Of a stretch of 64,000 nucleotides of DNA, positions 1 to 64,000 are shown in pieces. This DNA comes from Barnesiella viscericola DSM 18177. GTDB lineage: Bacteria > Bacteroidota > Bacteroidia > Bacteroidales > Barnesiellaceae. A model generated the notes under the pieces. The model made no database searches and was not told the DNA's origin. It saw nothing but the letters and a program-made list of their open reading frames with translations. Where the stretch lies: contig NZ_CP007034.1 in assembly GCF_000512915.1 (NCBI RefSeq), positions 310,001-374,000 of the forward strand, read 5' to 3'. Within the stretch, counting starts at the first letter, position 1. Each line of letters opens with the position of its first letter. Both the position numbers and the translations under genes were made by a program.

Positions 1-1765
1 CACTGCGCTCCGTATAACGCTTATCCCAGCTGTTATTTCGTATCTTGACATCTCTGCAACCATCTAACAGGAACGAAACCTTCTGCCAGGTATACGGACG
101 ATAATCAAAGGTCTTTATAATCTGATTATTCATGAAATACAGTCCTCGGGTAGATACGGCTCTGACAAGCGGTACATCAAACACATAAAAACGGTTATCT
201 ACAATTCGTATGTTTTTGTGATAAGGCTCCATATCTACCGTCGAGGGGATATGCGAAGGCGTAATGGTAATGACCGCCTCGCCCCATTGACTTCTGCTAC
301 CGTCTCGGTTACCAGAGGTCAAACAATTATCGAAAGTATTGTTGCGGATTGTGACATCGGTATTGGCTCCCGACTCATACCAGTAATCAAAATCGCCTTC
401 GATGAGGATTGCCGTACCGGCCGTACTAAAATAGTTGTCCTCTATGACAACCTTTTTAGGTGTAGTTACCAAAATACCACGAGCCCGATGCCTTTTTTGT
501 ATCTTGCAGTTACGAATCTCTACGGCAGCGCACCAGGTTTTGCACTCCATAAAGTCGCCATTACCGATAGCCTCGGGGACAGGCTTGTCAAATGACACGT
601 AATAGAACGAACCGTCCTCCGACAGTTTTTTGTCAGCAACAACCCCTACCTCACCTCGCTGGGCTTCGGGCTGCTTGATGAACCAATATTCATCACCTAT
701 CTGAACCGATCGGCCGGAACCTTTTCCTTCAACCGGGGCCATAACCGTATTCTGATTGACTCGACCAATTATTTTGACACTCGTGCCATGTACATTGATA
801 AAATCATCGGCTTGCCCCGTATGGGCACAATTCAAGACGCGAATGGTTCCGCCGCATTCTGAAAAATGAGAGGCATCGGCTACCGAACTGAAATATCGCC
901 CCTTGGCATCGTTGACAACCACCGAGGCATTATCCATCGTAATGTTCTCTGTGCGGTATCCCCAAAAGCCATTACTCAGGGAATGATACATTTTAATATC
1001 CTTCCACAGAATATTTCTGCTATTGGTCACACCTATACCCGTAGCAAAATAACGGACATGAAACAAAGAGACTATCGTTGTGTAAGGCTCTACCTGTATA
1101 GCTGGCTTCCCATGAAATCGCAGAACGCCTTCCGATATCTCCTCCACCGGCTTCTCAAATATATCGCCCAAGCTATTATAAGCAATCTCTTTGGTCTCCT
1201 TGTTGTATAAGGTTGAATACATGGTCATAACGGGTAATTTCCAATCCTCCCCTATGAAATACACTTTCCCATCGACGACTTCATAGGGATAGGCTTCTTT
1301 ATCGATCTTAATATCCAAATAGGAGTCGGTAGAGCCGATAATTTCTCCCTGAGATATAAAAGGTCTATCCCAGTCCACACTGAAATTCCTCATGGTCAGG
1401 CTGTCACAATCTTCAATATGAGCAATTTCCATTTTCCCATGGAAAACAAATTCCGAACCTCCTCCATCTAGTGTGAACTTATTCAACCCTTTCAAATGAA
1501 TACCCAAAGTTGCCGGTCGTTTCAGCACATCGTTTTCGTTACTTTTATCCGGATAGAAATCATATCGTCCCTTGGGGAACACCAACACAATATCATTCCG
1601 GCCCTGACAGGCCCGCAAGGCCTTCTTCAAAAATGGGCGCGTGTCCACCCCCGTATTGGGTTTCAGTCCAAAATCCTCAATTGATATTATTGTTGAAGCA
1701 CAGGTAAGACCGTTTACAACCAGCAAACACAGCCCTAATATATAATATCGCATACAACCTTTCAT
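1..1765 (-). CDS. GH110 alpha-1,3-galactosidase, secreted (3' end outside window)
   Basis: An open frame of 588 codons reads from an ATG at 1765 to the window edge without a stop; a second in-frame ATG at 1753 gives a tighter signal peptide (MRYYILGLCLLVV, then a Cys/Ala-Ser region). The translation looks like GH110: an N-terminal 'edge-of-helix' segment (ISIEDFGLKPNTGVDTRPFL), then many right-handed beta-helix turns (IRNNTF, IEDNYF, IRIVDNRF types) and the block ILIEGDFDYWYESGANTDV. An adjacent Asp pair (GQADDFINVHG, about residues 320-321) is of the kind implicated in catalysis in studied GH110 enzymes. GH110 enzymes cleave terminal alpha-1,3-linked galactose, in some cases from branched blood group B. 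It starts 9 bases after the stop of the upstream GH110-like fragment, so the two were one transcript. With the IS in place, its native promoter has probably been lost. Family fairly sure; linkage inferred. Confidence 0.82.
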   Translation of the reverse strand, partial: MKGCMRYYILGLCLLVVNGLTCASTIISIEDFGLKPNTGVDTRPFLKKALRACQGRNDIVLVFPKGRYDFYPDKSNENDVLKRPATLGIHLKGLNKFTLDGGGSEFVFHGKMEIAHIEDCDSLTMRNFSVDWDRPFISQGEIIGSTDSYLDIKIDKEAYPYEVVDGKVYFIGEDWKLPVMTMYSTLYNKETKEIAYNSLGDIFEKPVEEISEGVLRFHGKPAIQVEPYTTIVSLFHVRYFATGIGVTNSRNILWKDIKMYHSLSNGFWGYRTENITMDNASVVVNDAKGRYFSSVADASHFSECGGTIRVLNCAHTGQADDFINVHGTSVKIIGRVNQNTVMAPVEGKGSGRSVQIGDEYWFIKQPEAQRGEVGVVADKKLSEDGSFYYVSFDKPVPEAIGNGDFMECKTWCAAVEIRNCKIQKRHRARGILVTTPKKVVIEDNYFSTAGTAILIEGDFDYWYESGANTDVTIRNNTFDNCLTSGNRDGSRSQWGEAVITITPSHIPSTVDMEPYHKNIRIVDNRFYVFDVPLVRAVSTRGLYFMNNQIIKTFDYRPYTWQKVSFLLDGCRDVKIRNNSWDKRYTERS

Positions 1766-1774
1766 TTACATCTG

Positions 1775-2548
1775 TCAATCACAGTTCACAATCTCGGTTA
1801 CAGCCTCGGTTCGCTTATCGGATTCCAAGACATGATTTCCGACAAGTTCCCCACCTTTTACCGACTGGAAGCGTATCATGGGAGAGAGGCAATTCTCAAA
1901 TTCATTGTTCTTCACCGTAATGCCGCAATGCAACCCGGCGGGAGCAGGCTTTTGAGAGTATCCGCTACCCGATACATTAATGGCATACTTCCGTTTATTG
2001 CCAATGATTCTATTCCCTTCTATAAACACATTATCAGAGCACCCAGATTCCAGCCACCAGGTTTCTGGTGTAACCAGGATAGACGATATCCAGTTCCCTT
2101 CAAACACATTGTTCACGACCATACCGTTCGAAGCCTTGATCAATACGCCTCTGGATCGGTTGAATGAGAAATTGCAATCCTTCACCAGGAATCCGTTACC
2201 CATTCTGTCCCGGTTCCCCACAACTGCTCCCAACTCGAAATCTACCACTTTATCCACTACAATGTTCTGATACTGATTTTCGGGATTTAACAGTGCTGCC
2301 TTTATATTGTCATTGGAGGGTAAAGTCTTTATTCGTTCCAGTTCCTCTGCACTGATTTTTCCGCCTTCGCTTATCGATTTCACACACAGCAGGGGCAAAC
2401 GTTCTCCATCGTAAGTCACCACCTCGATCGTATCTCCTGCGGTCAAATCGCACTCTCCCAAAGGAACGATGCGAATACACCCTTCCGATGCGCCCAACGA
2501 AAAGAAATATCGGCCACCACTAGTGTCCGGAAAAAAATTCTCCGACAA
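1775..2548 (-). pseudogene. 5'-truncated GH110-like beta-helix glycosidase
   Basis: This is the C-terminal part of a second parallel beta-helix protein. Genuine coding starts at about 2523, directly at the insertion sequence; the frame runs into the IS and could only start at a TTG at 2548 inside the IS end, adding about eight foreign residues. Visible motifs include NRSRGVLIKASNGMVVNN and the block ETWWLESGCSDNVFIEGNRI, which match the neighbouring GH110 protein's RARGILVTTPKKVVIEDN and DYWYESGANTDVTIRNN. The region equivalent to the neighbour's Asp-Asp pair lies upstream of the break and is missing, as is any signal peptide, so it should be inactive. It was the first gene of a two-gene unit with the downstream GH110 gene. 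Alternative: another beta-helix glycosidase family close to GH110. Confidence 0.72.
2524..2543 (+). repeat. IS left terminal inverted repeat
   Basis: Starts TGTCCGGA followed by an A/T stretch and TTCTCC. It pairs with the right end at 3814-3833. A TTG at 2548, just inside the element, is the only start available to the truncated GH110-like frame. Confidence 0.75.
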
Positions 2549-2649
2549 TGTTTTAATTATTAAACATCAATAAGTTACAAACATCAGAAAATTTTTCGAT
2601 TAGAACATCAGTAACTTTGCGGTAGCCATCAAGAGGTTATCCGCAAGCC

Positions 2650-3819
2650 ATGAACAAAGGAAAAACAATCTTCGCTCAGATTATGTCTCTCATTAACGAA
2701 TACGAGTTCAAGAAATGTGTCGACCGCTACAAAGGTGACCGGCATGCTATCAAATTCAATTGTCGTGACCAGTTCATGGTGAAGAGTTTTGCACAGTTCA
2801 CTGACAGAGCTGGTTTGAGAGATATAGAGACTACACTTAACCTCTGCGGCGACCTCTATCGCTCCGGAATCAAGGCAATACCTCGATCCACGCTTGCGGA
2901 GGCCAACGAGAAGAAGGATTGGCGTATATATCAAGACTTTGCGATGACTTTGGTAAAGGAAGCCACGATGCTTTACAAGGATGAAAAGCTGCGAATTGGT
3001 CTTGAGGAGATGATATATGCGTTTGACAGCAGTACCATTGACCTGTGTCTTAAGTTGTGTCCATGGGCCGAGTTTCATCATGGTAAGGGTGCGTTCAAGA
3101 TACATACACTGATGGATCTGCGAGGCTCGATTCCCACATTTGTCATGCTCACGCCAGGCAAGGTTAACGATGCCAGGATGATGGACAAGATTCCTGTTGA
3201 AGCAGGTGCTTTCTACCTGATGGATAGGGGATATGTTGCCTTTGAAAAACTTTACAAGCATTTCCAGCAAAAGGGCGCCTACTTTGTTACACGCGCCAAG
3301 GACAATATGTCTTATGAGGTTATTGAGTCCAGACCTGTCAACAAAGACTCGGGCGTTCTTTCGGATGAGACTATCAGACTTGCTGGATATTACTCTACCA
3401 GAAAGTATCCCGACACATTGAGACTTGTTGTATATGAAGACATTGAGACTGGAAGAGTATATCGATTTCTGACCAACAACTTTGCGATTGACGATCCGCT
3501 GACTATTGCGGAACTCTACCGTGAACGCTGGCTGATAGAACTGTTCTTCAAATGGATCAAGCAGCATCTTCACATCAGGACTTTCTACGGCACTTCCAAG
3601 AACGCCGTGTACACGCAGATATGGATAGCCATTTGTGACTATCTGCTGCTCATCATTGCGAAGAAGCGATACGGGTTGGATCCAAGTCTTCATTCTATCT
3701 CTAACTCAATCGGACAAGTCCTCTTCCAGAGGGCGGATATCCGTGAAATTTATAATCAGCCGACAACTCCCGTTTGTGTTCCGGAGGCGGGTTCTGTCGA
3801 GCAACCTACTTTATGGTAA
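2650..3819 (+). CDS. IS4-family DDE transposase
   Basis: A 389-residue transposase that appears intact. The N-terminal ~75 residues resemble the DUF4372 domain common in Bacteroidetes IS4-like elements (KCVDRYKGDRHAIKFNCRDQ). The DDE catalytic triad is visible: D126 in YAFDSSTIDL, D192 in YLMDRGYV, and E297 in the IS4 signature YRERWLIELFFKWIKQ (Y-2-R-3-E-6-K). It should cut and paste the surrounding element through the inverted repeats at 2524 and 3833. Because no residue or frame is lost, the element may still be mobile, and other copies in the genome are likely. The start is the ATG at 2650, at a normal distance from the left inverted repeat. Confidence 0.93.
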   Translation: MNKGKTIFAQIMSLINEYEFKKCVDRYKGDRHAIKFNCRDQFMVKSFAQFTDRAGLRDIETTLNLCGDLYRSGIKAIPRSTLAEANEKKDWRIYQDFAMTLVKEATMLYKDEKLRIGLEEMIYAFDSSTIDLCLKLCPWAEFHHGKGAFKIHTLMDLRGSIPTFVMLTPGKVNDARMMDKIPVEAGAFYLMDRGYVAFEKLYKHFQQKGAYFVTRAKDNMSYEVIESRPVNKDSGVLSDETIRLAGYYSTRKYPDTLRLVVYEDIETGRVYRFLTNNFAIDDPLTIAELYRERWLIELFFKWIKQHLHIRTFYGTSKNAVYTQIWIAICDYLLLIIAKKRYGLDPSLHSISNSIGQVLFQRADIREIYNQPTTPVCVPEAGSVEQPTLW

Positions 3820-5978
3820 AATTTCTCCGGACAGCAGTGAATGTATATACCATTGTACAAGATGGTAATCAAACCGACATCTCGAAAATAACCACCGGCT
3901 TCCGAAAGATAGAAGTACGAGGGGCCGAATTGTATATCAATAACCGACGGTTAATGACCCAAGGGTACACCCCCCGTAGCCAAAATGAATGGCCGGCTAT
4001 TGGAGCGGCCTATCCCGACTGGCTACACGACTATTCCAATAAAATGCAGGTTGACGGCCACTCCCGCATCATTCGATGGGAGCATACCATGCCCTCACCG
4101 CAGGACATCAAATCCTGTGACAGAGTGGGCCTTCTGCAAATCATGCCCGGAGCCGACCGGGAAAATGACTCACAGGGTAGAGAATGGGAAATGCGATGTG
4201 AAATCATGCGCAATACAATCATTTATTGCCGAAACAACCCGAGTGTCATTTTGTGGGAAGCGGCAAACAACCTTATCAGCAAGGAACATTTAAGCAACAT
4301 GATTGCCCTACGGGATAAATGGGATTCCAGGGGTTACAAGCGCCCCATGGGCGGCCGTTCGGAAGGTCCCGAGTGGGTCTCCTGGATGTATGGCGTGCGC
4401 AAGGAAAAGTACAGACTCTCCATTGATACTGAATATCTGCGAGACGAATCGCCCAGACGCTGGTGGGATTCATACTCGGCTCCCTATTACCACAAAGAGG
4501 GTGAGTATATGCTGGTCGACAATGCCGGAGGGTGGAACAGAAACCAAGACAACATGTGTGTCATGCAGTCAATCGTTTATGAACAATACTACAAAGCAAG
4601 ACCCGGTACAGGAGAGGCTGTCTGCAACGGAGGCACACAAATATTCTTTGCCGATTCCGAGTCATTTACAAGAAGCATCGATTCGTTCAGGCGCAGCGGC
4701 TGCGTCGATGGCATGAGAGTACCCAAAGATACCTATTATGCCAACAAAACCATGTGGAGCAACACCCCCGAACTGTGGACCGAGAATGAACCGTCGGTTT
4801 TTATCCCCGGCCATTGGAATTATGATGCAGGGACAGTAAAACCGGTATATGTATTTGCCAGTCCAGGAATAGCCAGAGTCGACTTGTTGGTGAACGGTAT
4901 CCCGCAACAAGGTAAACAGGAAAACACATTCCTATACACATTCTCCAAGGTGTCATATACCCCGGGAAAGATTGAAGCCATAGGCTATGATAAAGACAAT
5001 CGTATAATGGCAACCTATCATCTTCAAACGGTTGGGGCCCCTGCCTCAGTCCGCATGAAACTCATATCACACCCCCAGGGATTGAGAGCCGATGGTTCAG
5101 ATGTCGTATTGATTGAGACCGAAATTGTAGACAAGCAAGGCAATCGGGCGCCATTGGCTCAAAATCTTGTCAAATACACCACCCAAGGCGACATCACCTG
5201 GCGAGGTGGATATTGGGAAGAAAATGTGAAAAAATATGCCAATCGGAAAGAATTGCCGGTTATCAATGGCATACATCGAGTTATACTCCGGTCGACCCTC
5301 CATACCGATACCGTAACGGTTATTGCCCAAGCCGAAGGACTTGAACCCGATACTCTTCAATTCATCGCCAACCCAATTGACGCAACCCGGGGATACTGTT
5401 CTGACCCCCCGGCCACTTTACCTGTCGCAATCGAACCTCAAAAAGAGATATACGGGAAAGATCTTCCCCGATATATCCTCCCTGCTGATGCCGAGCAAAC
5501 CAAGACTGACGGAACGGCACTCTCGGCGACCAACGAGGCCATCTTTAACCTGTCAACGGTCTTCCCACAAGGAGCCCGATTAAAGGCCAATGTACAAAAC
5601 GGTGACAGCATATACAGCGACCGTCCCTGGAAATTCAGTCAGTTACCCGAATATCTGAAAGGGGCACACTATCTGTTAGTAGCCAATGATGACGCTGGTA
5701 CTTCGGCCGGAGAAGGAATTGTTTTCAATATTGGGAAAGCAGGACGCGTTTACATCGCTTATGACGACAGGAATGTTCAATTCCCTGTGAAGAGCAGTCC
5801 AACTCCATTTAAAATCACCCATGACAAAATATATGTAAACGGGTATCCGCACACCATATACAGGAGCGAGCCCATGAATGGAGGCGAATTAACATACTTG
5901 GGAACCAACAGTTGGATTGAAAAGGCTCCTGAGGGTATAAACAACTATATCGTATTCATAACCAAAGAGACCAACTGA
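3774..5978 (+). CDS. 5'-truncated GH2-family glycoside hydrolase (beta-galactosidase-like)
   Basis: Only the sequence from about 3834 belongs to the original gene; the 5' end of the frame is IS sequence, with candidate starts at 3774 and 3813 inside the IS. The remaining ~715 residues begin at the end of the first Ig-like domain (TGFRKIEVRGAELYINNRR, MTQGYTPRSQNEWPA), followed by the TIM barrel (RNNPSVILWEAANN, where the Glu is a candidate acid/base; RRSGCVDGMRVPKDTYYANK) and C-terminal Ig-like domains (KPVYVFASPGIARVDLLVNG). The signal peptide and the N-terminal sugar-binding domain, roughly 250-300 residues, are missing, so export and activity are doubtful. I cannot place the usual Glu nucleophile with confidence; the segment LVDNAGGW sits where it would be expected. 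It is followed after 30 bases by GH97 in the same direction. Confidence 0.8.
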   Translation: MCSGGGFCRATYFMVKFLRTAVNVYTIVQDGNQTDISKITTGFRKIEVRGAELYINNRRLMTQGYTPRSQNEWPAIGAAYPDWLHDYSNKMQVDGHSRIIRWEHTMPSPQDIKSCDRVGLLQIMPGADRENDSQGREWEMRCEIMRNTIIYCRNNPSVILWEAANNLISKEHLSNMIALRDKWDSRGYKRPMGGRSEGPEWVSWMYGVRKEKYRLSIDTEYLRDESPRRWWDSYSAPYYHKEGEYMLVDNAGGWNRNQDNMCVMQSIVYEQYYKARPGTGEAVCNGGTQIFFADSESFTRSIDSFRRSGCVDGMRVPKDTYYANKTMWSNTPELWTENEPSVFIPGHWNYDAGTVKPVYVFASPGIARVDLLVNGIPQQGKQENTFLYTFSKVSYTPGKIEAIGYDKDNRIMATYHLQTVGAPASVRMKLISHPQGLRADGSDVVLIETEIVDKQGNRAPLAQNLVKYTTQGDITWRGGYWEENVKKYANRKELPVINGIHRVILRSTLHTDTVTVIAQAEGLEPDTLQFIANPIDATRGYCSDPPATLPVAIEPQKEIYGKDLPRYILPADAEQTKTDGTALSATNEAIFNLSTVFPQGARLKANVQNGDSIYSDRPWKFSQLPEYLKGAHYLLVANDDAGTSAGEGIVFNIGKAGRVYIAYDDRNVQFPVKSSPTPFKITHDKIYVNGYPHTIYRSEPMNGGELTYLGTNSWIEKAPEGINNYIVFITKETN
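3814..3833 (-). repeat. IS right terminal inverted repeat
   Basis: Read inward on the minus strand it begins TGTCCGGAGAAATTTT, matching the left end. An ATG at 3813, at the inner edge of this repeat, opens directly into the truncated GH2 frame, so the element could supply a start codon to the downstream gene. Confidence 0.75.
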
Positions 5979-6008
5979 CCCGATTAAAAATTTCGAGAAG
6001 CATAGTAT

Positions 6009-7892
6009 ATGAAAAACATCTTGTCAACTATTGCAACCCTGTGTGCTTATAGCATCTCTACTTTTGGAGCCGAGACCTTGATGAGTTCTCCCGATACATC
6101 TGTTCAAGCCAGCTTAATTCTTGACCAGGGTAATCTATCCTATTCCGTCTCCTTCTTAGGTAAAGAGACCATAGCTCCTTCCTGCTTGGGCGTGATTGTG
6201 GATAAAGATACCCTAGGCACCCACTGTACAAGCCGAGGTTATTCCCAAAAAGAGATTTACGAAAAATACCCTACCCGCGGATTCCACACAGAAGCCTTGA
6301 ATCATTGCAACGAATACACCTACGAACTTGAATCTAGGGGAATGAATTTTCGTCTACAATTCCGACTTTATAACGACGGTGTCGCTTTCAGATACGTAAT
6401 CCCAACCAAACAGAACTCAACGGCCCAGCACATCGTACATGCCGAACTGAGTTCATTTCATGTTCCCGGCGGTATTCCCGTATGGTTTTTTGAACGGCCC
6501 AATGATTGGAAACTGAAAACATATGCAGGGAAATGGGGAAAGACCATCTCCGACAGTCTGTACTGCATTTCTCCAACCGGCCCTGTGCAAGGCCCTATTC
6601 TGCTCTATGAACTGGGGAATGAACACTACATGGCTATTACGGAAGCCGCCCTCTACAATTACAGCGGTATGCGGTTAAAAGCCCGGAAAGATTGTTCCCT
6701 TCAAGTGAATTTTACCGAGGCGGAAGGCTTCGGACTTACCGGCACCATCACAACACCGTGGAGAGTCATCTTACTCACCCAAGGGCTTAACGCGTTGGTA
6801 AATACCGATATTCTAACCAATCTGAACCCGGCACCAGACCCTAGACTTTTCCCAAGTACAGACTGGATAAAGCCCGGCCGCAGTGTATGGAGCTGGTGGA
6901 GCGAGGCCAAAGGATATATGACTCCCAAGTATGAAAAGAAATTCATTGACATGGCAGCTGAATTGGGTTTTGAATATACCACTATCGACGAAGGCTGGGA
7001 AACCCAATGGACCGACAAGTGGAAGCAACTACGTGAAATATGTGAATATGCGGCTTCTAAAAAGGTGAAAGTCTTTGTTTGGAAGCACTCCGAAACGATA
7101 AATAACCCCGACAATGACTATGCAGTCATGCGCAATTTTATTGACAGTGTAGCCGCATGTGGAGCTGCCGGAGTGAAAATAGACTTCATGAACAGTGAAA
7201 GCAAACGTACAATTGATTTTGACACGAAAGCATTACAATTGTGTGCCGAGCGACAACTTTTGGTCAACTTTCATGGCTGTCAAAAACCCACCGGGGAATT
7301 CCGAACCTATCCCAATGAAATAACCCGGGAAGGTGTTCGCGGATTGGAGCTTAATAAACTGCTGCGACACATACCCGCGAATCATAATGTAGCGTTGATA
7401 TTTACAAGAGGTATTCTCAACAATAACGACTACACCCCTGTGGGATTCTCCAATCCGGGGAATACGACTTGGACACATCAACTGGCAACAGCCTATGCCT
7501 TTACGTCCCCACTAATTACCATAGCGGAACACCCTCACATGCTGCTGCACGACAAACGGCTGAAAACGATACTTCCTTTTTTGAAAGAGCTACCCTCTAC
7601 GTGGGACGAGACCCTTGTTTTACCCGGGAGCGATATTGACAAAACGGCCCTATTGGCCCGCCGGAAAGGGCAAACCTGGTATCTCATTGCATTGAACGGA
7701 AGCCAACCGTTACAATTGCCGGTAAAAACAGATTTCCTTCTTCCTGGAAAATGGAAGGCTACAATCATAGCTGATGGAGAGCAACCCGATAAAACAGTTC
7801 AACACATTCGGCATTTCGATTCGGGCATACCGCTGGATATAAATATGGCGGCCAATGGTGGGTTCGTGGCAAAAATCACACCCGCACCTTAA
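6009..7892 (+). CDS. GH97-family alpha-glycosidase, probably retaining alpha-galactosidase
   Basis: A 627-residue protein of normal GH97 length: signal peptide (ending near FGAETL), an N-terminal beta-sandwich to about residue 290, a TIM barrel (VWSWWSEAKGYMTPKYEKKF, EYTTIDEGWE, VKIDFMNSES) and a C-terminal beta domain. GH97 contains inverting alpha-glucosidases and retaining alpha-galactosidases. In the retaining group an Asp on the strand after the loop acts as nucleophile; here D392 in GVKIDFMN fits that place, favouring alpha-galactosidase. It would act in the periplasm on alpha-galactosides. It lies 30 bases after the truncated GH2 gene in the same direction, so it probably relied on the promoter lost upstream, or is now read from the IS. 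Substrate is inference; the family is clear. Confidence 0.88.
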   Translation: MKNILSTIATLCAYSISTFGAETLMSSPDTSVQASLILDQGNLSYSVSFLGKETIAPSCLGVIVDKDTLGTHCTSRGYSQKEIYEKYPTRGFHTEALNHCNEYTYELESRGMNFRLQFRLYNDGVAFRYVIPTKQNSTAQHIVHAELSSFHVPGGIPVWFFERPNDWKLKTYAGKWGKTISDSLYCISPTGPVQGPILLYELGNEHYMAITEAALYNYSGMRLKARKDCSLQVNFTEAEGFGLTGTITTPWRVILLTQGLNALVNTDILTNLNPAPDPRLFPSTDWIKPGRSVWSWWSEAKGYMTPKYEKKFIDMAAELGFEYTTIDEGWETQWTDKWKQLREICEYAASKKVKVFVWKHSETINNPDNDYAVMRNFIDSVAACGAAGVKIDFMNSESKRTIDFDTKALQLCAERQLLVNFHGCQKPTGEFRTYPNEITREGVRGLELNKLLRHIPANHNVALIFTRGILNNNDYTPVGFSNPGNTTWTHQLATAYAFTSPLITIAEHPHMLLHDKRLKTILPFLKELPSTWDETLVLPGSDIDKTALLARRKGQTWYLIALNGSQPLQLPVKTDFLLPGKWKATIIADGEQPDKTVQHIRHFDSGIPLDINMAANGGFVAKITPAP

Positions 7893-7963
7893 TGATGCCT
7901 CAAATACCGTTTAGCCCTATTGGGGTAAAAGTCTTCATCTGTTAAGTTTGTGACGTTTTTTGA

Positions 7964-7971
7964 TAAATTTG
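7964..7971 (+). promoter_or_regulatory. Bacteroidetes -7 promoter box
   Basis: TAAATTTG fits the TAnnTTTG consensus, 74 bases before the SGNH esterase ATG. A TTTG at 7947 is closer than the usual 19-21 base spacing. The 153-base gap suggests that esterase and GH95 have their own promoter apart from GH2-GH97. Confidence 0.45.
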
Positions 7972-8045
7972 AGCCTGTCGAATCACCTCTCAATTCATAA
8001 ATTTGTAAGTAGACAAATAACATACACTCATAAGAGATTCACGCC

Positions 8046-9320
8046 ATGAAAAAAAACGTATTGCTACTGTTGTTCTTTTCTTTCTTTCTTTTACAGCAAG
8101 CCTTCCCGGCTGAAAATATAGACATTCCCGGAGATGGCAAACTATCTGATGTTAATATTCTATATGTAGGCCGTTGGGACAGAAGCAATCCCAACCTCTA
8201 TCACAGTTATTGGACCGGTGCCTATCTAAGGGTCGACTTTACAGGTAGAAACATAGGGATACTGTTACAATCCGGAACCAACCTGGTCGTTTCCATCGAC
8301 GGAGAAGACTTGCGCTCGATAAATGCCACAAGTGGCCTAACCAGGCTGAATGAAGTAGAGCTGTCAGATGGAAGACATTCCCTATTGGTTGGAGCCGCCG
8401 GACAGAATGAAGAATTAACCTTCCTGGGATTAAGTTTGGACGAAGGAGCCGTAACCTATCGTGCTCAGGGCAAATTTCTGATTGAATACATCGGAGACTC
8501 TATTACCGCAACAGGGGGAGAAGACGACCAATCGGCAGCCAATTATGCCTGGTACACAGCCGAGGGATTAAATTGTGACCACACCCAAATAGCATTCAGT
8601 GGATTGGCTTTGACTACCGGATACGGTTGCTTGGAAGAAAAAATAGGTCTCGATTCGCTGTACTTCTGCTTGAAAAACTATAATCACATCGATGAACGGC
8701 CCATTCAACCATGGGATTTCAGTTATACCCCCAACATGATTGTAATCAATTTAGGGACAAATGACAAATGCGGATCAGCCACAGATGCAGTCATGAAATC
8801 GAGTATGTTCAACTTTTTGAGCCGATTGAGAAACACCTATCCCCAAACCACGTTGGTTGTCATGGAACCTTTCAACGGCTCTTATTCCGGCCCTATCGAA
8901 TCGGCCGTTGAAAAGTGTAAAACATTGGGAGACAACAATATCCAATTTGTAAAAACAGAAGGTTGGTTGACCGAAGAAGATTATAAAGACGGGACGCACC
9001 CCAATCTATCCGGTCGAGACAAAATTGTTCATAATCTCATGCCCTATTTGAAACCTCTATTGCCTTCCGACATAAAAAACGTAAAGAAGAACGACCTGAG
9101 TTTTTCTTATGACATAAACAGTCATAAAATAATCGTTCATTCATTGGACGAAATAAAAAACATCTTGCTCTACAACAGTATGGGCATGCTGGTGTATAAC
9201 AACAGCATCTCGTCCGACAGTTGTGAAATAGATTTGAGCGGATATATGAAAGGATATTATATATTGCGGGTACAGACATCTAATAACGAATTGGTTACCT
9301 ATAAAGTCTTGAAAGGATAA
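8046..9320 (+). CDS. Secreted SGNH/GDSL carbohydrate esterase (CE2-like) with T9SS-type C-terminal domain
   Basis: A 424-residue protein: signal peptide (1-~22, ends FPAEN), a beta-sandwich (~25-140), a SGNH hydrolase domain and a C-terminal tail. The catalytic blocks are visible: block I IGDSITA with nucleophile S152, block III NLGTNDK (about 237-241), and block V KDGTHPNLSG with D315 and H318. An N-terminal jelly roll joined to SGNH resembles family CE2, which deacetylates sugars. The last ~75 residues (ILLYNSMGMLVYNN, IDLSGYMKGYYILRVQ, TYKVLKG) match the pattern of type IX secretion sorting domains. GH95 follows 21 bases downstream, implying shared transcription. Removing acetyl groups would expose glycans to the neighbouring glycosidases. 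CE2 assignment is moderate; the SGNH fold is clear. Confidence 0.82.
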   Translation: MKKNVLLLLFFSFFLLQQAFPAENIDIPGDGKLSDVNILYVGRWDRSNPNLYHSYWTGAYLRVDFTGRNIGILLQSGTNLVVSIDGEDLRSINATSGLTRLNEVELSDGRHSLLVGAAGQNEELTFLGLSLDEGAVTYRAQGKFLIEYIGDSITATGGEDDQSAANYAWYTAEGLNCDHTQIAFSGLALTTGYGCLEEKIGLDSLYFCLKNYNHIDERPIQPWDFSYTPNMIVINLGTNDKCGSATDAVMKSSMFNFLSRLRNTYPQTTLVVMEPFNGSYSGPIESAVEKCKTLGDNNIQFVKTEGWLTEEDYKDGTHPNLSGRDKIVHNLMPYLKPLLPSDIKNVKKNDLSFSYDINSHKIIVHSLDEIKNILLYNSMGMLVYNNSISSDSCEIDLSGYMKGYYILRVQTSNNELVTYKVLKG

Positions 9321-9341
9321 ACATATCAGGATAACAGCACT

Positions 9342-11741
9342 ATGAAAAACAAGATCATTATACTCCTGTGTCTGCTTTTCTGCACGTCTTACGTATCAGC
9401 CGAAAATGTAGCCCTCTGGTTCGATTCACCGGCCAATCAATGGATGCAGTCTTTGCCTGTGGGGAACGGACGCCTGGGTGCAATGATTTTTGGTGGTGTT
9501 GACACAGAAAAATTGGCGCTGAATGAGTCAAGCATGTGGGCAGGCCAATATGCCCCCGAACAGGAAAAATCTTTCGGGAAAGCCAAACTTCAAGAACTGA
9601 GAGAACTGTTTTTCCAAGGAAAACTCGTCGAAGGGAATCAGATGTGCCACGAATATTTAACAAGCGACAATCACTCGTTTGGTACCCATCTCCCTGTTGG
9701 AGACCTGAATATACAATTCCTCTATCCCGTAGAGGGCTCTTACACGAACTACAAGCGGGTTTTGGATCTTGACAAGGGGCTGCACACGGTCTCATATACC
9801 TTAGGGAATGTGACCTATACCAGAGAATGCTTTGCCTCCAATCCCGATGATGTATTGGTTATGCATGTGACGGCAAATAAGAAAAGTTCCGTTTCGGTTG
9901 AAATTTCCTTAAACCTGCTCCGACAGCCATCGAAAGTGAGAACACTAGACAATCAATTGATATTCAATGGTCAGGCATTATCCAAAAACTCCAAGGGAGG
10001 TGTCTGGTTCGAAGGCAGAGTAACCGTGTCGGCAATAGGAGGCAACGTGCAAACGAAAGAGAACAAAATAGCGGTGAGCAATGCCGATGAATTAATTTTA
10101 AGAATTGATATTCGCACCGACTACAAAAACCCCGGCTACAAGGGCCTCTGCAAAAAGACCGTAAAAGCAGCCGAGAAAAAATCGTATGAGAAGATAAAGA
10201 AACAGCACATCGCCGATTTTTCGGCACTCTTCAACCGCGTAAGTTTGAGCCTGGGCGACAAGCGTGACGCTTATCAACTCCCCACATCGGTACGGTTGAA
10301 ACAATATAGAGAAAATCCGGCAGAGGATCCCGCTTTCGTAGCCTTGTTCTTTCAATACGCTCGTTACCTGTTAATCTCCTCTTCCCGAGAAAACTCGCCA
10401 TTGCCAATCGCTCTACAAGGGTTTTTCAATGACAATCTCGCCTGTAACATGGCTTGGACCAACGACTATCACTTGGACATCAACACCCAGCAAAATTACT
10501 GGCTATCCAATGTCGGAAATCTGTCGGAATGTAACGCTCCGCTATTCAAATATATTCAAGAGCTGTCGGTCTATGGACAAAGAACGGCACAAAACGTATA
10601 CGGCTGTAAGGGCTGGACCGCTCATACGGTAGCCAACATATGGGGATATACCTCTCCATCAAACGGCATAGGGTATGGACTGTTCCCGACCGCATCTTCC
10701 TGGCTGGCCAGCCATTTATGGACCGAATACGAATATACCCAAGACCGGAAATTCCTTAAAGATACGGCTTACCCTCTTTTAAAAGGGAATGCTGAATTTT
10801 TACTGGATTATATGGTGGAAGACCCCTCCGGGAAATATCTGTTGACCGGTCCCAGCATATCTCCTGAAAATTCATTTGTATACAACAACACGGCGCTATC
10901 CGCCTCCATGATGCCTACATGCGACAGAGTATTGGCGTATGAGATTCTAAACTCTACCCTGCAATCGGCCCGAATATTAAATGTAGACATTGATTTTCAG
11001 AATGATATAGAAAATGCGCTGCAAAAACTGCCCCCTATACGGTTGATGGCTAATGGCGGTATTCGTGAATGGTTAGAAGACTATCAAGAAGCAATCCCAA
11101 ATCACAGGCACACCACTCACCTGCTCTCTTTGTATCCATTCAACCAAATCAGTCTGGACTATACTCCTGAATTGGCGAAGGGAGCCTTGACTACGATTGA
11201 AAATCGGCTGTCTGCGCCCGATTGGGAAGATGTGGAATGGAGCAGAGCAAATATGATTTGCTACTATGCCCGACTGCACAAGAATCAAGAAGCCTATAAC
11301 AGCATCAATATTCTATTGGAGAAACTGATTCGCGACAACTTATTCTCGGTTTCACCCGTCGGGATAGCGGGAGCCGCGACCGACATATTTGCCATTGACG
11401 GGAATCAAGCTGCGGCAGCCGGTATTGCAGAGATGCTGATACAGAGTCAAAACGGCTATATCGAACTACTGCCATGCCTCCCCGAACAGTGGAACAAGGG
11501 GGCATGTGCGGGCCTCTGTATAAGAGGCGGCGGGCAAGTCGATTTTTCCTGGGACAGACAAGGTGTAAAAGCGGCAACTATACATGCAAAGAACGATTAT
11601 CCTTATCGTATTAAATTGCCCAAAGAGAATCGATACGAAATCCTCCTTAATCAAAAACGTATCAACATGGTTCCCGACAAACATGGACTGATAAGCATAT
11701 CCATGAATCAAGGAGATACCCTAAATCTGATTAGACTTTAA
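9342..11741 (+). CDS. GH95-family alpha-L-fucosidase (or alpha-L-galactosidase), secreted
   Basis: A 799-residue protein with a signal peptide (ends SYVSAEN), the GH95 N-terminal beta domain (LPVGNGRLGAMIFGGV, LNESSMWAG) and an (alpha/alpha)6 barrel. Expected catalytic landmarks: E509 in GPSISPENSF (general acid position), D686 in FAIDGNQAAAAGIAEML, and N381 in YHLDINTQQNYW. The family usually has Asn-x-Asn at the last site; here the first Asn is Asp (D379). GH95 enzymes are inverting and remove alpha-1,2-linked L-fucose from galactose, or L-galactose in some members. Removal of fucose would open a blood group-type chain to the beta-galactosidase of this locus. It is the last gene of the block. 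Family certain; exact sugar inferred. Confidence 0.9.
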   Translation: MKNKIIILLCLLFCTSYVSAENVALWFDSPANQWMQSLPVGNGRLGAMIFGGVDTEKLALNESSMWAGQYAPEQEKSFGKAKLQELRELFFQGKLVEGNQMCHEYLTSDNHSFGTHLPVGDLNIQFLYPVEGSYTNYKRVLDLDKGLHTVSYTLGNVTYTRECFASNPDDVLVMHVTANKKSSVSVEISLNLLRQPSKVRTLDNQLIFNGQALSKNSKGGVWFEGRVTVSAIGGNVQTKENKIAVSNADELILRIDIRTDYKNPGYKGLCKKTVKAAEKKSYEKIKKQHIADFSALFNRVSLSLGDKRDAYQLPTSVRLKQYRENPAEDPAFVALFFQYARYLLISSSRENSPLPIALQGFFNDNLACNMAWTNDYHLDINTQQNYWLSNVGNLSECNAPLFKYIQELSVYGQRTAQNVYGCKGWTAHTVANIWGYTSPSNGIGYGLFPTASSWLASHLWTEYEYTQDRKFLKDTAYPLLKGNAEFLLDYMVEDPSGKYLLTGPSISPENSFVYNNTALSASMMPTCDRVLAYEILNSTLQSARILNVDIDFQNDIENALQKLPPIRLMANGGIREWLEDYQEAIPNHRHTTHLLSLYPFNQISLDYTPELAKGALTTIENRLSAPDWEDVEWSRANMICYYARLHKNQEAYNSINILLEKLIRDNLFSVSPVGIAGAATDIFAIDGNQAAAAGIAEMLIQSQNGYIELLPCLPEQWNKGACAGLCIRGGGQVDFSWDRQGVKAATIHAKNDYPYRIKLPKENRYEILLNQKRINMVPDKHGLISISMNQGDTLNLIRL

Positions 11742-11787
11742 CTCGATAGATATTGGTGTATATTAATTGATAAAACTAGGAATAACC

Positions 11788-12030
11788 TCACATCGAATAA
11801 ATGAGGAATATCGTATAGACAATACCAACTATACCTACCCCCAGAGCACATGCCGACCCGATAATAAACGGTCGGTCATGTGTTCTGATACCGTATATCA
11901 ACGCAGCCAACGCACATGGGGCAATAGTGAGTATGGCAAAGGCTCTGAATATAATGAAACATATAAACAGGATTCCACCAAGCAAAATAAGGATTTTATT
12001 TCTACTCATCATCTCAACAGTTCGTTTCAT
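11788..12030 (-). CDS. Small two-helix membrane protein, unknown function
   Basis: An 80-residue frame with a basic N-terminus (MKRTVEMMSRNK) and two or three hydrophobic stretches (ILILLGGILFICFIIF; ILTIAPCALAALIYGI; GSACALGVGIVGIVYTIFLIY) separated by a charged turn (RTHDRP). The codon pattern and positive-inside arrangement look like a real inner-membrane protein, but I recognise no family. An alternative in-frame start (MMSRNK) lies 18 bases downstream. It is convergent with GH95 and divergent from the CPBP protease gene and sits at the boundary between the AT-rich glycosidase block and the GC-richer chromosome. No operon partner. Confidence 0.5.
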   Translation of the reverse strand: MKRTVEMMSRNKILILLGGILFICFIIFRAFAILTIAPCALAALIYGIRTHDRPFIIGSACALGVGIVGIVYTIFLIYSM

Positions 12031-12111
12031 ATAGATTAAATTTCCCGCACAGAGCTCATATGCAAAGAAGCAAAAAATAATTTTATGCCCCCAATCAAAA
12101 CGGCCTTTTTC

Positions 12112-12144
12112 TTTGGGCAGCCTTTTATTTTTGTACTATCTTTA
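12112..12144 (+). promoter_or_regulatory. Promoter of the CPBP protease gene
   Basis: A -33 TTTG (12112-12115) and a near-consensus -7 box TATCTTTA (12137-12144) are 21 bases apart. They end 19 bases before the ATG at 12164, which argues for that start over an earlier in-frame ATG at 12113. Confidence 0.45.
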
Positions 12145-12163
12145 CCCTCGAAAAAGAAATGTC

Positions 12164-13054
12164 ATGAAAATTACCGAATATATCCGCCATTCGTCGGTGG
12201 GTGTGAAACTCATCGTGCTACTGATATTGATTCTGTGCGGCGTGTTTGTCATCGCCATTCCCATGCTTTTTGTGCAGGGTGAGTATGCGCTACTGACAGG
12301 CATGTACCTGCAAAATATCGGTATGTTCATCTTGCCGGCCTGGTTCGCAGCCATGCTGTTTTGGGGCAACGCCGGACGGGGTCTGCGTCTGAACAAGGCC
12401 CCTCGCCTGCTCGAACTGCTGTGTATCGTGATACTCTATTTCGTGGCTACCCCCATGTTCAACCGCTTGGTAGAGTGGAACGAGTCCATCAACTTGCCCG
12501 AAGCATTCGCCTCTATCGAAGCCTGGATGCGTCAACAGGAGGAGGCAGCAGCTACGGTAACCGAGCAGTTGATGCAAATACACTCACTACCCCATTTCCT
12601 GGCTGTCGTCCTGGGTATCGGTGTTCTCACCGGCATGGGCGAGGAGATGGTGTTCCGGGGCATACTCCAACAGGTGGTTCAGGGTGAAAGCCGTCGAGCT
12701 CATGTAGCCGTATGGACCTGTGCCTTCCTGTTCAGTGCCATACACTTGCAATTCTACGGATTCTTCCCCCGACTGCTGCTGGGGGCCTTTTTCGGTTATC
12801 TGCTGGTGTGGAGCGGCAACCTGTGGCTCCCCATCTTCGGGCATCTGTTCAACAACAGCATGGTGGCCTGCATCTCCTATTTTACCGGGAATGACTCGCA
12901 CAACACGTTGGAGGCATTGGGCACGACACAATCCTCCACGGCTTGGCTGGCGTGGGTAAGCCTTGTAGCAACCGTCCTCCTGCTCTATCTATTCTATAAG
13001 AAGGTATTTACAGCTTCCGCCAAAATCAAAGGAATTTCTTCCGATGGAAGATAA
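12164..13054 (+). CDS. CPBP-family intramembrane glutamic-type protease (CAAX protease-like)
   Basis: A 296-residue inner-membrane protein with about seven hydrophobic segments. The Abi/CPBP (PF02517) motifs are all present: the EExxxR motif in [12 protein letters not shown], a His in [14 protein letters not shown], and a His with two Asn in [12 protein letters not shown]. Members of this family cleave peptides in the membrane; roles range from prenyl-protein processing to bacteriocin immunity and are not known for this one. The start at 12164 (MKITEYIRH) is preferred because a promoter-like -7 box lies just upstream. It converges with lptB, and the two coding sequences overlap by 29 bases at their 3' ends. 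Confidence 0.88.
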
Positions 13055-13865
13055 AGTTACGACCTAAGTATTTCTCCCGCACGATGGGATTCTCGGCCAA
13101 CTCTTCGGAGGTTCCCTGAAACAGGATTTTCCCCTCGAACAACAGATAAGCCCGGTCGGTAATACTCAATGTCTCGGGTGCATTGTGGTCGGTAATGAGA
13201 ATACCGATATTCTTCTCCTTTAATTTATACACAATCGACTGAATGTCCTCTACGGCAATCGGGTCGACACCGGCAAAGGGTTCGTCGAGCATGATGAACT
13301 TGGGACTGATGGCCAGACAGCGAGCAATCTCGGTACGTCGCCGCTCACCACCCGACAACTGGTCGCCCAGATTCTTGCGGACCTTCTGCAAGCGGAACTC
13401 GGCAATGAGACTTTCCAGTTTGTCGCGCTGATACTCTTTGGTCGTGGGGGTCATTTCGAGCACACAACGAATGTTATCCTCGACCGATAGCTTGCGGAAT
13501 ACCGATGCCTCCTGGGCCAAATATCCGATACCGATTTGAGCCCGCTTGTACACGGGATAATCGGTAATATCGAGGTCGTTGAGATAAATATGTCCCTGGT
13601 TGGGAGTAATCAACCCAGTGGTCATATAAAACGTGGTTGTCTTCCCGGCGCCGTTCGGGCCCAGCAGTCCCACGATTTCACCCTGTGTCACATCGATCGA
13701 CACATGATTGACCACCGTGCGTTGACGATACTTTTTCACCAAGTCCTCGGTCCGCAACACCATGTTGTGACTCTCAGATTCGGGATTTGTCAGTTGAACC
13801 TCGGCCGGTTCTTTTCTTTCCGTATCGGCAACTTCGGCCCGATGTTTGAAAAGTTTGGAGAACAT
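13026..13865 (-). CDS. lptB: Lipopolysaccharide export ABC ATPase LptB
   Basis: The ATPase that powers LPS extraction from the inner membrane with LptF/LptG. Visible: Walker [12 protein letters not shown]-loop [17 protein letters not shown], signature [13 protein letters not shown], Walker [14 protein letters not shown] and switch His in LITDHN. The FRKLSVEDN and ERRR features are characteristic of LptB among ABC ATPases. The frame has about 35 extra N-terminal charged residues before [12 protein letters not shown]; the true start may be that internal Met (13760), or the extension may be real. A -7-like box TATCTTTG on the minus strand at 13979-13986 could be its promoter. It is divergent from mlaE and convergent with the CPBP protease gene. 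Confidence 0.93.
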
Positions 13866-13978
13866 ATTTAATTCGTTAGCGTTTTATCCATGCAGAGAGC
13901 GATGGCGACAATCCCCACTCACGAGGGACAACCGACCCGCTTGTAGCCCGGTATCCCGACTCACTGCCAATTGGGAAA

Positions 13979-13986
13979 CAAAGATA
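13979..13986 (-). promoter_or_regulatory. Minus-strand -7 box upstream of lptB
   Basis: TATCTTTG on the minus strand, about 115 bases before the lptB start. It lies in the 251-base divergent region 13866-14116, which otherwise shows no clear feature besides the opposing mlaE promoter. Confidence 0.4.
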
Positions 13987-14082
13987 CGAAAATAGCGATA
14001 TTCATGCGCCACTTTTGCGAAATAAAATGATACCGCAGTCATTTCAAGGGAAAAAGAATTGCCGTACATCAATCTTTTTCAC

Positions 14083-14090
14083 TACTTTTG
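14083..14090 (+). promoter_or_regulatory. -7 box of the mlaE-mlaF operon
   Basis: TACTTTTG, an exact TAnnTTTG match, 26 bases before the mlaE ATG. No TTTG at the -33 distance is seen. Confidence 0.5.
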
Positions 14091-14116
14091 TTCCTTGATA
14101 TTCCAAAACAACGGAT

Positions 14117-14863
14117 ATGATTATAGACGATTCATTACGGAAATTCGGGGATTACGTCCTGCTGATGAGGCGGGTCTTCACCCGGCCCGACCGCTGGCGG
14201 GAATTTTTCAAACGATACATAGCCGAAATCTATAAACTGGGTATCGACTCCATTCCCATCGTAATCACCATCTCGGTCTTTATCGGTGCGGTTATCGCCA
14301 TACAGATGCAGAAGAACGTAGTCTCTCCCCTTATACCGGCCTATGCCGTAGGACTGGCTACCCGCGACGTGATTCTGTTGGAATTCTCCTCCTCGATACT
14401 CTGTCTGATATTGGCCGGTAAGGTGGGCTCGAACATCGCCTCCGAGATAGGCACCATGCGGGTGACCGAACAGATTGACGCTCTCGAAATCATGGGGGTC
14501 AACTCGGCCAACCTGCTTATCCTTCCCAAGATTGCTGCCATGGTCTCCTTCATTCCAGTACTGGTCGTTTTCAGTATGGCGAGCGGCATCACGGGAGGTT
14601 ACCTCATAGCCCAGTTCACCGACATCATTTCGGTCTCGAAATACATCTACGGTCTGCAAAGTTTCTTTGTCGAGTACTACATCTGGCAAGCCATCTTCAA
14701 GGCTCTGTTCTTCGCCTTCGTCATCAGCAGTGTGGCCTCGTACTACGGCTACCGGGTAAAAGGCGGAGCCCTCGAAGTGGGTCAAGCCAGTACCGATTCG
14801 GTGGTAGTCAGCAGCGTAATCGTGTTGCTGCTCGATGTAATCCTCACTCAAATCCTGTTCTGA
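14117..14863 (+). CDS. mlaE: MlaE-family ABC transporter permease
   Basis: A 248-residue multi-pass membrane protein of the MlaE/TTG2B family (PF02405), part of the retrograde phospholipid transport machinery that keeps the outer membrane asymmetric. Family hallmarks: SIPIVITISVFIGAVIAIQM near the N-terminus, ILLEFSSSILCLILAGKVG, and the EIGTMRVTEQIDALEIMGV segment that contacts the ATPase. The stop overlaps the start of the next gene by one base (TGATG at 14861-14865), so the two are translationally coupled. The substrate-binding MlaD-like subunit is not in the window. Start chosen from the nearby -7 box. Confidence 0.92.
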   Translation: MIIDDSLRKFGDYVLLMRRVFTRPDRWREFFKRYIAEIYKLGIDSIPIVITISVFIGAVIAIQMQKNVVSPLIPAYAVGLATRDVILLEFSSSILCLILAGKVGSNIASEIGTMRVTEQIDALEIMGVNSANLLILPKIAAMVSFIPVLVVFSMASGITGGYLIAQFTDIISVSKYIYGLQSFFVEYYIWQAIFKALFFAFVISSVASYYGYRVKGGALEVGQASTDSVVVSSVIVLLLDVILTQILF

Positions 14864-15654
14864 TGATAACGGTAAACAACGTATATAAGCTGTTTGACGG
14901 AAAAGAGATTCTGCACGATGTTTCCGCCAAATTCTATTCCGGCAAAACCAATCTGATTATCGGGCAAAGCGGCTCGGGTAAAACCGTATTGATGAAATGT
15001 ATCGTGGGGCTGTTACGCCCCGACAAGGGACAAATCTGTTACGACGGCCGCGACGTCATGGCCATGACACAAGCCCAGACAAAGGCTCTGCGCAACGAAA
15101 TCGGTATGCTGTTCCAAGGGTCGGCCCTGTTCGACTCGGAGACAGTCCTGGGGAACGTCATGTTCCCCCTGCGCATGTTCACCCATGACAGCTACGCAGC
15201 CTGCAAGAAACGGGCCGAATTCTGCCTGGAACGAGTAAATCTGAAAGGGGTTAACGACCTCTATCCTTCGGAAATTAGTGGAGGTATGCAGAAACGGGTT
15301 GCCATCGCGAGAGCCATCGCCCTGAATCCCAAATACCTGTTTTGCGACGAACCCAACTCGGGACTTGACCCCAAAACTTCAATTCTTATCGACGAATTGT
15401 TGAGCGACATCACCCGCGAGTACAACATGACGACCATCATCAACACTCACGACATGAACTCGGTAATCGGCATCGGCGAGAATATTGTCTTTATCAACAA
15501 GGGCTACCGGGAATGGGTAGGTAACAAGAACAAGATTTTCACCTCGTCGAACGAGGCTTTGAACGATTTCGTCTTTGCCACCCGCCTCTTCAAGGAGGTC
15601 AAAGGCTACATGATTGAAGAGTACCGCAAGCAAGAGGCTACGGAAGAAAAATAA
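14863..15654 (+). CDS. mlaF: MlaF-family ABC transporter ATPase
   Basis: A 263-residue ATPase partner of MlaE. Visible: Walker A IGQSGSGKTVLMKC, Q-loop LFQGSALFDSETVLGNVMFP (typical of MlaF/TTG2A), signature EISGGMQKRVAIARA, Walker B YLFCDEPNSGLDP and switch His in INTHDMNS. It uses ATP hydrolysis to move phospholipids between the membranes. It overlaps mlaE by one base. A C-terminal ~40 residues extends beyond the core (FATRLFKEVKGYMIEEYRKQ). It is followed by a stem-loop likely to end the operon. With lptB on the other side of the promoter region, this forms an envelope-lipid transport cluster. Confidence 0.92.
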   Translation: MITVNNVYKLFDGKEILHDVSAKFYSGKTNLIIGQSGSGKTVLMKCIVGLLRPDKGQICYDGRDVMAMTQAQTKALRNEIGMLFQGSALFDSETVLGNVMFPLRMFTHDSYAACKKRAEFCLERVNLKGVNDLYPSEISGGMQKRVAIARAIALNPKYLFCDEPNSGLDPKTSILIDELLSDITREYNMTTIINTHDMNSVIGIGENIVFINKGYREWVGNKNKIFTSSNEALNDFVFATRLFKEVKGYMIEEYRKQEATEEK

Positions 15655-15680
15655 GACGACCGGCAAAAACGATTAGCGAA

Positions 15681-15720
15681 AAGTGTTGGAGCCCGACTTT
15701 CATCGAGCTCCAACACTTTA
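15681..15720 (+). terminator. Stem-loop after mlaF
   Basis: A 12-bp perfect stem, AAGTGTTGGAGC (15681-15692) with GCTCCAACACTT (15706-15717), loop of 13 bases, followed by a weak T-rich stretch (TAAATCTT). It sits 27 bases after the mlaF stop. Confidence 0.65.
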
Positions 15721-15817
15721 AATCTTACGGCTGCGATAAACCTCGATGCCGCTCCTGAACAGTTGTAGAGGTCAGCCCGATTGACAAGCATGCAATTTCC
15801 CTTTGTATAACCCTATA

Positions 15818-16555
15818 TTAGCAGTAAATCAGGCAATAGAGTGCTGCGGCAATGAATCCACCGATAATAGGACCTGCCACAGGCACCCAAGAGTATCCCC
15901 AGTCGTTGGTACCTTTCCCCTTAATCGGCAAAATGGCGTGAGCGATGCGCGGAGCCAGATCCCGAGCCGGGTTGATGGCATACCCCGTCGTTCCACCCAG
16001 CGACATACCCAATGCAATAATCAGCATGGCCACCGGGAATGCCCCCAAAGCGCCCATACCTACCTCGAAAGTATTTCCGTCGATAGAGAGGGCGAGAATG
16101 ACAAATACCAGCATAAAAGTCCCTACGATTTCGCTGAACAAATTGCGTCCATAGTTGCGGATAGCAGGAGCCGTACAGAATGTAGCCAGCTTGGCCGCAG
16201 GGTCATCGGTAGCGTCATAGTGGTCCTTGTAATAAAGATAAACCAATACTGCCCCCGTAAAACCACCGAGCATCTGTGCCACGATGTAAGGAACGACCAG
16301 GCTCCAACTGAATGTCCCGGCAGCAGCCAGACCCAGAGTAACAGCCGGATTGAGATGAGCGCCCGAATAGGGCCCCGAGATGAAGACCCCGAGCATGACG
16401 GCAAGCCCCCAGGCTATTGTCACGACAACCCAACCGCCGTTCTCACCTTTCGACTTTTTCAGGATATTCGAGGCGACCACCCCATCGCCAAACAATACCA
16501 GTATGGCCGTCCCGATAAACTCGAAGAGACTTTTGGTAAATACGACATCATCCAT
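15818..16555 (-). CDS. glpF: Glycerol uptake facilitator (MIP/aquaglyceroporin)
   Basis: A 245-residue six-helix channel of the major intrinsic protein family. The first pore loop carries SGAHLNPAVTLG and the second GYAINPARDLAPR; the Asp after NPAR is the aquaglyceroporin hallmark separating glycerol channels from water channels. It brings glycerol across the inner membrane, to be trapped as glycerol-3-phosphate by GlpK. It is the second gene of a minus-strand operon, 33 bases after glpK. The upstream glpK carries a premature stop, so translation of the upstream frame may end early and lower glpF expression by polarity; glpF itself looks intact. Confidence 0.93.
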   Translation of the reverse strand: MDDVVFTKSLFEFIGTAILVLFGDGVVASNILKKSKGENGGWVVVTIAWGLAVMLGVFISGPYSGAHLNPAVTLGLAAAGTFSWSLVVPYIVAQMLGGFTGAVLVYLYYKDHYDATDDPAAKLATFCTAPAIRNYGRNLFSEIVGTFMLVFVILALSIDGNTFEVGMGALGAFPVAMLIIALGMSLGGTTGYAINPARDLAPRIAHAILPIKGKGTNDWGYSWVPVAGPIIGGFIAAALYCLIYC

Positions 16556-16588
16556 GGCTTTTAGATTTCCGGTTAATGAATTCTTATC

Positions 16589-18097
<1,509 letters not shown>

Positions 18098-18187
18098 TTA
18101 GGTTAACTCTTATTGGTCAAACTGGAAAGTCGCCACAAAAAGACGGCTCTCCATCACGGTGTTTTCACAGCTTAGTTGCTTCGTTTC

Positions 18188-18219
18188 CAAAAATATAAAA
18201 CATTTTCGCAAAGGACAAA
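18188..18219 (-). promoter_or_regulatory. Promoter of the glpK-glpF operon
   Basis: On the minus strand a -33 TTTG (18219-18216) and a -7 box TATTTTTG (18195-18188) are 20 bases apart, an exact fit to the Bacteroidetes consensus. It lies about 100 bases before the glpK ATG. Confidence 0.65.
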
Positions 18220-18291
18220 ATAAAATGTAAATCTTTCTGTCACATCATTCCTATTCCCTGCAAGATAATACCCGCCAATCTCCAAAAACAC

Positions 18292-18329
18292 GCCCATAAT
18301 GCGGGTATAATTACCTCTGCATTATGGGC
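18292..18329 (-). terminator. Long hairpin, probable terminator of the LRR gene
   Basis: An 11-bp perfect stem GCCCATAATGC / GCATTATGGGC with a 16-base loop that itself contains GGTA-TAAT-TACC. On the minus strand it is followed by GTGTTTTTGG, and it sits 53 bases past the stop of the LRR gene. It is the most notable item in the 296-base interval 18086-18381 apart from the glpK promoter. Confidence 0.55.
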
Positions 18330-18381
18330 CCGATTTAAACATGAAGAGAATGTTTCAGACAATATGCCTGCTCTTTACACA

Positions 18382-19443
18382 TCAGTAATTCCACTGACAG
18401 GCAATCATGCGCAGGTTGCTGTCACCTATGGTGCGCAAATCAATCAGTTGGTTGTACCGGCAGTTGATGTAGACTAGATTGGGACAAAAGGATACGTCGA
18501 GCATATTCAATTGATTATTGTTGCAGATAACCCGTTGCAGCATGGTGCGGTTACTCAAATCAAGCGTAGTAAGGTCGTTGTAGGAGCAATCGACAAAATA
18601 GAGATTGTTGCTCCCGTCGAGATTCAAGGTGGTGAGATTGTTGTAGGAGCAGACCAAATCGGTCAGCGACGTACAGTTGAGCACCCCCAAAGTGGTCATG
18701 TTGTTGTCGCTGCACACGAATGACGAGAGTGAAGGCAGCTTGGAGATAACCATGTTGACAATCTCGTTGTCGTCGATATTCAAGTTCGACAGGCTCACCG
18801 TACCAAAGAGATTCAAATTGGTGAGTTTGTTATAACCGCAATAGAGATTTTTCAGATTCTCACAACTGTCGACCATCAACGATTCGAGGTGGCACCCCTG
18901 CACGTTCAGGCTTTGCAACTGCTGGGCTCCATTTACATTGAGTTCGACAAAAAGGTTGTTGGAACAATTCAAGTTTTTCAATCCCGGTAACCCCGACAGC
19001 GACAAATCGGTCAACCGGTTTTTATAGCAGTCGAGTTTGATCAGGGCCGGACAGTTGTCGATATTCAATGCCGAAAGTTTGTTACGGCTCACATTCAACG
19101 TGTTGAGCGCCGTACACCCCGACACCTCGATACCCGTGAGTTGGTTGCGCGAACAGTCTACCTTTTGCAATGCGGTAAAGCCCGCCAGGTCCAGTTCTCC
19201 GGCCAACTCCTTGTCCGACCACTCGATTGAGATGGCCCTGCCGTCACTCCAAGTCACACCTTTCCAGGTAGAGGGATTGTTGATATTGGTGATTCCCAAT
19301 CGAACATAGTTGGCATCACCTTTGGCCGAAGTCTGTTGCAAGAAGTTTTGCAGTTGCTTGACCTCCTTTTGATTGCTTTTTTGAGCGAACAAGAGCCCCG
19401 CGCTTCCCAGCACGACGACACACATAAGGAAAACTCTTTTCAT
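18382..19443 (-). CDS. Secreted leucine-rich repeat protein
   Basis: A 353-residue protein with a signal peptide (MKRVFLMCVVVLGSAGLLFAQ) and a short N-terminal domain (KGVTWSDGRAISIEW), followed from about residue 80 to the end by a dozen leucine-rich repeats of about 21 residues. The repeat unit reads roughly L-x-x-L-x-C-x-x-N-x-L-T-x-L-x-L-S/D, for example LKNLNCSNNLFVELNVNG and LTDLVCSYNNLTTLNLDG; a Cys or Val at the sixth position recurs in most units, building an inner Cys/Asn ladder. Such proteins in Bacteroidales are usually surface or periplasmic binding proteins of unknown ligand. No membrane anchor or sorting domain is seen at the C-terminus. Monocistronic, with a hairpin downstream. 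Function not assigned. Confidence 0.8.
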   Translation of the reverse strand: MKRVFLMCVVVLGSAGLLFAQKSNQKEVKQLQNFLQQTSAKGDANYVRLGITNINNPSTWKGVTWSDGRAISIEWSDKELAGELDLAGFTALQKVDCSRNQLTGIEVSGCTALNTLNVSRNKLSALNIDNCPALIKLDCYKNRLTDLSLSGLPGLKNLNCSNNLFVELNVNGAQQLQSLNVQGCHLESLMVDSCENLKNLYCGYNKLTNLNLFGTVSLSNLNIDDNEIVNMVISKLPSLSSFVCSDNNMTTLGVLNCTSLTDLVCSYNNLTTLNLDGSNNLYFVDCSYNDLTTLDLSNRTMLQRVICNNNQLNMLDVSFCPNLVYINCRYNQLIDLRTIGDSNLRMIACQWNY

Positions 19444-19560
19444 AACTGTTTTTATTGTTTAGTACCTGTTAAAAGTCGTAAGGTCTCTTCACACGAAACT
19501 TTACAACTCTTAAACAACAGTTGTTGAAAAAAGTTCTTTTAACTTGTCGAAAGATAACGG

Positions 19561-20400
19561 TCAGGACTTGCAAATCTCGGTCTCGCCGATAACGATGCGG
19601 CGAGCTTTATAGAGGGCCCCTATCGCCTTTTTGAAACTCTTTTTGCTGCATTGGAAATAACGGGCAATCTCGTCGGCAGGCGATTTGTCAGAGAGAGGTA
19701 AACGGCCGCCGGCCTCCTCCAACCGCTGCAAGATACGTTCGCTCAACGGGTCTATCCGGTTTTCATAACCACTCGGCTGCAACGACACATCTATCCGTTC
19801 GTCCTCCCTCACCTGCTTGATATATGCCTGCAAATGCTCCCCAATGCTTATCGGGCGAAATATCTCGTTGTGATAGATAATGCCCCAATGCAGGTTATTG
19901 ATAATCACCTTGAAGCCGAGCTGAGTCTCCTGTACGACCAGAATATCGACCTGTTGGTTGGGGGTATATTCGGGGGGGACATTGTCGAGAAACTTGTTCA
20001 ATTTGGCCGAGGCGACAATACGCCCCGTAGCAAAATCGAGATAGACATACACCACATAATACCGGCCATGCTGCATTTCGCCATTCTGCTCACGAAAGGG
20101 GACCAACAAGTCCTTGGCCTCTACACCCCAATCGAGAAAGGCCCCCACCTTCGTCACCGACTTGACCTGCAAGCGGGCAAACTCACCCACCTGCACATAA
20201 GGCTTGCGTGTGGTAGCAATCAGGCGGTCTTCCGAATCGTAATAGACAAAGACCGACAGTTCATCGCCCTCGACACACGGCTGTTCGGGGAGAAATTTAC
20301 GAGGTAACAGGATTTCACCTTTTTCCCCTCCGTCGAGGTAAACGCCAAAATCGACCGTCTTGACGACTTGGAGTGTATTGAATTTTCCGATTTGCAACAT
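19561..20400 (-). CDS. CvfB/YitL-like S1 RNA-binding protein
   Basis: A 279-residue protein made of consecutive S1-type OB folds and a C-terminal winged helix. Seen: GKFNTLQVVKTVDFGVYLDG, a second S1 repeat (YVQVGEFARLQVKSVTKVGAFLDWG), a third around LGFKVIINNLHWGIIYHNEIF, and the wHTH end SDKSPADEIARYFQCSKKSFKKAIGALYK. This is the CvfB architecture (known in Staphylococcus as a virulence regulator that binds RNA). The start at 20400 (MLQIGKFN) is chosen because a -7 box TACCTTTG lies at 20452-20445; an earlier in-frame start at 20499 would be upstream of that promoter. Divergent from the DUF3298 lipoprotein gene. Confidence 0.85.
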   Translation of the reverse strand: MLQIGKFNTLQVVKTVDFGVYLDGGEKGEILLPRKFLPEQPCVEGDELSVFVYYDSEDRLIATTRKPYVQVGEFARLQVKSVTKVGAFLDWGVEAKDLLVPFREQNGEMQHGRYYVVYVYLDFATGRIVASAKLNKFLDNVPPEYTPNQQVDILVVQETQLGFKVIINNLHWGIIYHNEIFRPISIGEHLQAYIKQVREDERIDVSLQPSGYENRIDPLSERILQRLEEAGGRLPLSDKSPADEIARYFQCSKKSFKKAIGALYKARRIVIGETEICKS

Positions 20401-20444
20401 ACCGATTGTGTTTGCGATACCCGCTTCGTATCGGGTTCGATGGA

Positions 20445-20452
20445 CAAAGGTA
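20445..20452 (-). promoter_or_regulatory. -7 box of the CvfB-like gene
   Basis: TACCTTTG on the minus strand, 44 bases before the ATG at 20400. It decides the start codon, since the longer open frame begins before this box. Confidence 0.55.
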
Positions 20453-20584
20453 GACAAATCTTTCGACTCTTCCCACAGGTAGAGATGGAAAAACGACAAG
20501 AGGGCCCCGAATTGAAATGGGAAAACATTCCCTTGTCATATCTTCTTTTTTACCCTTTTTCCTTGCCGAGCCCGATAAAAGGCG

Positions 20585-20592
20585 TATTTTTG
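20585..20592 (+). promoter_or_regulatory. -7 box of the DUF3298-rsmG operon
   Basis: TATTTTTG, 15 bases before the ATG at 20608. This implies a very short leader, common in Bacteroidales. Confidence 0.5.
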
Positions 20593-20607
20593 TAAAAAAG
20601 TTGTAGT

Positions 20608-21450
20608 ATGAAAAAGGTATTATTCCTGAGTATAATCGCCTTGACAAGCTGCTTATACTCCTGCCAATCCAAGAGCAGTCGTTCGACCGACACCACTACC
20701 GATTCGATTACGGTAAAGGAAGTGACTATTAAAGAGACCTATCACCTCTCGGGCGACACGGCCAAGCCAGCCTGCCGCATCGCTTTTGCGATTGACGTAC
20801 CCGTGAAATACCAGCAGGAGAGCGACGGCATTCAATTGCAAAAGATACTTACCCCCCTGATATTCGGCGACGAATATGCCCCCGATTCGCTGTTTGAAAG
20901 TTCGGCTCAAAAAGCAGTAGCTTCGCATATCGCAGCCTATAAAGAGCTTGAACCCGAATTTGAGAAAGAATTAAAAGAAAACGAAGCCTCCTACTCGTTC
21001 GAATGGGAGTTTGACTATACCCTCTCAACAGTCTACAATCACGACAACCTTTTGTGTTACGGACTATCAACCTCGGAATATACGGGTGGAGCCCATGGCA
21101 TGTACGCCGATTTTTATTACACCATAGACCTTTCGAACTGGCACCGCGTCGTACTCGACGATATTTTCCGCCCCAAATCGCTCGATCAGGTAAATCGCGT
21201 GCTGCTGGACCAACTGCTGAAAAGTCTGAATCTGTCGACTCCCGACTCTCTGCTCGAACTGGGATTCTTCGATACCGAGAACATCACGGCTAACGAAAAT
21301 TTCTACCTTACCGACAAAGGCATCTGCTGGGTATTCAACCCTTACGAGATTGCCTGCTATGCTACCGGGCAAGTGCACATCGAGGTTCCCTTCAAAGAGA
21401 TTGAAATGTACATGCTCCCCGAGAGCCCTGTAAGACGATTGATTAAATAA
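20608..21450 (+). CDS. DUF4163/DUF3298-domain lipoprotein
   Basis: A 280-residue predicted lipoprotein: signal peptide with lipobox ending LTSCLYSC (two candidate Cys, followed by QSKSSRSTDTTTD). The body resembles the DUF4163 + DUF3298 pair: SEYTGGAHGMYADFYYTIDL in the first part and VFNPYEIACYATGQVHIEVPF in the second. Related proteins (RsiV-type extracellular domains, PdaC N-terminal domain) bind peptidoglycan or lysozyme, but no function is established for the stand-alone lipoprotein. It is the first gene of a tight operon with rsmG (6-base gap) and an MBL hydrolase (5-base gap). Confidence 0.78.
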   Translation: MKKVLFLSIIALTSCLYSCQSKSSRSTDTTTDSITVKEVTIKETYHLSGDTAKPACRIAFAIDVPVKYQQESDGIQLQKILTPLIFGDEYAPDSLFESSAQKAVASHIAAYKELEPEFEKELKENEASYSFEWEFDYTLSTVYNHDNLLCYGLSTSEYTGGAHGMYADFYYTIDLSNWHRVVLDDIFRPKSLDQVNRVLLDQLLKSLNLSTPDSLLELGFFDTENITANENFYLTDKGICWVFNPYEIACYATGQVHIEVPFKEIEMYMLPESPVRRLIK

Positions 21451-21456
21451 CGACAC

Positions 21457-22086
21457 ATGCAATATATCAAGACCTATTTCCCCAATCTTACTCCTACCCA
21501 GGAAAGGCAATTTGCCGCTTTGGGCGATTTGTATATCGACTGGAATGCCAAGATTAACGTAATCTCACGCAAAGACATCGACAACCTCTACCTGCACCAT
21601 ATACTCCACTCGCTGGGTATCGCCAAAGCCATCGAGTTTACCGACGGAACGACGATTCTCGACGTGGGTACCGGCGGCGGATTCCCCGGCATTCCCCTGG
21701 CCATTCTCTTTCCCGAGTGCCGGTTCCACCTGATCGACCGGGTGGGCAAGAAAATCAAGGTAGCCCAAAGCGTGGCCGAGGCGATAGGGCTGACCAATGT
21801 CACCTTCCAGCACGGCAGCGTGGAAGAGCACAAAGACGAATACGACTTTGTCGTGAGCCGCGCCGTCATGCCCCTGCCCGACTTGCTGAAACTGGTGAGA
21901 AAGAATATCAGGAAAGAGCAGCATAACGCCCTGCCTAACGGACTTCTCTGCCTCAAAGGGGGCGACTTGCAAAGCGAAATTGCTCCGGTCAAGAAGACCT
22001 CGATTGTCTTCAATCTGAGCGACTACTTCAAGGAGGAGTATTTCGAGACGAAAAAAGTGATTTATGTACAGATAGTCAAAAAATAG
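21457..22086 (+). CDS. rsmG: 16S rRNA (guanine-N7) methyltransferase RsmG
   Basis: A 209-residue SAM-dependent methyltransferase that forms m7G527 in 16S rRNA (E. coli numbering). Seen: the N-terminal helix region WNAKINVISRKDIDNLYLHH, the SAM-binding motif ILDVGTGGGFPGIPLAI, the acidic end of strand 2 (LIDRVGKKI) and the VVSRAVMPLPDLLKL segment typical of the GidB family. Length is normal. It lies between the DUF3298 lipoprotein and the MBL hydrolase genes in one transcription unit. Loss of RsmG confers low-level streptomycin resistance in other bacteria; nothing here suggests damage. Confidence 0.95.
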   Translation: MQYIKTYFPNLTPTQERQFAALGDLYIDWNAKINVISRKDIDNLYLHHILHSLGIAKAIEFTDGTTILDVGTGGGFPGIPLAILFPECRFHLIDRVGKKIKVAQSVAEAIGLTNVTFQHGSVEEHKDEYDFVVSRAVMPLPDLLKLVRKNIRKEQHNALPNGLLCLKGGDLQSEIAPVKKTSIVFNLSDYFKEEYFETKKVIYVQIVKK

Positions 22087-22091
22087 GTGCG

Positions 22092-22730
22092 ATGAAAATA
22101 ACCCGTTTCCAATTCAATATGCTCCCCGTCAACTGCTATGTGTTATGGGATCCCGACAGCCGGGAGTGTGCCATTGTCGATGCCGGGTGCTATTATTCCA
22201 AAGAGGAAGAGACGTTGGCCCACTTTATCGACGACAACCAACTGGTTGTAAAATACCTGCTTGCAACGCATCTGCATTTCGACCACTGTTTCGGCAATGC
22301 CTTCGTGGCTCGGCAATATGGCGTAAAACTGATGGCTTCACGAGACGACGAATTTCTGTTACCCTACATGGCCCAACAGGCTCAGATATTCGGGATTACG
22401 TTCAAGGGAGAGATTGAGCCCATCGGGCAATATATCGGTCACGGTACCACCTTCACCCTCGGGCAGGAAGAGATGCAGGCCATCGCCGTGCCAGGACATT
22501 CGCCGGGAAGCCTGGCCTTCTACGCCCCCGAATCGGGCTTTGTCCTCTCGGGCGACGCTCTCTTTCAAATGAGCATCGGGCGTACCGATTTCCCCGGTGG
22601 GAACCACAGGCAGTTAATTGAATCGATACGGAAAAACCTGTTGACACTTCCCCCCGAAACCGTAGTCTATCCCGGGCATGGACCCGATACCGAAATAGGT
22701 CTCGAACGCAACGATAACCCCTTCTTATGA
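22092..22730 (+). CDS. Metallo-beta-lactamase fold hydrolase, glyoxalase II-like
   Basis: A 212-residue cytosolic MBL-fold enzyme. The metal-binding motif THLHFDHCFGN, a later His in VPGHSPGSLAFY, the Asp in VLSGDALFQMSIGRTDFPGG and the terminal His in VYPGHGPDTEIG are all present, in the order seen in glyoxalase II-like hydrolases (YcbL type). It lacks the long C-terminal substrate domain of true GloB, so the substrate is probably a small thioester or is unknown. It is the last gene of the lipoprotein-rsmG operon. Its last codons overlap the 3' end of the convergent TPR gene by 6 bases, and the overlap sits in a terminator hairpin. Confidence 0.88.
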   Translation: MKITRFQFNMLPVNCYVLWDPDSRECAIVDAGCYYSKEEETLAHFIDDNQLVVKYLLATHLHFDHCFGNAFVARQYGVKLMASRDDEFLLPYMAQQAQIFGITFKGEIEPIGQYIGHGTTFTLGQEEMQAIAVPGHSPGSLAFYAPESGFVLSGDALFQMSIGRTDFPGGNHRQLIESIRKNLLTLPPETVVYPGHGPDTEIGLERNDNPFL

Positions 22731-22748
22731 AAGGGGTTCTTTATTTTC
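22716..22748 (+). terminator. Hairpin terminator at the convergent gene ends
   Basis: Stem AACCCCTT (22716-22723) / AAGGGGTT (22731-22738) with a 7-base loop that contains the MBL stop codon, followed by CTTTATTTTC. A terminator inside the last codons of a gene. Confidence 0.6.
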
Positions 22749-24158
22749 TTCGGGTTGGTCGTGATTGGGGTATATATTCCCCAGCAGAAAATCTTTGAGC
22801 GACTGAATGGCCGTCTGCACGTTTTTCCACTGCTTCTGCTCCTCGGGCGGCAATTCGCTCAAATCAAAGGTGTGCGCCATTTTGTCAATCATCTCGACCT
22901 GATGTTCGGCCTCGGCTTCATTCCCGTTCCGAGCATAAGTCACCACCAGATTGAAGCGGGTCTGCAAGTCGTACATATCTTCTTTCAACACCTTCTCAAA
23001 GGCCTCTATCGCCTCCTCATAGTTGCCCAGATGCAAACAGGCTACCCCTTTCAACCGCAACGTCTCCCGGTCATCGGCATTCAGGGCCAGCGAACGGGAC
23101 AGATGCCGGTAAGCCTTTTCATAGTCACCTATCTGCAAAAAGATTTCACCCAGAAACGAGTGCGCCTCGTCGTCCCGTTCGTCGAGACTGATCGTGTCCT
23201 GCAAACAGACAATCGCCTCACGTACCTTACCCAAATCGTAATAGCAGGTAGCCAGTTGATAACAGATGTTTGAATTGCCCGGGTCGGCTTCGAGGGCCTT
23301 GTGGAAATAGGTCAAGGCATTGTTATAGTCCTCCTGCTTGATGTAGCTCTCGCCAATCAGCTCATAGGCCACCGATTTGTCTTTGGTCACCGTGGCATAC
23401 TCCTTAAACTGTTCGATGGCTTTGTCGTATTGACCCGAGTCGTAATAGCAATATCCCTTGAACGAAATGACGGCTTCGTCGTCTTCCTTGACAGCCAATG
23501 CAAAATCGCAGGCTTCGAGGGCTTTGTCGTAATGTTTCAACAGAGCCTCGACCTTGGCCAGCGAAAACCAGTCGGCCACCGAATAGGGATCCTTGTCAAT
23601 CAGTTTGTTATAGATGACAATCGCCTGGTCATACTCCGACCGGTCTTCACAGATAGCCGCCATCTCGCGCAACAGCTCACGACTGTCGGGCAGCACCGTC
23701 TCGGCCTTCTGCACAAACTCGATTAACCCCTCGAAACAATCGTAGTCGGCATAAATATCGAGAGCCTCGAAACAGATATCCTCGCTCAGGTCATCACTGT
23801 CGAGTAACGAAAGCAGCAACTCGTGCCCCCGCTTCACATGCCCGTCGAGGAATTGAAGTTCGGCCCGCACAAGCGTGGCATCGGGACTGTAATCGGCCAG
23901 CTCCGCCATGATTTTCCGAGCTTCGTCGGCCCGGTCGAGATAGAGCAGATAGCGGGCCTGTTTCAGGCTCAAGTCCACATCGCCTGGGTGCATGTTCAAC
24001 CCGAATTCGGTGGCATGCAGCGCGTTGGGCAACTGCCCTTTCGATTCATAATATTCGGCAATTTCACCGATTTCGTCAGAGTCGAAATAGCAACTGCCCG
24101 TCCCCGACAGCATCTGTTCATACCGTTCTACGAGTTCGTTGGATCTCTTGGCAGACAT
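22725..24158 (-). CDS. Tetratricopeptide repeat protein
   Basis: A 477-residue soluble protein built of about ten or eleven TPR units from residue ~30 to ~430 (for example YDQAIVIYNKLIDKDPYSVADW, cut here in its second helix, and YEEAIEAFEKVLKED, YNNALTYFHKALEADPGN), with no signal peptide or membrane segment. The C-terminus is acidic (YPNHDQPEENKEPLS). TPR arrays are protein-binding scaffolds; the partner is not evident. It lies downstream of glnS on the same strand but is separated from it by a terminator-like hairpin, so it may have its own promoter. Name is structural only. Confidence 0.88.
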   Translation of the reverse strand: MSAKRSNELVERYEQMLSGTGSCYFDSDEIGEIAEYYESKGQLPNALHATEFGLNMHPGDVDLSLKQARYLLYLDRADEARKIMAELADYSPDATLVRAELQFLDGHVKRGHELLLSLLDSDDLSEDICFEALDIYADYDCFEGLIEFVQKAETVLPDSRELLREMAAICEDRSEYDQAIVIYNKLIDKDPYSVADWFSLAKVEALLKHYDKALEACDFALAVKEDDEAVISFKGYCYYDSGQYDKAIEQFKEYATVTKDKSVAYELIGESYIKQEDYNNALTYFHKALEADPGNSNICYQLATCYYDLGKVREAIVCLQDTISLDERDDEAHSFLGEIFLQIGDYEKAYRHLSRSLALNADDRETLRLKGVACLHLGNYEEAIEAFEKVLKEDMYDLQTRFNLVVTYARNGNEAEAEHQVEMIDKMAHTFDLSELPPEEQKQWKNVQTAIQSLKDFLLGNIYPNHDQPEENKEPLS

Positions 24159-24183
24159 TCTTTCTTTTTGGATTCAGATAAAA

Positions 24184-24221
24184 ACTGCCGGATTCCTCTC
24201 ACGCATCAAGGAATCCGACAG
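24184..24221 (-). terminator. Terminator of glnS
   Basis: On the minus strand: CTG-CGGATTCCT pairs with AGGAATCCG-CAG across an 11-base loop (one T/G mismatch), followed by TTTTTATC. It sits 24 bases past the glnS stop. Confidence 0.75.
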
Positions 24222-24244
24222 TATGGAAAATGCTATGATTTCTC

Positions 24245-25951
24245 TTATTTCGATTTCAGTTTTTCCCAGCTATCCTTTAACGACACGGTGCGGTTGAAGA
24301 CCAAGTGACCGTCGGTCGAATCGGGGTCGACACAGAAATATCCCGTACGCTGGAACTGGAAGCGATCGCCCGGTTTGGCATTCTCGGCCAGATAGGGTTC
24401 GATACGGCAGTCGTTGATGACCTTCAACGAGTCGGGGTTCAACAACTCTCTGAAATCAACATCTTTCTCTTCCGAAGGATTCTCCACATTAAAGAGTCGG
24501 TCGTAGAGACGCACCTCGGCCGTTTTGCTGTATTCGGCCGATACCCAGTGCAACGTGCCTTTCACCTTGCGCATGCTGCCCGGCATTCCGCTGCGGGTCT
24601 CGGGATCATATTCGCAATAGATCTCTTCGATGTTGCCATCGGCGTCTTTCTTCACGCCGGTACATTTGATGATGTAGGCGGCTTTAAGGCGGACCTCCTG
24701 ATCGGGAGCCAACCGGAAGAATTTCTTCGGCGGATTCTCCATGAAGTCGTCGCGCTCGATATACAACTCGCGGGTGAAGGGTATCTGGTGGGTTCCGGCA
24801 GCCGGGTCTTCGGGATTGTTCTCGATGTCGAGATACTCTACCTTACCCTCGGGATAGTTGGTGATAATCAGTTTTACGGGATTGAGCACAGCCGATACAC
24901 GGGTAGCGGTCTTGTTCAGATCCTCGCGGATACTGTGTTCGAGCAGCGATACGCTGATGATACCGTCGTACTTGGTATAACCGATTTTCTGAATGAAGTT
25001 CTTGATCGACTCGGGGGTGTATCCACGACGGCGCAAACCGCAGATGGTCGGCATACGGGGATCGTCCCAACCGGCTACCAAACCCTCTTTCACCAGTTGC
25101 AGCAACTTGCGTTTGCTCATTACGGTGTATGTGAGATTCAAGCGGTTGAACTCGATTTGCCGCGGGCAATAGCTGTCGTCGGCCAACTCTTTCACGAAAT
25201 ACTCATACAGGGGACGATGCACCTCAAACTCCAACGTACAAATCGAGTGAGTCACTCCCTCGAAATAGTCGGACTGTCCATGGGCAAAGTCGTACATGGG
25301 ATATACGTTCCATTTCGTACCCGTGCGATGGTGAGGGTGCTTGATGATACGATACATGATGGGGTCTCTGAAATGCATGTTGGGCGAGGCCATGTCGATT
25401 TTGGCCCGCAACACGAAACGACCCTCTTCAAATTCACCTTTGTTCATACGCTCGAACAGGTCGAGATTCTCTTCAACGCTACGGTTGCGATAAGGACTCT
25501 CGATACCCGGTTGCGTGGGAGTACCCTTCTGACGGGCAATCTCCTCCGACGACTGTTCGTCGACATAGGCTTTTCCCTCCTTAATCATGCGAACGGCCAG
25601 ATCCCACAGTTTGGGGAAATAGTCCGAGGCATAATAGAGGCGGTCGCCCCAGTCGAAACCCAGCCAGTGAATATCCTCCATGATGGAGTCGACATACTCG
25701 ACATCTTCCTTCACCGGGTTGGTGTCGTCGAAACGCAAATTACACGTTCCGCCAAACTCCTCGGCAATACCAAAGTCAATGCAAATAGCTTTGGCATGAC
25801 CTATGTGCAGATAACCGTTGGGTTCGGGCGGGAAACGGGTGCTCAACCGGCCTCCATTCTTTCCTGCCTTCAAGTCGGCTTCCACAATCTGTTCTATGAA
25901 ATTGAGACTCTTCTTGTCTTCTCCTTCGTTCTTGGTTTCAATCTGTGTCAT
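24245..25951 (-). CDS. glnS: Glutaminyl-tRNA synthetase
   Basis: A 568-residue class I synthetase that charges tRNA-Gln with glutamine. The HIGH motif is at 49-52 ([14 protein letters not shown]), the KMSKS-like motif is VMSKRKL (about 278-283), and the GlnS-specific segments [20 protein letters not shown] and FWRLAP-like [13 protein letters not shown] in the C-terminal beta-barrel anticodon domain are present. Having GlnS rather than the GatCAB route fits Bacteroidetes, which acquired glnS. The start is the ATG at 25951, 22 bases downstream of a -7 box TATATTTG on the minus strand. Length normal. Confidence 0.96.
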
Positions 25952-25973
25952 AAAAGCGCTTATTTATAGGGCG

Positions 25974-25981
25974 CAAATATA
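25974..25981 (-). promoter_or_regulatory. -7 box of glnS
   Basis: TATATTTG on the minus strand, 22 bases before the glnS ATG at 25951. Confidence 0.55.
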
Positions 25982-26051
25982 ACAATAAATATCTAAAAAC
26001 AGTTTTATTAGGTAAAAAATAGCGAATAGATTCATCAAGTTCCACCTTGGG

Positions 26052-26420
26052 TCAAATCCAATTCATCTGGGTATAATAGCGCATGAGGTTCTCGATAGCG
26101 CTCTGCAAATCGGCATGCAACTGTCGAGTCATGCGATGAATGCAGATGCGGCCATGTCCATTCATCTTGGTCAACAAAAGTGCCGAGAAGAGACGACGCT
26201 TGACCTCTTCGCCCAACTTGTTGTTAAACCCCACCGTCACACTGTCATCGTGCTTGGCCACATACCCCAGCAACTCTTCCGAGGCCTGCGGCTCGCCATC
26301 GGCCTGCTTGACCGCCCACACCTCATAATGATAATCGTCGTTAATGGTGGCGACATACGGGGGGACCGTCGACCGGAACATCTGTCTTATCTCTTTATAT
26401 ACGCTACTGATAGAATCCAT
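26052..26420 (-). CDS. Conserved-looking hypothetical protein, 122 residues
   Basis: A soluble, mixed-charge protein starting MDSISSVYKEIRQMF; a longer in-frame start at 26489 would cover the mutS2 promoter region and is less likely. It has a predicted beta-rich centre (YHYEVWAVKQADGEP, DDSVTVGFNNKLGEEVKRRL) and a helical C-terminus (RQLHADLQSAIENLMRYYTQMNW). No family, signal peptide or catalytic motif is recognised. It lies between glnS (upstream on the same strand side) and the divergently transcribed mutS2, with its own start about 120 bases from that of mutS2. The composition and third-position GC match neighbouring real genes, which supports it being coding. Confidence 0.6.
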   Translation of the reverse strand: MDSISSVYKEIRQMFRSTVPPYVATINDDYHYEVWAVKQADGEPQASEELLGYVAKHDDSVTVGFNNKLGEEVKRRLFSALLLTKMNGHGRICIHRMTRQLHADLQSAIENLMRYYTQMNWI

Positions 26421-26508
26421 AGATACATCTGTTTGGTTCGTACCACTATTACACCCGACACGACTGTTTTGTTCGGCAGCACTTGGCAAATATCACCACT
26501 CTTTTTAT

Positions 26509-26516
26509 TACATTTG
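26509..26516 (+). promoter_or_regulatory. -7 box of mutS2
   Basis: TACATTTG, 25 bases before the GTG at 26542. It excludes the longer in-frame starts, which would begin upstream of the promoter. Confidence 0.55.
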
Positions 26517-26541
26517 CAATCATTTTTCTAAATCAACGAGT

Positions 26542-29022
26542 GTGATATATCCGCAAAATTTCGAGCAAAAGATAGGATTCGACCAAATCAGGTCGCTCAT
26601 CAAGGAGCGGTGCCTCGGCTCCCTGGGCATGGATTATACCGATAGAATGCAATTCTCTACCGACTACGACGCCATACGCAAACAACTGCACTGTACCTGG
26701 GAGTTTGTACACATCGTCGAGATGGCCGATGATTTTCCGGTCGATTTCTTCTTCGATGTGCGCCCTTCGCTGCGGCGTGTACGCATCGAAGGGACCTTCC
26801 TGGAAGAGAGCGAACTGTTTGACCTGCGGCGTTCGCTCGACACCATACAGGCCATTGTCCGTTTTCTGCGGCCCGGCGAAGAGGAAGAGATTCGCTATCC
26901 CTACCTCTATGAGCTCTCCAAAGAGGTTGAGGCCTTCCCCCTGCTGGTCAAAAGAATCGATACCATTCTCGACAAGTTCGGCCACATCAGAGACAACGCC
27001 TCGCCCGAACTGGCCCACATACGCAGCAGCATCACCTCGACCCTGTCGAGCATATCGCGCAACCTGAACGCCATTTTGCGGGCAGCCCAAAGCGAAGGCT
27101 TCGTCGACAAGGAGGTGAGCCCCACCATGCGCGACGGCCGACTGGTGATACCGGTAGCACCCTCGTACAAACGCAAAATAAAGGGTATCGTCCATGACGA
27201 ATCGGCCAGCGGAAAGACCATATTCATCGAACCGGCCGAGGTGGTCGAGGCCAACAACCGGGTGCGCGAACTCGAAAACGAGGAGCGCCGCGAAATCGTG
27301 CGCATACTCACCGCCTTTACCGACGAACTTCGTCCCTTCATCGACGAGATTATCTACTCCTACGAATTTCTGGCCGAGATTGACTTTATCCGAGCCAAAG
27401 CACTCTTTGCCATCGAGACCGGCGGGGTACTGCCCACCTTTGAGAACAAGCGGCAAATCGAGTGGTTTCACGCGGTCCACCCCCTACTCTACCTCTCGTT
27501 GAAGCGTCAGGGTAAGACGGTTGTCCCGCTCGACCTGACTCTCGACGAAAAGAACCGCATTCTGCTCATTTCGGGACCCAATGCCGGCGGCAAGTCGGTC
27601 TGCCTCAAAACGGCTGGACTCCTGCAATACATGTTGCAATGCGGCCTGCTGGTGCCCATGCACGACAATTCGCGCACGGGAATCTTCAAGGATATATTCA
27701 TCGACATCGGCGACGAGCAATCAATCGAGGACGACCTGAGTACATACAGTTCGCACCTGACCCACATGAAATTTTTCGTGCGGAATGCCAACGAGAACAG
27801 CCTGCTGCTCATCGACGAATTTGGCGGAGGTACCGAACCTCAAATCGGCGGCGCCATTGCCGAGGCTCTGCTCGACCGCTTCAACCAGAAACGGGCCTAC
27901 GGAGTCATCACCACCCACTATCAGAATCTGAAACACTTTGCCGAGGATACCGACGGCATCGTCAACGGGGCCATGCTCTACGACCGCCATCTGATGCAGC
28001 CGCTCTTCAAACTCTCTATCGGCAACCCGGGCAGCTCGTTTGCCATCGAGATTGCCCGCAAGATCGGTCTGCCCGAGGACGTCATCGCCTCAGCCTCCGA
28101 AAAGGTAGGATCGGCCTACATCGACATGGACAAGTATTTGCAGGATATCGTGCGCGACAAACGCTACTGGGAGAGCAAACGCCAGAACATACGTCAGCGT
28201 GAAAAGAAACTCGAAGAGCTCACGGCCCGCTACGAAGCCGATTTGACCGCTTTGGAAAAACAGCGCAAGGAGTTGCTGAAACAGGCCAAAGGCGACGCAG
28301 CCCAGATTCTGGCCGAGGCAAACGCCCGCATTGAAAATACAATACGCGAAATCAAGGAGGCGCAGGCCGAGAAGGAGAAGACGCGTGCCGCCCGCCAAAA
28401 GTTCGAGCAATTCAAAGCCGGATTGAACGAAGAACCCGAAGCCGATGCCAACGACCTGGTGAGCCGCAAGCTCAAACAGATTGCCGAGCGGAAGAAACGC
28501 AAGCAACAGCGCAAGAAGGCCGAGGAGAATCAAACACAGCCTGCCACCACCTCACCCATTGTCGTGGGTGATGCCGTGCGACTGAAAGGGCAAAACTCGG
28601 TAGGCGAAGTGCTGGCCGTCAACGGCAACAATGTGACCGTCGCCTTCGGCATGCTCAAATCGACCGTCAAGTCCGACCGACTGGAAAAGGTGAGCAAAAG
28701 CCAAATCAAGAAAGAGAATGCCAAGGCTACCTTCATCGGCGAACAGACCACCGAGGACATGCGGGAGAAACAACTCCACTTCAAACAGGAAATCGATGTG
28801 CGAGGCATGCGGGCCGACGAGGCTTTGCAGGCCGTCACCTACTTCATCGACGATGCCATACAGGTGGGGTGCTCACGGGTACGTATCCTCCACGGTACCG
28901 GCACAGGCGTGCTGCGGCAGGTCATCAGACAATATCTCAAAACCGTGCCGGGGGTAGCCCATTTTCAAGACGAACATGTGCAACTGGGCGGCGCCGGTAT
29001 CACGGTCGTCGAGTTGAACTGA
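26542..29022 (+). CDS. mutS2: MutS2 family ATPase/endonuclease
   Basis: An 826-residue protein. The GTG at 26542 starts IYPQNFEQKIGFDQIRSLI, the usual N-terminus of Bacteroidales MutS2, and follows a -7 box; the open frame upstream is chance. Order: MutS core and clamp (1-~320), ATPase with Walker A GPNAGGKS (345-352) and Walker B LLIDEFGGGTEPQIGG, a long Lys/Glu/Arg-rich coiled coil (~510-650, EKKLEELTARYEADLTALEK), a KOW-like beta region (VVGDAVRLKGQNSVGEVLAV) and a C-terminal Smr endonuclease domain (~750-826: DVRGMRADEAL, RILHGTGTGVLRQ). MutS2 acts on branched DNA and, in Bacillus, on collided ribosomes. No mismatch-recognition domain, as expected. Confidence 0.95.
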   Translation: MIYPQNFEQKIGFDQIRSLIKERCLGSLGMDYTDRMQFSTDYDAIRKQLHCTWEFVHIVEMADDFPVDFFFDVRPSLRRVRIEGTFLEESELFDLRRSLDTIQAIVRFLRPGEEEEIRYPYLYELSKEVEAFPLLVKRIDTILDKFGHIRDNASPELAHIRSSITSTLSSISRNLNAILRAAQSEGFVDKEVSPTMRDGRLVIPVAPSYKRKIKGIVHDESASGKTIFIEPAEVVEANNRVRELENEERREIVRILTAFTDELRPFIDEIIYSYEFLAEIDFIRAKALFAIETGGVLPTFENKRQIEWFHAVHPLLYLSLKRQGKTVVPLDLTLDEKNRILLISGPNAGGKSVCLKTAGLLQYMLQCGLLVPMHDNSRTGIFKDIFIDIGDEQSIEDDLSTYSSHLTHMKFFVRNANENSLLLIDEFGGGTEPQIGGAIAEALLDRFNQKRAYGVITTHYQNLKHFAEDTDGIVNGAMLYDRHLMQPLFKLSIGNPGSSFAIEIARKIGLPEDVIASASEKVGSAYIDMDKYLQDIVRDKRYWESKRQNIRQREKKLEELTARYEADLTALEKQRKELLKQAKGDAAQILAEANARIENTIREIKEAQAEKEKTRAARQKFEQFKAGLNEEPEADANDLVSRKLKQIAERKKRKQQRKKAEENQTQPATTSPIVVGDAVRLKGQNSVGEVLAVNGNNVTVAFGMLKSTVKSDRLEKVSKSQIKKENAKATFIGEQTTEDMREKQLHFKQEIDVRGMRADEALQAVTYFIDDAIQVGCSRVRILHGTGTGVLRQVIRQYLKTVPGVAHFQDEHVQLGGAGITVVELN

Positions 29023-29043
29023 TGCGATGCGGCCCGGCATTGA

Positions 29044-29709
29044 TTACAAGTCGTACACCTCGTCGATGGTGTAGTTGAAGAAGTCGTTCAGCGGTTTCAT
29101 GATTTGAAACTCGCGAGCCGTCTTTTCTACCCAATCGGGATCATCGAAAAAACTGTCGGGCTTGTGATTCACTACCACATAGTCTTTCCGTTTGAGCCAC
29201 TCGGCCTGCTCACAGTCACGGGGGAACGGACGTGGCACGATTTTAAGCGTCTCGCCCTCCCAATCGTGATACAGAGTGCGGAACCGACGGTTACCCACAA
29301 TTTCCTGCAACTCGTCGTAATTGTCATACACGGCCTGGCGCAGGGCTTTCAGCAATTTCGGCTCGGGACACCACACCCCACCGCTAAGCATACTGCCTCC
29401 CGGTTCGAGATGGAAATAGTATCCGGCCCGCAGGCTTTTGCGCCCTCCTTTGGCTATATAGGCCGACATGTAGCTCTTATAGGGCGTCTTGTCGGGCGAG
29501 AAACGAATATCGCGGTAGATGCGGTACAGGCACGACTTGGCATCGAGCCCTGCAATCTCATGATCGAAGCGCGATATACGGTCAATCAGTTGTTGTACTT
29601 TTTCTATAAAGAGCGGACGCAACCGGTCATACTCCTCTTTGTGTGCCTGAAACCACTCTCGATTATTATTCTCTCTCAACTGCGACAAATAGGTCAATAT
29701 CTCTTTCAT
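29044..29709 (-). CDS. DUF2461 (TIGR02453) family protein
   Basis: A 221-residue protein starting MKEILTYLSQLRENNNREWF, the canonical DUF2461 beginning; further motifs are YRIYRDIRFSPDKTPYKSYMSAYI, AGYYFHLEPGGSMLSGGVW and LKRKDYVVVNHKP. The family is widespread and uncharacterised. The open frame extends upstream to 29838, but a -7 box TATATTTG at 29770-29763 and the family start both favour 29709. It converges with mutS2, with only 21 bases between the stops. No partner gene points to a function. Confidence 0.88.
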   Translation of the reverse strand: MKEILTYLSQLRENNNREWFQAHKEEYDRLRPLFIEKVQQLIDRISRFDHEIAGLDAKSCLYRIYRDIRFSPDKTPYKSYMSAYIAKGGRKSLRAGYYFHLEPGGSMLSGGVWCPEPKLLKALRQAVYDNYDELQEIVGNRRFRTLYHDWEGETLKIVPRPFPRDCEQAEWLKRKDYVVVNHKPDSFFDDPDWVEKTAREFQIMKPLNDFFNYTIDEVYDL

Positions 29710-29762
29710 AATCGGTATCGTTGCCGGGATAATCCCGGGAATCGGTTTTCTCATTTGTTGGG

Positions 29763-29770
29763 CAAATATA
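29763..29770 (-). promoter_or_regulatory. -7 box of the DUF2461 gene
   Basis: TATATTTG on the minus strand, 53 bases upstream of the ATG at 29709. It rules out the 29838 start. Confidence 0.5.
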
Positions 29771-29918
29771 GATTTTTTTGTTCGTTTTGCCACACAAAGA
29801 GCCGTTTTATGCCCACAAATCATAAAAAACCGGGGCAATGATACCCGCTATGTTTTCATTTTTTACTAACTTGCCACGATTTTAAAAAAACGATACACAA
29901 AACAGAAATAAAATAAGA

Positions 29919-31877
29919 ATGGAAACAAACGAAAAACAACCTGTCGATTTGCCCGAAAACGCGTTTCGGGAATTGAAACCGGGTGAGGAGTACAAGCCTA
30001 TCCTTTCGCCCGACAAAGTCTATCCCGAGGTCAATGCCTGGTCGGTTTCCTGGGGTATCATCATGGCGGTTATCTTCTCGGCGGCCGCTGCCTACCTGGG
30101 ACTGCGTGTGGGCCAGGTATTCGAGGCAGCCATACCTATCGCCATCATCGCCGTGGGTCTGGCCGGGGCCGCCAAACGCAAGAACGCATTGGGCGAAAAC
30201 GTGATTATCCAGTCAATCGGCGCCTGCTCGGGTGTCATTGTCGCCGGTGCCATCTTCACCCTGCCGGCCCTGTATATCTTGCAGGCCAAGTATCCCGAAC
30301 TGACGGTCAACTTCATGGAGGTATTCCTCAGCTCGCTGCTGGGAGGTATTCTGGGCATTCTGTTCCTCATACCCTTCCGCAAATATTTCGTATCGGACAT
30401 GCACGGCAAGTACCCCTTCCCCGAAGCCACGGCCACGGCACAGGTACTCGTGTCGGGCGAAAAGGCCGGCAACCAGGCCAAACCGCTTATTCTGGCCGGT
30501 CTCGTGGGCGGTCTCTACGATTTCTGCCTCTCGACCTTCGGCTGGTGGAGCGATGTGCTCACCACCCGCATTCTGCCCTGGGGTACCGAACTGGCCAACA
30601 ATGCCAAGATGGTATTCAAGGTCAATACCGGTGCCGCCGTGCTGGGTCTCGGCTATATCGTGGGTCTGAAATACTGCCTCATCATCTGCTCGGGTTCTCT
30701 CTTCGTGTGGTTCATCATCATACCCCTGTTGGGCAGCGTTCCCGGTAGCGAACTGGCCGCAGCGTCTCCCGAACAGATATTCTCCGACTACGGACGCTAC
30801 ATCGGCATCGGCGGTATCGCCATGGCCGGTGTCATCGGTATTATCCGCTCGTGGGGTATCATCAAAGGTGCTCTGGGTCTGGCCTCGAAAGAGTTCTCGG
30901 GGAAAAAGGGAAATGCCGAAGCTCAAATGCCCCGTACCCAACGCGACCTCTCGATGAAATTTATCATCATCGCCATCGTGTTTGCCTTGATCATCACCTT
31001 CCTCTTCTTCTATCTGGGAGTTATCAACAACCTGTTGCAAGCCACCGTAGCCTTTGTGGTCGTGGCCGGTATTGCCTTCCTCTTTACAACGGTAGCCGCC
31101 AACGCCATTGCCATCGTAGGAACGAACCCCGTTTCGGGCATGACACTGATGACCCTGATTCTGGCGTCGGTTATTCTGGTTGCCGTGGGTCTTAAAGGAA
31201 CCAGTGGTATGGTAGCCGCCCTCGTGATTGGCGGTGTGGTTTGTACCGCGCTGTCGATGGCCGGAGGCTTCATCACCGACTTGAAAATCGGTTACTGGAT
31301 TGGGACCACGCCCCGCAAACAGGAGACGTGGAAATTCCTGGGTACCCTCGTATCGGCCGCTACGGTGGGCGGTGTGATTCTGCTGCTGAACAAAGCCTAC
31401 GGCTTCTCGGGCGAAAACGCACTGGTTGCTCCCCAGGCCAATGCCATGGCTGCCGTTATCGAGCCGCTCATGATGGGACAAGGTGCCCCCTGGCTGCTCT
31501 ATGGAGTAGGAGCCATTCTGGCCGTAGTGCTCACTTGGCTGAATGTCCCGGCTCTGGCATTCGCACTGGGTATGTTCATTCCGTTGGAACTGAACACCCC
31601 GCTGGTAGTCGGTGGCCTTATCAGCTGGTATGTAGGCAGCCGCTCGAAAGATGCCGCTCTCAACAAAGCCCGTGTAGACAAAGGCACACTGCTGGCTTCG
31701 GGATTCATTGCCGGTGGAGCCTTGATGGGTGTAGTCAGCGCCGGATTGAGTCTGGCAAAATTTGAATACCATCACAACCTGAGCGAGACCACACTGCAAG
31801 TTGCCGGACTGGTAATGTATCTGCTGCTGATTGCCTTCCTCACGATGTCGAGCATGAAAGCCAAAAAGACAAACTAA
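29919..31877 (+). CDS. OPT-family oligopeptide transporter
   Basis: A 652-residue inner-membrane protein with about 14-16 hydrophobic segments. It resembles the prokaryotic OPT branch (TIGR00733): SWGIIMAVIFSAAAAYLGLRVGQ near the N-terminus, the KYPFPEATATAQVLVSGE motif, and NPVSGMTLMTLI in the second half. OPT proteins take up oligopeptides or metal chelates by proton coupling; the substrate here is unknown. The short cytoplasmic N-terminus (METNEKQPVDLPENAFRELK) ends with an EYKPIL segment typical of the group. Monocistronic, ended by a strong terminator 25 bases after the stop. Divergent from the DUF2461 gene. Confidence 0.92.
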   Translation: METNEKQPVDLPENAFRELKPGEEYKPILSPDKVYPEVNAWSVSWGIIMAVIFSAAAAYLGLRVGQVFEAAIPIAIIAVGLAGAAKRKNALGENVIIQSIGACSGVIVAGAIFTLPALYILQAKYPELTVNFMEVFLSSLLGGILGILFLIPFRKYFVSDMHGKYPFPEATATAQVLVSGEKAGNQAKPLILAGLVGGLYDFCLSTFGWWSDVLTTRILPWGTELANNAKMVFKVNTGAAVLGLGYIVGLKYCLIICSGSLFVWFIIIPLLGSVPGSELAAASPEQIFSDYGRYIGIGGIAMAGVIGIIRSWGIIKGALGLASKEFSGKKGNAEAQMPRTQRDLSMKFIIIAIVFALIITFLFFYLGVINNLLQATVAFVVVAGIAFLFTTVAANAIAIVGTNPVSGMTLMTLILASVILVAVGLKGTSGMVAALVIGGVVCTALSMAGGFITDLKIGYWIGTTPRKQETWKFLGTLVSAATVGGVILLLNKAYGFSGENALVAPQANAMAAVIEPLMMGQGAPWLLYGVGAILAVVLTWLNVPALAFALGMFIPLELNTPLVVGGLISWYVGSRSKDAALNKARVDKGTLLASGFIAGGALMGVVSAGLSLAKFEYHHNLSETTLQVAGLVMYLLLIAFLTMSSMKAKKTN

Positions 31878-31902
31878 GTTTGTCGTTGCCATAGAATAAA
31901 CC

Positions 31903-31950
31903 GAGCGGGTCTGAAACACGATGGTTTCAGACCCGCTCTTGTTTTTATCT
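31903..31950 (+). terminator. Strong terminator after the OPT gene
   Basis: A perfect 15-bp stem GAGCGGGTCTGAAAC / GTTTCAGACCCGCTC with a 6-base loop, followed by TTGTTTTTATCTTTTTC. Confidence 0.88.
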
Positions 31951-31983
31951 TTTTCTCATTGGTCGGCCCATAGCCGACTACCC

Positions 31984-32745
31984 TCACACACTCTCGACCA
32001 CCAGTCCGTCATAAGCGAAATGGACATGAGGCGGCAACTCCTTTTCGACCTCGGCCGTGAGCCCCATGTGGTGACTCATGTGTACCAGATAGGCCTCCCG
32101 CGGCTGTACACGCTCGATGACCCGCAGGGCCTCGTCCAGAGTCTGATGCGAAAGATGCGGCTGTTTGCGCAGTGCATTGATGACCAGGACATCGACCTGC
32201 TTCATCTTGGCATATTCCTCGTCGGGGATAGTCAAGGCATCGGTAATATAGACCAGCCCTCCTATGCGATAACCCAGGATTGGCAACTTATAGTGCATCA
32301 CCCGAATAGGAGTCACCTCGATATCCTCTATAGTAAAAGGCTCTATACCAATCTCCTGCAACCGAATATTAGGCACCCCGGGATAGAGATGGTCGCCGAA
32401 GCAATAAGGCAACCGGGTGCGAATGCCCTCGGCTACCGACGGCTCCAAATAGATGGGCAACGTGTGCTTTCCCCCAAAGGGTCGCAGGTCGTCGATACCT
32501 CCGGTGTGATCGTAATGAATGTGTGTAATCAGCACCGCATCTATCCGGCCGATACCGGCCCGCAACACCTGCTGACGGAAATCGGGACCGCAATCGATGA
32601 GTATGTTCTTGCCGTTTACCGAAACGACGGCCGAGGTTCTCAGCCGGTTATCCTTTGGGTTGGCCGAGGTACACACCGGACAGGTACAGCCAATCTGCGG
32701 TATCCCGGTCGACGTGCCTGTTCCCAAAAAAGTGATCTGCATCAT
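31984..32745 (-). CDS. PhnP-like metallo-beta-lactamase fold hydrolase
   Basis: A 253-residue MBL-fold protein. It starts with the GTGTSTGIPQIGCTCPVCTS segment seen in PhnP-like phosphodiesterases (Cys pair for an extra zinc site), then THIHYDHTGGIDDLRPF as the HxHxDH metal motif, VMHYKLPILGYRI with a later His, an Asp in LVYITDALTIPDEE and a terminal HMSHHMGL. PhnP itself cleaves cyclic ribose phosphates in phosphonate breakdown; no phn genes are near, so the substrate may differ. It follows murB on the minus strand with a 5-base gap and is probably the last gene of a lipoprotein-murB-MBL operon. Confidence 0.88.
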   Translation of the reverse strand: MMQITFLGTGTSTGIPQIGCTCPVCTSANPKDNRLRTSAVVSVNGKNILIDCGPDFRQQVLRAGIGRIDAVLITHIHYDHTGGIDDLRPFGGKHTLPIYLEPSVAEGIRTRLPYCFGDHLYPGVPNIRLQEIGIEPFTIEDIEVTPIRVMHYKLPILGYRIGGLVYITDALTIPDEEYAKMKQVDVLVINALRKQPHLSHQTLDEALRVIERVQPREAYLVHMSHHMGLTAEVEKELPPHVHFAYDGLVVESV

Positions 32746-32750
32746 ACGAT

Positions 32751-33767
32751 TTATTCAATATAGTTTACCTCGGGATTGATGGTTATGCCATAGGTCTGCT
32801 GCACCGATTGCTTGATTTTATCGGCCAGCGTCACCACATCGCCGGGACATGCATTATTCTTGTTAATAAGTACCAAACACTGCTTCTCATACACGGCAGC
32901 ACCGCCCTCCTCCTTGCCTTTCCAACCGCAGCGGTCTATGAGCCAACCGGCAGGAACCTTGACGTGGGTCGAGTCGACCTCATAGTGAGGCATGTCAGGA
33001 TAAGTCGCCTTCAAAGCCTCATACTGCTCAACCGGAATAACGGGATTCATGAAGAAACTGCCAGCACTGCCGTACTCGTCGGGCTCGGGCAACTTGGAGC
33101 GACGTATGTCGATAACTGCACGCCGCACATCGGCAATGGTGATATCGCCCTCGGGTAACGAGTGGCGCAGGTTGCCGTAATCCAGATGCAGCCGGGGATT
33201 CTTTTGCAACCGATAGACGACTGCCGTAACGATGTATTTCCCTTTCAGCGCATGTTTGAAGATACTACTGCGATAGCCATATTCACACTCGGCATTCGTG
33301 AAGATGCGAGGGGAAGCCGTTGCAATCTCGATAGTCTCCACTTCGTGGATAATATCTTTCACCTCTACGCCATAAGCGCCGATGTTCTGCACGGCACTGG
33401 CACCTACCTCGCCCGGGATATACGACAGGTTCTCGGCTCCGCCCCAACCGTTCGACACACAGTGGGCTACGAAATCGTCCCACACGACACCCGCGCCCAC
33501 CTTGACGAGCACCTCCGAATCGGTCTCGTTCAAAACAGTCACATCGCGTATGACCGAGTGCAACAGCACCCCGTCATAGTGCTCGTGCACAAACAGCAGG
33601 TTGCTTCCCCCGCCTATCGGCAGAAAAGAGTGATTGCGCAACAAATCGGAGTGCAGCAGCGAAATCAAATCGCCGACGGTGTCATACTCGACAAACCACC
33701 GGGCATATACGGGCATGCGAAACGTATGCCGCTCCTTGATAAAACAATTTTCTTCTATTCTTATCAT
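32751..33767 (-). CDS. murB: UDP-N-acetylenolpyruvoylglucosamine reductase MurB
   Basis: A 338-residue FAD enzyme that reduces UDP-GlcNAc enolpyruvate to UDP-MurNAc with NADPH, the second committed step of peptidoglycan synthesis. Motifs: FAD-binding LPIGGGSNLLFVHE, AENLSYIPGEVGASAVQNIG-type block (SYIPGEVGASAVQNIGAYG), the GSAGSFFMNPVIP block with the catalytic Ser, and a C-terminal Glu region. It has the longer type I (E. coli-like) form. The start MIRIEENCF at 33767 is chosen; an upstream in-frame ATG would lie inside the preceding lipoprotein gene. One base separates its start from the preceding stop, so the genes are translationally coupled. Confidence 0.94.
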   Translation of the reverse strand: MIRIEENCFIKERHTFRMPVYARWFVEYDTVGDLISLLHSDLLRNHSFLPIGGGSNLLFVHEHYDGVLLHSVIRDVTVLNETDSEVLVKVGAGVVWDDFVAHCVSNGWGGAENLSYIPGEVGASAVQNIGAYGVEVKDIIHEVETIEIATASPRIFTNAECEYGYRSSIFKHALKGKYIVTAVVYRLQKNPRLHLDYGNLRHSLPEGDITIADVRRAVIDIRRSKLPEPDEYGSAGSFFMNPVIPVEQYEALKATYPDMPHYEVDSTHVKVPAGWLIDRCGWKGKEEGGAAVYEKQCLVLINKNNACPGDVVTLADKIKQSVQQTYGITINPEVNYIE

Positions 33768-33768
33768 A

Positions 33769-34704
33769 CTATAATCTATATTCCGAGAGCAAACCGTCGA
33801 CAAAAAAGAGATAAGCCCCCGTGTTGTACACCCATTGTTCTTTCAACCCGCTGTAAGTGGGTATCTTTTTCACCTCGTTGGGATTGCCCAGCGACAACTT
33901 GCACTCGGCCTTGGTCATACCTTTCTTTACCCGTCCCAGCGTAATCTGTTCCCAAGCCTCGTCCTGTATCTCCTTGTATTGCAGACGAGGATCAGAGAAA
34001 GAAAACAACCGGTCGAAAGTAATATATTGCGAACGCTCGGAGGTCAGCAGCGACATGAAGACACCAGCCTCGTTACCCTTGTCGTCCTTGAACCACACCT
34101 CGACCGGCAGCACGTTGTTACCCGGACGAATATCGAGCACCTCGACCGGCACCAACTTGCGCCCGTCGATGGCTTCGCCCTCCCGATTGTACCACATGGG
34201 AGTCTTGATATACAAGGTTCGCCCCTTCAACAACGAACGGGCCGTATTCAAATCATCGAGGTCGATGAAAGGAGGAATCAGAGGCGTATATTTCAGTCGG
34301 GCAATTTCGGCACGAGTCTTATCGGTATCGTAGCGGAACCTGTGACCTTCGCACTCAAACAGCAGCACCACCTTCTTTTCACCCCCGAAAGGACTCTCCT
34401 CGGCACTACCCGTATAGGTAAAAATCTTTCCCTTCAAAGAGACACTGTCGGGGAAGGTAGGTTGCTCGGCCTGAAAGACAAACGAAAGTTTCTCGTCGGT
34501 ATAGTAGAAAGTCTTCCCCACCCGCCACGAGTCGCACCCCTGCGGCACGAAATAGGATTCGATAAAAGCATCTTCGGGACTCTGTTTTTCGGTCTTTGTC
34601 TCTTCGGGCAATGTGATTTTTCCGGTACTCTCCACCCCTGTAAAACACGAGGAGAGCGACACCCCGAGGAGTACGGCTGCCATATAAATCAATCCAATTC
34701 TCAT
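33769..34704 (-). CDS. Lipoprotein of unknown function
   Basis: A 311-residue predicted lipoprotein starting MRIGLIYMAAVLLGVSLSSC, with the lipobox SLSSC followed by FTGVESTGKI. The middle contains beta-rich segments (KLSFVFQAEQPTFPDSVSLK, LFECEGHRFRYDT, RTLYIKTPMWYNREG) and the C-terminus has a SmpA/OmlA-like stretch (ITLGRVKKGMTKAECKLSLG, then QWVYNTGAYLFFVDG), which resembles the SmpA fold that senses or supports outer-membrane assembly. The start is set by a perfect promoter at 34756-34725; the open frame continues upstream only because it runs through the promoter repeat. First gene of an operon with murB. Confidence 0.75.
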   Translation of the reverse strand: MRIGLIYMAAVLLGVSLSSCFTGVESTGKITLPEETKTEKQSPEDAFIESYFVPQGCDSWRVGKTFYYTDEKLSFVFQAEQPTFPDSVSLKGKIFTYTGSAEESPFGGEKKVVLLFECEGHRFRYDTDKTRAEIARLKYTPLIPPFIDLDDLNTARSLLKGRTLYIKTPMWYNREGEAIDGRKLVPVEVLDIRPGNNVLPVEVWFKDDKGNEAGVFMSLLTSERSQYITFDRLFSFSDPRLQYKEIQDEAWEQITLGRVKKGMTKAECKLSLGNPNEVKKIPTYSGLKEQWVYNTGAYLFFVDGLLSEYRL

Positions 34705-34724
34705 ATCCTTTCTCTTATTGGTTA

Positions 34725-34756
34725 CAAATATAGTGAAAGGCGAGCGCCGAGGCAAA
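34725..34756 (-). promoter_or_regulatory. Perfect Bacteroidetes promoter within a repeat unit
   Basis: On the minus strand, -33 TTTG (34756-34753) and -7 TATATTTG (34732-34725) are exactly 20 bases apart, ending 20 bases before the lipoprotein ATG. Both elements belong to the proximal copy of the 85-base direct repeat. Confidence 0.8.
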
Positions 34757-34895
34757 CGGAAAACAAAGTTTTCAAAGTTTGACCCGGCCGAGCCGAATCC
34801 TATATTCTCTAAATATAGTGAAAGGCGAGCGCCGAGGCAAACGGAAAACAAAGTTTTCAAGTTTGACATGGCCGAGCTGAATCATAGCTGCTACA
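34726..34895. repeat. Tandem 85-bp direct repeat carrying promoter elements
   Basis: Two copies start at 34726 and 34811. Their first 50 bases are identical (34726-34775 and 34811-34860); the rest differ by a one-base indel and scattered substitutions. Each copy contains the -33 TTTG and -7 region; in the distal copy the last base of the -7 box is changed (TATATTTA). A further TATATTTG on the minus strand lies at 34901-34894. The interval 34705-35411 otherwise holds only the leader ORF and its promoter. Confidence 0.85.
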
Positions 34896-34978
34896 AATAT
34901 AATAAAGAAGCGGAATCCCGATATGAAATATTTATGAAAATACCGCCCTATAACCCGATAGGGAAAGATTATTTTTAG

Positions 34979-34986
34979 TACTTTTG
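34979..34986 (+). promoter_or_regulatory. -7 box upstream of the bioA leader ORF
   Basis: TACTTTTG, an exact TAnnTTTG match; transcription would start at about 34992, at or next to the ATG at 34994 and 420 bases before bioA. No -33 TTTG is seen. Confidence 0.55.
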
Positions 34987-34993
34987 CCCTTGT

Positions 34994-35422
34994 ATGCAGA
35001 CTGTAACTCCCTTTTCAATTCGTCGTGTACGATTCCGTCGCTGGAACCGTCACAGCTATTCGACCTTTTGCAGCATAGGCCGATGCATTAACATCGGGTG
35101 TGTGCGCAAGGAGATTGCCGACCAGTCTTTGCGAAAGGGGCTTCTGCTACTCGCCCCACACGGGTACAACCCATCGAAAGAAAGGGGAGAAGACGAAGCC
35201 ATACCCGACGACTCTTCACCCGAATCGCTTCTCGTACCCACTTCTTGGGTAACGACTTGGACTGTTGCGTCTGAGGCGGCCGCACCTTGTGCCCCGTACT
35301 ACAACAGTACACATATCCATCATACAGTAAATTCCATTCCGGTACAATGGCCGACCAACCGTCTGTATCGGTTTTTTTATACCCAATTTCCAACCTTAAA
35401 ATTGTATGCTTATGACCGATAA
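34994..35422 (+). CDS. Possible leader ORF of the biotin operon
   Basis: An open frame of 142 codons begins 8 bases after a -7 box and ends with a TAA at 35420-35422, overlapping the start of bioA (ATG at 35406 or 35412). The first ~50 residues are strongly basic and protein-like ([20 protein letters not shown], then [19 protein letters not shown]); the remainder is low in pattern. The placement suggests translational coupling or an attenuation-type leader, but I recognise no domain and no known riboswitch. I have the impression that short RRW(S/N)RKxY-type ORFs occur near vitamin genes in Bacteroidales but cannot check this. It may instead be non-coding leader RNA. Confidence 0.4.
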
Positions 35423-36683
35423 TTTCGATGCCGAACATCTGTGGCACCCCTATACCTCAACCATCAATCCCCTGCCTTGCTACCCGGTGAAACGGGCCGA
35501 AGGGGTATATATCGAACTCGAAAGCGGCGAACGGCTCATCGACGGCATGTCGTCGTGGTGGGCAGCCGTTCACGGATACAACCACCCGGTATTGAACCGG
35601 GCTGCCGAAGAGCAACTCAAATCCATGTCGCACGTGATGTTCGGCGGACTTACCCACCGTCCGTCCATCGACTTGGGCAAACTGCTTTTACAGATTGTCC
35701 CCCCGACCATGCAACACATCTTCTATTGCGACTCGGGCTCGGTATCGGTCGAAGTTGCCTTGAAGATGGCAGTCCAATACTGGTACTCGCGTGGAGAATC
35801 GAAAAAGTGCAACTTCATCACCATACGGTCGGGCTACCACGGCGATACGTGGAACGCCATGTCGGTATGCGACCCGGTGACGGGCATGCACTCCATCTTC
35901 GGCAGTGCCCTGCCGGTGCGCTATTTCGTCCCCTCGCCCTCCTGCCGTTTCGACGACGCATGGGACCCCGCCTGCATCGAACCGCTCAAAGCCACCATCG
36001 CAGCACATCACGACGAACTGGCCGCACTCATTCTCGAACCCATCGTACAGGGTGCGGGCGGCATGTGGTTCTACCACCCGCAGTTCCTGCGCGAAGCCCG
36101 TGCACTGTGCGACCAATACAACCTGCTGCTCATCTTCGACGAAATAGCTACGGGATTCGGCCGCACCGGCAAACTCTTTGCCTGGGAACATGCCGGTGTC
36201 ACGCCCGACATCATGTGCATAGGCAAAGCGCTCACCGGCGGATACCTGACCCTGGCAGCTACCCTCACCACCCACGAGGTGGCCGATACCATCTCGCGCG
36301 GGAATCCCGGAGTCTTCATGCACGGCCCCACCTTCATGGGCAACCCGCTGGCCTGTGCCATCGCCCACGCTTCGGTCTCGCTGCTGCTCTCGTCGGGCTG
36401 GCAGGAAAAAGTGGCTGCCATCGAAGCTCAGCTGAAACGCGAATTGGCCCCGGCCGCTTCGCTGCCCCAGGTTGCCGACGTGCGGGTGCTGGGAGCCATC
36501 GGAGTGGTAGAAACGAAAAAGCCGGTCGACATGGCCTCTATTCAACGGCAATTTGTCGAACACGGGGTATGGGTACGCCCCTTCGGGAAGCTGGTCTACA
36601 TCATGCCGCCGTTCATCATCACCAGCGAACAACTCACCACACTCACTTCGGCTCTGGTCGACGTGGTTAAAAATCTGGAATAG
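35412..36683 (+). CDS. bioA: Adenosylmethionine-8-amino-7-oxononanoate aminotransferase
   Basis: A 423-residue class III PLP aminotransferase that converts KAPA to DAPA using SAM as amino donor, in biotin synthesis. Seen: the BioA-specific N-terminus HLWHPYTS, the [16 protein letters not shown] substrate loop, the PLP contact [30 protein letters not shown] with the PLP-pyridine Asp, and the Schiff-base Lys in [15 protein letters not shown]. The start is ATG 35412 (MTDNFD) or ATG 35406, two codons earlier. First enzyme gene of the operon, two bases before bioF. A 420-base leader precedes it. Confidence 0.95.
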
Positions 36684-36685
36684 AC

Positions 36686-37849
36686 ATGGACCGTTACGCT
36701 TCACAACTCGAAACCCTCGCCCACAACGGGAATCTGCGCAGGTTGCCCGAGATGGAACCCCAAGGGTTGTATCTGGTACGCGACGGAGTCTCCATGCTGA
36801 ATCTCTCGTCGAACGACTATCTGGGACTGGCCGACAACGTGGCGTTGAAGAGCGAGTTTCTGCAAACACTCAATCCGCAGACCTGCCGCTTCTCCTCCAC
36901 CTCGTCGCGTCTGCTCACCGGTAACTATCCTGCCTATACCCGACTCGAAAAGCGGCTGGCCCAGCTCTACGGAGCCGAAAGCGCCCTCGTCTTCAACAGC
37001 GGCTACCATGCCAACAGCGGAATCCTGCCGGCTGTGACCAACAACCGCTCGCTGATACTGGCCGACAAACTGGTCCATGCGAGTATAGTCGACGGCATCG
37101 GGCTCTCCAAAGCCCGGTGCATACGCTATCGGCACAACAACTACGAGCAGCTGGAACGGCTGGTAGCCGAGAACGCAGACCAGTATGAACGCATATTCAT
37201 CGTCACCGAGAGCATTTTCAGCATGGACGGAGACGAAAGCGATTTGCCCCGACTGGTCACCTTGAAACGACAATATCCCCAAGTCTACCTCTACCTCGAC
37301 GAGGCACATGCCTTCGGTGTGAGAGGCGAACTCGGGCTGGGGTGTGCCGAGGAGCAAGGAGTCGTCGGCGACATCGACTTTCTGGTAGGAACCTTTGGCA
37401 AGGCTGCCGCTTCGATGGGGGCATTTGTCATCTGCTCCGAAACGATGAAACAGTACTTGGTCAACACCATGCGCCCCTTGATTTTCACCACGGCCCTGCC
37501 CCCCGTCAACCTGGAATGGACACTCTTCATTGTCAACAAGATATGCAACATGCAAAAGCGCCGGGAGCACCTGGCACAGATTGGCCGTCGGGTGCGCGAA
37601 GCCCTCAACCCGCTCAACGGCGGTATCGTGAGCAGCAGCCACATCATACCCTATGTGCTGGGCGAATCGGAGCGCGCCGTCGAGGTTGCCCTGAGGCTGC
37701 AACACGAGGGCTTTTACCTCCTGCCCGTCCGTCCGCCCACAGTACCGCGGGGTACATCTCGACTGAGAATCTCGTTGAATGCCGAGTGCAGCGACTCTGA
37801 CATCGACCGACTCATCACCACCTTGCAACACATTCAATCGAGCCTATGA
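36686..37849 (+). CDS. bioF: 8-amino-7-oxononanoate synthase
   Basis: A 387-residue alpha-oxoamine synthase: PLP enzyme joining pimeloyl-ACP and L-alanine to give KAPA. Motifs: LNLSSNDYLGLADN, the GSR-like stretch FSSTSSRLLTGNYPAY, VFNSGYHANSG, YLDEAHAFGVRGELGLG with the PLP Asp, and the Schiff-base Lys in VGTFGKAAASMGAF. It begins two bases after bioA and overlaps the next gene by four bases (ATGA). Length is normal for BioF. Residues near the start (MDRYASQLETLAHNGNLRRL) are family-like, supporting the ATG at 36686. Confidence 0.95.
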   Translation: MDRYASQLETLAHNGNLRRLPEMEPQGLYLVRDGVSMLNLSSNDYLGLADNVALKSEFLQTLNPQTCRFSSTSSRLLTGNYPAYTRLEKRLAQLYGAESALVFNSGYHANSGILPAVTNNRSLILADKLVHASIVDGIGLSKARCIRYRHNNYEQLERLVAENADQYERIFIVTESIFSMDGDESDLPRLVTLKRQYPQVYLYLDEAHAFGVRGELGLGCAEEQGVVGDIDFLVGTFGKAAASMGAFVICSETMKQYLVNTMRPLIFTTALPPVNLEWTLFIVNKICNMQKRREHLAQIGRRVREALNPLNGGIVSSSHIIPYVLGESERAVEVALRLQHEGFYLLPVRPPTVPRGTSRLRISLNAECSDSDIDRLITTLQHIQSSL

Positions 37850-39237
37850 TACAGACATTCATCTCACAGCGGGGCACCGACGACCTGCTCCTCTTCTTTG
37901 CCGGTTGGGGAATGGATTACCGTCCCTTTGCCGAGCTCGACCACATTGGCTGCGACTGTTGTATCTGCTACGACTACACCTCGCTCGACTTCGACCCGAC
38001 TCCTCTGCGAGCCTATAAAAACATCGATGTCTATGCCTGGTCGTTCGGGGTATGGGCCGCCTCGGTCACACTCCCCGGAGCCGGGTTACCCCTGCGACAC
38101 ACCACGGCCATCAACGGCACACCCTGGGGCATCGACCCGCAAGGGGGCATCGACCCGGCCATATTCCAAGCCACACTCGACCACCTCGACCCGACGACCC
38201 TGCACAAGTTCTATCGCCGCATGTGCAACGACCGTCATACCCTGACCCGCTTCCTCGAAACGGCTCCCGAGCGCGGCATCGAGAGTCTGCGCACCGAGCT
38301 GGCCGCCATAGGCGATGCCATTGCCCGACACCCGGTACCCGGCTTTTCCTGGGACCAGGCCGTCGTCGGTCTGCAAGACCGTATCTTTCCGCCCGAGAAC
38401 CAACTGAGAGCTTGGGAAGGAAATACCCCCGTCACCACTCTCGAAGCGGCCCACTACCTGCCCTTCCGCCCCATCGTTCTGGGACGAAGATTCGACAAGG
38501 CAATTATCCGAACTCGCTTTGAACAGGCCGCCTCGACCTACGAACAGGAGGGTCTGGTTCAAGACCGGATTGCCCGTCGGCTGAACGAAATGATACCCGC
38601 ACGCTCAGGCGAAGCGTACCGCAATATACTGGAAATCGGGTGCGGCACCGGGAAACTGACCCGACTGCTGCTCAATCGCTTCCCTCAGGCCCGGTTTACC
38701 GTGAACGACCTTTCGCCCGAAATGCAAAGCCGCATCGAGCAACTCCCCTTCAACCACCTCAACTTCATGGCGGGCGATGCCGAGAAGCTCGACTTCGAGG
38801 GACAATACGACTTGATTGCATCGGCCTCGACCATTCAATGGTTCACCGATCTGGAAGGATTCCTGCAACGAATATCAAGCCATCTTACCGACGGGGGAAC
38901 GATAGCCGTCAGTTCGTTTGTCGCCGGGAACCTGCCCGAAATCCGCACCCTCGCAACAGCCGAAATGCCCTATTGGGAAAGCGACTCGTTGCGACAGCTC
39001 TTCGAGCGCTATTTCCAACTCGACACCTTCGAGCATGAAGAGTATACCCTGCACTTCGACTCACCGGTCGATTTGCTGCGTCACCTGCGCAACACCGGCG
39101 TGACCGGGACATCGGGCAACCGGTGCCAGGGACTGAACTTTATCAAACGATACCGCGAGACATTCGGCGAGACGCAAGAAATTACCCTCACCTACTGCCC
39201 CGTTTACATCATTGCACACAAAAAGAAACCACTATGA
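37846..39237 (+). CDS. bioGC: BioG-BioC fusion: pimeloyl-ACP methyl ester esterase and malonyl-ACP methyltransferase
   Basis: A 463-residue two-domain protein. Residues 1-~212 are BioG (DUF452), an alpha/beta hydrolase with nucleophile S66 in AWSFGVW, a candidate Asp at D178 (GLQDRIF) and His H203 in EAAHYLPF. Residues ~216-463 are BioC, a SAM methyltransferase: RFEQAASTYEQE, motif I ILEIGCGTGK (261-270) and SASTIQWFTDLEGFL. BioC methylates malonyl-ACP so the fatty acid machinery can build pimelate; BioG removes the methyl group at the end. One polypeptide thus opens and closes the branch. BioG/BioC fusions are known in Bacteroides. ATGA overlaps with bioF upstream and bioD downstream. Confidence 0.92.
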   Translation: MIQTFISQRGTDDLLLFFAGWGMDYRPFAELDHIGCDCCICYDYTSLDFDPTPLRAYKNIDVYAWSFGVWAASVTLPGAGLPLRHTTAINGTPWGIDPQGGIDPAIFQATLDHLDPTTLHKFYRRMCNDRHTLTRFLETAPERGIESLRTELAAIGDAIARHPVPGFSWDQAVVGLQDRIFPPENQLRAWEGNTPVTTLEAAHYLPFRPIVLGRRFDKAIIRTRFEQAASTYEQEGLVQDRIARRLNEMIPARSGEAYRNILEIGCGTGKLTRLLLNRFPQARFTVNDLSPEMQSRIEQLPFNHLNFMAGDAEKLDFEGQYDLIASASTIQWFTDLEGFLQRISSHLTDGGTIAVSSFVAGNLPEIRTLATAEMPYWESDSLRQLFERYFQLDTFEHEEYTLHFDSPVDLLRHLRNTGVTGTSGNRCQGLNFIKRYRETFGETQEITLTYCPVYIIAHKKKPL

Positions 39238-39881
39238 AAGGAACTTTTTTCATTACCGGCATCGACACCAACATCGGTAAAAGCTATGCGACCGGCTGGC
39301 TGGCTCGCGAATGGAACCGCCAGGGCATCAAGACCATCACCCAAAAGATGGTTCAGACCGGCAATGTGGGTCACTCCGAGGATATCGACCTGCATCGCGA
39401 AATTATGGGAATCCCCTTTACCGAAGAGGATCGCGAGCACATCACCTTCCCCATCGTCTACTCCTACCCGGCCTCGCCTCACCTGGCCGCCGAGATAGAC
39501 CACCAGACGATTCCCATCGACAAGATTGCCGAGTCGACCCGTATACTGCGCGACCGCTACGACGTGGTACTGCTTGAAGGAGCCGGCGGACTGATGGTGC
39601 CCATCACCCGTGACTACCTCACCATCGACTACGTGGCCGACCATGAGTTGCCCGTGATTCTGGTTACCTCGGGACGGCTGGGCAGCATCAACCACACGTT
39701 GCTCTCCATCGAAGCCCTGGAAAGGAGAGGTATACAACTCTATGGGCTGGTCTACAACACCTATCCCAAAAGCGACAAATTTATCGATGCCGACACCGAA
39801 GCCTATTTGAGAAACTACCTCGAAAAACAACACCCCGAGGCTCACTTCTGGGTATTACCGCAAATCGAGCTGGCGCGATAA
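39234..39881 (+). CDS. bioD: Dethiobiotin synthetase
   Basis: A 215-residue P-loop enzyme closing the ureido ring: DAPA + CO2 + ATP to dethiobiotin. P-loop FITGIDTNIGKSYATGWLA, the substrate Lys/Thr region KMVQTGNVG, and EGAGGLMVPIT (Mg and DAPA binding) are visible. The start ATG overlaps the fusion gene's stop (ATGA at 39234-39237); the longer open frame starting at 39123 is not used. It is the last gene of the operon; bioB, needed for the last step, is not in the window. Confidence 0.94.
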   Translation: MKGTFFITGIDTNIGKSYATGWLAREWNRQGIKTITQKMVQTGNVGHSEDIDLHREIMGIPFTEEDREHITFPIVYSYPASPHLAAEIDHQTIPIDKIAESTRILRDRYDVVLLEGAGGLMVPITRDYLTIDYVADHELPVILVTSGRLGSINHTLLSIEALERRGIQLYGLVYNTYPKSDKFIDADTEAYLRNYLEKQHPEAHFWVLPQIELAR

Positions 39882-39950
39882 CGGCAACAAAAAGTTGGAA
39901 GACGACTATTTTTGTCGGGCAGAAAGATAGGAAATGTTAAGTTTCATACC

Positions 39951-39958
39951 TATTTTTG
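39951..39958 (+). promoter_or_regulatory. -7 box of the NlpC-epimerase operon
   Basis: TATTTTTG, 27 bases before the ATG at 39986; a second identical box is at 39907-39914. An ATG at 39956 falls inside this box and is therefore not the start. Confidence 0.5.
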
Positions 39959-39985
39959 TCTACCGATTCTATTCGTCCACAACTT

Positions 39986-41158
39986 ATGCTCAAATCGATT
40001 ATCAAAATTACAGGCAGCTTTTTGCTCCTGTGTGCGACCCTTACCGCTATGGCTCAAACATCTATCGTACAAACGGCTATCGAACAGACTCGCCGGCAAT
40101 ATGCCCCCGACTCCCGGACTGCCCTATTCGACCTCTCGGTCGAATTGTCAAACGATTCGAGCTATATCCTGAAAGGGTGTTGCGATAATCCCCGGGCCGT
40201 CGAGGCTCTGCTGCAACAACTCGACGCAGCCGGCATCGCTTGTGTCAACCGGATAAAGCTGCTGCCCGACCCGGCATTGGGCAACCGCACCCGAGCCTTG
40301 GTCACGGTCTGTTGTGCCAGTCTGCGCAGCGACTCCCGCCACTCGTCCGAGATGGCCACACAAGCCATTTTGGGTACGCCCCTGCGGGTTTTGCAACAGC
40401 AGGGCGAGTGGTATCGGGTACAGACGCCCGACCACTACATCTGTTGGATTCCGGCCAACTCGATTACCCTGCAAGACGAAGCCGGGTGGAACAGCTGGCG
40501 AGAAACTACCCGGTATATCTATACCGGTTTTCAGGGATTTGTCTACGATGCCCCCCACCGACAGGCCGGTATCGTGTCGGACATCGTGGCCGGTGCCATC
40601 TTGCAGGCCGACGGGAAAACCCACAAGGGATTCGTTCCCGTGATTTTCCCCGATGGCCGGAAAGGCTTCTTGAAGAGCGACGAGTGTTGCGATTTGGACC
40701 AATGGGCCTCCCGGCCGTTCGACCTGGACGCCGTGCTGCAAACAGCCCGCACGATGATGGGCTCGACCTATCTGTGGGGCGGGACATCGGTCAAGGGTGC
40801 CGACTGTTCGGGCTTTGTGAAGACCGCCTATTTCTGCGGCGGAGTCATACTGGCTCGCGACGCCTCGCAACAAGCGCTCACGGGCGAAATCATTCCCGCC
40901 GACCGCTGGGCAACCTGCCAGACGGGCGATCTGCTCTTCTTCGGCAATGCCCGGGGCAGAGTGGACCACGTGGGCCTCTACCTCGACAACGGCCGCTACA
41001 TACACTGTTCGGGACAGGTAAAGGTCAACAGCCTCAACCCTTCGGCTCCCGACTACCGGCCCGACGATTTCCTGAGCATCAGCCGCATCAAAACCCAAAT
41101 AGGAACACCTGGTATCACAGCCGTAAAGGCTCACCCCTGGTATTTCAATCAAAAATAG
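39986..41158 (+). CDS. NlpC/P60 gamma-D-glutamyl-L-diamino acid endopeptidase
   Basis: A 390-residue secreted protein: signal peptide (MLKSIIKITGSFLLLCATLTAMAQ), an N-terminal helical domain, two SH3b-like modules (for example GTPLRVLQQQGEWYRVQTPD and AGIVSDIVAGAILQADGK) and a C-terminal NlpC/P60 domain with catalytic C274 in GADCSGFVKTAY, H328 in GRVDHVGLYL and a third polar residue near RYIHCSG. This is the dipeptidyl-peptidase VI architecture, which cuts the L-Ala-gamma-D-Glu-diaminopimelate murein peptide between D-Glu and the diamino acid. Its product, L-Ala-D-Glu, is the substrate of the epimerase encoded 7 bases downstream. The pair is a murein-peptide recycling unit. Confidence 0.9.
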   Translation: MLKSIIKITGSFLLLCATLTAMAQTSIVQTAIEQTRRQYAPDSRTALFDLSVELSNDSSYILKGCCDNPRAVEALLQQLDAAGIACVNRIKLLPDPALGNRTRALVTVCCASLRSDSRHSSEMATQAILGTPLRVLQQQGEWYRVQTPDHYICWIPANSITLQDEAGWNSWRETTRYIYTGFQGFVYDAPHRQAGIVSDIVAGAILQADGKTHKGFVPVIFPDGRKGFLKSDECCDLDQWASRPFDLDAVLQTARTMMGSTYLWGGTSVKGADCSGFVKTAYFCGGVILARDASQQALTGEIIPADRWATCQTGDLLFFGNARGRVDHVGLYLDNGRYIHCSGQVKVNSLNPSAPDYRPDDFLSISRIKTQIGTPGITAVKAHPWYFNQK

Positions 41159-41165
41159 ACTCACC

Positions 41166-42296
41166 ATGGACCGACGAGATTTCATACGCACAAGTGCCCT
41201 GGGCACCCTGGGATTGAGCCTGGCTCCCTCCCTCTTTACCGGGTGCAGTACCCCTGCTCCCCGAACAGCCGGAAGCGACCGGCTGAAACTTTCGTTCAAG
41301 CCCTACGACTTGAAACTGAAACACGCCTTCAATCTGGCCAAAAACTCACGCACCCACACCCCCGACGTGCAGGTGCAACTGCGCTACGGCGACTACATCG
41401 GCTATGGCGAGGCCTCGATGCCACCCTATCTGGGCGAAACGCAAGAATCGGTCTGCCGGTTTCTCGGGCAACTCGACCTCTCCCAGTTTACCGACCCCTT
41501 CCGGCTGGAAGAGATTCTCGACTACATCGACTCGGTAGCCCCCGACAATCGGGCGGCCAAAGCCTCGGTCGACATTGCCCTGCACGACCTGCTGGGGAAA
41601 ATCATGGGGCAACCCTGGTACCGCATCTGGGGACTCTCTCCCGAGAAGGCACCGGCTACCTCGTTTACCATCGGTATCGATACCGAGGAGGTAGTGCGAC
41701 AGAAACTGAAAGAGGCTGCTCCCTACCGCATCTTGAAGATCAAGATGGGACTCGACAACGACAAGGAGCTGGTGCGCATCATTCGCTCCGAAACCGATCG
41801 CCCCATCTGTGTCGATGCCAACCAGGGGTGGAGCTCAAAAGAGTATGCCCTCGAAATGATCGAATGGCTCAAAGAGCAGAACTGTCTCTTTGTAGAGCAA
41901 CCCATGCCCAAGGAGATGGTCGACGAACAGGCCTGGCTGCACGAGCGTGCCTCGCTGCCCCTGATTGCCGACGAGTTTCTGCAACGCCTGCCCGATGTGC
42001 GTCGAGCCTACGGTCTCTACGACGGTATCAATATCAAGCTGATGAAGAGCACGGGTATGCACGAAGCCTACCAGATGGCGATACTGGCCCGAGACCTCGA
42101 CATGAAAGTTATGGTGGGCTGCATGACCGAGACCTCGTGTGCCGTCTCGGCCGCCGCGCAGCTGTCGCCTCTGGTCGACTGGGCCGATCTCGACGGCAAC
42201 CTGCTCATAGCCAACGACCTGTTCGACGGCATGAAAATCGTCGACGGGAAGATTTCGCTTCCCGACCGTCCCGGTATCGGTGTTGTGCCCCTCTAA
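41166..42296 (+). CDS. L-Ala-D/L-Glu dipeptide epimerase, exported
   Basis: A 376-residue enolase-superfamily protein. The N-terminus is a twin-arginine signal (MDRRDFIRTSALGTLGLSLA) that ends in a lipobox-like LFTGC, so it may be a Tat-exported lipoprotein. The mandelate racemase-type barrel shows ILKIKMG with the catalytic Lys, metal ligands in CVDANQGW, VEQPM and ADEFL, and the second Lys in INIKLMKS. It would epimerise L-Ala-D-Glu to L-Ala-L-Glu, making it usable as a peptide. Cytosolic YcjG-type enzymes do this in E. coli; an exported version implies the step happens outside the inner membrane. Ends with a terminator. Confidence 0.9.
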   Translation: MDRRDFIRTSALGTLGLSLAPSLFTGCSTPAPRTAGSDRLKLSFKPYDLKLKHAFNLAKNSRTHTPDVQVQLRYGDYIGYGEASMPPYLGETQESVCRFLGQLDLSQFTDPFRLEEILDYIDSVAPDNRAAKASVDIALHDLLGKIMGQPWYRIWGLSPEKAPATSFTIGIDTEEVVRQKLKEAAPYRILKIKMGLDNDKELVRIIRSETDRPICVDANQGWSSKEYALEMIEWLKEQNCLFVEQPMPKEMVDEQAWLHERASLPLIADEFLQRLPDVRRAYGLYDGINIKLMKSTGMHEAYQMAILARDLDMKVMVGCMTETSCAVSAAAQLSPLVDWADLDGNLLIANDLFDGMKIVDGKISLPDRPGIGVVPL

Positions 42297-42312
42297 TCCG
42301 ACTACACACACG

Positions 42313-42341
42313 AAGCTGCACCCCGCGATGCAGCTTTTTTA
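42313..42341 (+). terminator. Terminator after the epimerase gene
   Basis: Stem AAGCTGCA / TGCAGCTT with an 8-base loop, followed by TTTTATTA. Confidence 0.82.
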
Positions 42342-42383
42342 TTACACGGTAAATCACTCATAAAATTTTCAAAGCTATTGCTT

Positions 42384-43166
42384 ATGTCATTCTCCACACC
42401 CCTTGAAATCGTCGCCCAAGCCGAACGGGCGGCTCTCGGCAAAATCGCATTGTCTACCCCTCGTACCCTCGTCGCCGCCATGCTGGCCGGTATCTATATT
42501 GCCATGGGCGGACTGCTTTCGCTACTCATCGGCTACGGATTCCCCGAATGGACCGCCCACAATCCCGGACTGCAACGCCTGCTGTCGGGCTGCATGTTCC
42601 CCTTGGGACTTATCTTGGTCGTACTGGCCGGGGCCGAACTCTTCACCGGCAACAATGCAGTGCTGATTCCGGGATTAATGCATCGAAAATACGGTTGGGC
42701 ACCCGTGCTGAAAAACTGGATACTGGTCTACATCGGCAACTTCATCGGTGCGATATTCTTTGTCTATGTGATGATTTGGGGAGCGGGCATCGTCGATGCC
42801 GACCCGTGGAAGAGTGCCATCGTGCAGATAGCCCAGGCCAAAGTGAGCATGCCCTGGTGGGTGGTGTTTGTCAAGGGTATCGGGGCCAACTGGCTGGTGT
42901 GCCTGGCCGTCTGGCTGGGATTCAGCGCCCACTCCACCGCCGGTAAGATGATGGGGCTGTGGTTCCCGGTGATGTGCTTCGTGGCCATCGGCTACGAACA
43001 CAGCATTGCCAACATGTTCTTTATCCCACTGGGCATGTTGCAGGGTGCCGCAGTAGGCTGGGCCGACTTCCTGGTCGACAACCTCATACCGGCCACATTG
43101 GGCAACATCGTGGGTGGAGCCCTGTTTGTAGGCGGCCTCTACACCTATCTCTACTATCGCAAGTAA
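42384..43166 (+). CDS. Formate/nitrite transporter family channel
   Basis: A 260-residue six-helix membrane protein of the FNT family (FocA, NirC). Seen: the first re-entrant region LLSGCMFPLGLILVVLAGAELFTGNN (in parts: FPLGLILVVLAGAELFTG), VKGIGANWLVCLAVWLGF, and GYEHSIANMFFIPLGM with the conserved central His. It conducts formate, nitrite or a similar small anion in pentameric channels; no formate or nitrite enzyme gene is adjacent, so the anion is not decided. ATG 42384 (MSFSTPLEI) is chosen over a TTG two codons earlier. Single gene between two terminators. Confidence 0.93.
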   Translation: MSFSTPLEIVAQAERAALGKIALSTPRTLVAAMLAGIYIAMGGLLSLLIGYGFPEWTAHNPGLQRLLSGCMFPLGLILVVLAGAELFTGNNAVLIPGLMHRKYGWAPVLKNWILVYIGNFIGAIFFVYVMIWGAGIVDADPWKSAIVQIAQAKVSMPWWVVFVKGIGANWLVCLAVWLGFSAHSTAGKMMGLWFPVMCFVAIGYEHSIANMFFIPLGMLQGAAVGWADFLVDNLIPATLGNIVGGALFVGGLYTYLYYRK

Positions 43167-43190
43167 CCGTGTTGCCTCTCCAAGGCATAT

Positions 43191-43225
43191 AACAAAGGGC
43201 ACCTCCGAATGAGGTGCCCTTTGTT
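43191..43225. terminator. Bidirectional terminator between FNT and glmM genes
   Basis: A perfect 15-bp stem AACAAAGGGCACCTC / GAGGTGCCCTTTGTT with a 5-base loop, placed between two convergent genes. The A/T-rich foot gives weak T-runs in both directions. Confidence 0.82.
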
Positions 43226-43252
43226 ATGTAGAGACGTAGCAATCTCTGTCGT

Positions 43253-44644
43253 TTATTTCTTGGTCATTGCGGCAATCACGGCCATCACACCGGCCGCAGC
43301 CTCCTCGGCCAGTTCGGGAGTACGAGCCTCGGAGTAGACCCGTATGATAGGCTCGGTATTCGACTTGCGCAGGTGTACCCAACTGTCGGGGAAATCGATT
43401 TTCACACCGTCGATGTCGATAATATCGTATTGGGCATATTTTTCCTTAACGGCAGCCAGCAAGGCATCAACATCAATATCGGGAGTCAACTGAATCTTCT
43501 GTTTGGCAATGCTGTATGCCGGATAGGTTGCCTTCAACTGGCTCACCGTCTTCTTCTCCTTGGCCAGATGCGAGAGGAACAGGGCAATACCCACCAAGGC
43601 ATCACGACCGTAATGGCTGGCCGGATAGATGACCCCACCGTTGCCTTCGCCACCGATGACGGCGTGCGTCTGCTTCATCATCGACACCACATTCACCTCG
43701 CCCACGGCTGCGGCATGATACTGCTGCCCATATGAGCGAGTCACGTCGCGAAGCGCTCTCGACGAACTGAGGTTGGAAACCGTATTCCCCGGCGTGTGTT
43801 TCAACACATAATCGGCCACGGCCACCAACGTATATTCCTCGACAAACATATCGCCGTTTTCACAGACGATAGCGAGTCGGTCTACATCGGGATCAACCAC
43901 AAACCCCACATCGGCACGCCCCTCTTTCATCACACCGGCAATCTGGGTAAGATTCTCGGGCAGCGGCTCGGGATTGTGCGGAAAATTTCCGTCGGGAGTA
44001 CAGTTGAGTTTGATAATATTCTCTACTCCCAACGCCTTCAACAAGTCGGGGATAACGATACCTCCCACCGAGTTGACACAGTCGACGGCTACTGTAAAGT
44101 GAGCCGCCCGAATAGCCTCGACATCGACCAAATCCAAAGCCAACACGCTCTCGATGTGTTTCTGGGCATAAGTATTGTTTTCATACAGATGGCCCAATGC
44201 ATCGACCTCGGCAAACTCGAAGGCTTCTGCTTCGGCAATGCGCAGAACCTCCTGTCCTTCGGCAGCATTCAGAAATTCGCCTTTCTCATTCAACAGTTTC
44301 AAGGCATTCCATTGCTTGGGATTGTGACTGGCAGTCAATATGATTCCGCCACAAGCATGCTCCTGGGTCACGGCAATTTCGGTGGTCGGGGTTGTAGCCA
44401 ATCCTATATTCACCACATCGAATCCCATACCCATGAGGGTTCCGATTACGGTATGTTTCACCATTTCGCCAGAGATGCGGGCATCGCGTCCCACCACAAT
44501 CTTGTTGGTCTTGACCGGCGAATTTTTACGAATAAAGGTAGCATACGCTGCCGTAAACTTGACAATATCGAGCGGATTGAGGCCCTCACCCACCTTTCCA
44601 CCGATAGTACCTCGAATGCCTGAAATAGATTTAATGAGAGACAT
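43253..44644 (-). CDS. glmM: Phosphoglucosamine mutase-like phosphohexomutase
   Basis: A 463-residue alpha-D-phosphohexomutase. Catalytic phosphoserine S106 in ILTASHNPKQWNALK, metal-binding DPDVDRLAIV, sugar-binding GEGNGGVIYP and phosphate-binding RKSNTEPIIRVYSE are visible. The GEGNGG and SNTEP forms favour GlmM (glucosamine-6-P to glucosamine-1-P, for UDP-GlcNAc), although a phosphomannomutase role is possible in Bacteroidetes. Last gene of a minus-strand unit nrnA - DUF4827 lipoprotein - glmM, an order common in Bacteroides. It starts MSLIKSISGIRGTIGG. Followed by a strong terminator. Confidence 0.9.
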   Translation of the reverse strand: MSLIKSISGIRGTIGGKVGEGLNPLDIVKFTAAYATFIRKNSPVKTNKIVVGRDARISGEMVKHTVIGTLMGMGFDVVNIGLATTPTTEIAVTQEHACGGIILTASHNPKQWNALKLLNEKGEFLNAAEGQEVLRIAEAEAFEFAEVDALGHLYENNTYAQKHIESVLALDLVDVEAIRAAHFTVAVDCVNSVGGIVIPDLLKALGVENIIKLNCTPDGNFPHNPEPLPENLTQIAGVMKEGRADVGFVVDPDVDRLAIVCENGDMFVEEYTLVAVADYVLKHTPGNTVSNLSSSRALRDVTRSYGQQYHAAAVGEVNVVSMMKQTHAVIGGEGNGGVIYPASHYGRDALVGIALFLSHLAKEKKTVSQLKATYPAYSIAKQKIQLTPDIDVDALLAAVKEKYAQYDIIDIDGVKIDFPDSWVHLRKSNTEPIIRVYSEARTPELAEEAAAGVMAVIAAMTKK

Positions 44645-44670
44645 GTGATATGTTTTTAATAGAAAACAGG

Positions 44671-45258
44671 TTATTTAGTCTTGAAATATCTGATGTTGTA
44701 CAAATAGGGCATTACGGTCGAGGTCTCGGACGTAAACCCGGCTTTCGCCCGTATGAGCAGATTTACATGACACTCGTTACCCAAGAAATACATGGGATAC
44801 TGTATTCCCGTACCGTACTGGGTGGTCGACGACAAAGTAGTCTCACCAAAGCGAATCGTAACATAATCAATAGGGCTGTTGGCATTCCCCATGGGGGTAG
44901 GGTTCTCGCCGTTGACCAAAGCCTTCAAATCATACCGCAGGAAGCGCAGATTGACATCGTCGCCCTTTTCAAAGCAATCGTTCAAATCACCGGCTTCGAG
45001 TACCTGCATGTAGACATTGCCGTCGCTGTCGAGCTTGTAATAGGGTACGGCCAACGTATCGTTGTCGGGGACATCTTGCAGCGTGATAAACACCGAATCG
45101 GCCGGAATCTCATTGATAACTATCTTGTTGGCCAGAAATGCTTTCACGGCTCTATCTTCCTCCTTCAACAAATCGGCATAGGACTTACCGTCGTTACACG
45201 ACGACAGTAAAAACAGGGCTGCCGTTAAAAACAAAAAAATTCGTGCTAACTTATTCAT
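44671..45258 (-). CDS. DUF4827 lipoprotein
   Basis: A 195-residue lipoprotein starting MNKLARIFLFLTAALFLLSSC, with a clear lipobox LLSSC followed by NDGKSYADLLKEED. The DUF4827 family is Bacteroidetes-specific and has an FKBP-like fold in structural surveys, but no enzyme function is established. Segments AVKAFLANKIVINEIPADSV, YYKLDSDGNVYMQVLEAGD and TGIQYPMYFLGNECHVNLLI are family-like. ATG 45258 is used rather than a TTG three codons earlier. It lies between nrnA and glmM, 13 and 26 bases away, in one operon. Confidence 0.85.
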   Translation of the reverse strand: MNKLARIFLFLTAALFLLSSCNDGKSYADLLKEEDRAVKAFLANKIVINEIPADSVFITLQDVPDNDTLAVPYYKLDSDGNVYMQVLEAGDLNDCFEKGDDVNLRFLRYDLKALVNGENPTPMGNANSPIDYVTIRFGETTLSSTTQYGTGIQYPMYFLGNECHVNLLIRAKAGFTSETSTVMPYLYNIRYFKTK

Positions 45259-45271
45259 ATTGATCAATCTG

Positions 45272-46309
45272 TTAATCCTTATCTTTTACCATATATTTGT
45301 CATAAAGCGGCAATATGCTGCGCAACAGTTTCTGCGCCTCCTCCATCGTACCGTGAAATTCACCGCCGGCAGCATTCAGGTGACCCCCTCCGTTGAAGTG
45401 CTCGGCTGCCACCTTGTTGACCGGGAAAGAGCCTTTGGAGCGCATCGACACTTTGATGTACTCTTTGTCTTCCCGCAAGAAGGTCGAGAAGCGTATCCCC
45501 TCGATACCCAGCGGCACATTCACCAGCCCTTCGCTATCGCCTTTGTGATAGTCATACCGTTTCAACTCCTCACGGGTGAGTGAGATAAGGGCAGCCTTAT
45601 GCTCGGGGAAAATCTCCATCTTTTCACTCACGGCATACCCGTTCAGGCGCACCTTGTCAACCGAGTTGGTATTGTAGACCATCGCATAGATGCGGTCCTT
45701 GTTGATACCCAGTTTCACCAGTTCGGCAATGATATAGTAAATCTCGGGAGTATTCGAGTTGTAGGTAAAGTTGCCGGTATCGGTCATCATGCCCGTGTAG
45801 ATGGCTTCGGCCGAATAGAGCGGCATGCGGTCGAACATGCCCATGCGGCAAATCAAGCGGAATATCAGTTCGCTGGTCGAGGCCACCTCGGGGTGCGAGA
45901 TGATGATGTCGCAAAACTCTTCGGGATTGAGATGATGGTCGATGAGCACCTTCTTCGCCTCGGAGAGAGAGACAGCCTTTTGCAACCGGTCAATGCGGCT
46001 GAGGGCGTTGAAGTCGAGACAGAAGATGAGCTCGGCCTCCGAAATCAATTTCTCGGCAAACTCGGGATAGCGGGTATAGACGACTATCTCTTTCGTCCCT
46101 TTGAGGAAGAGCAGATTCTTGGGCAGCAAATCGGGCACCACTACGTTGACCTCCTTGCCCAGTCCATCGAGAAAATGGTACAGCCCCAACGACGAGCCCA
46201 CGGCATCGCCATCGGGAGAAACATGGCAGGTAATCACTATCTTTTCTTTCTTTTCCAGGAGTTTACGGACTTGCTGTATCTTCTCTTCCGCAATTATCTT
46301 GTTGATCAT
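45272..46309 (-). CDS. nrnA: DHH/DHHA1 oligoribonuclease/pAp phosphatase NrnA-like
   Basis: A 345-residue DHH-superfamily phosphoesterase. The N-terminal DHH domain has ITCHVSPDGDAVGSSLGL, LIFCLDFNAL, VLIDHHLNPE (the DHH motif) and MMTDTGNFTY; the C-terminal DHHA1 domain has SMRSKGSFPVNKVAAEHFNGGGHLNAA in two parts (the GGGH motif is visible). NrnA degrades nano-RNAs and pGpG or pAp in bacteria without Orn. A minus-strand -7 box TATCTTTG (46354-46347) precedes it by 37 bases. First gene of the unit with DUF4827 and glmM. Confidence 0.92.
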   Translation of the reverse strand: MINKIIAEEKIQQVRKLLEKKEKIVITCHVSPDGDAVGSSLGLYHFLDGLGKEVNVVVPDLLPKNLLFLKGTKEIVVYTRYPEFAEKLISEAELIFCLDFNALSRIDRLQKAVSLSEAKKVLIDHHLNPEEFCDIIISHPEVASTSELIFRLICRMGMFDRMPLYSAEAIYTGMMTDTGNFTYNSNTPEIYYIIAELVKLGINKDRIYAMVYNTNSVDKVRLNGYAVSEKMEIFPEHKAALISLTREELKRYDYHKGDSEGLVNVPLGIEGIRFSTFLREDKEYIKVSMRSKGSFPVNKVAAEHFNGGGHLNAAGGEFHGTMEEAQKLLRSILPLYDKYMVKDKD

Positions 46310-46346
46310 CTATCGTTATTTCAGGTTTCTATTTTCGTTTGCTGTA

Positions 46347-46354
46347 CAAAGATA
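46347..46354 (-). promoter_or_regulatory. -7 box of the nrnA operon
   Basis: TATCTTTG on the minus strand, 37 bases before the nrnA ATG. It shares the 264-base interval 46310-46573 with the divergent dsbD promoter; nothing else is seen there. Confidence 0.5.
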
Positions 46355-46540
46355 ACGTAAAAACATGCGTATCCCCCCTTCCGGAGCTTAAATTTCACGG
46401 ACTGAGCTGTCTTCACAATCAAGGACAAAGGTAAAAATTATTATCCATATAGCGAACACTATTTTTGTTCATCTACATATTTTATCTATTATTACCCAAA
46501 TCATATCGGCCAATCGGTTTTTCGTTTGAGAGATATACAT

Positions 46541-46548
46541 TATCTTTG
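46541..46548 (+). promoter_or_regulatory. -7 box of dsbD
   Basis: TATCTTTG, 25 bases before the ATG at 46574; it places the start there rather than at 46526. Confidence 0.55.
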
Positions 46549-46573
46549 TCCTCATTATAAATTAAGAATTGTT

Positions 46574-48529
46574 ATGCAAAAAAGATTCCTTTTATCGATT
46601 CTTGGCCTGCTCCTCTGCATCGGGCTTCCTGCACAGATTTTGGAACCTGTCAAATGGAAAGTCTCCCTGCAAGGCGAAGGGCAAGAGAGAGAAATCGTTT
46701 TTCACGCCCTCATCGAAAAGGGGTGGCACCTGTATGCAACCGACATACCTTCGGGAGGACCTATTCCCACGTCGTTCTCGTTTGATGAATTGTCGAACGT
46801 GTCGTTGAAAGGCGAAGTAACTGCCACCCAACGTCCTCACGAAGAGTACAGTTCGCTGTTCGACATGAAGTTGGGTTGGTATAATGACAAGATCGATTTC
46901 AAGCAAGCTCTTTCGCTCGAAAATCCCGACGATTTCAAAATCACCGGATACATTACCTATCAGGCTTGTAACGACGTGACTTGTCTCCCCCCGACCAAAT
47001 ATGAATTTTCATTTGGGGAGAAGAAGGCCGAAGAGGCTAAAACGCCCGACTTGACGCCGATTAAATTCAACCGCAAGCCTACCACCTCGCTTACCGAACA
47101 GGAGGGTTGGCAACCGGTTGTAGACGAAATCCGAGCTATGGACGGAGATGGAATAACCCACTCCAATTCCCTGTGGTTTATCTTCCTGTCGGGCTTCGTA
47201 GGCGGTCTGCTGGCCTTGCTCACTCCCTGTGTATGGCCCATGATTCCGCTCACGGTGAGCTTCTTCCTCAAAAAGCAACAAAGCCGCCGCAAGGCTATTG
47301 GCGAAGCTATTCTCTACGGACTTTCCATCATTGTCATCTACGTAGGCGTGGGGCTGCTCATCACCCTGCTCTTCGGGGCCAGTGCCTTGAACGACCTGGC
47401 CACCAACGCCATCTTCAACATACTATTCTTTGCGTTGCTGGTGTTATTTGCCATCTCCTTCTTCGGGGCTTTCGAGATTACGCTGCCGGCCTCGTGGAGC
47501 AACAAACTCGACCGTAAGGCCGACACGGCTACCGGTATCCTCGCCATCTTCTTCATGGCCTTCACCCTGGTACTGGTATCCTTCTCCTGCACGGGCCCCA
47601 TCATCGGCACTCTCCTGGTCGAGGCGGCCTCGTGGGGTGGCAAGTTGGCTCCTGCTGTGGGCATGGGTGGTTTTGCCATCGCCCTGGCCATACCGTTCGC
47701 CCTGTTTGCCATGTTCCCCTCGTTGATGAAGCAATTGCCCAAATCGGGAGGCTGGCTCAATATGGTCAAAGTGGTACTGGGATTCCTCGAACTGGCCCTT
47801 TCGCTCAAATTCCTCTCGGTGGCCGACCTGGCCTATGGCTGGCATATTCTCGACCGCGAGACCTTCCTGGTACTCTGGATTATCATCTTCGCGCTGTTGG
47901 GATTCTACCTGTTGGGCAAAATCAGTTTTGCCCACGACTCGCCGGTGAAACATGTTTCGGTACCCCGCCTCTTCCTGGCCATCGCATCACTGTCATTCTC
48001 GGTCTACATGATACCCGGACTGTGGGGTGCTCCCCTGAAAGCCATCAGCGCATTTGCTCCGCCACTATACACCCAGGATTTCAACCTGTACGACCAGGAG
48101 GTGCATGCGGCTTTCCACGATTATAACCGAGGATTGGCTTATGCCCGCAAGCATAACAAACCTGTACTGATTGATTTCTCGGGATATGGCTGCGTGAACT
48201 GCCGCAAAATGGAGGCTACGGTATGGACCGACCCCATTGTGAAAAAAATGCTCGAAGAAAAATACGTGCTCATTACCCTGATGGTCGATGATAAGGAAAA
48301 ACTCAGAACCCCTATCACCGTAGAAGAAAACGGCAAGTCAATCAAATTGACTACCGTCGGCGAAAAGTGGAGCTTCCTGCAACGCTATAAATTCGGAGCC
48401 AACGCCCAACCCTACTACGTCATCATCAATGGCGAGGGAGAACCGCTGGTTGCACCTTACGGATACAACGAGAGCATACCCCGGTTTATCCGATTCTTAC
48501 ATAAAGGACTTAAAGAATTCAATAAATAA
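46574..48529 (+). CDS. dsbD: Thiol:disulfide interchange protein DsbD
   Basis: A 651-residue three-domain protein that passes electrons from cytoplasmic thioredoxin to periplasmic thiol partners. Order: signal peptide (MQKRFLLSILGLLLCIGLPAQ), the periplasmic alpha domain (~22-170, with a Cys pair in YQACNDVTCLPPTKYE), eight transmembrane segments (~210-500) with the redox cysteines in LLTPCVWPMIPL and VSFSCTGPIIGT, and a C-terminal thioredoxin-like gamma domain with GYGCVNCRKMEA (~550-555). All three redox pairs are intact. The mazG gene follows two bases after its stop. Confidence 0.92.
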   Translation: MQKRFLLSILGLLLCIGLPAQILEPVKWKVSLQGEGQEREIVFHALIEKGWHLYATDIPSGGPIPTSFSFDELSNVSLKGEVTATQRPHEEYSSLFDMKLGWYNDKIDFKQALSLENPDDFKITGYITYQACNDVTCLPPTKYEFSFGEKKAEEAKTPDLTPIKFNRKPTTSLTEQEGWQPVVDEIRAMDGDGITHSNSLWFIFLSGFVGGLLALLTPCVWPMIPLTVSFFLKKQQSRRKAIGEAILYGLSIIVIYVGVGLLITLLFGASALNDLATNAIFNILFFALLVLFAISFFGAFEITLPASWSNKLDRKADTATGILAIFFMAFTLVLVSFSCTGPIIGTLLVEAASWGGKLAPAVGMGGFAIALAIPFALFAMFPSLMKQLPKSGGWLNMVKVVLGFLELALSLKFLSVADLAYGWHILDRETFLVLWIIIFALLGFYLLGKISFAHDSPVKHVSVPRLFLAIASLSFSVYMIPGLWGAPLKAISAFAPPLYTQDFNLYDQEVHAAFHDYNRGLAYARKHNKPVLIDFSGYGCVNCRKMEATVWTDPIVKKMLEEKYVLITLMVDDKEKLRTPITVEENGKSIKLTTVGEKWSFLQRYKFGANAQPYYVIINGEGEPLVAPYGYNESIPRFIRFLHKGLKEFNK

Positions 48530-48531
48530 TC

Positions 48532-49320
48532 ATGTCACACACCAAAGAAGAAAAGACCGAAGCATTCGGTCGACTGATCGACATACTCGACATTCTGCGC
48601 GAGAAATGCCCCTGGGACCACAAGCAGACCAACGAGAGCCTGCGTCCCAACACCATAGAAGAGACCTATGAACTGTGCGATGCCCTTATTCGCCACGACA
48701 ACGAGGCGACCAAGAAAGAGCTGGGCGACGTGCTGCTGCACATTGCATTCTACGCCAAGATTGGCGAAGAGAACGGCACCTTTGACATCGCCGACGTGTG
48801 CAATGCCCTTTGCGACAAACTGGTTTACCGTCACCCCCACGTATTCGGCACGACCCACGTCGATGGCTCAAAAGAGGTAGAACAGAACTGGGAACAGTTG
48901 AAATTGAAAGAGAAAGGGGGCAACAAAACGGTACTCGAAGGGGTGCCCTCGGCCCTCCCTGCCCTAATCAAAGCCTACCGCATACAGGACAAGGCTCGCA
49001 ACGTAGGATTCGACTGGGAAGAGAAATCGCAAGTATGGGACAAGGTTCACGAAGAGTTCGACGAACTGAAAGCCGAAATCGACCATATGAATCCCGAGAA
49101 TATGGAGAGTGAGTTCGGCGACCTCTTTTTCAGCCTCATCAATGCCGCCCGACTCTACGGCATCAATCCCGAGAATGCCTTGGAGCATACCAACCAGAAA
49201 TTTATCCGCCGCTTCAACTACCTCGAACACGAAACCTTGCAAAAGGGTCGCAATCTCAAAGATATGACCCTCGCCGAGATGGACGCCATCTGGGACGAAG
49301 CCAAGAAAAAAGGGCTGTAA
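48532..49320 (+). CDS. mazG: Nucleoside triphosphate pyrophosphohydrolase MazG
   Basis: A 262-residue all-alpha NTP pyrophosphatase with two MazG repeats. First: LREKCPWDHKQTNESLRPN, IEETYELCDALI and ELGDVLLHIAFYAKIGEE; second: VHEEFDELKAEID and EFGDLFFSLINAARLYGI. The paired EExxE and ExxD motifs bind Mg. It hydrolyses all NTPs to NMP and pyrophosphate; in E. coli it also lowers ppGpp during starvation. The typical KYRHPHVFG segment is VYRHPHVFG here. It begins two bases after dsbD, so the two are probably cotranscribed, without a known functional link. Confidence 0.94.
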   Translation: MSHTKEEKTEAFGRLIDILDILREKCPWDHKQTNESLRPNTIEETYELCDALIRHDNEATKKELGDVLLHIAFYAKIGEENGTFDIADVCNALCDKLVYRHPHVFGTTHVDGSKEVEQNWEQLKLKEKGGNKTVLEGVPSALPALIKAYRIQDKARNVGFDWEEKSQVWDKVHEEFDELKAEIDHMNPENMESEFGDLFFSLINAARLYGINPENALEHTNQKFIRRFNYLEHETLQKGRNLKDMTLAEMDAIWDEAKKKGL

Positions 49321-49386
49321 ATAATAATCAATCCCATTGAACATACAAGGGCTCTCAGCTGTTTATTCACTATATCGAATACTCAG

Positions 49387-51018
49387 ATGAGAGCCTTTTT
49401 ATTACTCCTCCTCTCGCTGGCCGCTCCGCTGCTTCATGCCGAAAGGACAATAACGAATCCGGCATGGATAGCCCGCAATACACCGGTAGTGACCGTCGAC
49501 AGCATTCTATTGCGCGATACTCTGTGTCGCCTGTACATCACCCTGAAACAACTTCCCCACACCACCCTCACCCTGCACGACGACTGGGTGATACAAGACA
49601 GCCTGGGACACACGATAGGGCGGGTAAAGGATATTGACGGCGTCGATTTCAACCGCATCTTCCAGTTTGAGAGTGACAGCACCCAATTGGTCGAGATGGA
49701 CTTTCCCGCCTTACCGTCGTCGCTTGAAGAGTTTGACTTGACAGGGAATCAAGGCCCTAACGAAATCCGGATTATCGGGGTTTCGCTCACGAAACGACAG
49801 ACTCCAGGTAGCACACAGGCATACTCCCAACCCACTCCACCAACACCCTGCACACCCTTGCCGGAACTCACATTCCAGCCCGATACCGCCTGGCTGCAAG
49901 GTCAGCTCATCGGGTATCAACCACGGCTGAATCTGCCCGAGGGAAAAATCGAACTGACCGATCTCTTCACCGGACAACACACCACGATTGCCGTACCTCT
50001 TGCTGCCGATGGCTCTTTTGCCGTCGCGATACCACTGCGCTACCCTATACAGCAACGAATGATTTTCAACGACCGCTACCTGCCGTTTTACCTCGAACCG
50101 ACCGACACACTCTATATGCAGGTTCCACTCGACGAACTGTTCGCCCCCTATCGATATATCGGAGAAATAGAACAAAACTGTACTCACCTGATTTATCGGG
50201 GACGAAATGCCCGCATCAATGAGGAGCTGCGGCAAGTTCGCCTGAAAAACAGTACGGAGACAGAAGCGTGGATCAAGGCCTTCAACTCGCTCTCTCCAAG
50301 GCTATATCAACAATCCGAGATTGACAAATTTCAAGTAAAACTTCAACAGTTGAAACACGACTGCCTCAACGGGAAGCTATCCCGTAAGTCATATGCCCTC
50401 TCCATTCTAAACGATTACTACTTATTTATCTCACATCTACTTGTATATAATCAAATTAAAGGTATTGAGGAAGATTACGAATATATTAAAAACAGAAATC
50501 TATACACCCCATTCGCCATACTTACCCCGTTAGATAATCCGTTGTCGACAGCCTCGACATATTATCCCGACCTACTTGTATTGCTGGAAAGGCGAGAGAG
50601 TCTGTCACCTCCCCCTATCTGGGAAAGTCGCGAGTTTATCGAAGCCCTCGAAAACCGGGGAATTATCCTTTCGCCCTCCGAAAGAGAGGCTCTGAAATTT
50701 GCCTTGGGAGAGTGCCATATTCCGCCTGAGAATGTTCAAACGATAATCGAGCAGCTCAACAAAAAATCCGAAAAAGAACAAATCGCCATGCGTGAAGAGC
50801 GTCTGCAACAGCAACGGGAGGCGAACTATCGGCTCCTATTTGGTCCTTCCGACGATTTCACTTGCCAGCTTCTCGACACCCGACGGATTATCAAACTGAT
50901 ACAACAACTCCACCGGGCACTATCGCCGGAAGAGTTGGAGGAGTTTACCCAAACCATCACCGACACTCGGCTGCAACAAGTTATCGAGCAAATCAATTCG
51001 GCCGCTCCCCACAGATAG
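49387..51018 (+). CDS. Secreted protein of unknown function, 543 residues
   Basis: Signal peptide MRAFLLLLLSLAAPLLHAE, then a beta-rich N-terminal domain (~20-135, VTVDSILLRDTLCRLYITL, LHDDWVIQDSLGHTIGRVKD), a Pro/Thr-rich linker (QPTPPTPCTPLP), a second beta domain resembling the DUF4369-type domain of TlpA-like proteins (GQLIGYQPRLNLPEGKIEL, RMIFNDRYLPFYLEPTDTLY) and a helical, charged C-terminal half ending in Gln/Glu-rich segments. Bacteroidetes TlpA relatives end in a thioredoxin domain; none is present here and no CxxC is seen. Codon pattern is that of a real gene. It stands alone between mazG and topB. Periplasmic, function unknown. Confidence 0.72.
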   Translation: MRAFLLLLLSLAAPLLHAERTITNPAWIARNTPVVTVDSILLRDTLCRLYITLKQLPHTTLTLHDDWVIQDSLGHTIGRVKDIDGVDFNRIFQFESDSTQLVEMDFPALPSSLEEFDLTGNQGPNEIRIIGVSLTKRQTPGSTQAYSQPTPPTPCTPLPELTFQPDTAWLQGQLIGYQPRLNLPEGKIELTDLFTGQHTTIAVPLAADGSFAVAIPLRYPIQQRMIFNDRYLPFYLEPTDTLYMQVPLDELFAPYRYIGEIEQNCTHLIYRGRNARINEELRQVRLKNSTETEAWIKAFNSLSPRLYQQSEIDKFQVKLQQLKHDCLNGKLSRKSYALSILNDYYLFISHLLVYNQIKGIEEDYEYIKNRNLYTPFAILTPLDNPLSTASTYYPDLLVLLERRESLSPPPIWESREFIEALENRGIILSPSEREALKFALGECHIPPENVQTIIEQLNKKSEKEQIAMREERLQQQREANYRLLFGPSDDFTCQLLDTRRIIKLIQQLHRALSPEELEEFTQTITDTRLQQVIEQINSAAPHR

Positions 51019-51063
51019 CAAGGTATACCCTTTCGAAGGCGAGGCCAAATGAAAATAAAAGTG

Positions 51064-51071
51064 TACCTTTG
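51064..51071 (+). promoter_or_regulatory. -7 box of topB
   Basis: TACCTTTG, 32 bases before the topB ATG at 51104, inside the block AATAAAAGTGTACCTTTG that recurs on the minus strand at 62531-62548. Confidence 0.55.
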
Positions 51072-51103
51072 CACTCGTAAAAAAACGAAAGCCGAATGTC
51101 ATC

Positions 51104-53218
51104 ATGAAAGTATGTGTTGCCGAAAAACCCAGTGTAGCCAAAGAGATTGCCGAAATCGTAGGCGCCAAGAGCCGACACGACGGCTATTACGAAGGCAACG
51201 GATACCAGGTGACCTGGACTTTCGGCCACTTGTGTACCTTGAAGGAGCCGCACGAATATACCGACCTGTGGAAACAGTGGACCCTACGTTCCCTGCCCAT
51301 GATACCCCCCCGGTTCGGCATCAAGCTGATTGCGGACCGAGGGATCGAAAAACAGTTCGGGATTATCGAGTCGCTCATGGCCAAGGCCGACGCCGTCATC
51401 AACTGCGGCGATGCCGGTCAGGAGGGAGAGCTCATTCAACGGTGGGTAATGCAGAAGGCGGCTTGCAAATGCCCGGTCTACCGCCTGTGGATTTCGTCGT
51501 TGACCGAAGAGTCGATTCGGGAAGGATTTCAGAATCTTAAACCGCAATCGGAGTTCGATTCGCTCTACTATGCCGGGCTGTCGAGAGCCATCGGCGACTG
51601 GCTGCTGGGTATGAACGCCACCCGGCTCTACACCCTCAAATATGGGCAGAACCGGCAGGTCCTCTCCATTGGTCGGGTACAAACCCCGACCCTGGCCCTG
51701 ATTGTGAACCGGCAGCTCGAAATAGAACATTTCGTGCCCCAACCCTACTGGGAATTAAAGACAGTCTATCGCGACACCACCTTCTCAGTCACCAAAGGCC
51801 GGTTCCAAACCGAAGAGGAAGGAAAAGAGTTCCTGCAAAAAATCGAAGGCTTCCCCTTCACCGTGACCGATGTCACTACCAAACAAGGGAAAGAGGCTCC
51901 GCCCCGGCTATTCGACCTCACCAGCTTGCAGGTCGAATGCAACAAGAAGTTCTCCTATTCGGCCGAGAACACCCTGAAAATCATACAGTCGCTCTACGAG
52001 AAGAAGGTCACCACCTACCCGCGTGTCGACACCACCTTCCTGAGCGACGACATCTATCCCAAAGTGCCGGGTATCCTCGCGGCGCTCACCGATTACCAGT
52101 CGTTGACCGCCCCTTTCAAAACCGGCAAGATACCCAAGAGCAAAAAAGTTTTCGACAACTCCAAGGTGACCGACCACCACGCCATCATTCCCACCAACGT
52201 CAAGGCGGTCAACCTCACCGCCGAGGAGCGTAAGGTCTACGACCTGGTGGCCCGCCGCTTCATTGCGGCATTCTACCCCGATTGTCTCATAGCCAACACG
52301 ACCGTGCTGGGCGATGTCAACCAAATCGAGTTCAAGGCCACCGGCAAACAGATTCTGTCGCCGGGGTGGCGCGCCGTCTTCGGCAAAGAAGAGGAAAACA
52401 ACGATGAGAGTGAAAACACCTTGCCCGCCTTTACCCAGGGTGAATCGGGGCCTCACACTCCGGCATTGGCCGAAAAGTGGACGCAACCACCCAAGCCCTA
52501 CACCGAGGCAACCCTGCTGCGAGCCATGGAGACGGCCGGAAAGATGGTTGACGACGAGGAGCTTCGCGATGCCCTCAAAGAGAACGGCATCGGACGGCCT
52601 TCGACCCGGGCGGCCATTATCGAGACATTGTTCAAACGGCACTATATCCGCAAGGAGCGGAAGAACCTTATAGCGACCCAAACCGGCATAGAACTCATCG
52701 GGACGATTCGCGACGAATTGCTCAAATCGGCCGAGTTGACCGGTATCTGGGAAAACAAATTGCGCAAAATAGAACGAAACGAATATCGGGCTGCCGATTT
52801 TCTGGAAGAGCTGAAAAAGATGGTAAGCGAGATTGTGCTCCATGTACTCAGCGATAACTCGGGCCGCATTACGGCCGCCGAGCCCCAACCCGAAGCGCCC
52901 AAAAAGAAAGCAGCCAAACCGGCGACTGCAACCAGGCCCCGCAAAAAGAAGGCGGCAAAAAACGCCGACAGCACACCGACGGCTGAGGCTTCGGACACCC
53001 CCACCCCGCCCCCGACCGAAAAACAACCGCTCGTATGCCCGCTATGCCATAGCGGCGAGGTGATTCAGGGGAAAACGGCCTACGGTTGCAGCCGATGGCG
53101 CGAAGGCTGTACCTTCCGGCTGCCATTCGACCAGCCGGGCATTCCGCTCGACGAAGCGACCTTGCGCCAACGCATTCAAAACTACACACCCCACTCCAAT
53201 ACAAACCAGAATGAGTAA
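51104..53218 (+). CDS. topB: DNA topoisomerase III
   Basis: A 704-residue type IA topoisomerase. The Toprim domain opens the protein (VCVAEKPSVAKEIAEIVGA, then NCGDAGQEGELI with the metal acids), and the catalytic tyrosine is Y305 in VTTYPRVDTTFL. Late motifs include ATLLRAMETAGK, and ENGIGRPSTRAAIIE. A Lys/Ala/Pro-rich linker (~590-650, KKKAAKPATATRPRKKKA) leads to a C-terminal zinc-ribbon with CPLCHSG and CSRWREGC. It decatenates DNA and works with RecQ helicases. The stop overlaps the start of the Nudix gene by 8 bases. Some plasmid TopB relatives exist, but nothing mobile surrounds this one. Confidence 0.93.
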   Translation: MKVCVAEKPSVAKEIAEIVGAKSRHDGYYEGNGYQVTWTFGHLCTLKEPHEYTDLWKQWTLRSLPMIPPRFGIKLIADRGIEKQFGIIESLMAKADAVINCGDAGQEGELIQRWVMQKAACKCPVYRLWISSLTEESIREGFQNLKPQSEFDSLYYAGLSRAIGDWLLGMNATRLYTLKYGQNRQVLSIGRVQTPTLALIVNRQLEIEHFVPQPYWELKTVYRDTTFSVTKGRFQTEEEGKEFLQKIEGFPFTVTDVTTKQGKEAPPRLFDLTSLQVECNKKFSYSAENTLKIIQSLYEKKVTTYPRVDTTFLSDDIYPKVPGILAALTDYQSLTAPFKTGKIPKSKKVFDNSKVTDHHAIIPTNVKAVNLTAEERKVYDLVARRFIAAFYPDCLIANTTVLGDVNQIEFKATGKQILSPGWRAVFGKEEENNDESENTLPAFTQGESGPHTPALAEKWTQPPKPYTEATLLRAMETAGKMVDDEELRDALKENGIGRPSTRAAIIETLFKRHYIRKERKNLIATQTGIELIGTIRDELLKSAELTGIWENKLRKIERNEYRAADFLEELKKMVSEIVLHVLSDNSGRITAAEPQPEAPKKKAAKPATATRPRKKKAAKNADSTPTAEASDTPTPPPTEKQPLVCPLCHSGEVIQGKTAYGCSRWREGCTFRLPFDQPGIPLDEATLRQRIQNYTPHSNTNQNE

Positions 53219-53735
53219 CGAAGAATGGTTCCCGTTAATCGACGAAAAGGGAAATGTAATCGGTAAAGCTACCCGGCAGGAATGCCACAACGGTTCCAAG
53301 CTGCTGCACCCGGTTGTCCACCTGCACATTCTCAACCGGCAGGGTGACCTCTATTTACAGAAGCGCTCGATGAGCAAAGACATACAACCTGGCAAATGGG
53401 ACACGGCCGTGGGCGGCCACGTCGACTATGGCGAAAGCATCGAAGAGGCTCTCGCCCGGGAGGTGCGTGAAGAGTTGGGCATCACCCGCTTTACCCCGCA
53501 ACCGGCCATCACCTACATATTCGAGTCGGCTCGCGAACGCGAAATGGTCCACGCCTTCTACACCCGCTATGACGGAGAGATCACCATCGACCCCGTAGAA
53601 ATCGACGAAGGGCGCTACTGGCCCATCGACGAGATACACCAAAATCTGGGTCGGGGAATCTTCACCCCCAATTTCGAGCAGGAGTTCCAGCTCCTCGAAC
53701 CGCTACTCACAGGAAATACCAAGCCTCTCGGCTAA
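53211..53735 (+). CDS. Nudix hydrolase
   Basis: A 174-residue Nudix protein. The Nudix box spans about residues 68-90, GGHVDYGESIEEALAREV followed by REELGI, matching Gx5Ex7REUxEEXGU with all Glu ligands. The beginning (EEWFPLIDEKGNVIGKATRQ, then HPVVHLHILNRQGDLYLQKR) resembles isopentenyl-diphosphate isomerase-like and YfcD-like Nudix proteins, whose substrates are uncertain. It overlaps topB by 8 bases and its last codon overlaps the convergent ybaK gene by 4 bases. Substrate not assigned. Confidence 0.9.
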   Translation: MSNEEWFPLIDEKGNVIGKATRQECHNGSKLLHPVVHLHILNRQGDLYLQKRSMSKDIQPGKWDTAVGGHVDYGESIEEALAREVREELGITRFTPQPAITYIFESAREREMVHAFYTRYDGEITIDPVEIDEGRYWPIDEIHQNLGRGIFTPNFEQEFQLLEPLLTGNTKPLG

Positions 53736-54208
53736 TCAATCATATCGCCTACCTGGGCCGAGACGAAACGAATCAAGTCGGCCGGAGCGATCTTGATCTG
53801 CAACCCCCGTTGACCGGCACTGACATAGATATGGTCGTGAGACAGGCAGCTCTCCTGAATATAAACGGGATAATTTTTCTTCATGCCAATGGGTGAACAG
53901 CCACCCCGAATATAGCCCGTGGTAGGCAACAGCTCCTTCATGGCAATCATCTCGGCACTCTTGTTACCCGACAACTTGGCCGCCTTTTTCAAGTCGACCT
54001 CCTTATCGCCCGGAATCACGCAGACGAATATCCCGTGCTTGTCGCCCCGCAACACCAGCGTCTTGAACACCTGGGCAATATCCTCACCCAACTGTTCGGC
54101 TACGTGAGTAGCTGCCAGATTATTCTCGTCAACCTCATACGGAACCAGTTCGTAAGCTATTTTCTCCCGGTCGAGCAGCCGGGCTGCATTGGTCTTGTTT
54201 ATCTTCAT
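53732..54208 (-). CDS. ybaK: YbaK/EbsC-type aminoacyl-tRNA deacylase
   Basis: A 158-residue trans-editing enzyme that hydrolyses Cys-tRNA-Pro made in error by ProRS. Family motifs: KTNAARLLDREKIAYELVPY at the N-terminus, VFKTLVLRGDKHGIFVCVIP with the catalytic Lys, LKKAAKLSGNKSAEM, and GYIRGGCSPIGMKKNYPVYI with the GxxSPxG-type loop. Length is normal. Single gene on the minus strand, overlapping the Nudix gene 3' end by 4 bases. Confidence 0.92.
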   Translation of the reverse strand: MKINKTNAARLLDREKIAYELVPYEVDENNLAATHVAEQLGEDIAQVFKTLVLRGDKHGIFVCVIPGDKEVDLKKAAKLSGNKSAEMIAMKELLPTTGYIRGGCSPIGMKKNYPVYIQESCLSHDHIYVSAGQRGLQIKIAPADLIRFVSAQVGDMID

Positions 54209-54286
54209 AGGTCACATTCTCCTAACGGGTGGCAAAGGTAGCTATTTTATCGGTGGAGTTGTACTCTCCTTTGTTTTAATAAAAAT

Positions 54287-54317
54287 GAACCCCGGGAGTT
54301 TTTTTGCTCCCAGGGTC
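54287..54317 (-). terminator. Terminator of rho
   Basis: On the minus strand GACCCTGGGAG pairs with CTCCCGGGGTTC across an 8-base A-rich loop, followed by ATTTTTATTAAAA; 39 bases past the rho stop. Confidence 0.7.
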
Positions 54318-54355
54318 TTTATCGGTTCGAGAGATAACCCTCTCTTTCAAGCAGT

Positions 54356-56455
54356 TTAGTCGTTCATCGACAGCAGCAACTCCTCGTTCGACGAGGTGCG
54401 CTCCATACGGTCTCTCATGAACTCCATCGCCTCAATCGAGTTCATGTCGGAAAGATAGCGGCGCAATATCCACATGCGGTTGAGGGTATCCTTGGGCAAC
54501 AGCAGGTCGTCGCGACGCGTGCTCGATGCCGTGATGTCGACTGCCGGGAAGATGCGTTTGTTGGAGAGCTTGCGGTCGAGTTGCAACTCCATGTTGCCGG
54601 TACCCTTGAACTCCTCGAAAATCACTTCGTCCATCTTCGAGCCCGTCTCGGTTAGAGCCGTGGCAATGATGGTGAGGCTACCGCCGTTCTCGATGTTACG
54701 GGCTGCGCCGAAGAAGCGTTTGGGTTTGTGCAGGGCGTTGGCATCGACACCACCCGACAAGACCTTGCCCGATGCGGGCGATACCGTGTTATAGGCTCTT
54801 GCCAAGCGGGTGATGGAGTCGAGCAGAATCACCACATCGTGACCGCACTCGACCATACGTTTTGCCTTTTCCAACACGATGCTGGCTACCTTGACGTGGC
54901 GTTCGGCCGGTTCGTCGAAGGTCGACGAGATAACCTCGGCCTTCACGCTGCGGGCCATGTCGGTAACCTCCTCGGGGCGTTCGTCAATCAACAGGATTAT
55001 CATATACACCTCGGGGTGATTCTCCGAGATGGCATTGGCTATATCTTTCAACAGCACAGTCTTACCGGTTTTCGGGGGAGCCACAATCAATCCGCGTTGT
55101 CCCTTGCCGATAGGCGAGAACATATCGACTACCCGGGTCGACAGGTTACAATATTTTCCACTGGTCAGGTCGAATTTCTCATCAGGGAAAAGTGGAGTCA
55201 AATGATCGAAGGGGACCCGGTCACGAACATATTCGGGGGTACGGCCATTGATTTTGTCCACCTTTACCAACGGGAAATATTTTTCACCTTCACGCGGCGG
55301 ACGAATGGGGCCCTCTACGACATCTCCCGTTTTCAAGCCAAACAGTTTGATTTGCGACTGCGACACATAAACATCGTCGGGCGACGTGAGGTAGTTGTAA
55401 TCCGACGAGCGGAGGAATCCATACCCGTCGGGCATCATCTCCAACACCCCCACCCCGGTGAGAATGCCGTCGAAATCGTAGGGTTTCTCGACCGGCTTCG
55501 GCTCGGGAGCCGGCTGCTGGGACGGGTTTTGACCATTGTTATTGTTGTTGCGGTTTTGCGGAACGAACACCCGTTGTCCCCGCGGGACGAAGCGCTGCTT
55601 CTCGCTATGCGGGAAGAAGGTTTGCAACGACGAAGGTTGCAGCGGGGGCAGATTTTGCTGTGAGTGTTGCTGGTGCGGCTGTGATTGAACGGGTTGTGCC
55701 TGAACAGGTTGCGGCAGTTGTGGCGGGGTCTGCGTCTGATTCTCGGTCGGCTTGGCATCGGCTGAGCCCTGCGATACGGCAGGTGCATCGGTCAAAGGAA
55801 GTGCCGGCTGCAGATTCTGAGTTTCACCGATTGTCTCAACCGGAATGGCCTTCTTCTGAATACGTTTGCGTTGTTTGGCCTGTCCACCCTGATTATTATT
55901 GGACTGAGCAGGAGTATCGGCAGACTTAGATACCGTAGCTCCTTGTTCCGAGGTCTGAGCCGCACTCTCTTTCAGATGCCCGAACAGTTCGGCAACCGGC
56001 TCCTTCAACGCCGGGTGAGAAGCCAATCCGGTCTCTTCGATAATGGTCGAAATCTCTTTCACCTCAGGGACATCGGTCGACGTTGCTGCCTTCTCCGACT
56101 CCTGCGAGCCATCGGCCTTGGCCTCGGTCTTCTTCTTACGACCTCTTTTCTTCGGCTCACTGGCTTCGCTCGATTCCGCAGCAGAAGCAACCGCCGGGGT
56201 CGCATTCGATTTATCATCGGCTTCCTTACTCTTCTCGGGAGCCGCTTTCTCTTTGTTCTTTTTAGGTTTAGGTCCTCTCTTCTTGGGAGCCGGATTAGCC
56301 GCCGCCTTGCTGGCCATATCGATGGCCTGTTGATCGAGTATCTTATAGACAAGATCTTCCTTTTCGGTCCCGTCGATTTTCTGAATACCCATTTCGGAGG
56401 CTATCGCTTTCAACTGATCGAGAGTCTTAGCGTTTAATTCTAAAATATTATACAT
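54356..56455 (-). CDS. rho: Transcription termination factor Rho with long disordered insertion
   Basis: A 699-residue hexameric RNA helicase. Residues 1-~45 form the N-terminal helix bundle ([18 protein letters not shown]). Residues ~46-325 are a disordered, repeat-poor stretch rich in Lys/Glu/Ala/Ser, then Gln/Asn/Pro ([33 protein letters not shown]). The RNA-binding OB fold follows (~326-400, [20 protein letters not shown]), then the ATPase with Walker A PPKTGKT (460-466), Walker [17 protein letters not shown] and the R-loop GALHKPKRF-type segment. E. coli Rho is about 420 residues, so the insertion adds ~280. In Bacteroides thetaiotaomicron this region is reported to drive Rho condensates needed in the gut. 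Two -7 boxes lie upstream. Confidence 0.95.
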
Positions 56456-56530
56456 GAATAGAGCTAATATGATTTACACTTTATATTCATTAAAGCCACT
56501 TGCATGCCACATGCACACTGGCCCAAGGAA

Positions 56531-56538
56531 CAAATATA
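56531..56538 (-). promoter_or_regulatory. Proximal -7 box of rho
   Basis: TATATTTG on the minus strand, 75 bases before the rho ATG, giving a leader of about 70 bases. Confidence 0.45.
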
Positions 56539-56594
56539 ATTATGGATTTTTGAATTTATTGCGTACAGAAATTTCACTACGCAATTCACCGAAC

Positions 56595-56602
56595 AAATAT
56601 AC
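56595..56602 (-). promoter_or_regulatory. Distal -7 box of rho
   Basis: A second TATATTTG on the minus strand, 64 bases further upstream, suggests tandem promoters; Rho genes are often autoregulated. Confidence 0.4.
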
Positions 56603-56653
56603 GGTTGATTTACCAAACAAAACAAAGATTGTAAAATTAAGTTTGTAATTTAA

Positions 56654-58021
56654 CTATTTTTTATAATTAAATTCGATAATTCTTTTCGTTTCGGCGGTAA
56701 TTCGGTATCCATCGGCAGCCCGCTCTCCTAAAATCCACAAAATCGTAGCGCCCGAACACAAGAGTAGCGCCTGGGATTTATCGATTAAAGAATATTTACA
56801 ATCGCCGAAATAGTCGCTCAACTTGCGGCTTCCCCTCATGCCGAAAGGACGGAATCGGTCGCCCTGCCGCCAATGGCGGATTACCAGCGGGAAAACGAGC
56901 TTGTCCAGATCGAAACAGGCGTGGCTCTTGTCGCGAGGGAGCTCATAGTTACCGGCATCGACACATCGGTACGACAAACGACCAGCCAACAGCGACCCGA
57001 CTTCTTCCGGCTCGGCTATCGTTGCCACAATATCGGTGTCGGCTCCGACTTCTTCTTTTTCTTTATCTCGTGCAATCAAAATCAAATCCGACCGATCCTT
57101 GACCACCCGATACTCCGGAGCGAGAAACACCCGACCCGACTCCCCGTCGCAAGCCGCCTCGATTTCGTCGATTTGGTCGGGTACAAAACCGCATGGCGAA
57201 AGCAACTCGAACAGGAAGGCCCGCGGCGACGGTAACAACCGCAACCGGTCGATGGAAATACGCACCTCACCCTCCTTCCGTACCAGGACCTCGCGCTGCT
57301 GCCGCTTGATGGCATCGCGATACACACGCTCTACCTCCCGCAGATTCTGCATCGTGGTATAAATAGCCCGGTCGACCGACGGATTGATAGTGCGGAGCAA
57401 CGGCAACACGTCGAGACGGATTTTATTACGCACGTAAAGATTCTCCAAGTTGGTGTGATCGACCACGTGCAACAGATGCTGTTCCGACAGATAGGCCTCA
57501 ATTTCCTGCCTCGAAACCGGCAGAAAGGGTCGCACTACAAAGCCGTTGCGAGGCCGCATCGAGGTGAGCCCGGCAATACCCGTACCCCGCACCAGATTGA
57601 GCAGCAGCGTCTCCACACTGTCGTCGCGATGATGAGCTACGGCAATAGCTTGCGCCCCATATTGGCGGCGCTTCTCTTCAAACCAATCGTAGCGCAACCG
57701 ACGGCATGCCATCTCAATCGACAGGCTGTTTTCCCGGGCGTAGCTCAGGGTATCGAACGAAACTTCGTCGAAGGTCACCCCCCACTCCCGCACGGTATCG
57801 CACGTGAAATTGCGGTCGCGCAACGACTCCTCACCCCTCAGATTGAAATTGCAATGGCAGGCAATACACGAATACCCCAACCGATTCAGCACGTGCAGCA
57901 GTGCCACCGAATCGGCTCCACCGCTCACCCCCACGATGACGGGAGCCGACTTGTCCAACAGTCGGTTATCGGCAATAAAGGTCTCAATCCGGTGCAAAAA
58001 CTGAGGTACTGACATAGCCAT
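56654..58021 (-). CDS. tilS: tRNA(Ile)-lysidine synthetase
   Basis: A 455-residue N-type ATP pyrophosphatase that changes C34 of tRNA-Ile(CAU) to lysidine, so the tRNA reads AUA. The PP-loop is GVSGGADSVALLHV (SGGADS at 33-38), followed by CNFNLRGEESLRDRNF, VAHHRDDSVETLLLNLVRGTGI, and MRPRNGFVVRPFL. The C-terminal substrate domain contains FPLVIRHWRQGDRFRPFGMRG and KLSDYF. The start is MAMSVPQF at 58021 or the internal Met two codons later. Essential in most bacteria. It sits upstream of rho on the same strand, separated by about 200 bases with rho promoters. Confidence 0.94.
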   Translation of the reverse strand: MAMSVPQFLHRIETFIADNRLLDKSAPVIVGVSGGADSVALLHVLNRLGYSCIACHCNFNLRGEESLRDRNFTCDTVREWGVTFDEVSFDTLSYARENSLSIEMACRRLRYDWFEEKRRQYGAQAIAVAHHRDDSVETLLLNLVRGTGIAGLTSMRPRNGFVVRPFLPVSRQEIEAYLSEQHLLHVVDHTNLENLYVRNKIRLDVLPLLRTINPSVDRAIYTTMQNLREVERVYRDAIKRQQREVLVRKEGEVRISIDRLRLLPSPRAFLFELLSPCGFVPDQIDEIEAACDGESGRVFLAPEYRVVKDRSDLILIARDKEKEEVGADTDIVATIAEPEEVGSLLAGRLSYRCVDAGNYELPRDKSHACFDLDKLVFPLVIRHWRQGDRFRPFGMRGSRKLSDYFGDCKYSLIDKSQALLLCSGATILWILGERAADGYRITAETKRIIEFNYKK

Positions 58022-58156
58022 CTCGTTTGAATTTGTGTAACAAATGTAGCAATAAAGAGAGATTTTTCGGCCGTACTCTTCCCTTTTTATTCCTTTTTTC
58101 TACATACGACCAAAATATTTCGCCCAAATCCACCCGGCAAGACATCATTTATTATT

Positions 58157-58164
58157 AAATTTGC
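58157..58164 (+). promoter_or_regulatory. -7 box of pheS
   Basis: TAAATTTG, 25 bases before the pheS ATG at 58190. Confidence 0.5.
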
Positions 58165-58189
58165 ATTTTGAATCTAAGAAGTAACAGGT

Positions 58190-59209
58190 ATGATTGAAAA
58201 AATCCAACGTATCAGAGAAGAAATCGAAGCATTAAAGGTTTCTAAATCAGAAGATTTAGAGGCTATTCGTATAAAATACCTCAGCAAGAAAGGTGAAATT
58301 TCCCAACTTTTCAACGATTTCAGAAGCGTGGCTGCCGATCAAAAACGCGAAGTGGGCAAACAGCTGAACGAGTTGAAAGAGCGAGCTGTCGAGAAGCTGA
58401 ACGAGTTGAAAAGCGAATTTGAAGATACGCACTCCGACGAGCAGAATATCGACCTCACCCGCACGGCTTATCCGATTCCGATGGGTTCGCGCCACCCGCT
58501 CTCTTTGGTTAAAAACGAAATTTGCGACATCTTTGGCCGATTGGGTTTCTCGATTGCCGAAGGCCCTGAAATCGAGGACGACTGGCATGTGTTCTCGGCG
58601 CTGAACTTTGCCGAAGACCACCCCGCCCGCGACATGCAGGATACTTTCTTCATTCAACGTTCGCCCGATATTCTGCTTCGCACCCACACCTCGTCGGTAC
58701 AAACCCGCACGATGGAGCATGCACAGCCTCCTATCCGCATCATCTGTCCGGGGCGTGTCTACCGCAACGAAGCCATCTCCTATCGGGCCCACTGCTTCTT
58801 CCACCAGGTAGAGGCCCTCTACGTAGATAAAAATGTCTCCTTTGCCGACTTGAAACAGGCTTTGCTCTACTTTGCCAAAGAGATGTTCGGCAGCGAGACT
58901 CAAATACGACTCCGCCCCTCCTATTTCCCCTTCACCGAGCCGTCGGCCGAGATGGACATCTCGTGCAACATCTGCGGCGGCAAAGGGTGTGCCTTCTGCA
59001 AGCACACCGGTTGGGTAGAGATTCTGGGCTGCGGCATGGTCGATCCTAATGTACTCGACGCCTGCGGCATCGACAGCAAGGTGTACAGCGGTTATGCCCT
59101 GGGTATGGGTATCGAGCGAATCACCAACCTGAAATACAAGGTGAAAGACCTGCGCATGTTCTCGGAGAACGACGTGCGGTTCCTCGAAAAGTTTGAGTCG
59201 GCCCACTAA
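58190..59209 (+). CDS. pheS: Phenylalanyl-tRNA synthetase alpha subunit
   Basis: A 339-residue class II synthetase subunit. The N-terminal coiled coil (1-~90, IQRIREEIEALKVSKSEDLE) is followed by motif 1 (HPLSLVKNEICDIFGRLGF), EGPEIEDDWHVFSALNF, motif 2 (RVYRNEAISYRAHCFFHQVE) and motif 3 (GYALGMGIERI). A CNICGGKGCAFCKHTGWVEI insertion with four Cys is typical of the Bacteroidetes form. It pairs with PheT, encoded elsewhere. Followed by nth after 111 bases. Confidence 0.96.
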   Translation: MIEKIQRIREEIEALKVSKSEDLEAIRIKYLSKKGEISQLFNDFRSVAADQKREVGKQLNELKERAVEKLNELKSEFEDTHSDEQNIDLTRTAYPIPMGSRHPLSLVKNEICDIFGRLGFSIAEGPEIEDDWHVFSALNFAEDHPARDMQDTFFIQRSPDILLRTHTSSVQTRTMEHAQPPIRIICPGRVYRNEAISYRAHCFFHQVEALYVDKNVSFADLKQALLYFAKEMFGSETQIRLRPSYFPFTEPSAEMDISCNICGGKGCAFCKHTGWVEILGCGMVDPNVLDACGIDSKVYSGYALGMGIERITNLKYKVKDLRMFSENDVRFLEKFESAH

Positions 59210-59320
59210 TCGAGTACATGTCCTACTTGTTTTCGACCGAATGATGCAGCATCATCGCCGTATTTGGCGGGTTCTTCCTGGCCAAATACAGTTTGTGCGC
59301 ACAAAAACCTCTGTAACATC

Positions 59321-59977
59321 ATGACAACCAAAGAGCGATACGAAGGTGTAATCCGGTGGTTCCAGGAGAACCGACCGGTGGCTGAAACCGAGTTGCACTA
59401 CCACGACCCGTTCCAACTGCTCATTGCCGTTATCCTGTCGGCCCAGTGCACCGACAAGCGGGTGAATATGGTTACTCCGGCTCTCTTCGAGGCCTATCCT
59501 ACCCCTCAGGCTTTGGCGCTGGCCACCCCCGAAGAGGTATTTCCCTACATCAAAAGCGTGTCGTATCCCAACAATAAATCGAAGCATCTGGTGGGCATGG
59601 CCCGCACGCTGGTCGAAGAGTTCGGAGGCATAGTCCCCTCGGAGGTAAACGAGTTGCAGAAGCTGCCCGGCGTAGGGCGCAAGACAGCCAATGTTGTTGC
59701 CTCGGTCGTCTTCCACAAAGAGGCGATGGCGGTCGACACCCATGTCTTCCGGGTCTCCAACCGCATCGGGCTCACCAACAATTCCAAGACTCCACTCGAA
59801 ACCGAAAAGACACTGGTCAAGAACATACCGGGGCCTCTGCTTCCCATTGCTCACCACTGGCTCATCTTGCATGGTCGGTATGTGTGCACCGCCCGCAAGC
59901 CCAACTGTCTGGAATGCGGCATACGGCAATACTGCAAATTCTACAACCGTAGCGGTAAGGCCGCAACCGAAGAATAG
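59321..59977 (+). CDS. nth: Endonuclease III
   Basis: A 218-residue DNA glycosylase/AP lyase for oxidised pyrimidines. The helix-hairpin-helix carries catalytic K121 in LPGVGRKTANVV, with D139 in AMAVDTHVFRV. The C-terminal iron-sulfur loop shows C-x6-C-x2-C-x5-C (CTARKPNCLECGIRQYC). The start MTTKERYEGV at 59321 is chosen; the longer open frame from 59264 adds a non-family N-terminus. A bidirectional terminator follows. Confidence 0.95.
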   Translation: MTTKERYEGVIRWFQENRPVAETELHYHDPFQLLIAVILSAQCTDKRVNMVTPALFEAYPTPQALALATPEEVFPYIKSVSYPNNKSKHLVGMARTLVEEFGGIVPSEVNELQKLPGVGRKTANVVASVVFHKEAMAVDTHVFRVSNRIGLTNNSKTPLETEKTLVKNIPGPLLPIAHHWLILHGRYVCTARKPNCLECGIRQYCKFYNRSGKAATEE

Positions 59978-60003
59978 AGAGCATCATACCTATAAATAAA
60001 AAA

Positions 60004-60032
60004 CGCCGGAGGAAAATCCTCCGGCGTTTTTT
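60004..60032. terminator. Bidirectional terminator between nth and manA
   Basis: A perfect 10-bp stem CGCCGGAGGA / TCCTCCGGCG with a 3-base loop and six T on the plus side and six A on the other, so it works in both directions for the convergent genes. Confidence 0.92.
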
Positions 60033-60053
60033 ATCATCACGATTCTCGACTTC

Positions 60054-61034
60054 TTATTGCTGAGCCGGAATATAGCATTCGAGTAGTTTGGCTGGCGACT
60101 CGGCCTCGATGGTCACACTCTCGAGCGATGCAGGTACCAAAGTGGTCTGCCCCTGATGCAACTCAATAGCATAATCGTTATTGTCGGTCATACGGATTTT
60201 GCCCCCCATACACATATAGATTACAAACGAATCGTGAGCAGCCACAGGGCGTTTCACACTGCGGTCTACCTCAATGAGGTTGGTCTGGAAATAGGGACAG
60301 GTCACCAGATTGACCGCCTCGTTGTTGCGAGCCTCATACGAGGTGCGCAAGTTGTCATACAGTTTGAAGTCAACGGCATCGATCGACTGCTCCACATGCA
60401 GCTCGCGGGGATTTCCCTGGGCATCGCGACGGTCGTAGTCGTAGATGCGATAGGTAATGTCGGAGCTCTGTTGAATCTCGGCAATCAGGATACCTTTGCA
60501 AATGGCATGAATACGTCCGGCCGGCAAGAAGAACACATCACCGCTCTTCACCTGGTGGAATTGCAGTACATCGGTAATGGTGTTGTTCTTGATGCGCTCT
60601 ACATACTCCTCGGGAGTAATCTGCTTCGAGAATCCCGAATAGAGGCCGGCTCCCGGTTTGGCATCGATGACATACCACATCTCGGTCTTTCCGAACGAGT
60701 TGTGGCGAGCCTTGGCCAACTCGTCGTTGGGGTGTACCTGAATCGAGAGATTATCGCGGGCATCGATAAACTTAATCAGCAACGGGAATTTCTCGCCATA
60801 GTGCTCGGCCACATGTTTGCCCAGCAGAGCGGCACCGTCGCGTTGAATCAGTTCGGTCAGGTTCTTGCCCTTGTCGGCTCCTTCGCTTACGACCGAAATG
60901 CGGTCACCTACCTGGGAAATCTCCCAACTCTCGCCAATACCGGCATGAATCTCGGGCAGCTGTTTGAACCGGCTGATCTCATCGCCACCCCAAATGATGG
61001 GACGGAGAATGTCTTCAAATTTCAACGGATACAT
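60054..61034 (-). CDS. manA: Mannose-6-phosphate isomerase, class I
   Basis: A 326-residue cupin enzyme that interconverts mannose-6-P and fructose-6-P. Zinc ligands are in LSIQVHPNDELAKARH (Gln, His), GKTEMWYVIDA (Glu) and GRIHAICKGILIAEIQQ (His). The frame begins MYPLKFEDILRPIIWGG. Short class I form of Bacillus type. It is cotranscribed after the DigH-like glycosidase gene (17-base gap). It would feed mannose into glycolysis or supply GDP-mannose and GDP-fucose synthesis. Confidence 0.93.
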   Translation of the reverse strand: MYPLKFEDILRPIIWGGDEISRFKQLPEIHAGIGESWEISQVGDRISVVSEGADKGKNLTELIQRDGAALLGKHVAEHYGEKFPLLIKFIDARDNLSIQVHPNDELAKARHNSFGKTEMWYVIDAKPGAGLYSGFSKQITPEEYVERIKNNTITDVLQFHQVKSGDVFFLPAGRIHAICKGILIAEIQQSSDITYRIYDYDRRDAQGNPRELHVEQSIDAVDFKLYDNLRTSYEARNNEAVNLVTCPYFQTNLIEVDRSVKRPVAAHDSFVIYMCMGGKIRMTDNNDYAIELHQGQTTLVPASLESVTIEAESPAKLLECYIPAQQ

Positions 61035-61050
61035 GTTTTTCTTGTTTTTG

Positions 61051-62511
61051 TTACTTATATAATTTTATTTCATATTTTCCAATCTCTATCTCGGGAGCGC
61101 TCCACACGGCGGGCCGACTTTCATTGCCGTATCGGTCACGAGCCACGACGGCATAGTGCCGATAGGTTGCGGGCAATATCCACTCCCGGTCGGTTCGAGG
61201 AACCACGGCGGCTATCTGTTCACCGGCATCGACCTGCAACGAATCGTCGGTAGCGTAGACGATATAGGTGAAAGCCTCGTCAACCGGCTGCCACGAAAGG
61301 AGGCTCTTTCCTGCCAGACGTTCGACCTGCAACGAGGAAGGGGCCTCGACCTTCCGCACGGGAGCACCCACGCAGCGCGGCGTCAATGCCGGATACCGGT
61401 AAAACCACGCCGTGAGCCACTGACTCAAAACAGTATGCCGGTACAGATTTCCATAGCGGAAATAGGCTTGCCCCACCCCCACTTGCCGGGTAGTCTCGAT
61501 TTGACGTATTATCTCGTCGAGCGACCAGTTGCCGTTGACCCGGTCGAGCCGATAGACACCGATACCGCTGGCCACACTCCCCGCCGGACATGCTTCGGCC
61601 CAATCGTATAAAAACGGATAGAAATTCTCTTCCTTGAAATACATCATGGGGGCGATAAAATCGTGCTTCCCCGCCTGCAACCAATGCTTGGGATTCTGAT
61701 GCACCGCCTCCATGCAGCTCCACGAAGCCGGGAATCCCGGCAGCGAGGCATAGCGTCCCAGTGGCGAACTGCTCACCTTGACCCACGGTTTCAACCGCTT
61801 CACCTCGTCGTAAATGGCTGTAACCGTGGCCGTAATGTTCTGCTCGCGCCAACGGGTCCGAGAAGTAGCACCCGTCCCCCATCTCCGGAACGAATCGGCA
61901 TCGGGGAAGCGTCGGGCATCATCGGGATAACGCACGTAGTCGAGATGGATACCGTCGACATCGTATTTGGAGACTACCTCGCTCACCAAATCGGTGAGAT
62001 AGCTGCGCACCTCGGGATTACCGGGGTCGAGAAACCACTCGCCGGCCGACTGTTTGCACCACGACCGGTGACGGGCCACCATCGAGGTGCGCCCCTGCTT
62101 TCTCACCTGCCGGTTAGACCCGACAGGAAAAGTGACCAACCAGGCATGGCACTCCATGGCCCGCTTGTGACACTCGTCGACGACAAAGGCCAGCGGGTCG
62201 TATCCCGGATTACGGCCACCGCTCAACACTCCGGCCCACGGCTCATATTGCGAAGCGTAGAACACCTCGCCCCGAATGCGGGCCTGAAAAAAGACCGTAT
62301 TGATGCCCATGGCCTGCAACCGGTCGAGGATATCGACGAGTTCGCGTTGCTGCCGGGCCACATCGGCCGGTCGACGTATCGGACGCGACGGCCAATCCAA
62401 TCCCCAGTTGGTGGTGAGCCATACCGCCCTCGTCTCATATTTCGGCGACGAGGCATACAGCGAAACACAAGTCAGGCAAACGAAGATGAACAATAGCAGC
62501 CGCTTTTTCAT
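61051..62511 (-). CDS. GHL10/DigH-like secreted glycoside hydrolase
   Basis: A 486-residue secreted protein of the DUF187/GHL10 family (PF02638): signal peptide (MKKRLLLFIFVCLTCVSLYA), a TIM barrel beginning ETRAVWLTTNWGLDWPS, with MGINTVFFQARIRGEVFY, LDPGNPEVRSYLTDLVSEVV, DGIHLDYVRYP (catalytic Asp candidate) and HDFIAPMMYFKEE, and a C-terminal fibronectin III-like domain (~390-480). E. coli DigH (YddW), of the same family, cleaves denuded peptidoglycan glycans, so a cell-wall role is likely. The start is MKKRLL at 62511 because a -7 box lies at 62538-62531; the ATG at 62553 is upstream of it. Confidence 0.86.
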   Translation of the reverse strand: MKKRLLLFIFVCLTCVSLYASSPKYETRAVWLTTNWGLDWPSRPIRRPADVARQQRELVDILDRLQAMGINTVFFQARIRGEVFYASQYEPWAGVLSGGRNPGYDPLAFVVDECHKRAMECHAWLVTFPVGSNRQVRKQGRTSMVARHRSWCKQSAGEWFLDPGNPEVRSYLTDLVSEVVSKYDVDGIHLDYVRYPDDARRFPDADSFRRWGTGATSRTRWREQNITATVTAIYDEVKRLKPWVKVSSSPLGRYASLPGFPASWSCMEAVHQNPKHWLQAGKHDFIAPMMYFKEENFYPFLYDWAEACPAGSVASGIGVYRLDRVNGNWSLDEIIRQIETTRQVGVGQAYFRYGNLYRHTVLSQWLTAWFYRYPALTPRCVGAPVRKVEAPSSLQVERLAGKSLLSWQPVDEAFTYIVYATDDSLQVDAGEQIAAVVPRTDREWILPATYRHYAVVARDRYGNESRPAVWSAPEIEIGKYEIKLYK

Positions 62512-62530
62512 TCTATATAATTTGTGAAGA

Positions 62531-62538
62531 CAAAGGTA
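62531..62538 (-). promoter_or_regulatory. -7 box of the DigH-like gene and manA
   Basis: TACCTTTG on the minus strand, 19 bases before the ATG at 62511; embedded in AATAAAAGTGTACCTTTG, the same 18 bases as at the topB promoter. Confidence 0.55.
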
Positions 62539-62630
62539 CACTTTTATTCTCATAAAAATTCGGGCTACCTCTTATTTCACACCACAAAAACATAGCGGCC
62601 CCGAAAAGCACCGAATCTCACAAAAAATAG

Positions 62631-62638
62631 TAACTTTG
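62631..62638 (+). promoter_or_regulatory. -7 box of the TRIC gene
   Basis: TAACTTTG, 27 bases before the ATG at 62666; an ATG at 62636 falls inside the box and is rejected. Confidence 0.5.
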
Positions 62639-62665
62639 CATTCTTACTTATCGAGTAGACGTATT

Positions 62666-63301
62666 ATGAATACGACATTTGCCACCATACTGGAAATCGT
62701 GGGAACGCTGGCGTTTGCCATCAGCGGAATCAGGCTTGCCGCCGCCAAGCGTTTCGACTGGTTCGGCGCTTATGCCGTGGGACTGGTCACCGCCATTGGC
62801 GGAGGTACCACCCGCGATGTGTTGCTCAATGCCACTCCTTTCTGGATGATCAACGGCAGTTACCTCGCCGTCACGGCCGTGGCTCTCATCTTTGTCATCA
62901 TATTCAAGCAATATCTGGTCAAGCTCGAAAATACGTTTTTTATCTTCGATACCATCGGATTGGCCCTGTTTGTAGTAGTAGGTGTAGAGAAGACGCTCAT
63001 GTTCGGCTTCCCCTTCTGGGTAGCCATCGTCATGGGTACGATCACCGGCTCGGTGGGCAGCATCATACGCGATATTCTCATCAACGAAGAGCCGCTCCTC
63101 TTCCGCAAAGACATCTATGCCTTGGCATGTGTAGCGGGAGGCATCATGTTCTATCTGGGACAAAAGATGGGGTTTAACAGCATTACCAACCAGTCGATTT
63201 GCGGCATATCGGTTGTGGCCGTCAGACTGTTGGCCGTGAAATTCCACTGGTCGTTACCCGCCTTGAAAGACGAGAGCGACGACAAGCCCACTCTCAAATA
63301 A
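62666..63301 (+). CDS. TRIC-family cation channel (UPF0126/YicG)
   Basis: A 211-residue membrane protein with seven hydrophobic segments in two repeats of the UPF0126 domain: VGTLAFAISGIRLAAAKRFD, AIGGGTTRDVLL, then FDTIGLALFVVVGVEKTLM and GTITGSVGSIIRDILINEEP. The paired GGG(T/S)xRD-like signatures mark prokaryotic TRIC channels, trimeric potassium-conducting channels. The second signature is SVGSIIRD here rather than GGGxxRD. It starts MNTTFATI at 62666, after a -7 box. GtrA-like and GT2 genes follow in the same direction, 9 and 16 bases apart. Confidence 0.9.
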   Translation: MNTTFATILEIVGTLAFAISGIRLAAAKRFDWFGAYAVGLVTAIGGGTTRDVLLNATPFWMINGSYLAVTAVALIFVIIFKQYLVKLENTFFIFDTIGLALFVVVGVEKTLMFGFPFWVAIVMGTITGSVGSIIRDILINEEPLLFRKDIYALACVAGGIMFYLGQKMGFNSITNQSICGISVVAVRLLAVKFHWSLPALKDESDDKPTLK

Positions 63302-63310
63302 CCTCGCACC

Positions 63311-63718
63311 ATGTGGGAATCACTTAAAAAATACGATAAAAATACCCTGTGGCAACTCGTGCGCTTCGGTATCGTGGGGGTCATCAACACCCTCATCACC
63401 CTCATCGTCATCTATATTTTACAGGAGTTGCTTCATGTAAAATACACCGCCGCCAATCTGGCGGGCTACATAGCCGGAGTCATCAACAGTTTCTTTTGGA
63501 GCAAACTGTGGGTATTTAAGAAATTAAATAGTAATTTTATGCGCGAAGCCGTGCTGTTTCTCGTCAGTTTCGGAATCTGTTACGGCATACAGTTCGTTGC
63601 ATTGCTTCTGCTGGTAGAGGTCCTGCACATGGCCGACACCTGGGCTCAACTGGTGAGCATGGTAGTCTATACGCTGTGCAACTTTGCCTTGAATAAATGC
63701 ATCACGTTCAAAAAATAG
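63311..63718 (+). CDS. GtrA-like membrane protein
   Basis: A 135-residue protein with four hydrophobic segments of the GtrA/DPMS family (PF04138): LVRFGIVGVINTLITLIVIY, ANLAGYIAGVINSFFWSKLW with the family Asn and Lys/Trp, VLFLVSFGICYGIQFVALLL and LVSMVVYTLCNFALNKCITF. GtrA-type proteins are thought to flip or hold polyprenyl-linked sugars and pair with a GT2 glycosyltransferase, exactly what follows 16 bases downstream. The two likely modify a surface glycan or lipid carrier. Confidence 0.9.
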   Translation: MWESLKKYDKNTLWQLVRFGIVGVINTLITLIVIYILQELLHVKYTAANLAGYIAGVINSFFWSKLWVFKKLNSNFMREAVLFLVSFGICYGIQFVALLLLVEVLHMADTWAQLVSMVVYTLCNFALNKCITFKK

Positions 63719-63734
63719 AAAAAGGATATAGGCC

Positions 63735-64000
63735 ATGAAAGTATCTGTCGTCATTCCCTGCTACAACGAAGAGGAGGTTCTTCCCCTCTCTCACAAGCGC
63801 TTCTCCCAGGTCATGAGCAGTACGCCCTATGATTATGAGCTCATCTTTGTCAACGATGGCAGTAAAGACCGCACCGAAGAGCTGCTGCTCGGCTTTGCCC
63901 AGAACGACCCCCACACCAAGGTACTGTCGTTCTCGCGGAACTTCGGCCACCAGAATGCGGTGAGTGCCGGCCTGCACAACTGCACGGGAGATGTGACCGT
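63735..64000 (+). CDS. GT2-family glycosyltransferase (GtrB/DPM1-like), cut by window end
   Basis: The first 88 codons of a GT-A glycosyltransferase: MKVSVVIPCYNEEEVLPL, the UDP/GDP-binding YELIFVNDGSKDRTEELL and SFSRNFGHQNAVSAGL. The SFSRNFGHQ block is typical of bactoprenol glucosyltransferases (GtrB) and dolichol-phosphate mannose synthase-like enzymes. With the adjacent GtrA-like gene it probably makes polyprenyl-phosphate-glucose or -mannose. The DxD metal site and C-terminal membrane helices would lie past the window. Confidence 0.9.
   Translation, partial: MKVSVVIPCYNEEEVLPLSHKRFSQVMSSTPYDYELIFVNDGSKDRTEELLLGFAQNDPHTKVLSFSRNFGHQNAVSAGLHNCTGDVT

Follow-up and report, generated by a model that had tools for sequence, protein, structure and literature searches.

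An IS4-family element as the probable scar of a deletion within a variable island of carbohydrate-degrading genes in Barnesiella viscericola

The genome of Barnesiella viscericola DSM 18177 is assembled as one contig of 3.08 Mb with a completeness of 99.87%, and the stretch analysed here, hereafter the window, comprises 64,000 nucleotides of it (bases 310001-374000). At the left end of the window lies a variable island of ~12.4 kb, of which positions 1-12058 fall inside the window; as a whole it starts ~190-320 bp before the window and ends at ~12,059-12,254, depending on the relative with which it is compared. The order of its genes is a GH110-like gene (gene A), the remnant of another GH110-like gene (gene B), an insertion sequence (IS), the remnant of a GH2 gene, and genes for GH97, CE2 and GH95 enzymes, with a short open reading frame (ORF) of 80-90 amino acids near the right edge. 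In its clustering of GH110-like, GH2, GH97, CE2 and GH95 genes the island resembles a polysaccharide utilisation locus of the Bacteroidales, but unlike such a locus it has neither SusC/SusD nor a regulator among its seven main ORFs. A literature search found no paper on insertion sequences and a polysaccharide utilization locus in Barnesiella.

On the left side of the island both genes are encoded on the minus strand. Gene A (1-1765, with its 3' end ~100 bp outside the window) is the second gene of this pair and an open frame of 621 amino acids in all (L025:6900-8765). Pfam recovers the GLAA-B beta-barrel domain I and a Beta_helix domain in the 588 residues inside the window that were scanned, and the protein matches the frame at L040:3381-5267 at 65% over 587 columns. 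Its start lies 9 bp beyond the stop codon of gene B, of which a 3' remnant of 246 amino acids with a Pfam Beta_helix domain is kept at 1775-2517. From the first complete residue at the IS this remnant aligns with positions 311-558 of an intact 565-residue protein in the genome G173 (44%, 109/248), and ~310 amino acids are missing in comparison with this one relative. The GH110-like label derives from the same G173 protein, which weakly matches the solved alpha-1,3-galactosidase B (E 0.0023). At an E-value of 1e-20, relatives of gene B were detected in none of the eight other genomes of the genus and in one of the 392 other genomes of the order-level sample.

The right side is encoded on the plus strand and begins with the 3' remnant of the GH2 gene (3840-5978), which retains 712 amino acids with the Pfam domains Glyco_hydro2_C5 and DUF4982; the solved GH2 beta-galactosidase 6hpd matches its residues 13-707. 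A 734-amino-acid ORF listed from 3774 was rejected as the GH2 gene, as its start falls inside the transposase gene and the true remnant starts at 3840. Downstream follow three open genes identified by Pfam: GH97 (6009-7892), a CE2/GDSL esterase (8046-9320) and GH95 (9342-11741), the last enzyme gene of the island. A search of the named genome collection, which covers close relatives only and may omit the own genome, returned a single GH2 locus, in the genome G007. From its very first base the GH2 remnant is identical to the G007 copy at 81% of DNA positions and 86% of protein positions, and the G007 frame continues for 185-191 residues (191 if counted from stop to stop) upstream of the junction, with no IS there. 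Among 28 GH2 loci compared, nine yielded no ORF, most likely as a result of reading a single strand, and were dropped, and the 18 that remained besides G007, all more distant, extend 263-389 residues upstream of the junction by a stop-to-stop count that is slightly high. The alignment of gene B to its G173 relative from residue 311 onwards, taken together with these longer GH2 relatives, indicates that both genes are truncated at the IS.

The GH2 gene of G007 itself seems to be short at its 5' end, though at a different point, given its 191 residues against the 263-389 of the 18 others. Ahead of its frame (L033:550-705) lies AT-rich DNA, with 150 bp of 23% GC and stops in all three frames, and the 156 bp upstream of the frame matched only themselves. 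This 5' reading comes from a MAG with a coverage of 6.3, at no more than 705 bp from the end of a contig. The GH2 gene of the island may, like that of G007, have been broken already when the IS-side loss occurred. Between the remnant and the G007 gene dN is 0.076 and dS 1.48, a ratio of 0.05 in which dS is near saturation; the corresponding ratios are 0.10 for GH97 and 0.05 for CE2. The GH2 ratio implies that most of the divergence arose under selection, so that either the break is recent relative to the divergence or the remnant is still kept. Two further observations concern the enzymes themselves. At 4254-4271 both the remnant and the G007 protein read EAANN where 10 of the 18 relatives read EXGNE, the first glutamate of this site being common to all 20 aligned GH2 sequences. 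Also, G007 has an alpha-galactosidase gene (Melibiase, GH27-type; L032:10567-11784) between GH2 and GH97, which is without counterpart in the window.

Between the two remnants lies a complete IS4-family element of 1,322 bp (2518-3839, plus strand), the only copy within the window, with the terminal sequences CACTAGTGTCCGGA at 2518 and TCCGGACAGCAGTG at 3839. Its transposase (2650-3819) is an open frame of 389 amino acids that contains the Pfam domains DDE_Tnp_1 and DUF4372 and scores 254.6 bits against the NCBIfam model of the IS4 family, NF033592 (cut-off 115). By eye, its translation also has the Y-(2)-R-(3)-E-(6)-K signature (YRERWLIELFFKWIK), in the form defined for the IS4 family in PMC2266710. 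Table 1 of that work characterizes the IS4Sa subgroup by ends of the form CA------T, a length of 1150-1750 bp and target duplications of 8-10 bp. The element resembles this subgroup in its 5'-CA ends with T at position 9 (CACTAGTGT and CACTGCTGT), its length, its YREK signature and the 9-bp repeats at other copies in the genome, these repeats being confined to copies of a 1,514-bp form. It differs from the subgroup as tabulated there in that this amplified form bears a second, diverged left end.

In total the chromosome holds eight copies, namely two solo copies (that in the window and another at 2731418), which differ from each other at five positions, and six of the 1,514-bp form. In the shared part the latter show 17-18 differences from the solo copies and none among themselves. 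The 1,514-bp form is a composite, in which 191 bp of a left end of 73% identity precede a complete inner IS; the outer left end includes the start of a transposase and, by eye, what resembles a promoter box. All six composites (L020:4476-5989, and those in L019, L021, L022, L023 and L024) are identical in both parts. At five of them the 9-bp repeats are found next to the outer left end and the inner right end, which implies that the inner left end is bypassed and the whole composite is mobilized in one piece. No parent of the outer end was found in the same genome, with the solo form as query, or in the loci fetched. Across the order-level sample of 393 genomes, own genome included and with at most two candidates scored in each, the matches listed contain no full 1,514-bp form outside the own genome and end fragments of it in four other genomes. 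In the region L018:3719-7753 the second solo copy has as neighbours a ThsB/TIR-like gene and an AbiEii gene, the latter accompanied by a weak match to AbiEi. The 85 bp to the right of this copy are found again, at 95% identity, past the AbiE-like genes. In the genome G005 a stretch of 178 bp with both IS ends (L121:1464-1641), which has no flanking repeat by eye, could be a miniature derivative.

At none of the lengths 4-12 bp do the flanks of the copy in the window show a perfect repeat. Perfect 9-bp target duplications are present at five of the eight copies, all of the 1,514-bp form; the sixth copy of that form has none, and neither have the two solo copies, that in the window included. The missing duplication at the window copy is unusual relative to the amplified form, the comparison set having no solo copy with a duplication. 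In PMC11708052, recombination between IS copies and IS-adjacent deletions are named as frequent reasons for absent duplications. An inversion or exchange between copies was considered and rejected, as pairwise comparison of the flanks of all eight over 9 bp, in both senses, gave a best cross match of 6/9. These observations bear out the initial annotation in three respects: an IS4 element does lie between the 3' parts of a minus-strand GH110-like gene and a plus-strand GH2 gene, each gene does lose its 5' portion exactly at the IS end, and no target duplication is visible.

The setting of the island was compared across the genus. The 6.7 kb to its left are conserved in all nine genomes, own included, and in the eight others the next long aligned block starts at 12,059-12,254, depending on the relative; the island is absent from this slot in all eight. 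Unaligned gaps between the conserved flanks measure 72, 149, 157, 204, 246, 256, 907 and 2,538 bp, and the contents of the slot vary, as with ORFs of 336 and 445 amino acids in G005 and one of 176 amino acids in G001. Since the island's flanks lie close together in 8/8 relatives, the DNA on either side of the IS is part of a single island. This favours a local deletion over a chimeric assembly. The GH2-GH97-CE2 module of G007 is on contig C13 and its slot on another contig, C35, and so the island may be a patchwork. A second variable stretch, unaligned or partly aligned in the other genomes of the genus, occurs at 15650-18380.

The missing 5' parts were not recovered elsewhere. When the own genome was searched with the G007 probe for the GH2 5' part (~185 residues), the best match, at 31% and an E-value of 2e-4, fell inside another large open frame; the G173 probe for gene B, which as a 44% relative could miss a diverged fragment, matched gene A alone, and this weakly (24%, E 0.0025). 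Translocation of the lost parts was accordingly rejected. Along the direction of transcription, the G173 locus comprises a TonB-plug (SusC-type) gene, SusD, a PKD/BT_3987-like lipoprotein gene, which separates the SusC/SusD pair from the intact gene B, then gene B itself, a further GH110-like gene, two GH43 genes and gene A. A second SusD lies further upstream, and the Pfam hits there are TonB plug and SusD_RagB. Within 20 kb around the G173 gene B, no GH2, GH97, CE2 or GH95 gene is among the ORFs listed (by eye, with Pfam for nine of them). An intact divergent pair of GH110-like and GH2 genes, as envisaged by the initial annotation, is seen neither in the genus nor in the 393 genomes of the order-level sample (own included), and genes A and B have no match above 60 bits in the 20 GH2 neighbourhoods that were fetched from the 27 GH2 places outside the own genome in that sample. 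SusC was detected in one and SusD in two of these 20 neighbourhoods with one diverged pair as query, for which reason their absence from the rest means little.

Taken together, we regard the IS as the scar of a deletion inside one variable island of carbohydrate-degrading genes, to which we give a probability of about four in five. That both gene starts were removed by an IS-mediated deletion is the best-supported history: their 5' parts were not found elsewhere, the target duplication is absent and the flanks share one slot. Loss, rather than inversion or exchange, is indicated by the failure to find the 5' parts elsewhere along with the lack of a paired flank at the other copies. An IS4 element of the solo type would have inserted in the island. 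The stretch from mid-gene B to mid-GH2 would then have been lost, together with the matching target repeats, either by a deletion next to the IS or by recombination with another copy that had the same orientation. On this reading genes B and GH2 would formerly have been adjacent and divergent. To this extent the deletion history of the initial annotation stands; its shared promoter region presupposes an adjacency and divergence that none of the relatives displays. Judged against the relatives, the two 5' parts alone would set a minimum loss of ~1.7-2.1 kb, and the loss would come to ~8 kb if SusC, SusD and the lipoprotein gene lay between, as they do before gene B in G173. By this analogy with one relative, and given that the island's main ORFs include no SusC or SusD, the further suggestion that a SusC/D pair was lost from the island is plausible.

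Three other accounts of the junction were weighed. In one of these, recombination at IS copies joined two cluster fragments that had been acquired separately; B and GH2 would then never have lain side by side, and no continuous stretch between them would have been deleted. The location of the G007 module on a contig other than that of its slot is in keeping with such a fusion, as is the G173 neighbourhood with its SusC/D, GH110-like and GH43 genes and none of the right-hand enzymes among the ORFs listed. However, both halves sit in a single slot, the conserved flanks of which lie near each other in all eight relatives, and uptake of a circle at an IS should, as we reason, produce another IS copy at the far edge, whereas the window has but one; we consider this fusion distinctly unlikely. 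Eight copies of the IS in one genome could also have led to a chimeric join at a repeated sequence during assembly. Against this stand the single contig, the common syntenic slot of both flanks, the lack of any other IS copy with a complementary flank and the failure to find the missing gene parts in the assembly, and we judge such an artefact extremely improbable.

The last account is a variant counted within the deletion reading and not beside it, in which the IS entered at a double-strand break and made no target duplication, deletion and insertion being one event. This has been proposed for IS5 and IS481 in PMC11708052 and would yield the same structure; nothing specific speaks against it, and the sequence cannot separate it from a two-step adjacent deletion; we hold it to be unlikely. 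The preferred reading, an IS-mediated deletion, has parallels in the IS-associated deletions of the Lenski lines described in PMC11708052, where likewise the IS is retained, flanking DNA is lost and no target duplication is seen. It differs from them in that the element here is of the IS4 family, IS4Sa-like and in another host.

As to the genes left behind, the B and GH2 remnants are both open frames but probably non-functional, since the N-terminal domains, an export signal and a start of their own are missing from both. The frames of gene A and of the GH97-CE2-GH95 genes are likewise open, with their native upstream region gone under the deletion reading. The promoters of Bacteroidetes contain a motif of the TAnnTTTG type, and a TAnnTTTG box (TAACTTTG) is present on the plus strand at 2612, upstream of the transposase; with ~1.5 such boxes expected by chance per 1.8 kb, from the count in the window, this box alone means little. 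No leftward-pointing box occurs within 2301-4100. An ATG at 3813, in frame with the GH2 remnant, overlaps the transposase stop (3817-3819). Expression of the remaining genes from the IS, as the initial annotation suggested, is possible. A stronger version, in which the scar would be a working hybrid operon where the putative transposase promoter at 2612 and translational coupling at the 3813 ATG drive the GH2 remnant, GH97, CE2 and GH95, appears highly doubtful; if true, these four genes would be freed from the lost control of the cluster.

So read, the event is an ordinary IS-mediated deletion, a known kind of genome decay, and it does not change the understanding of IS elements or of glycan-use clusters. 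It does serve as a warning that the annotations of gene B and GH2 drawn from this sequence probably describe broken genes. A single natural locus would show an IS stripping a glycan-use cluster of its start while the downstream enzyme genes are left open.
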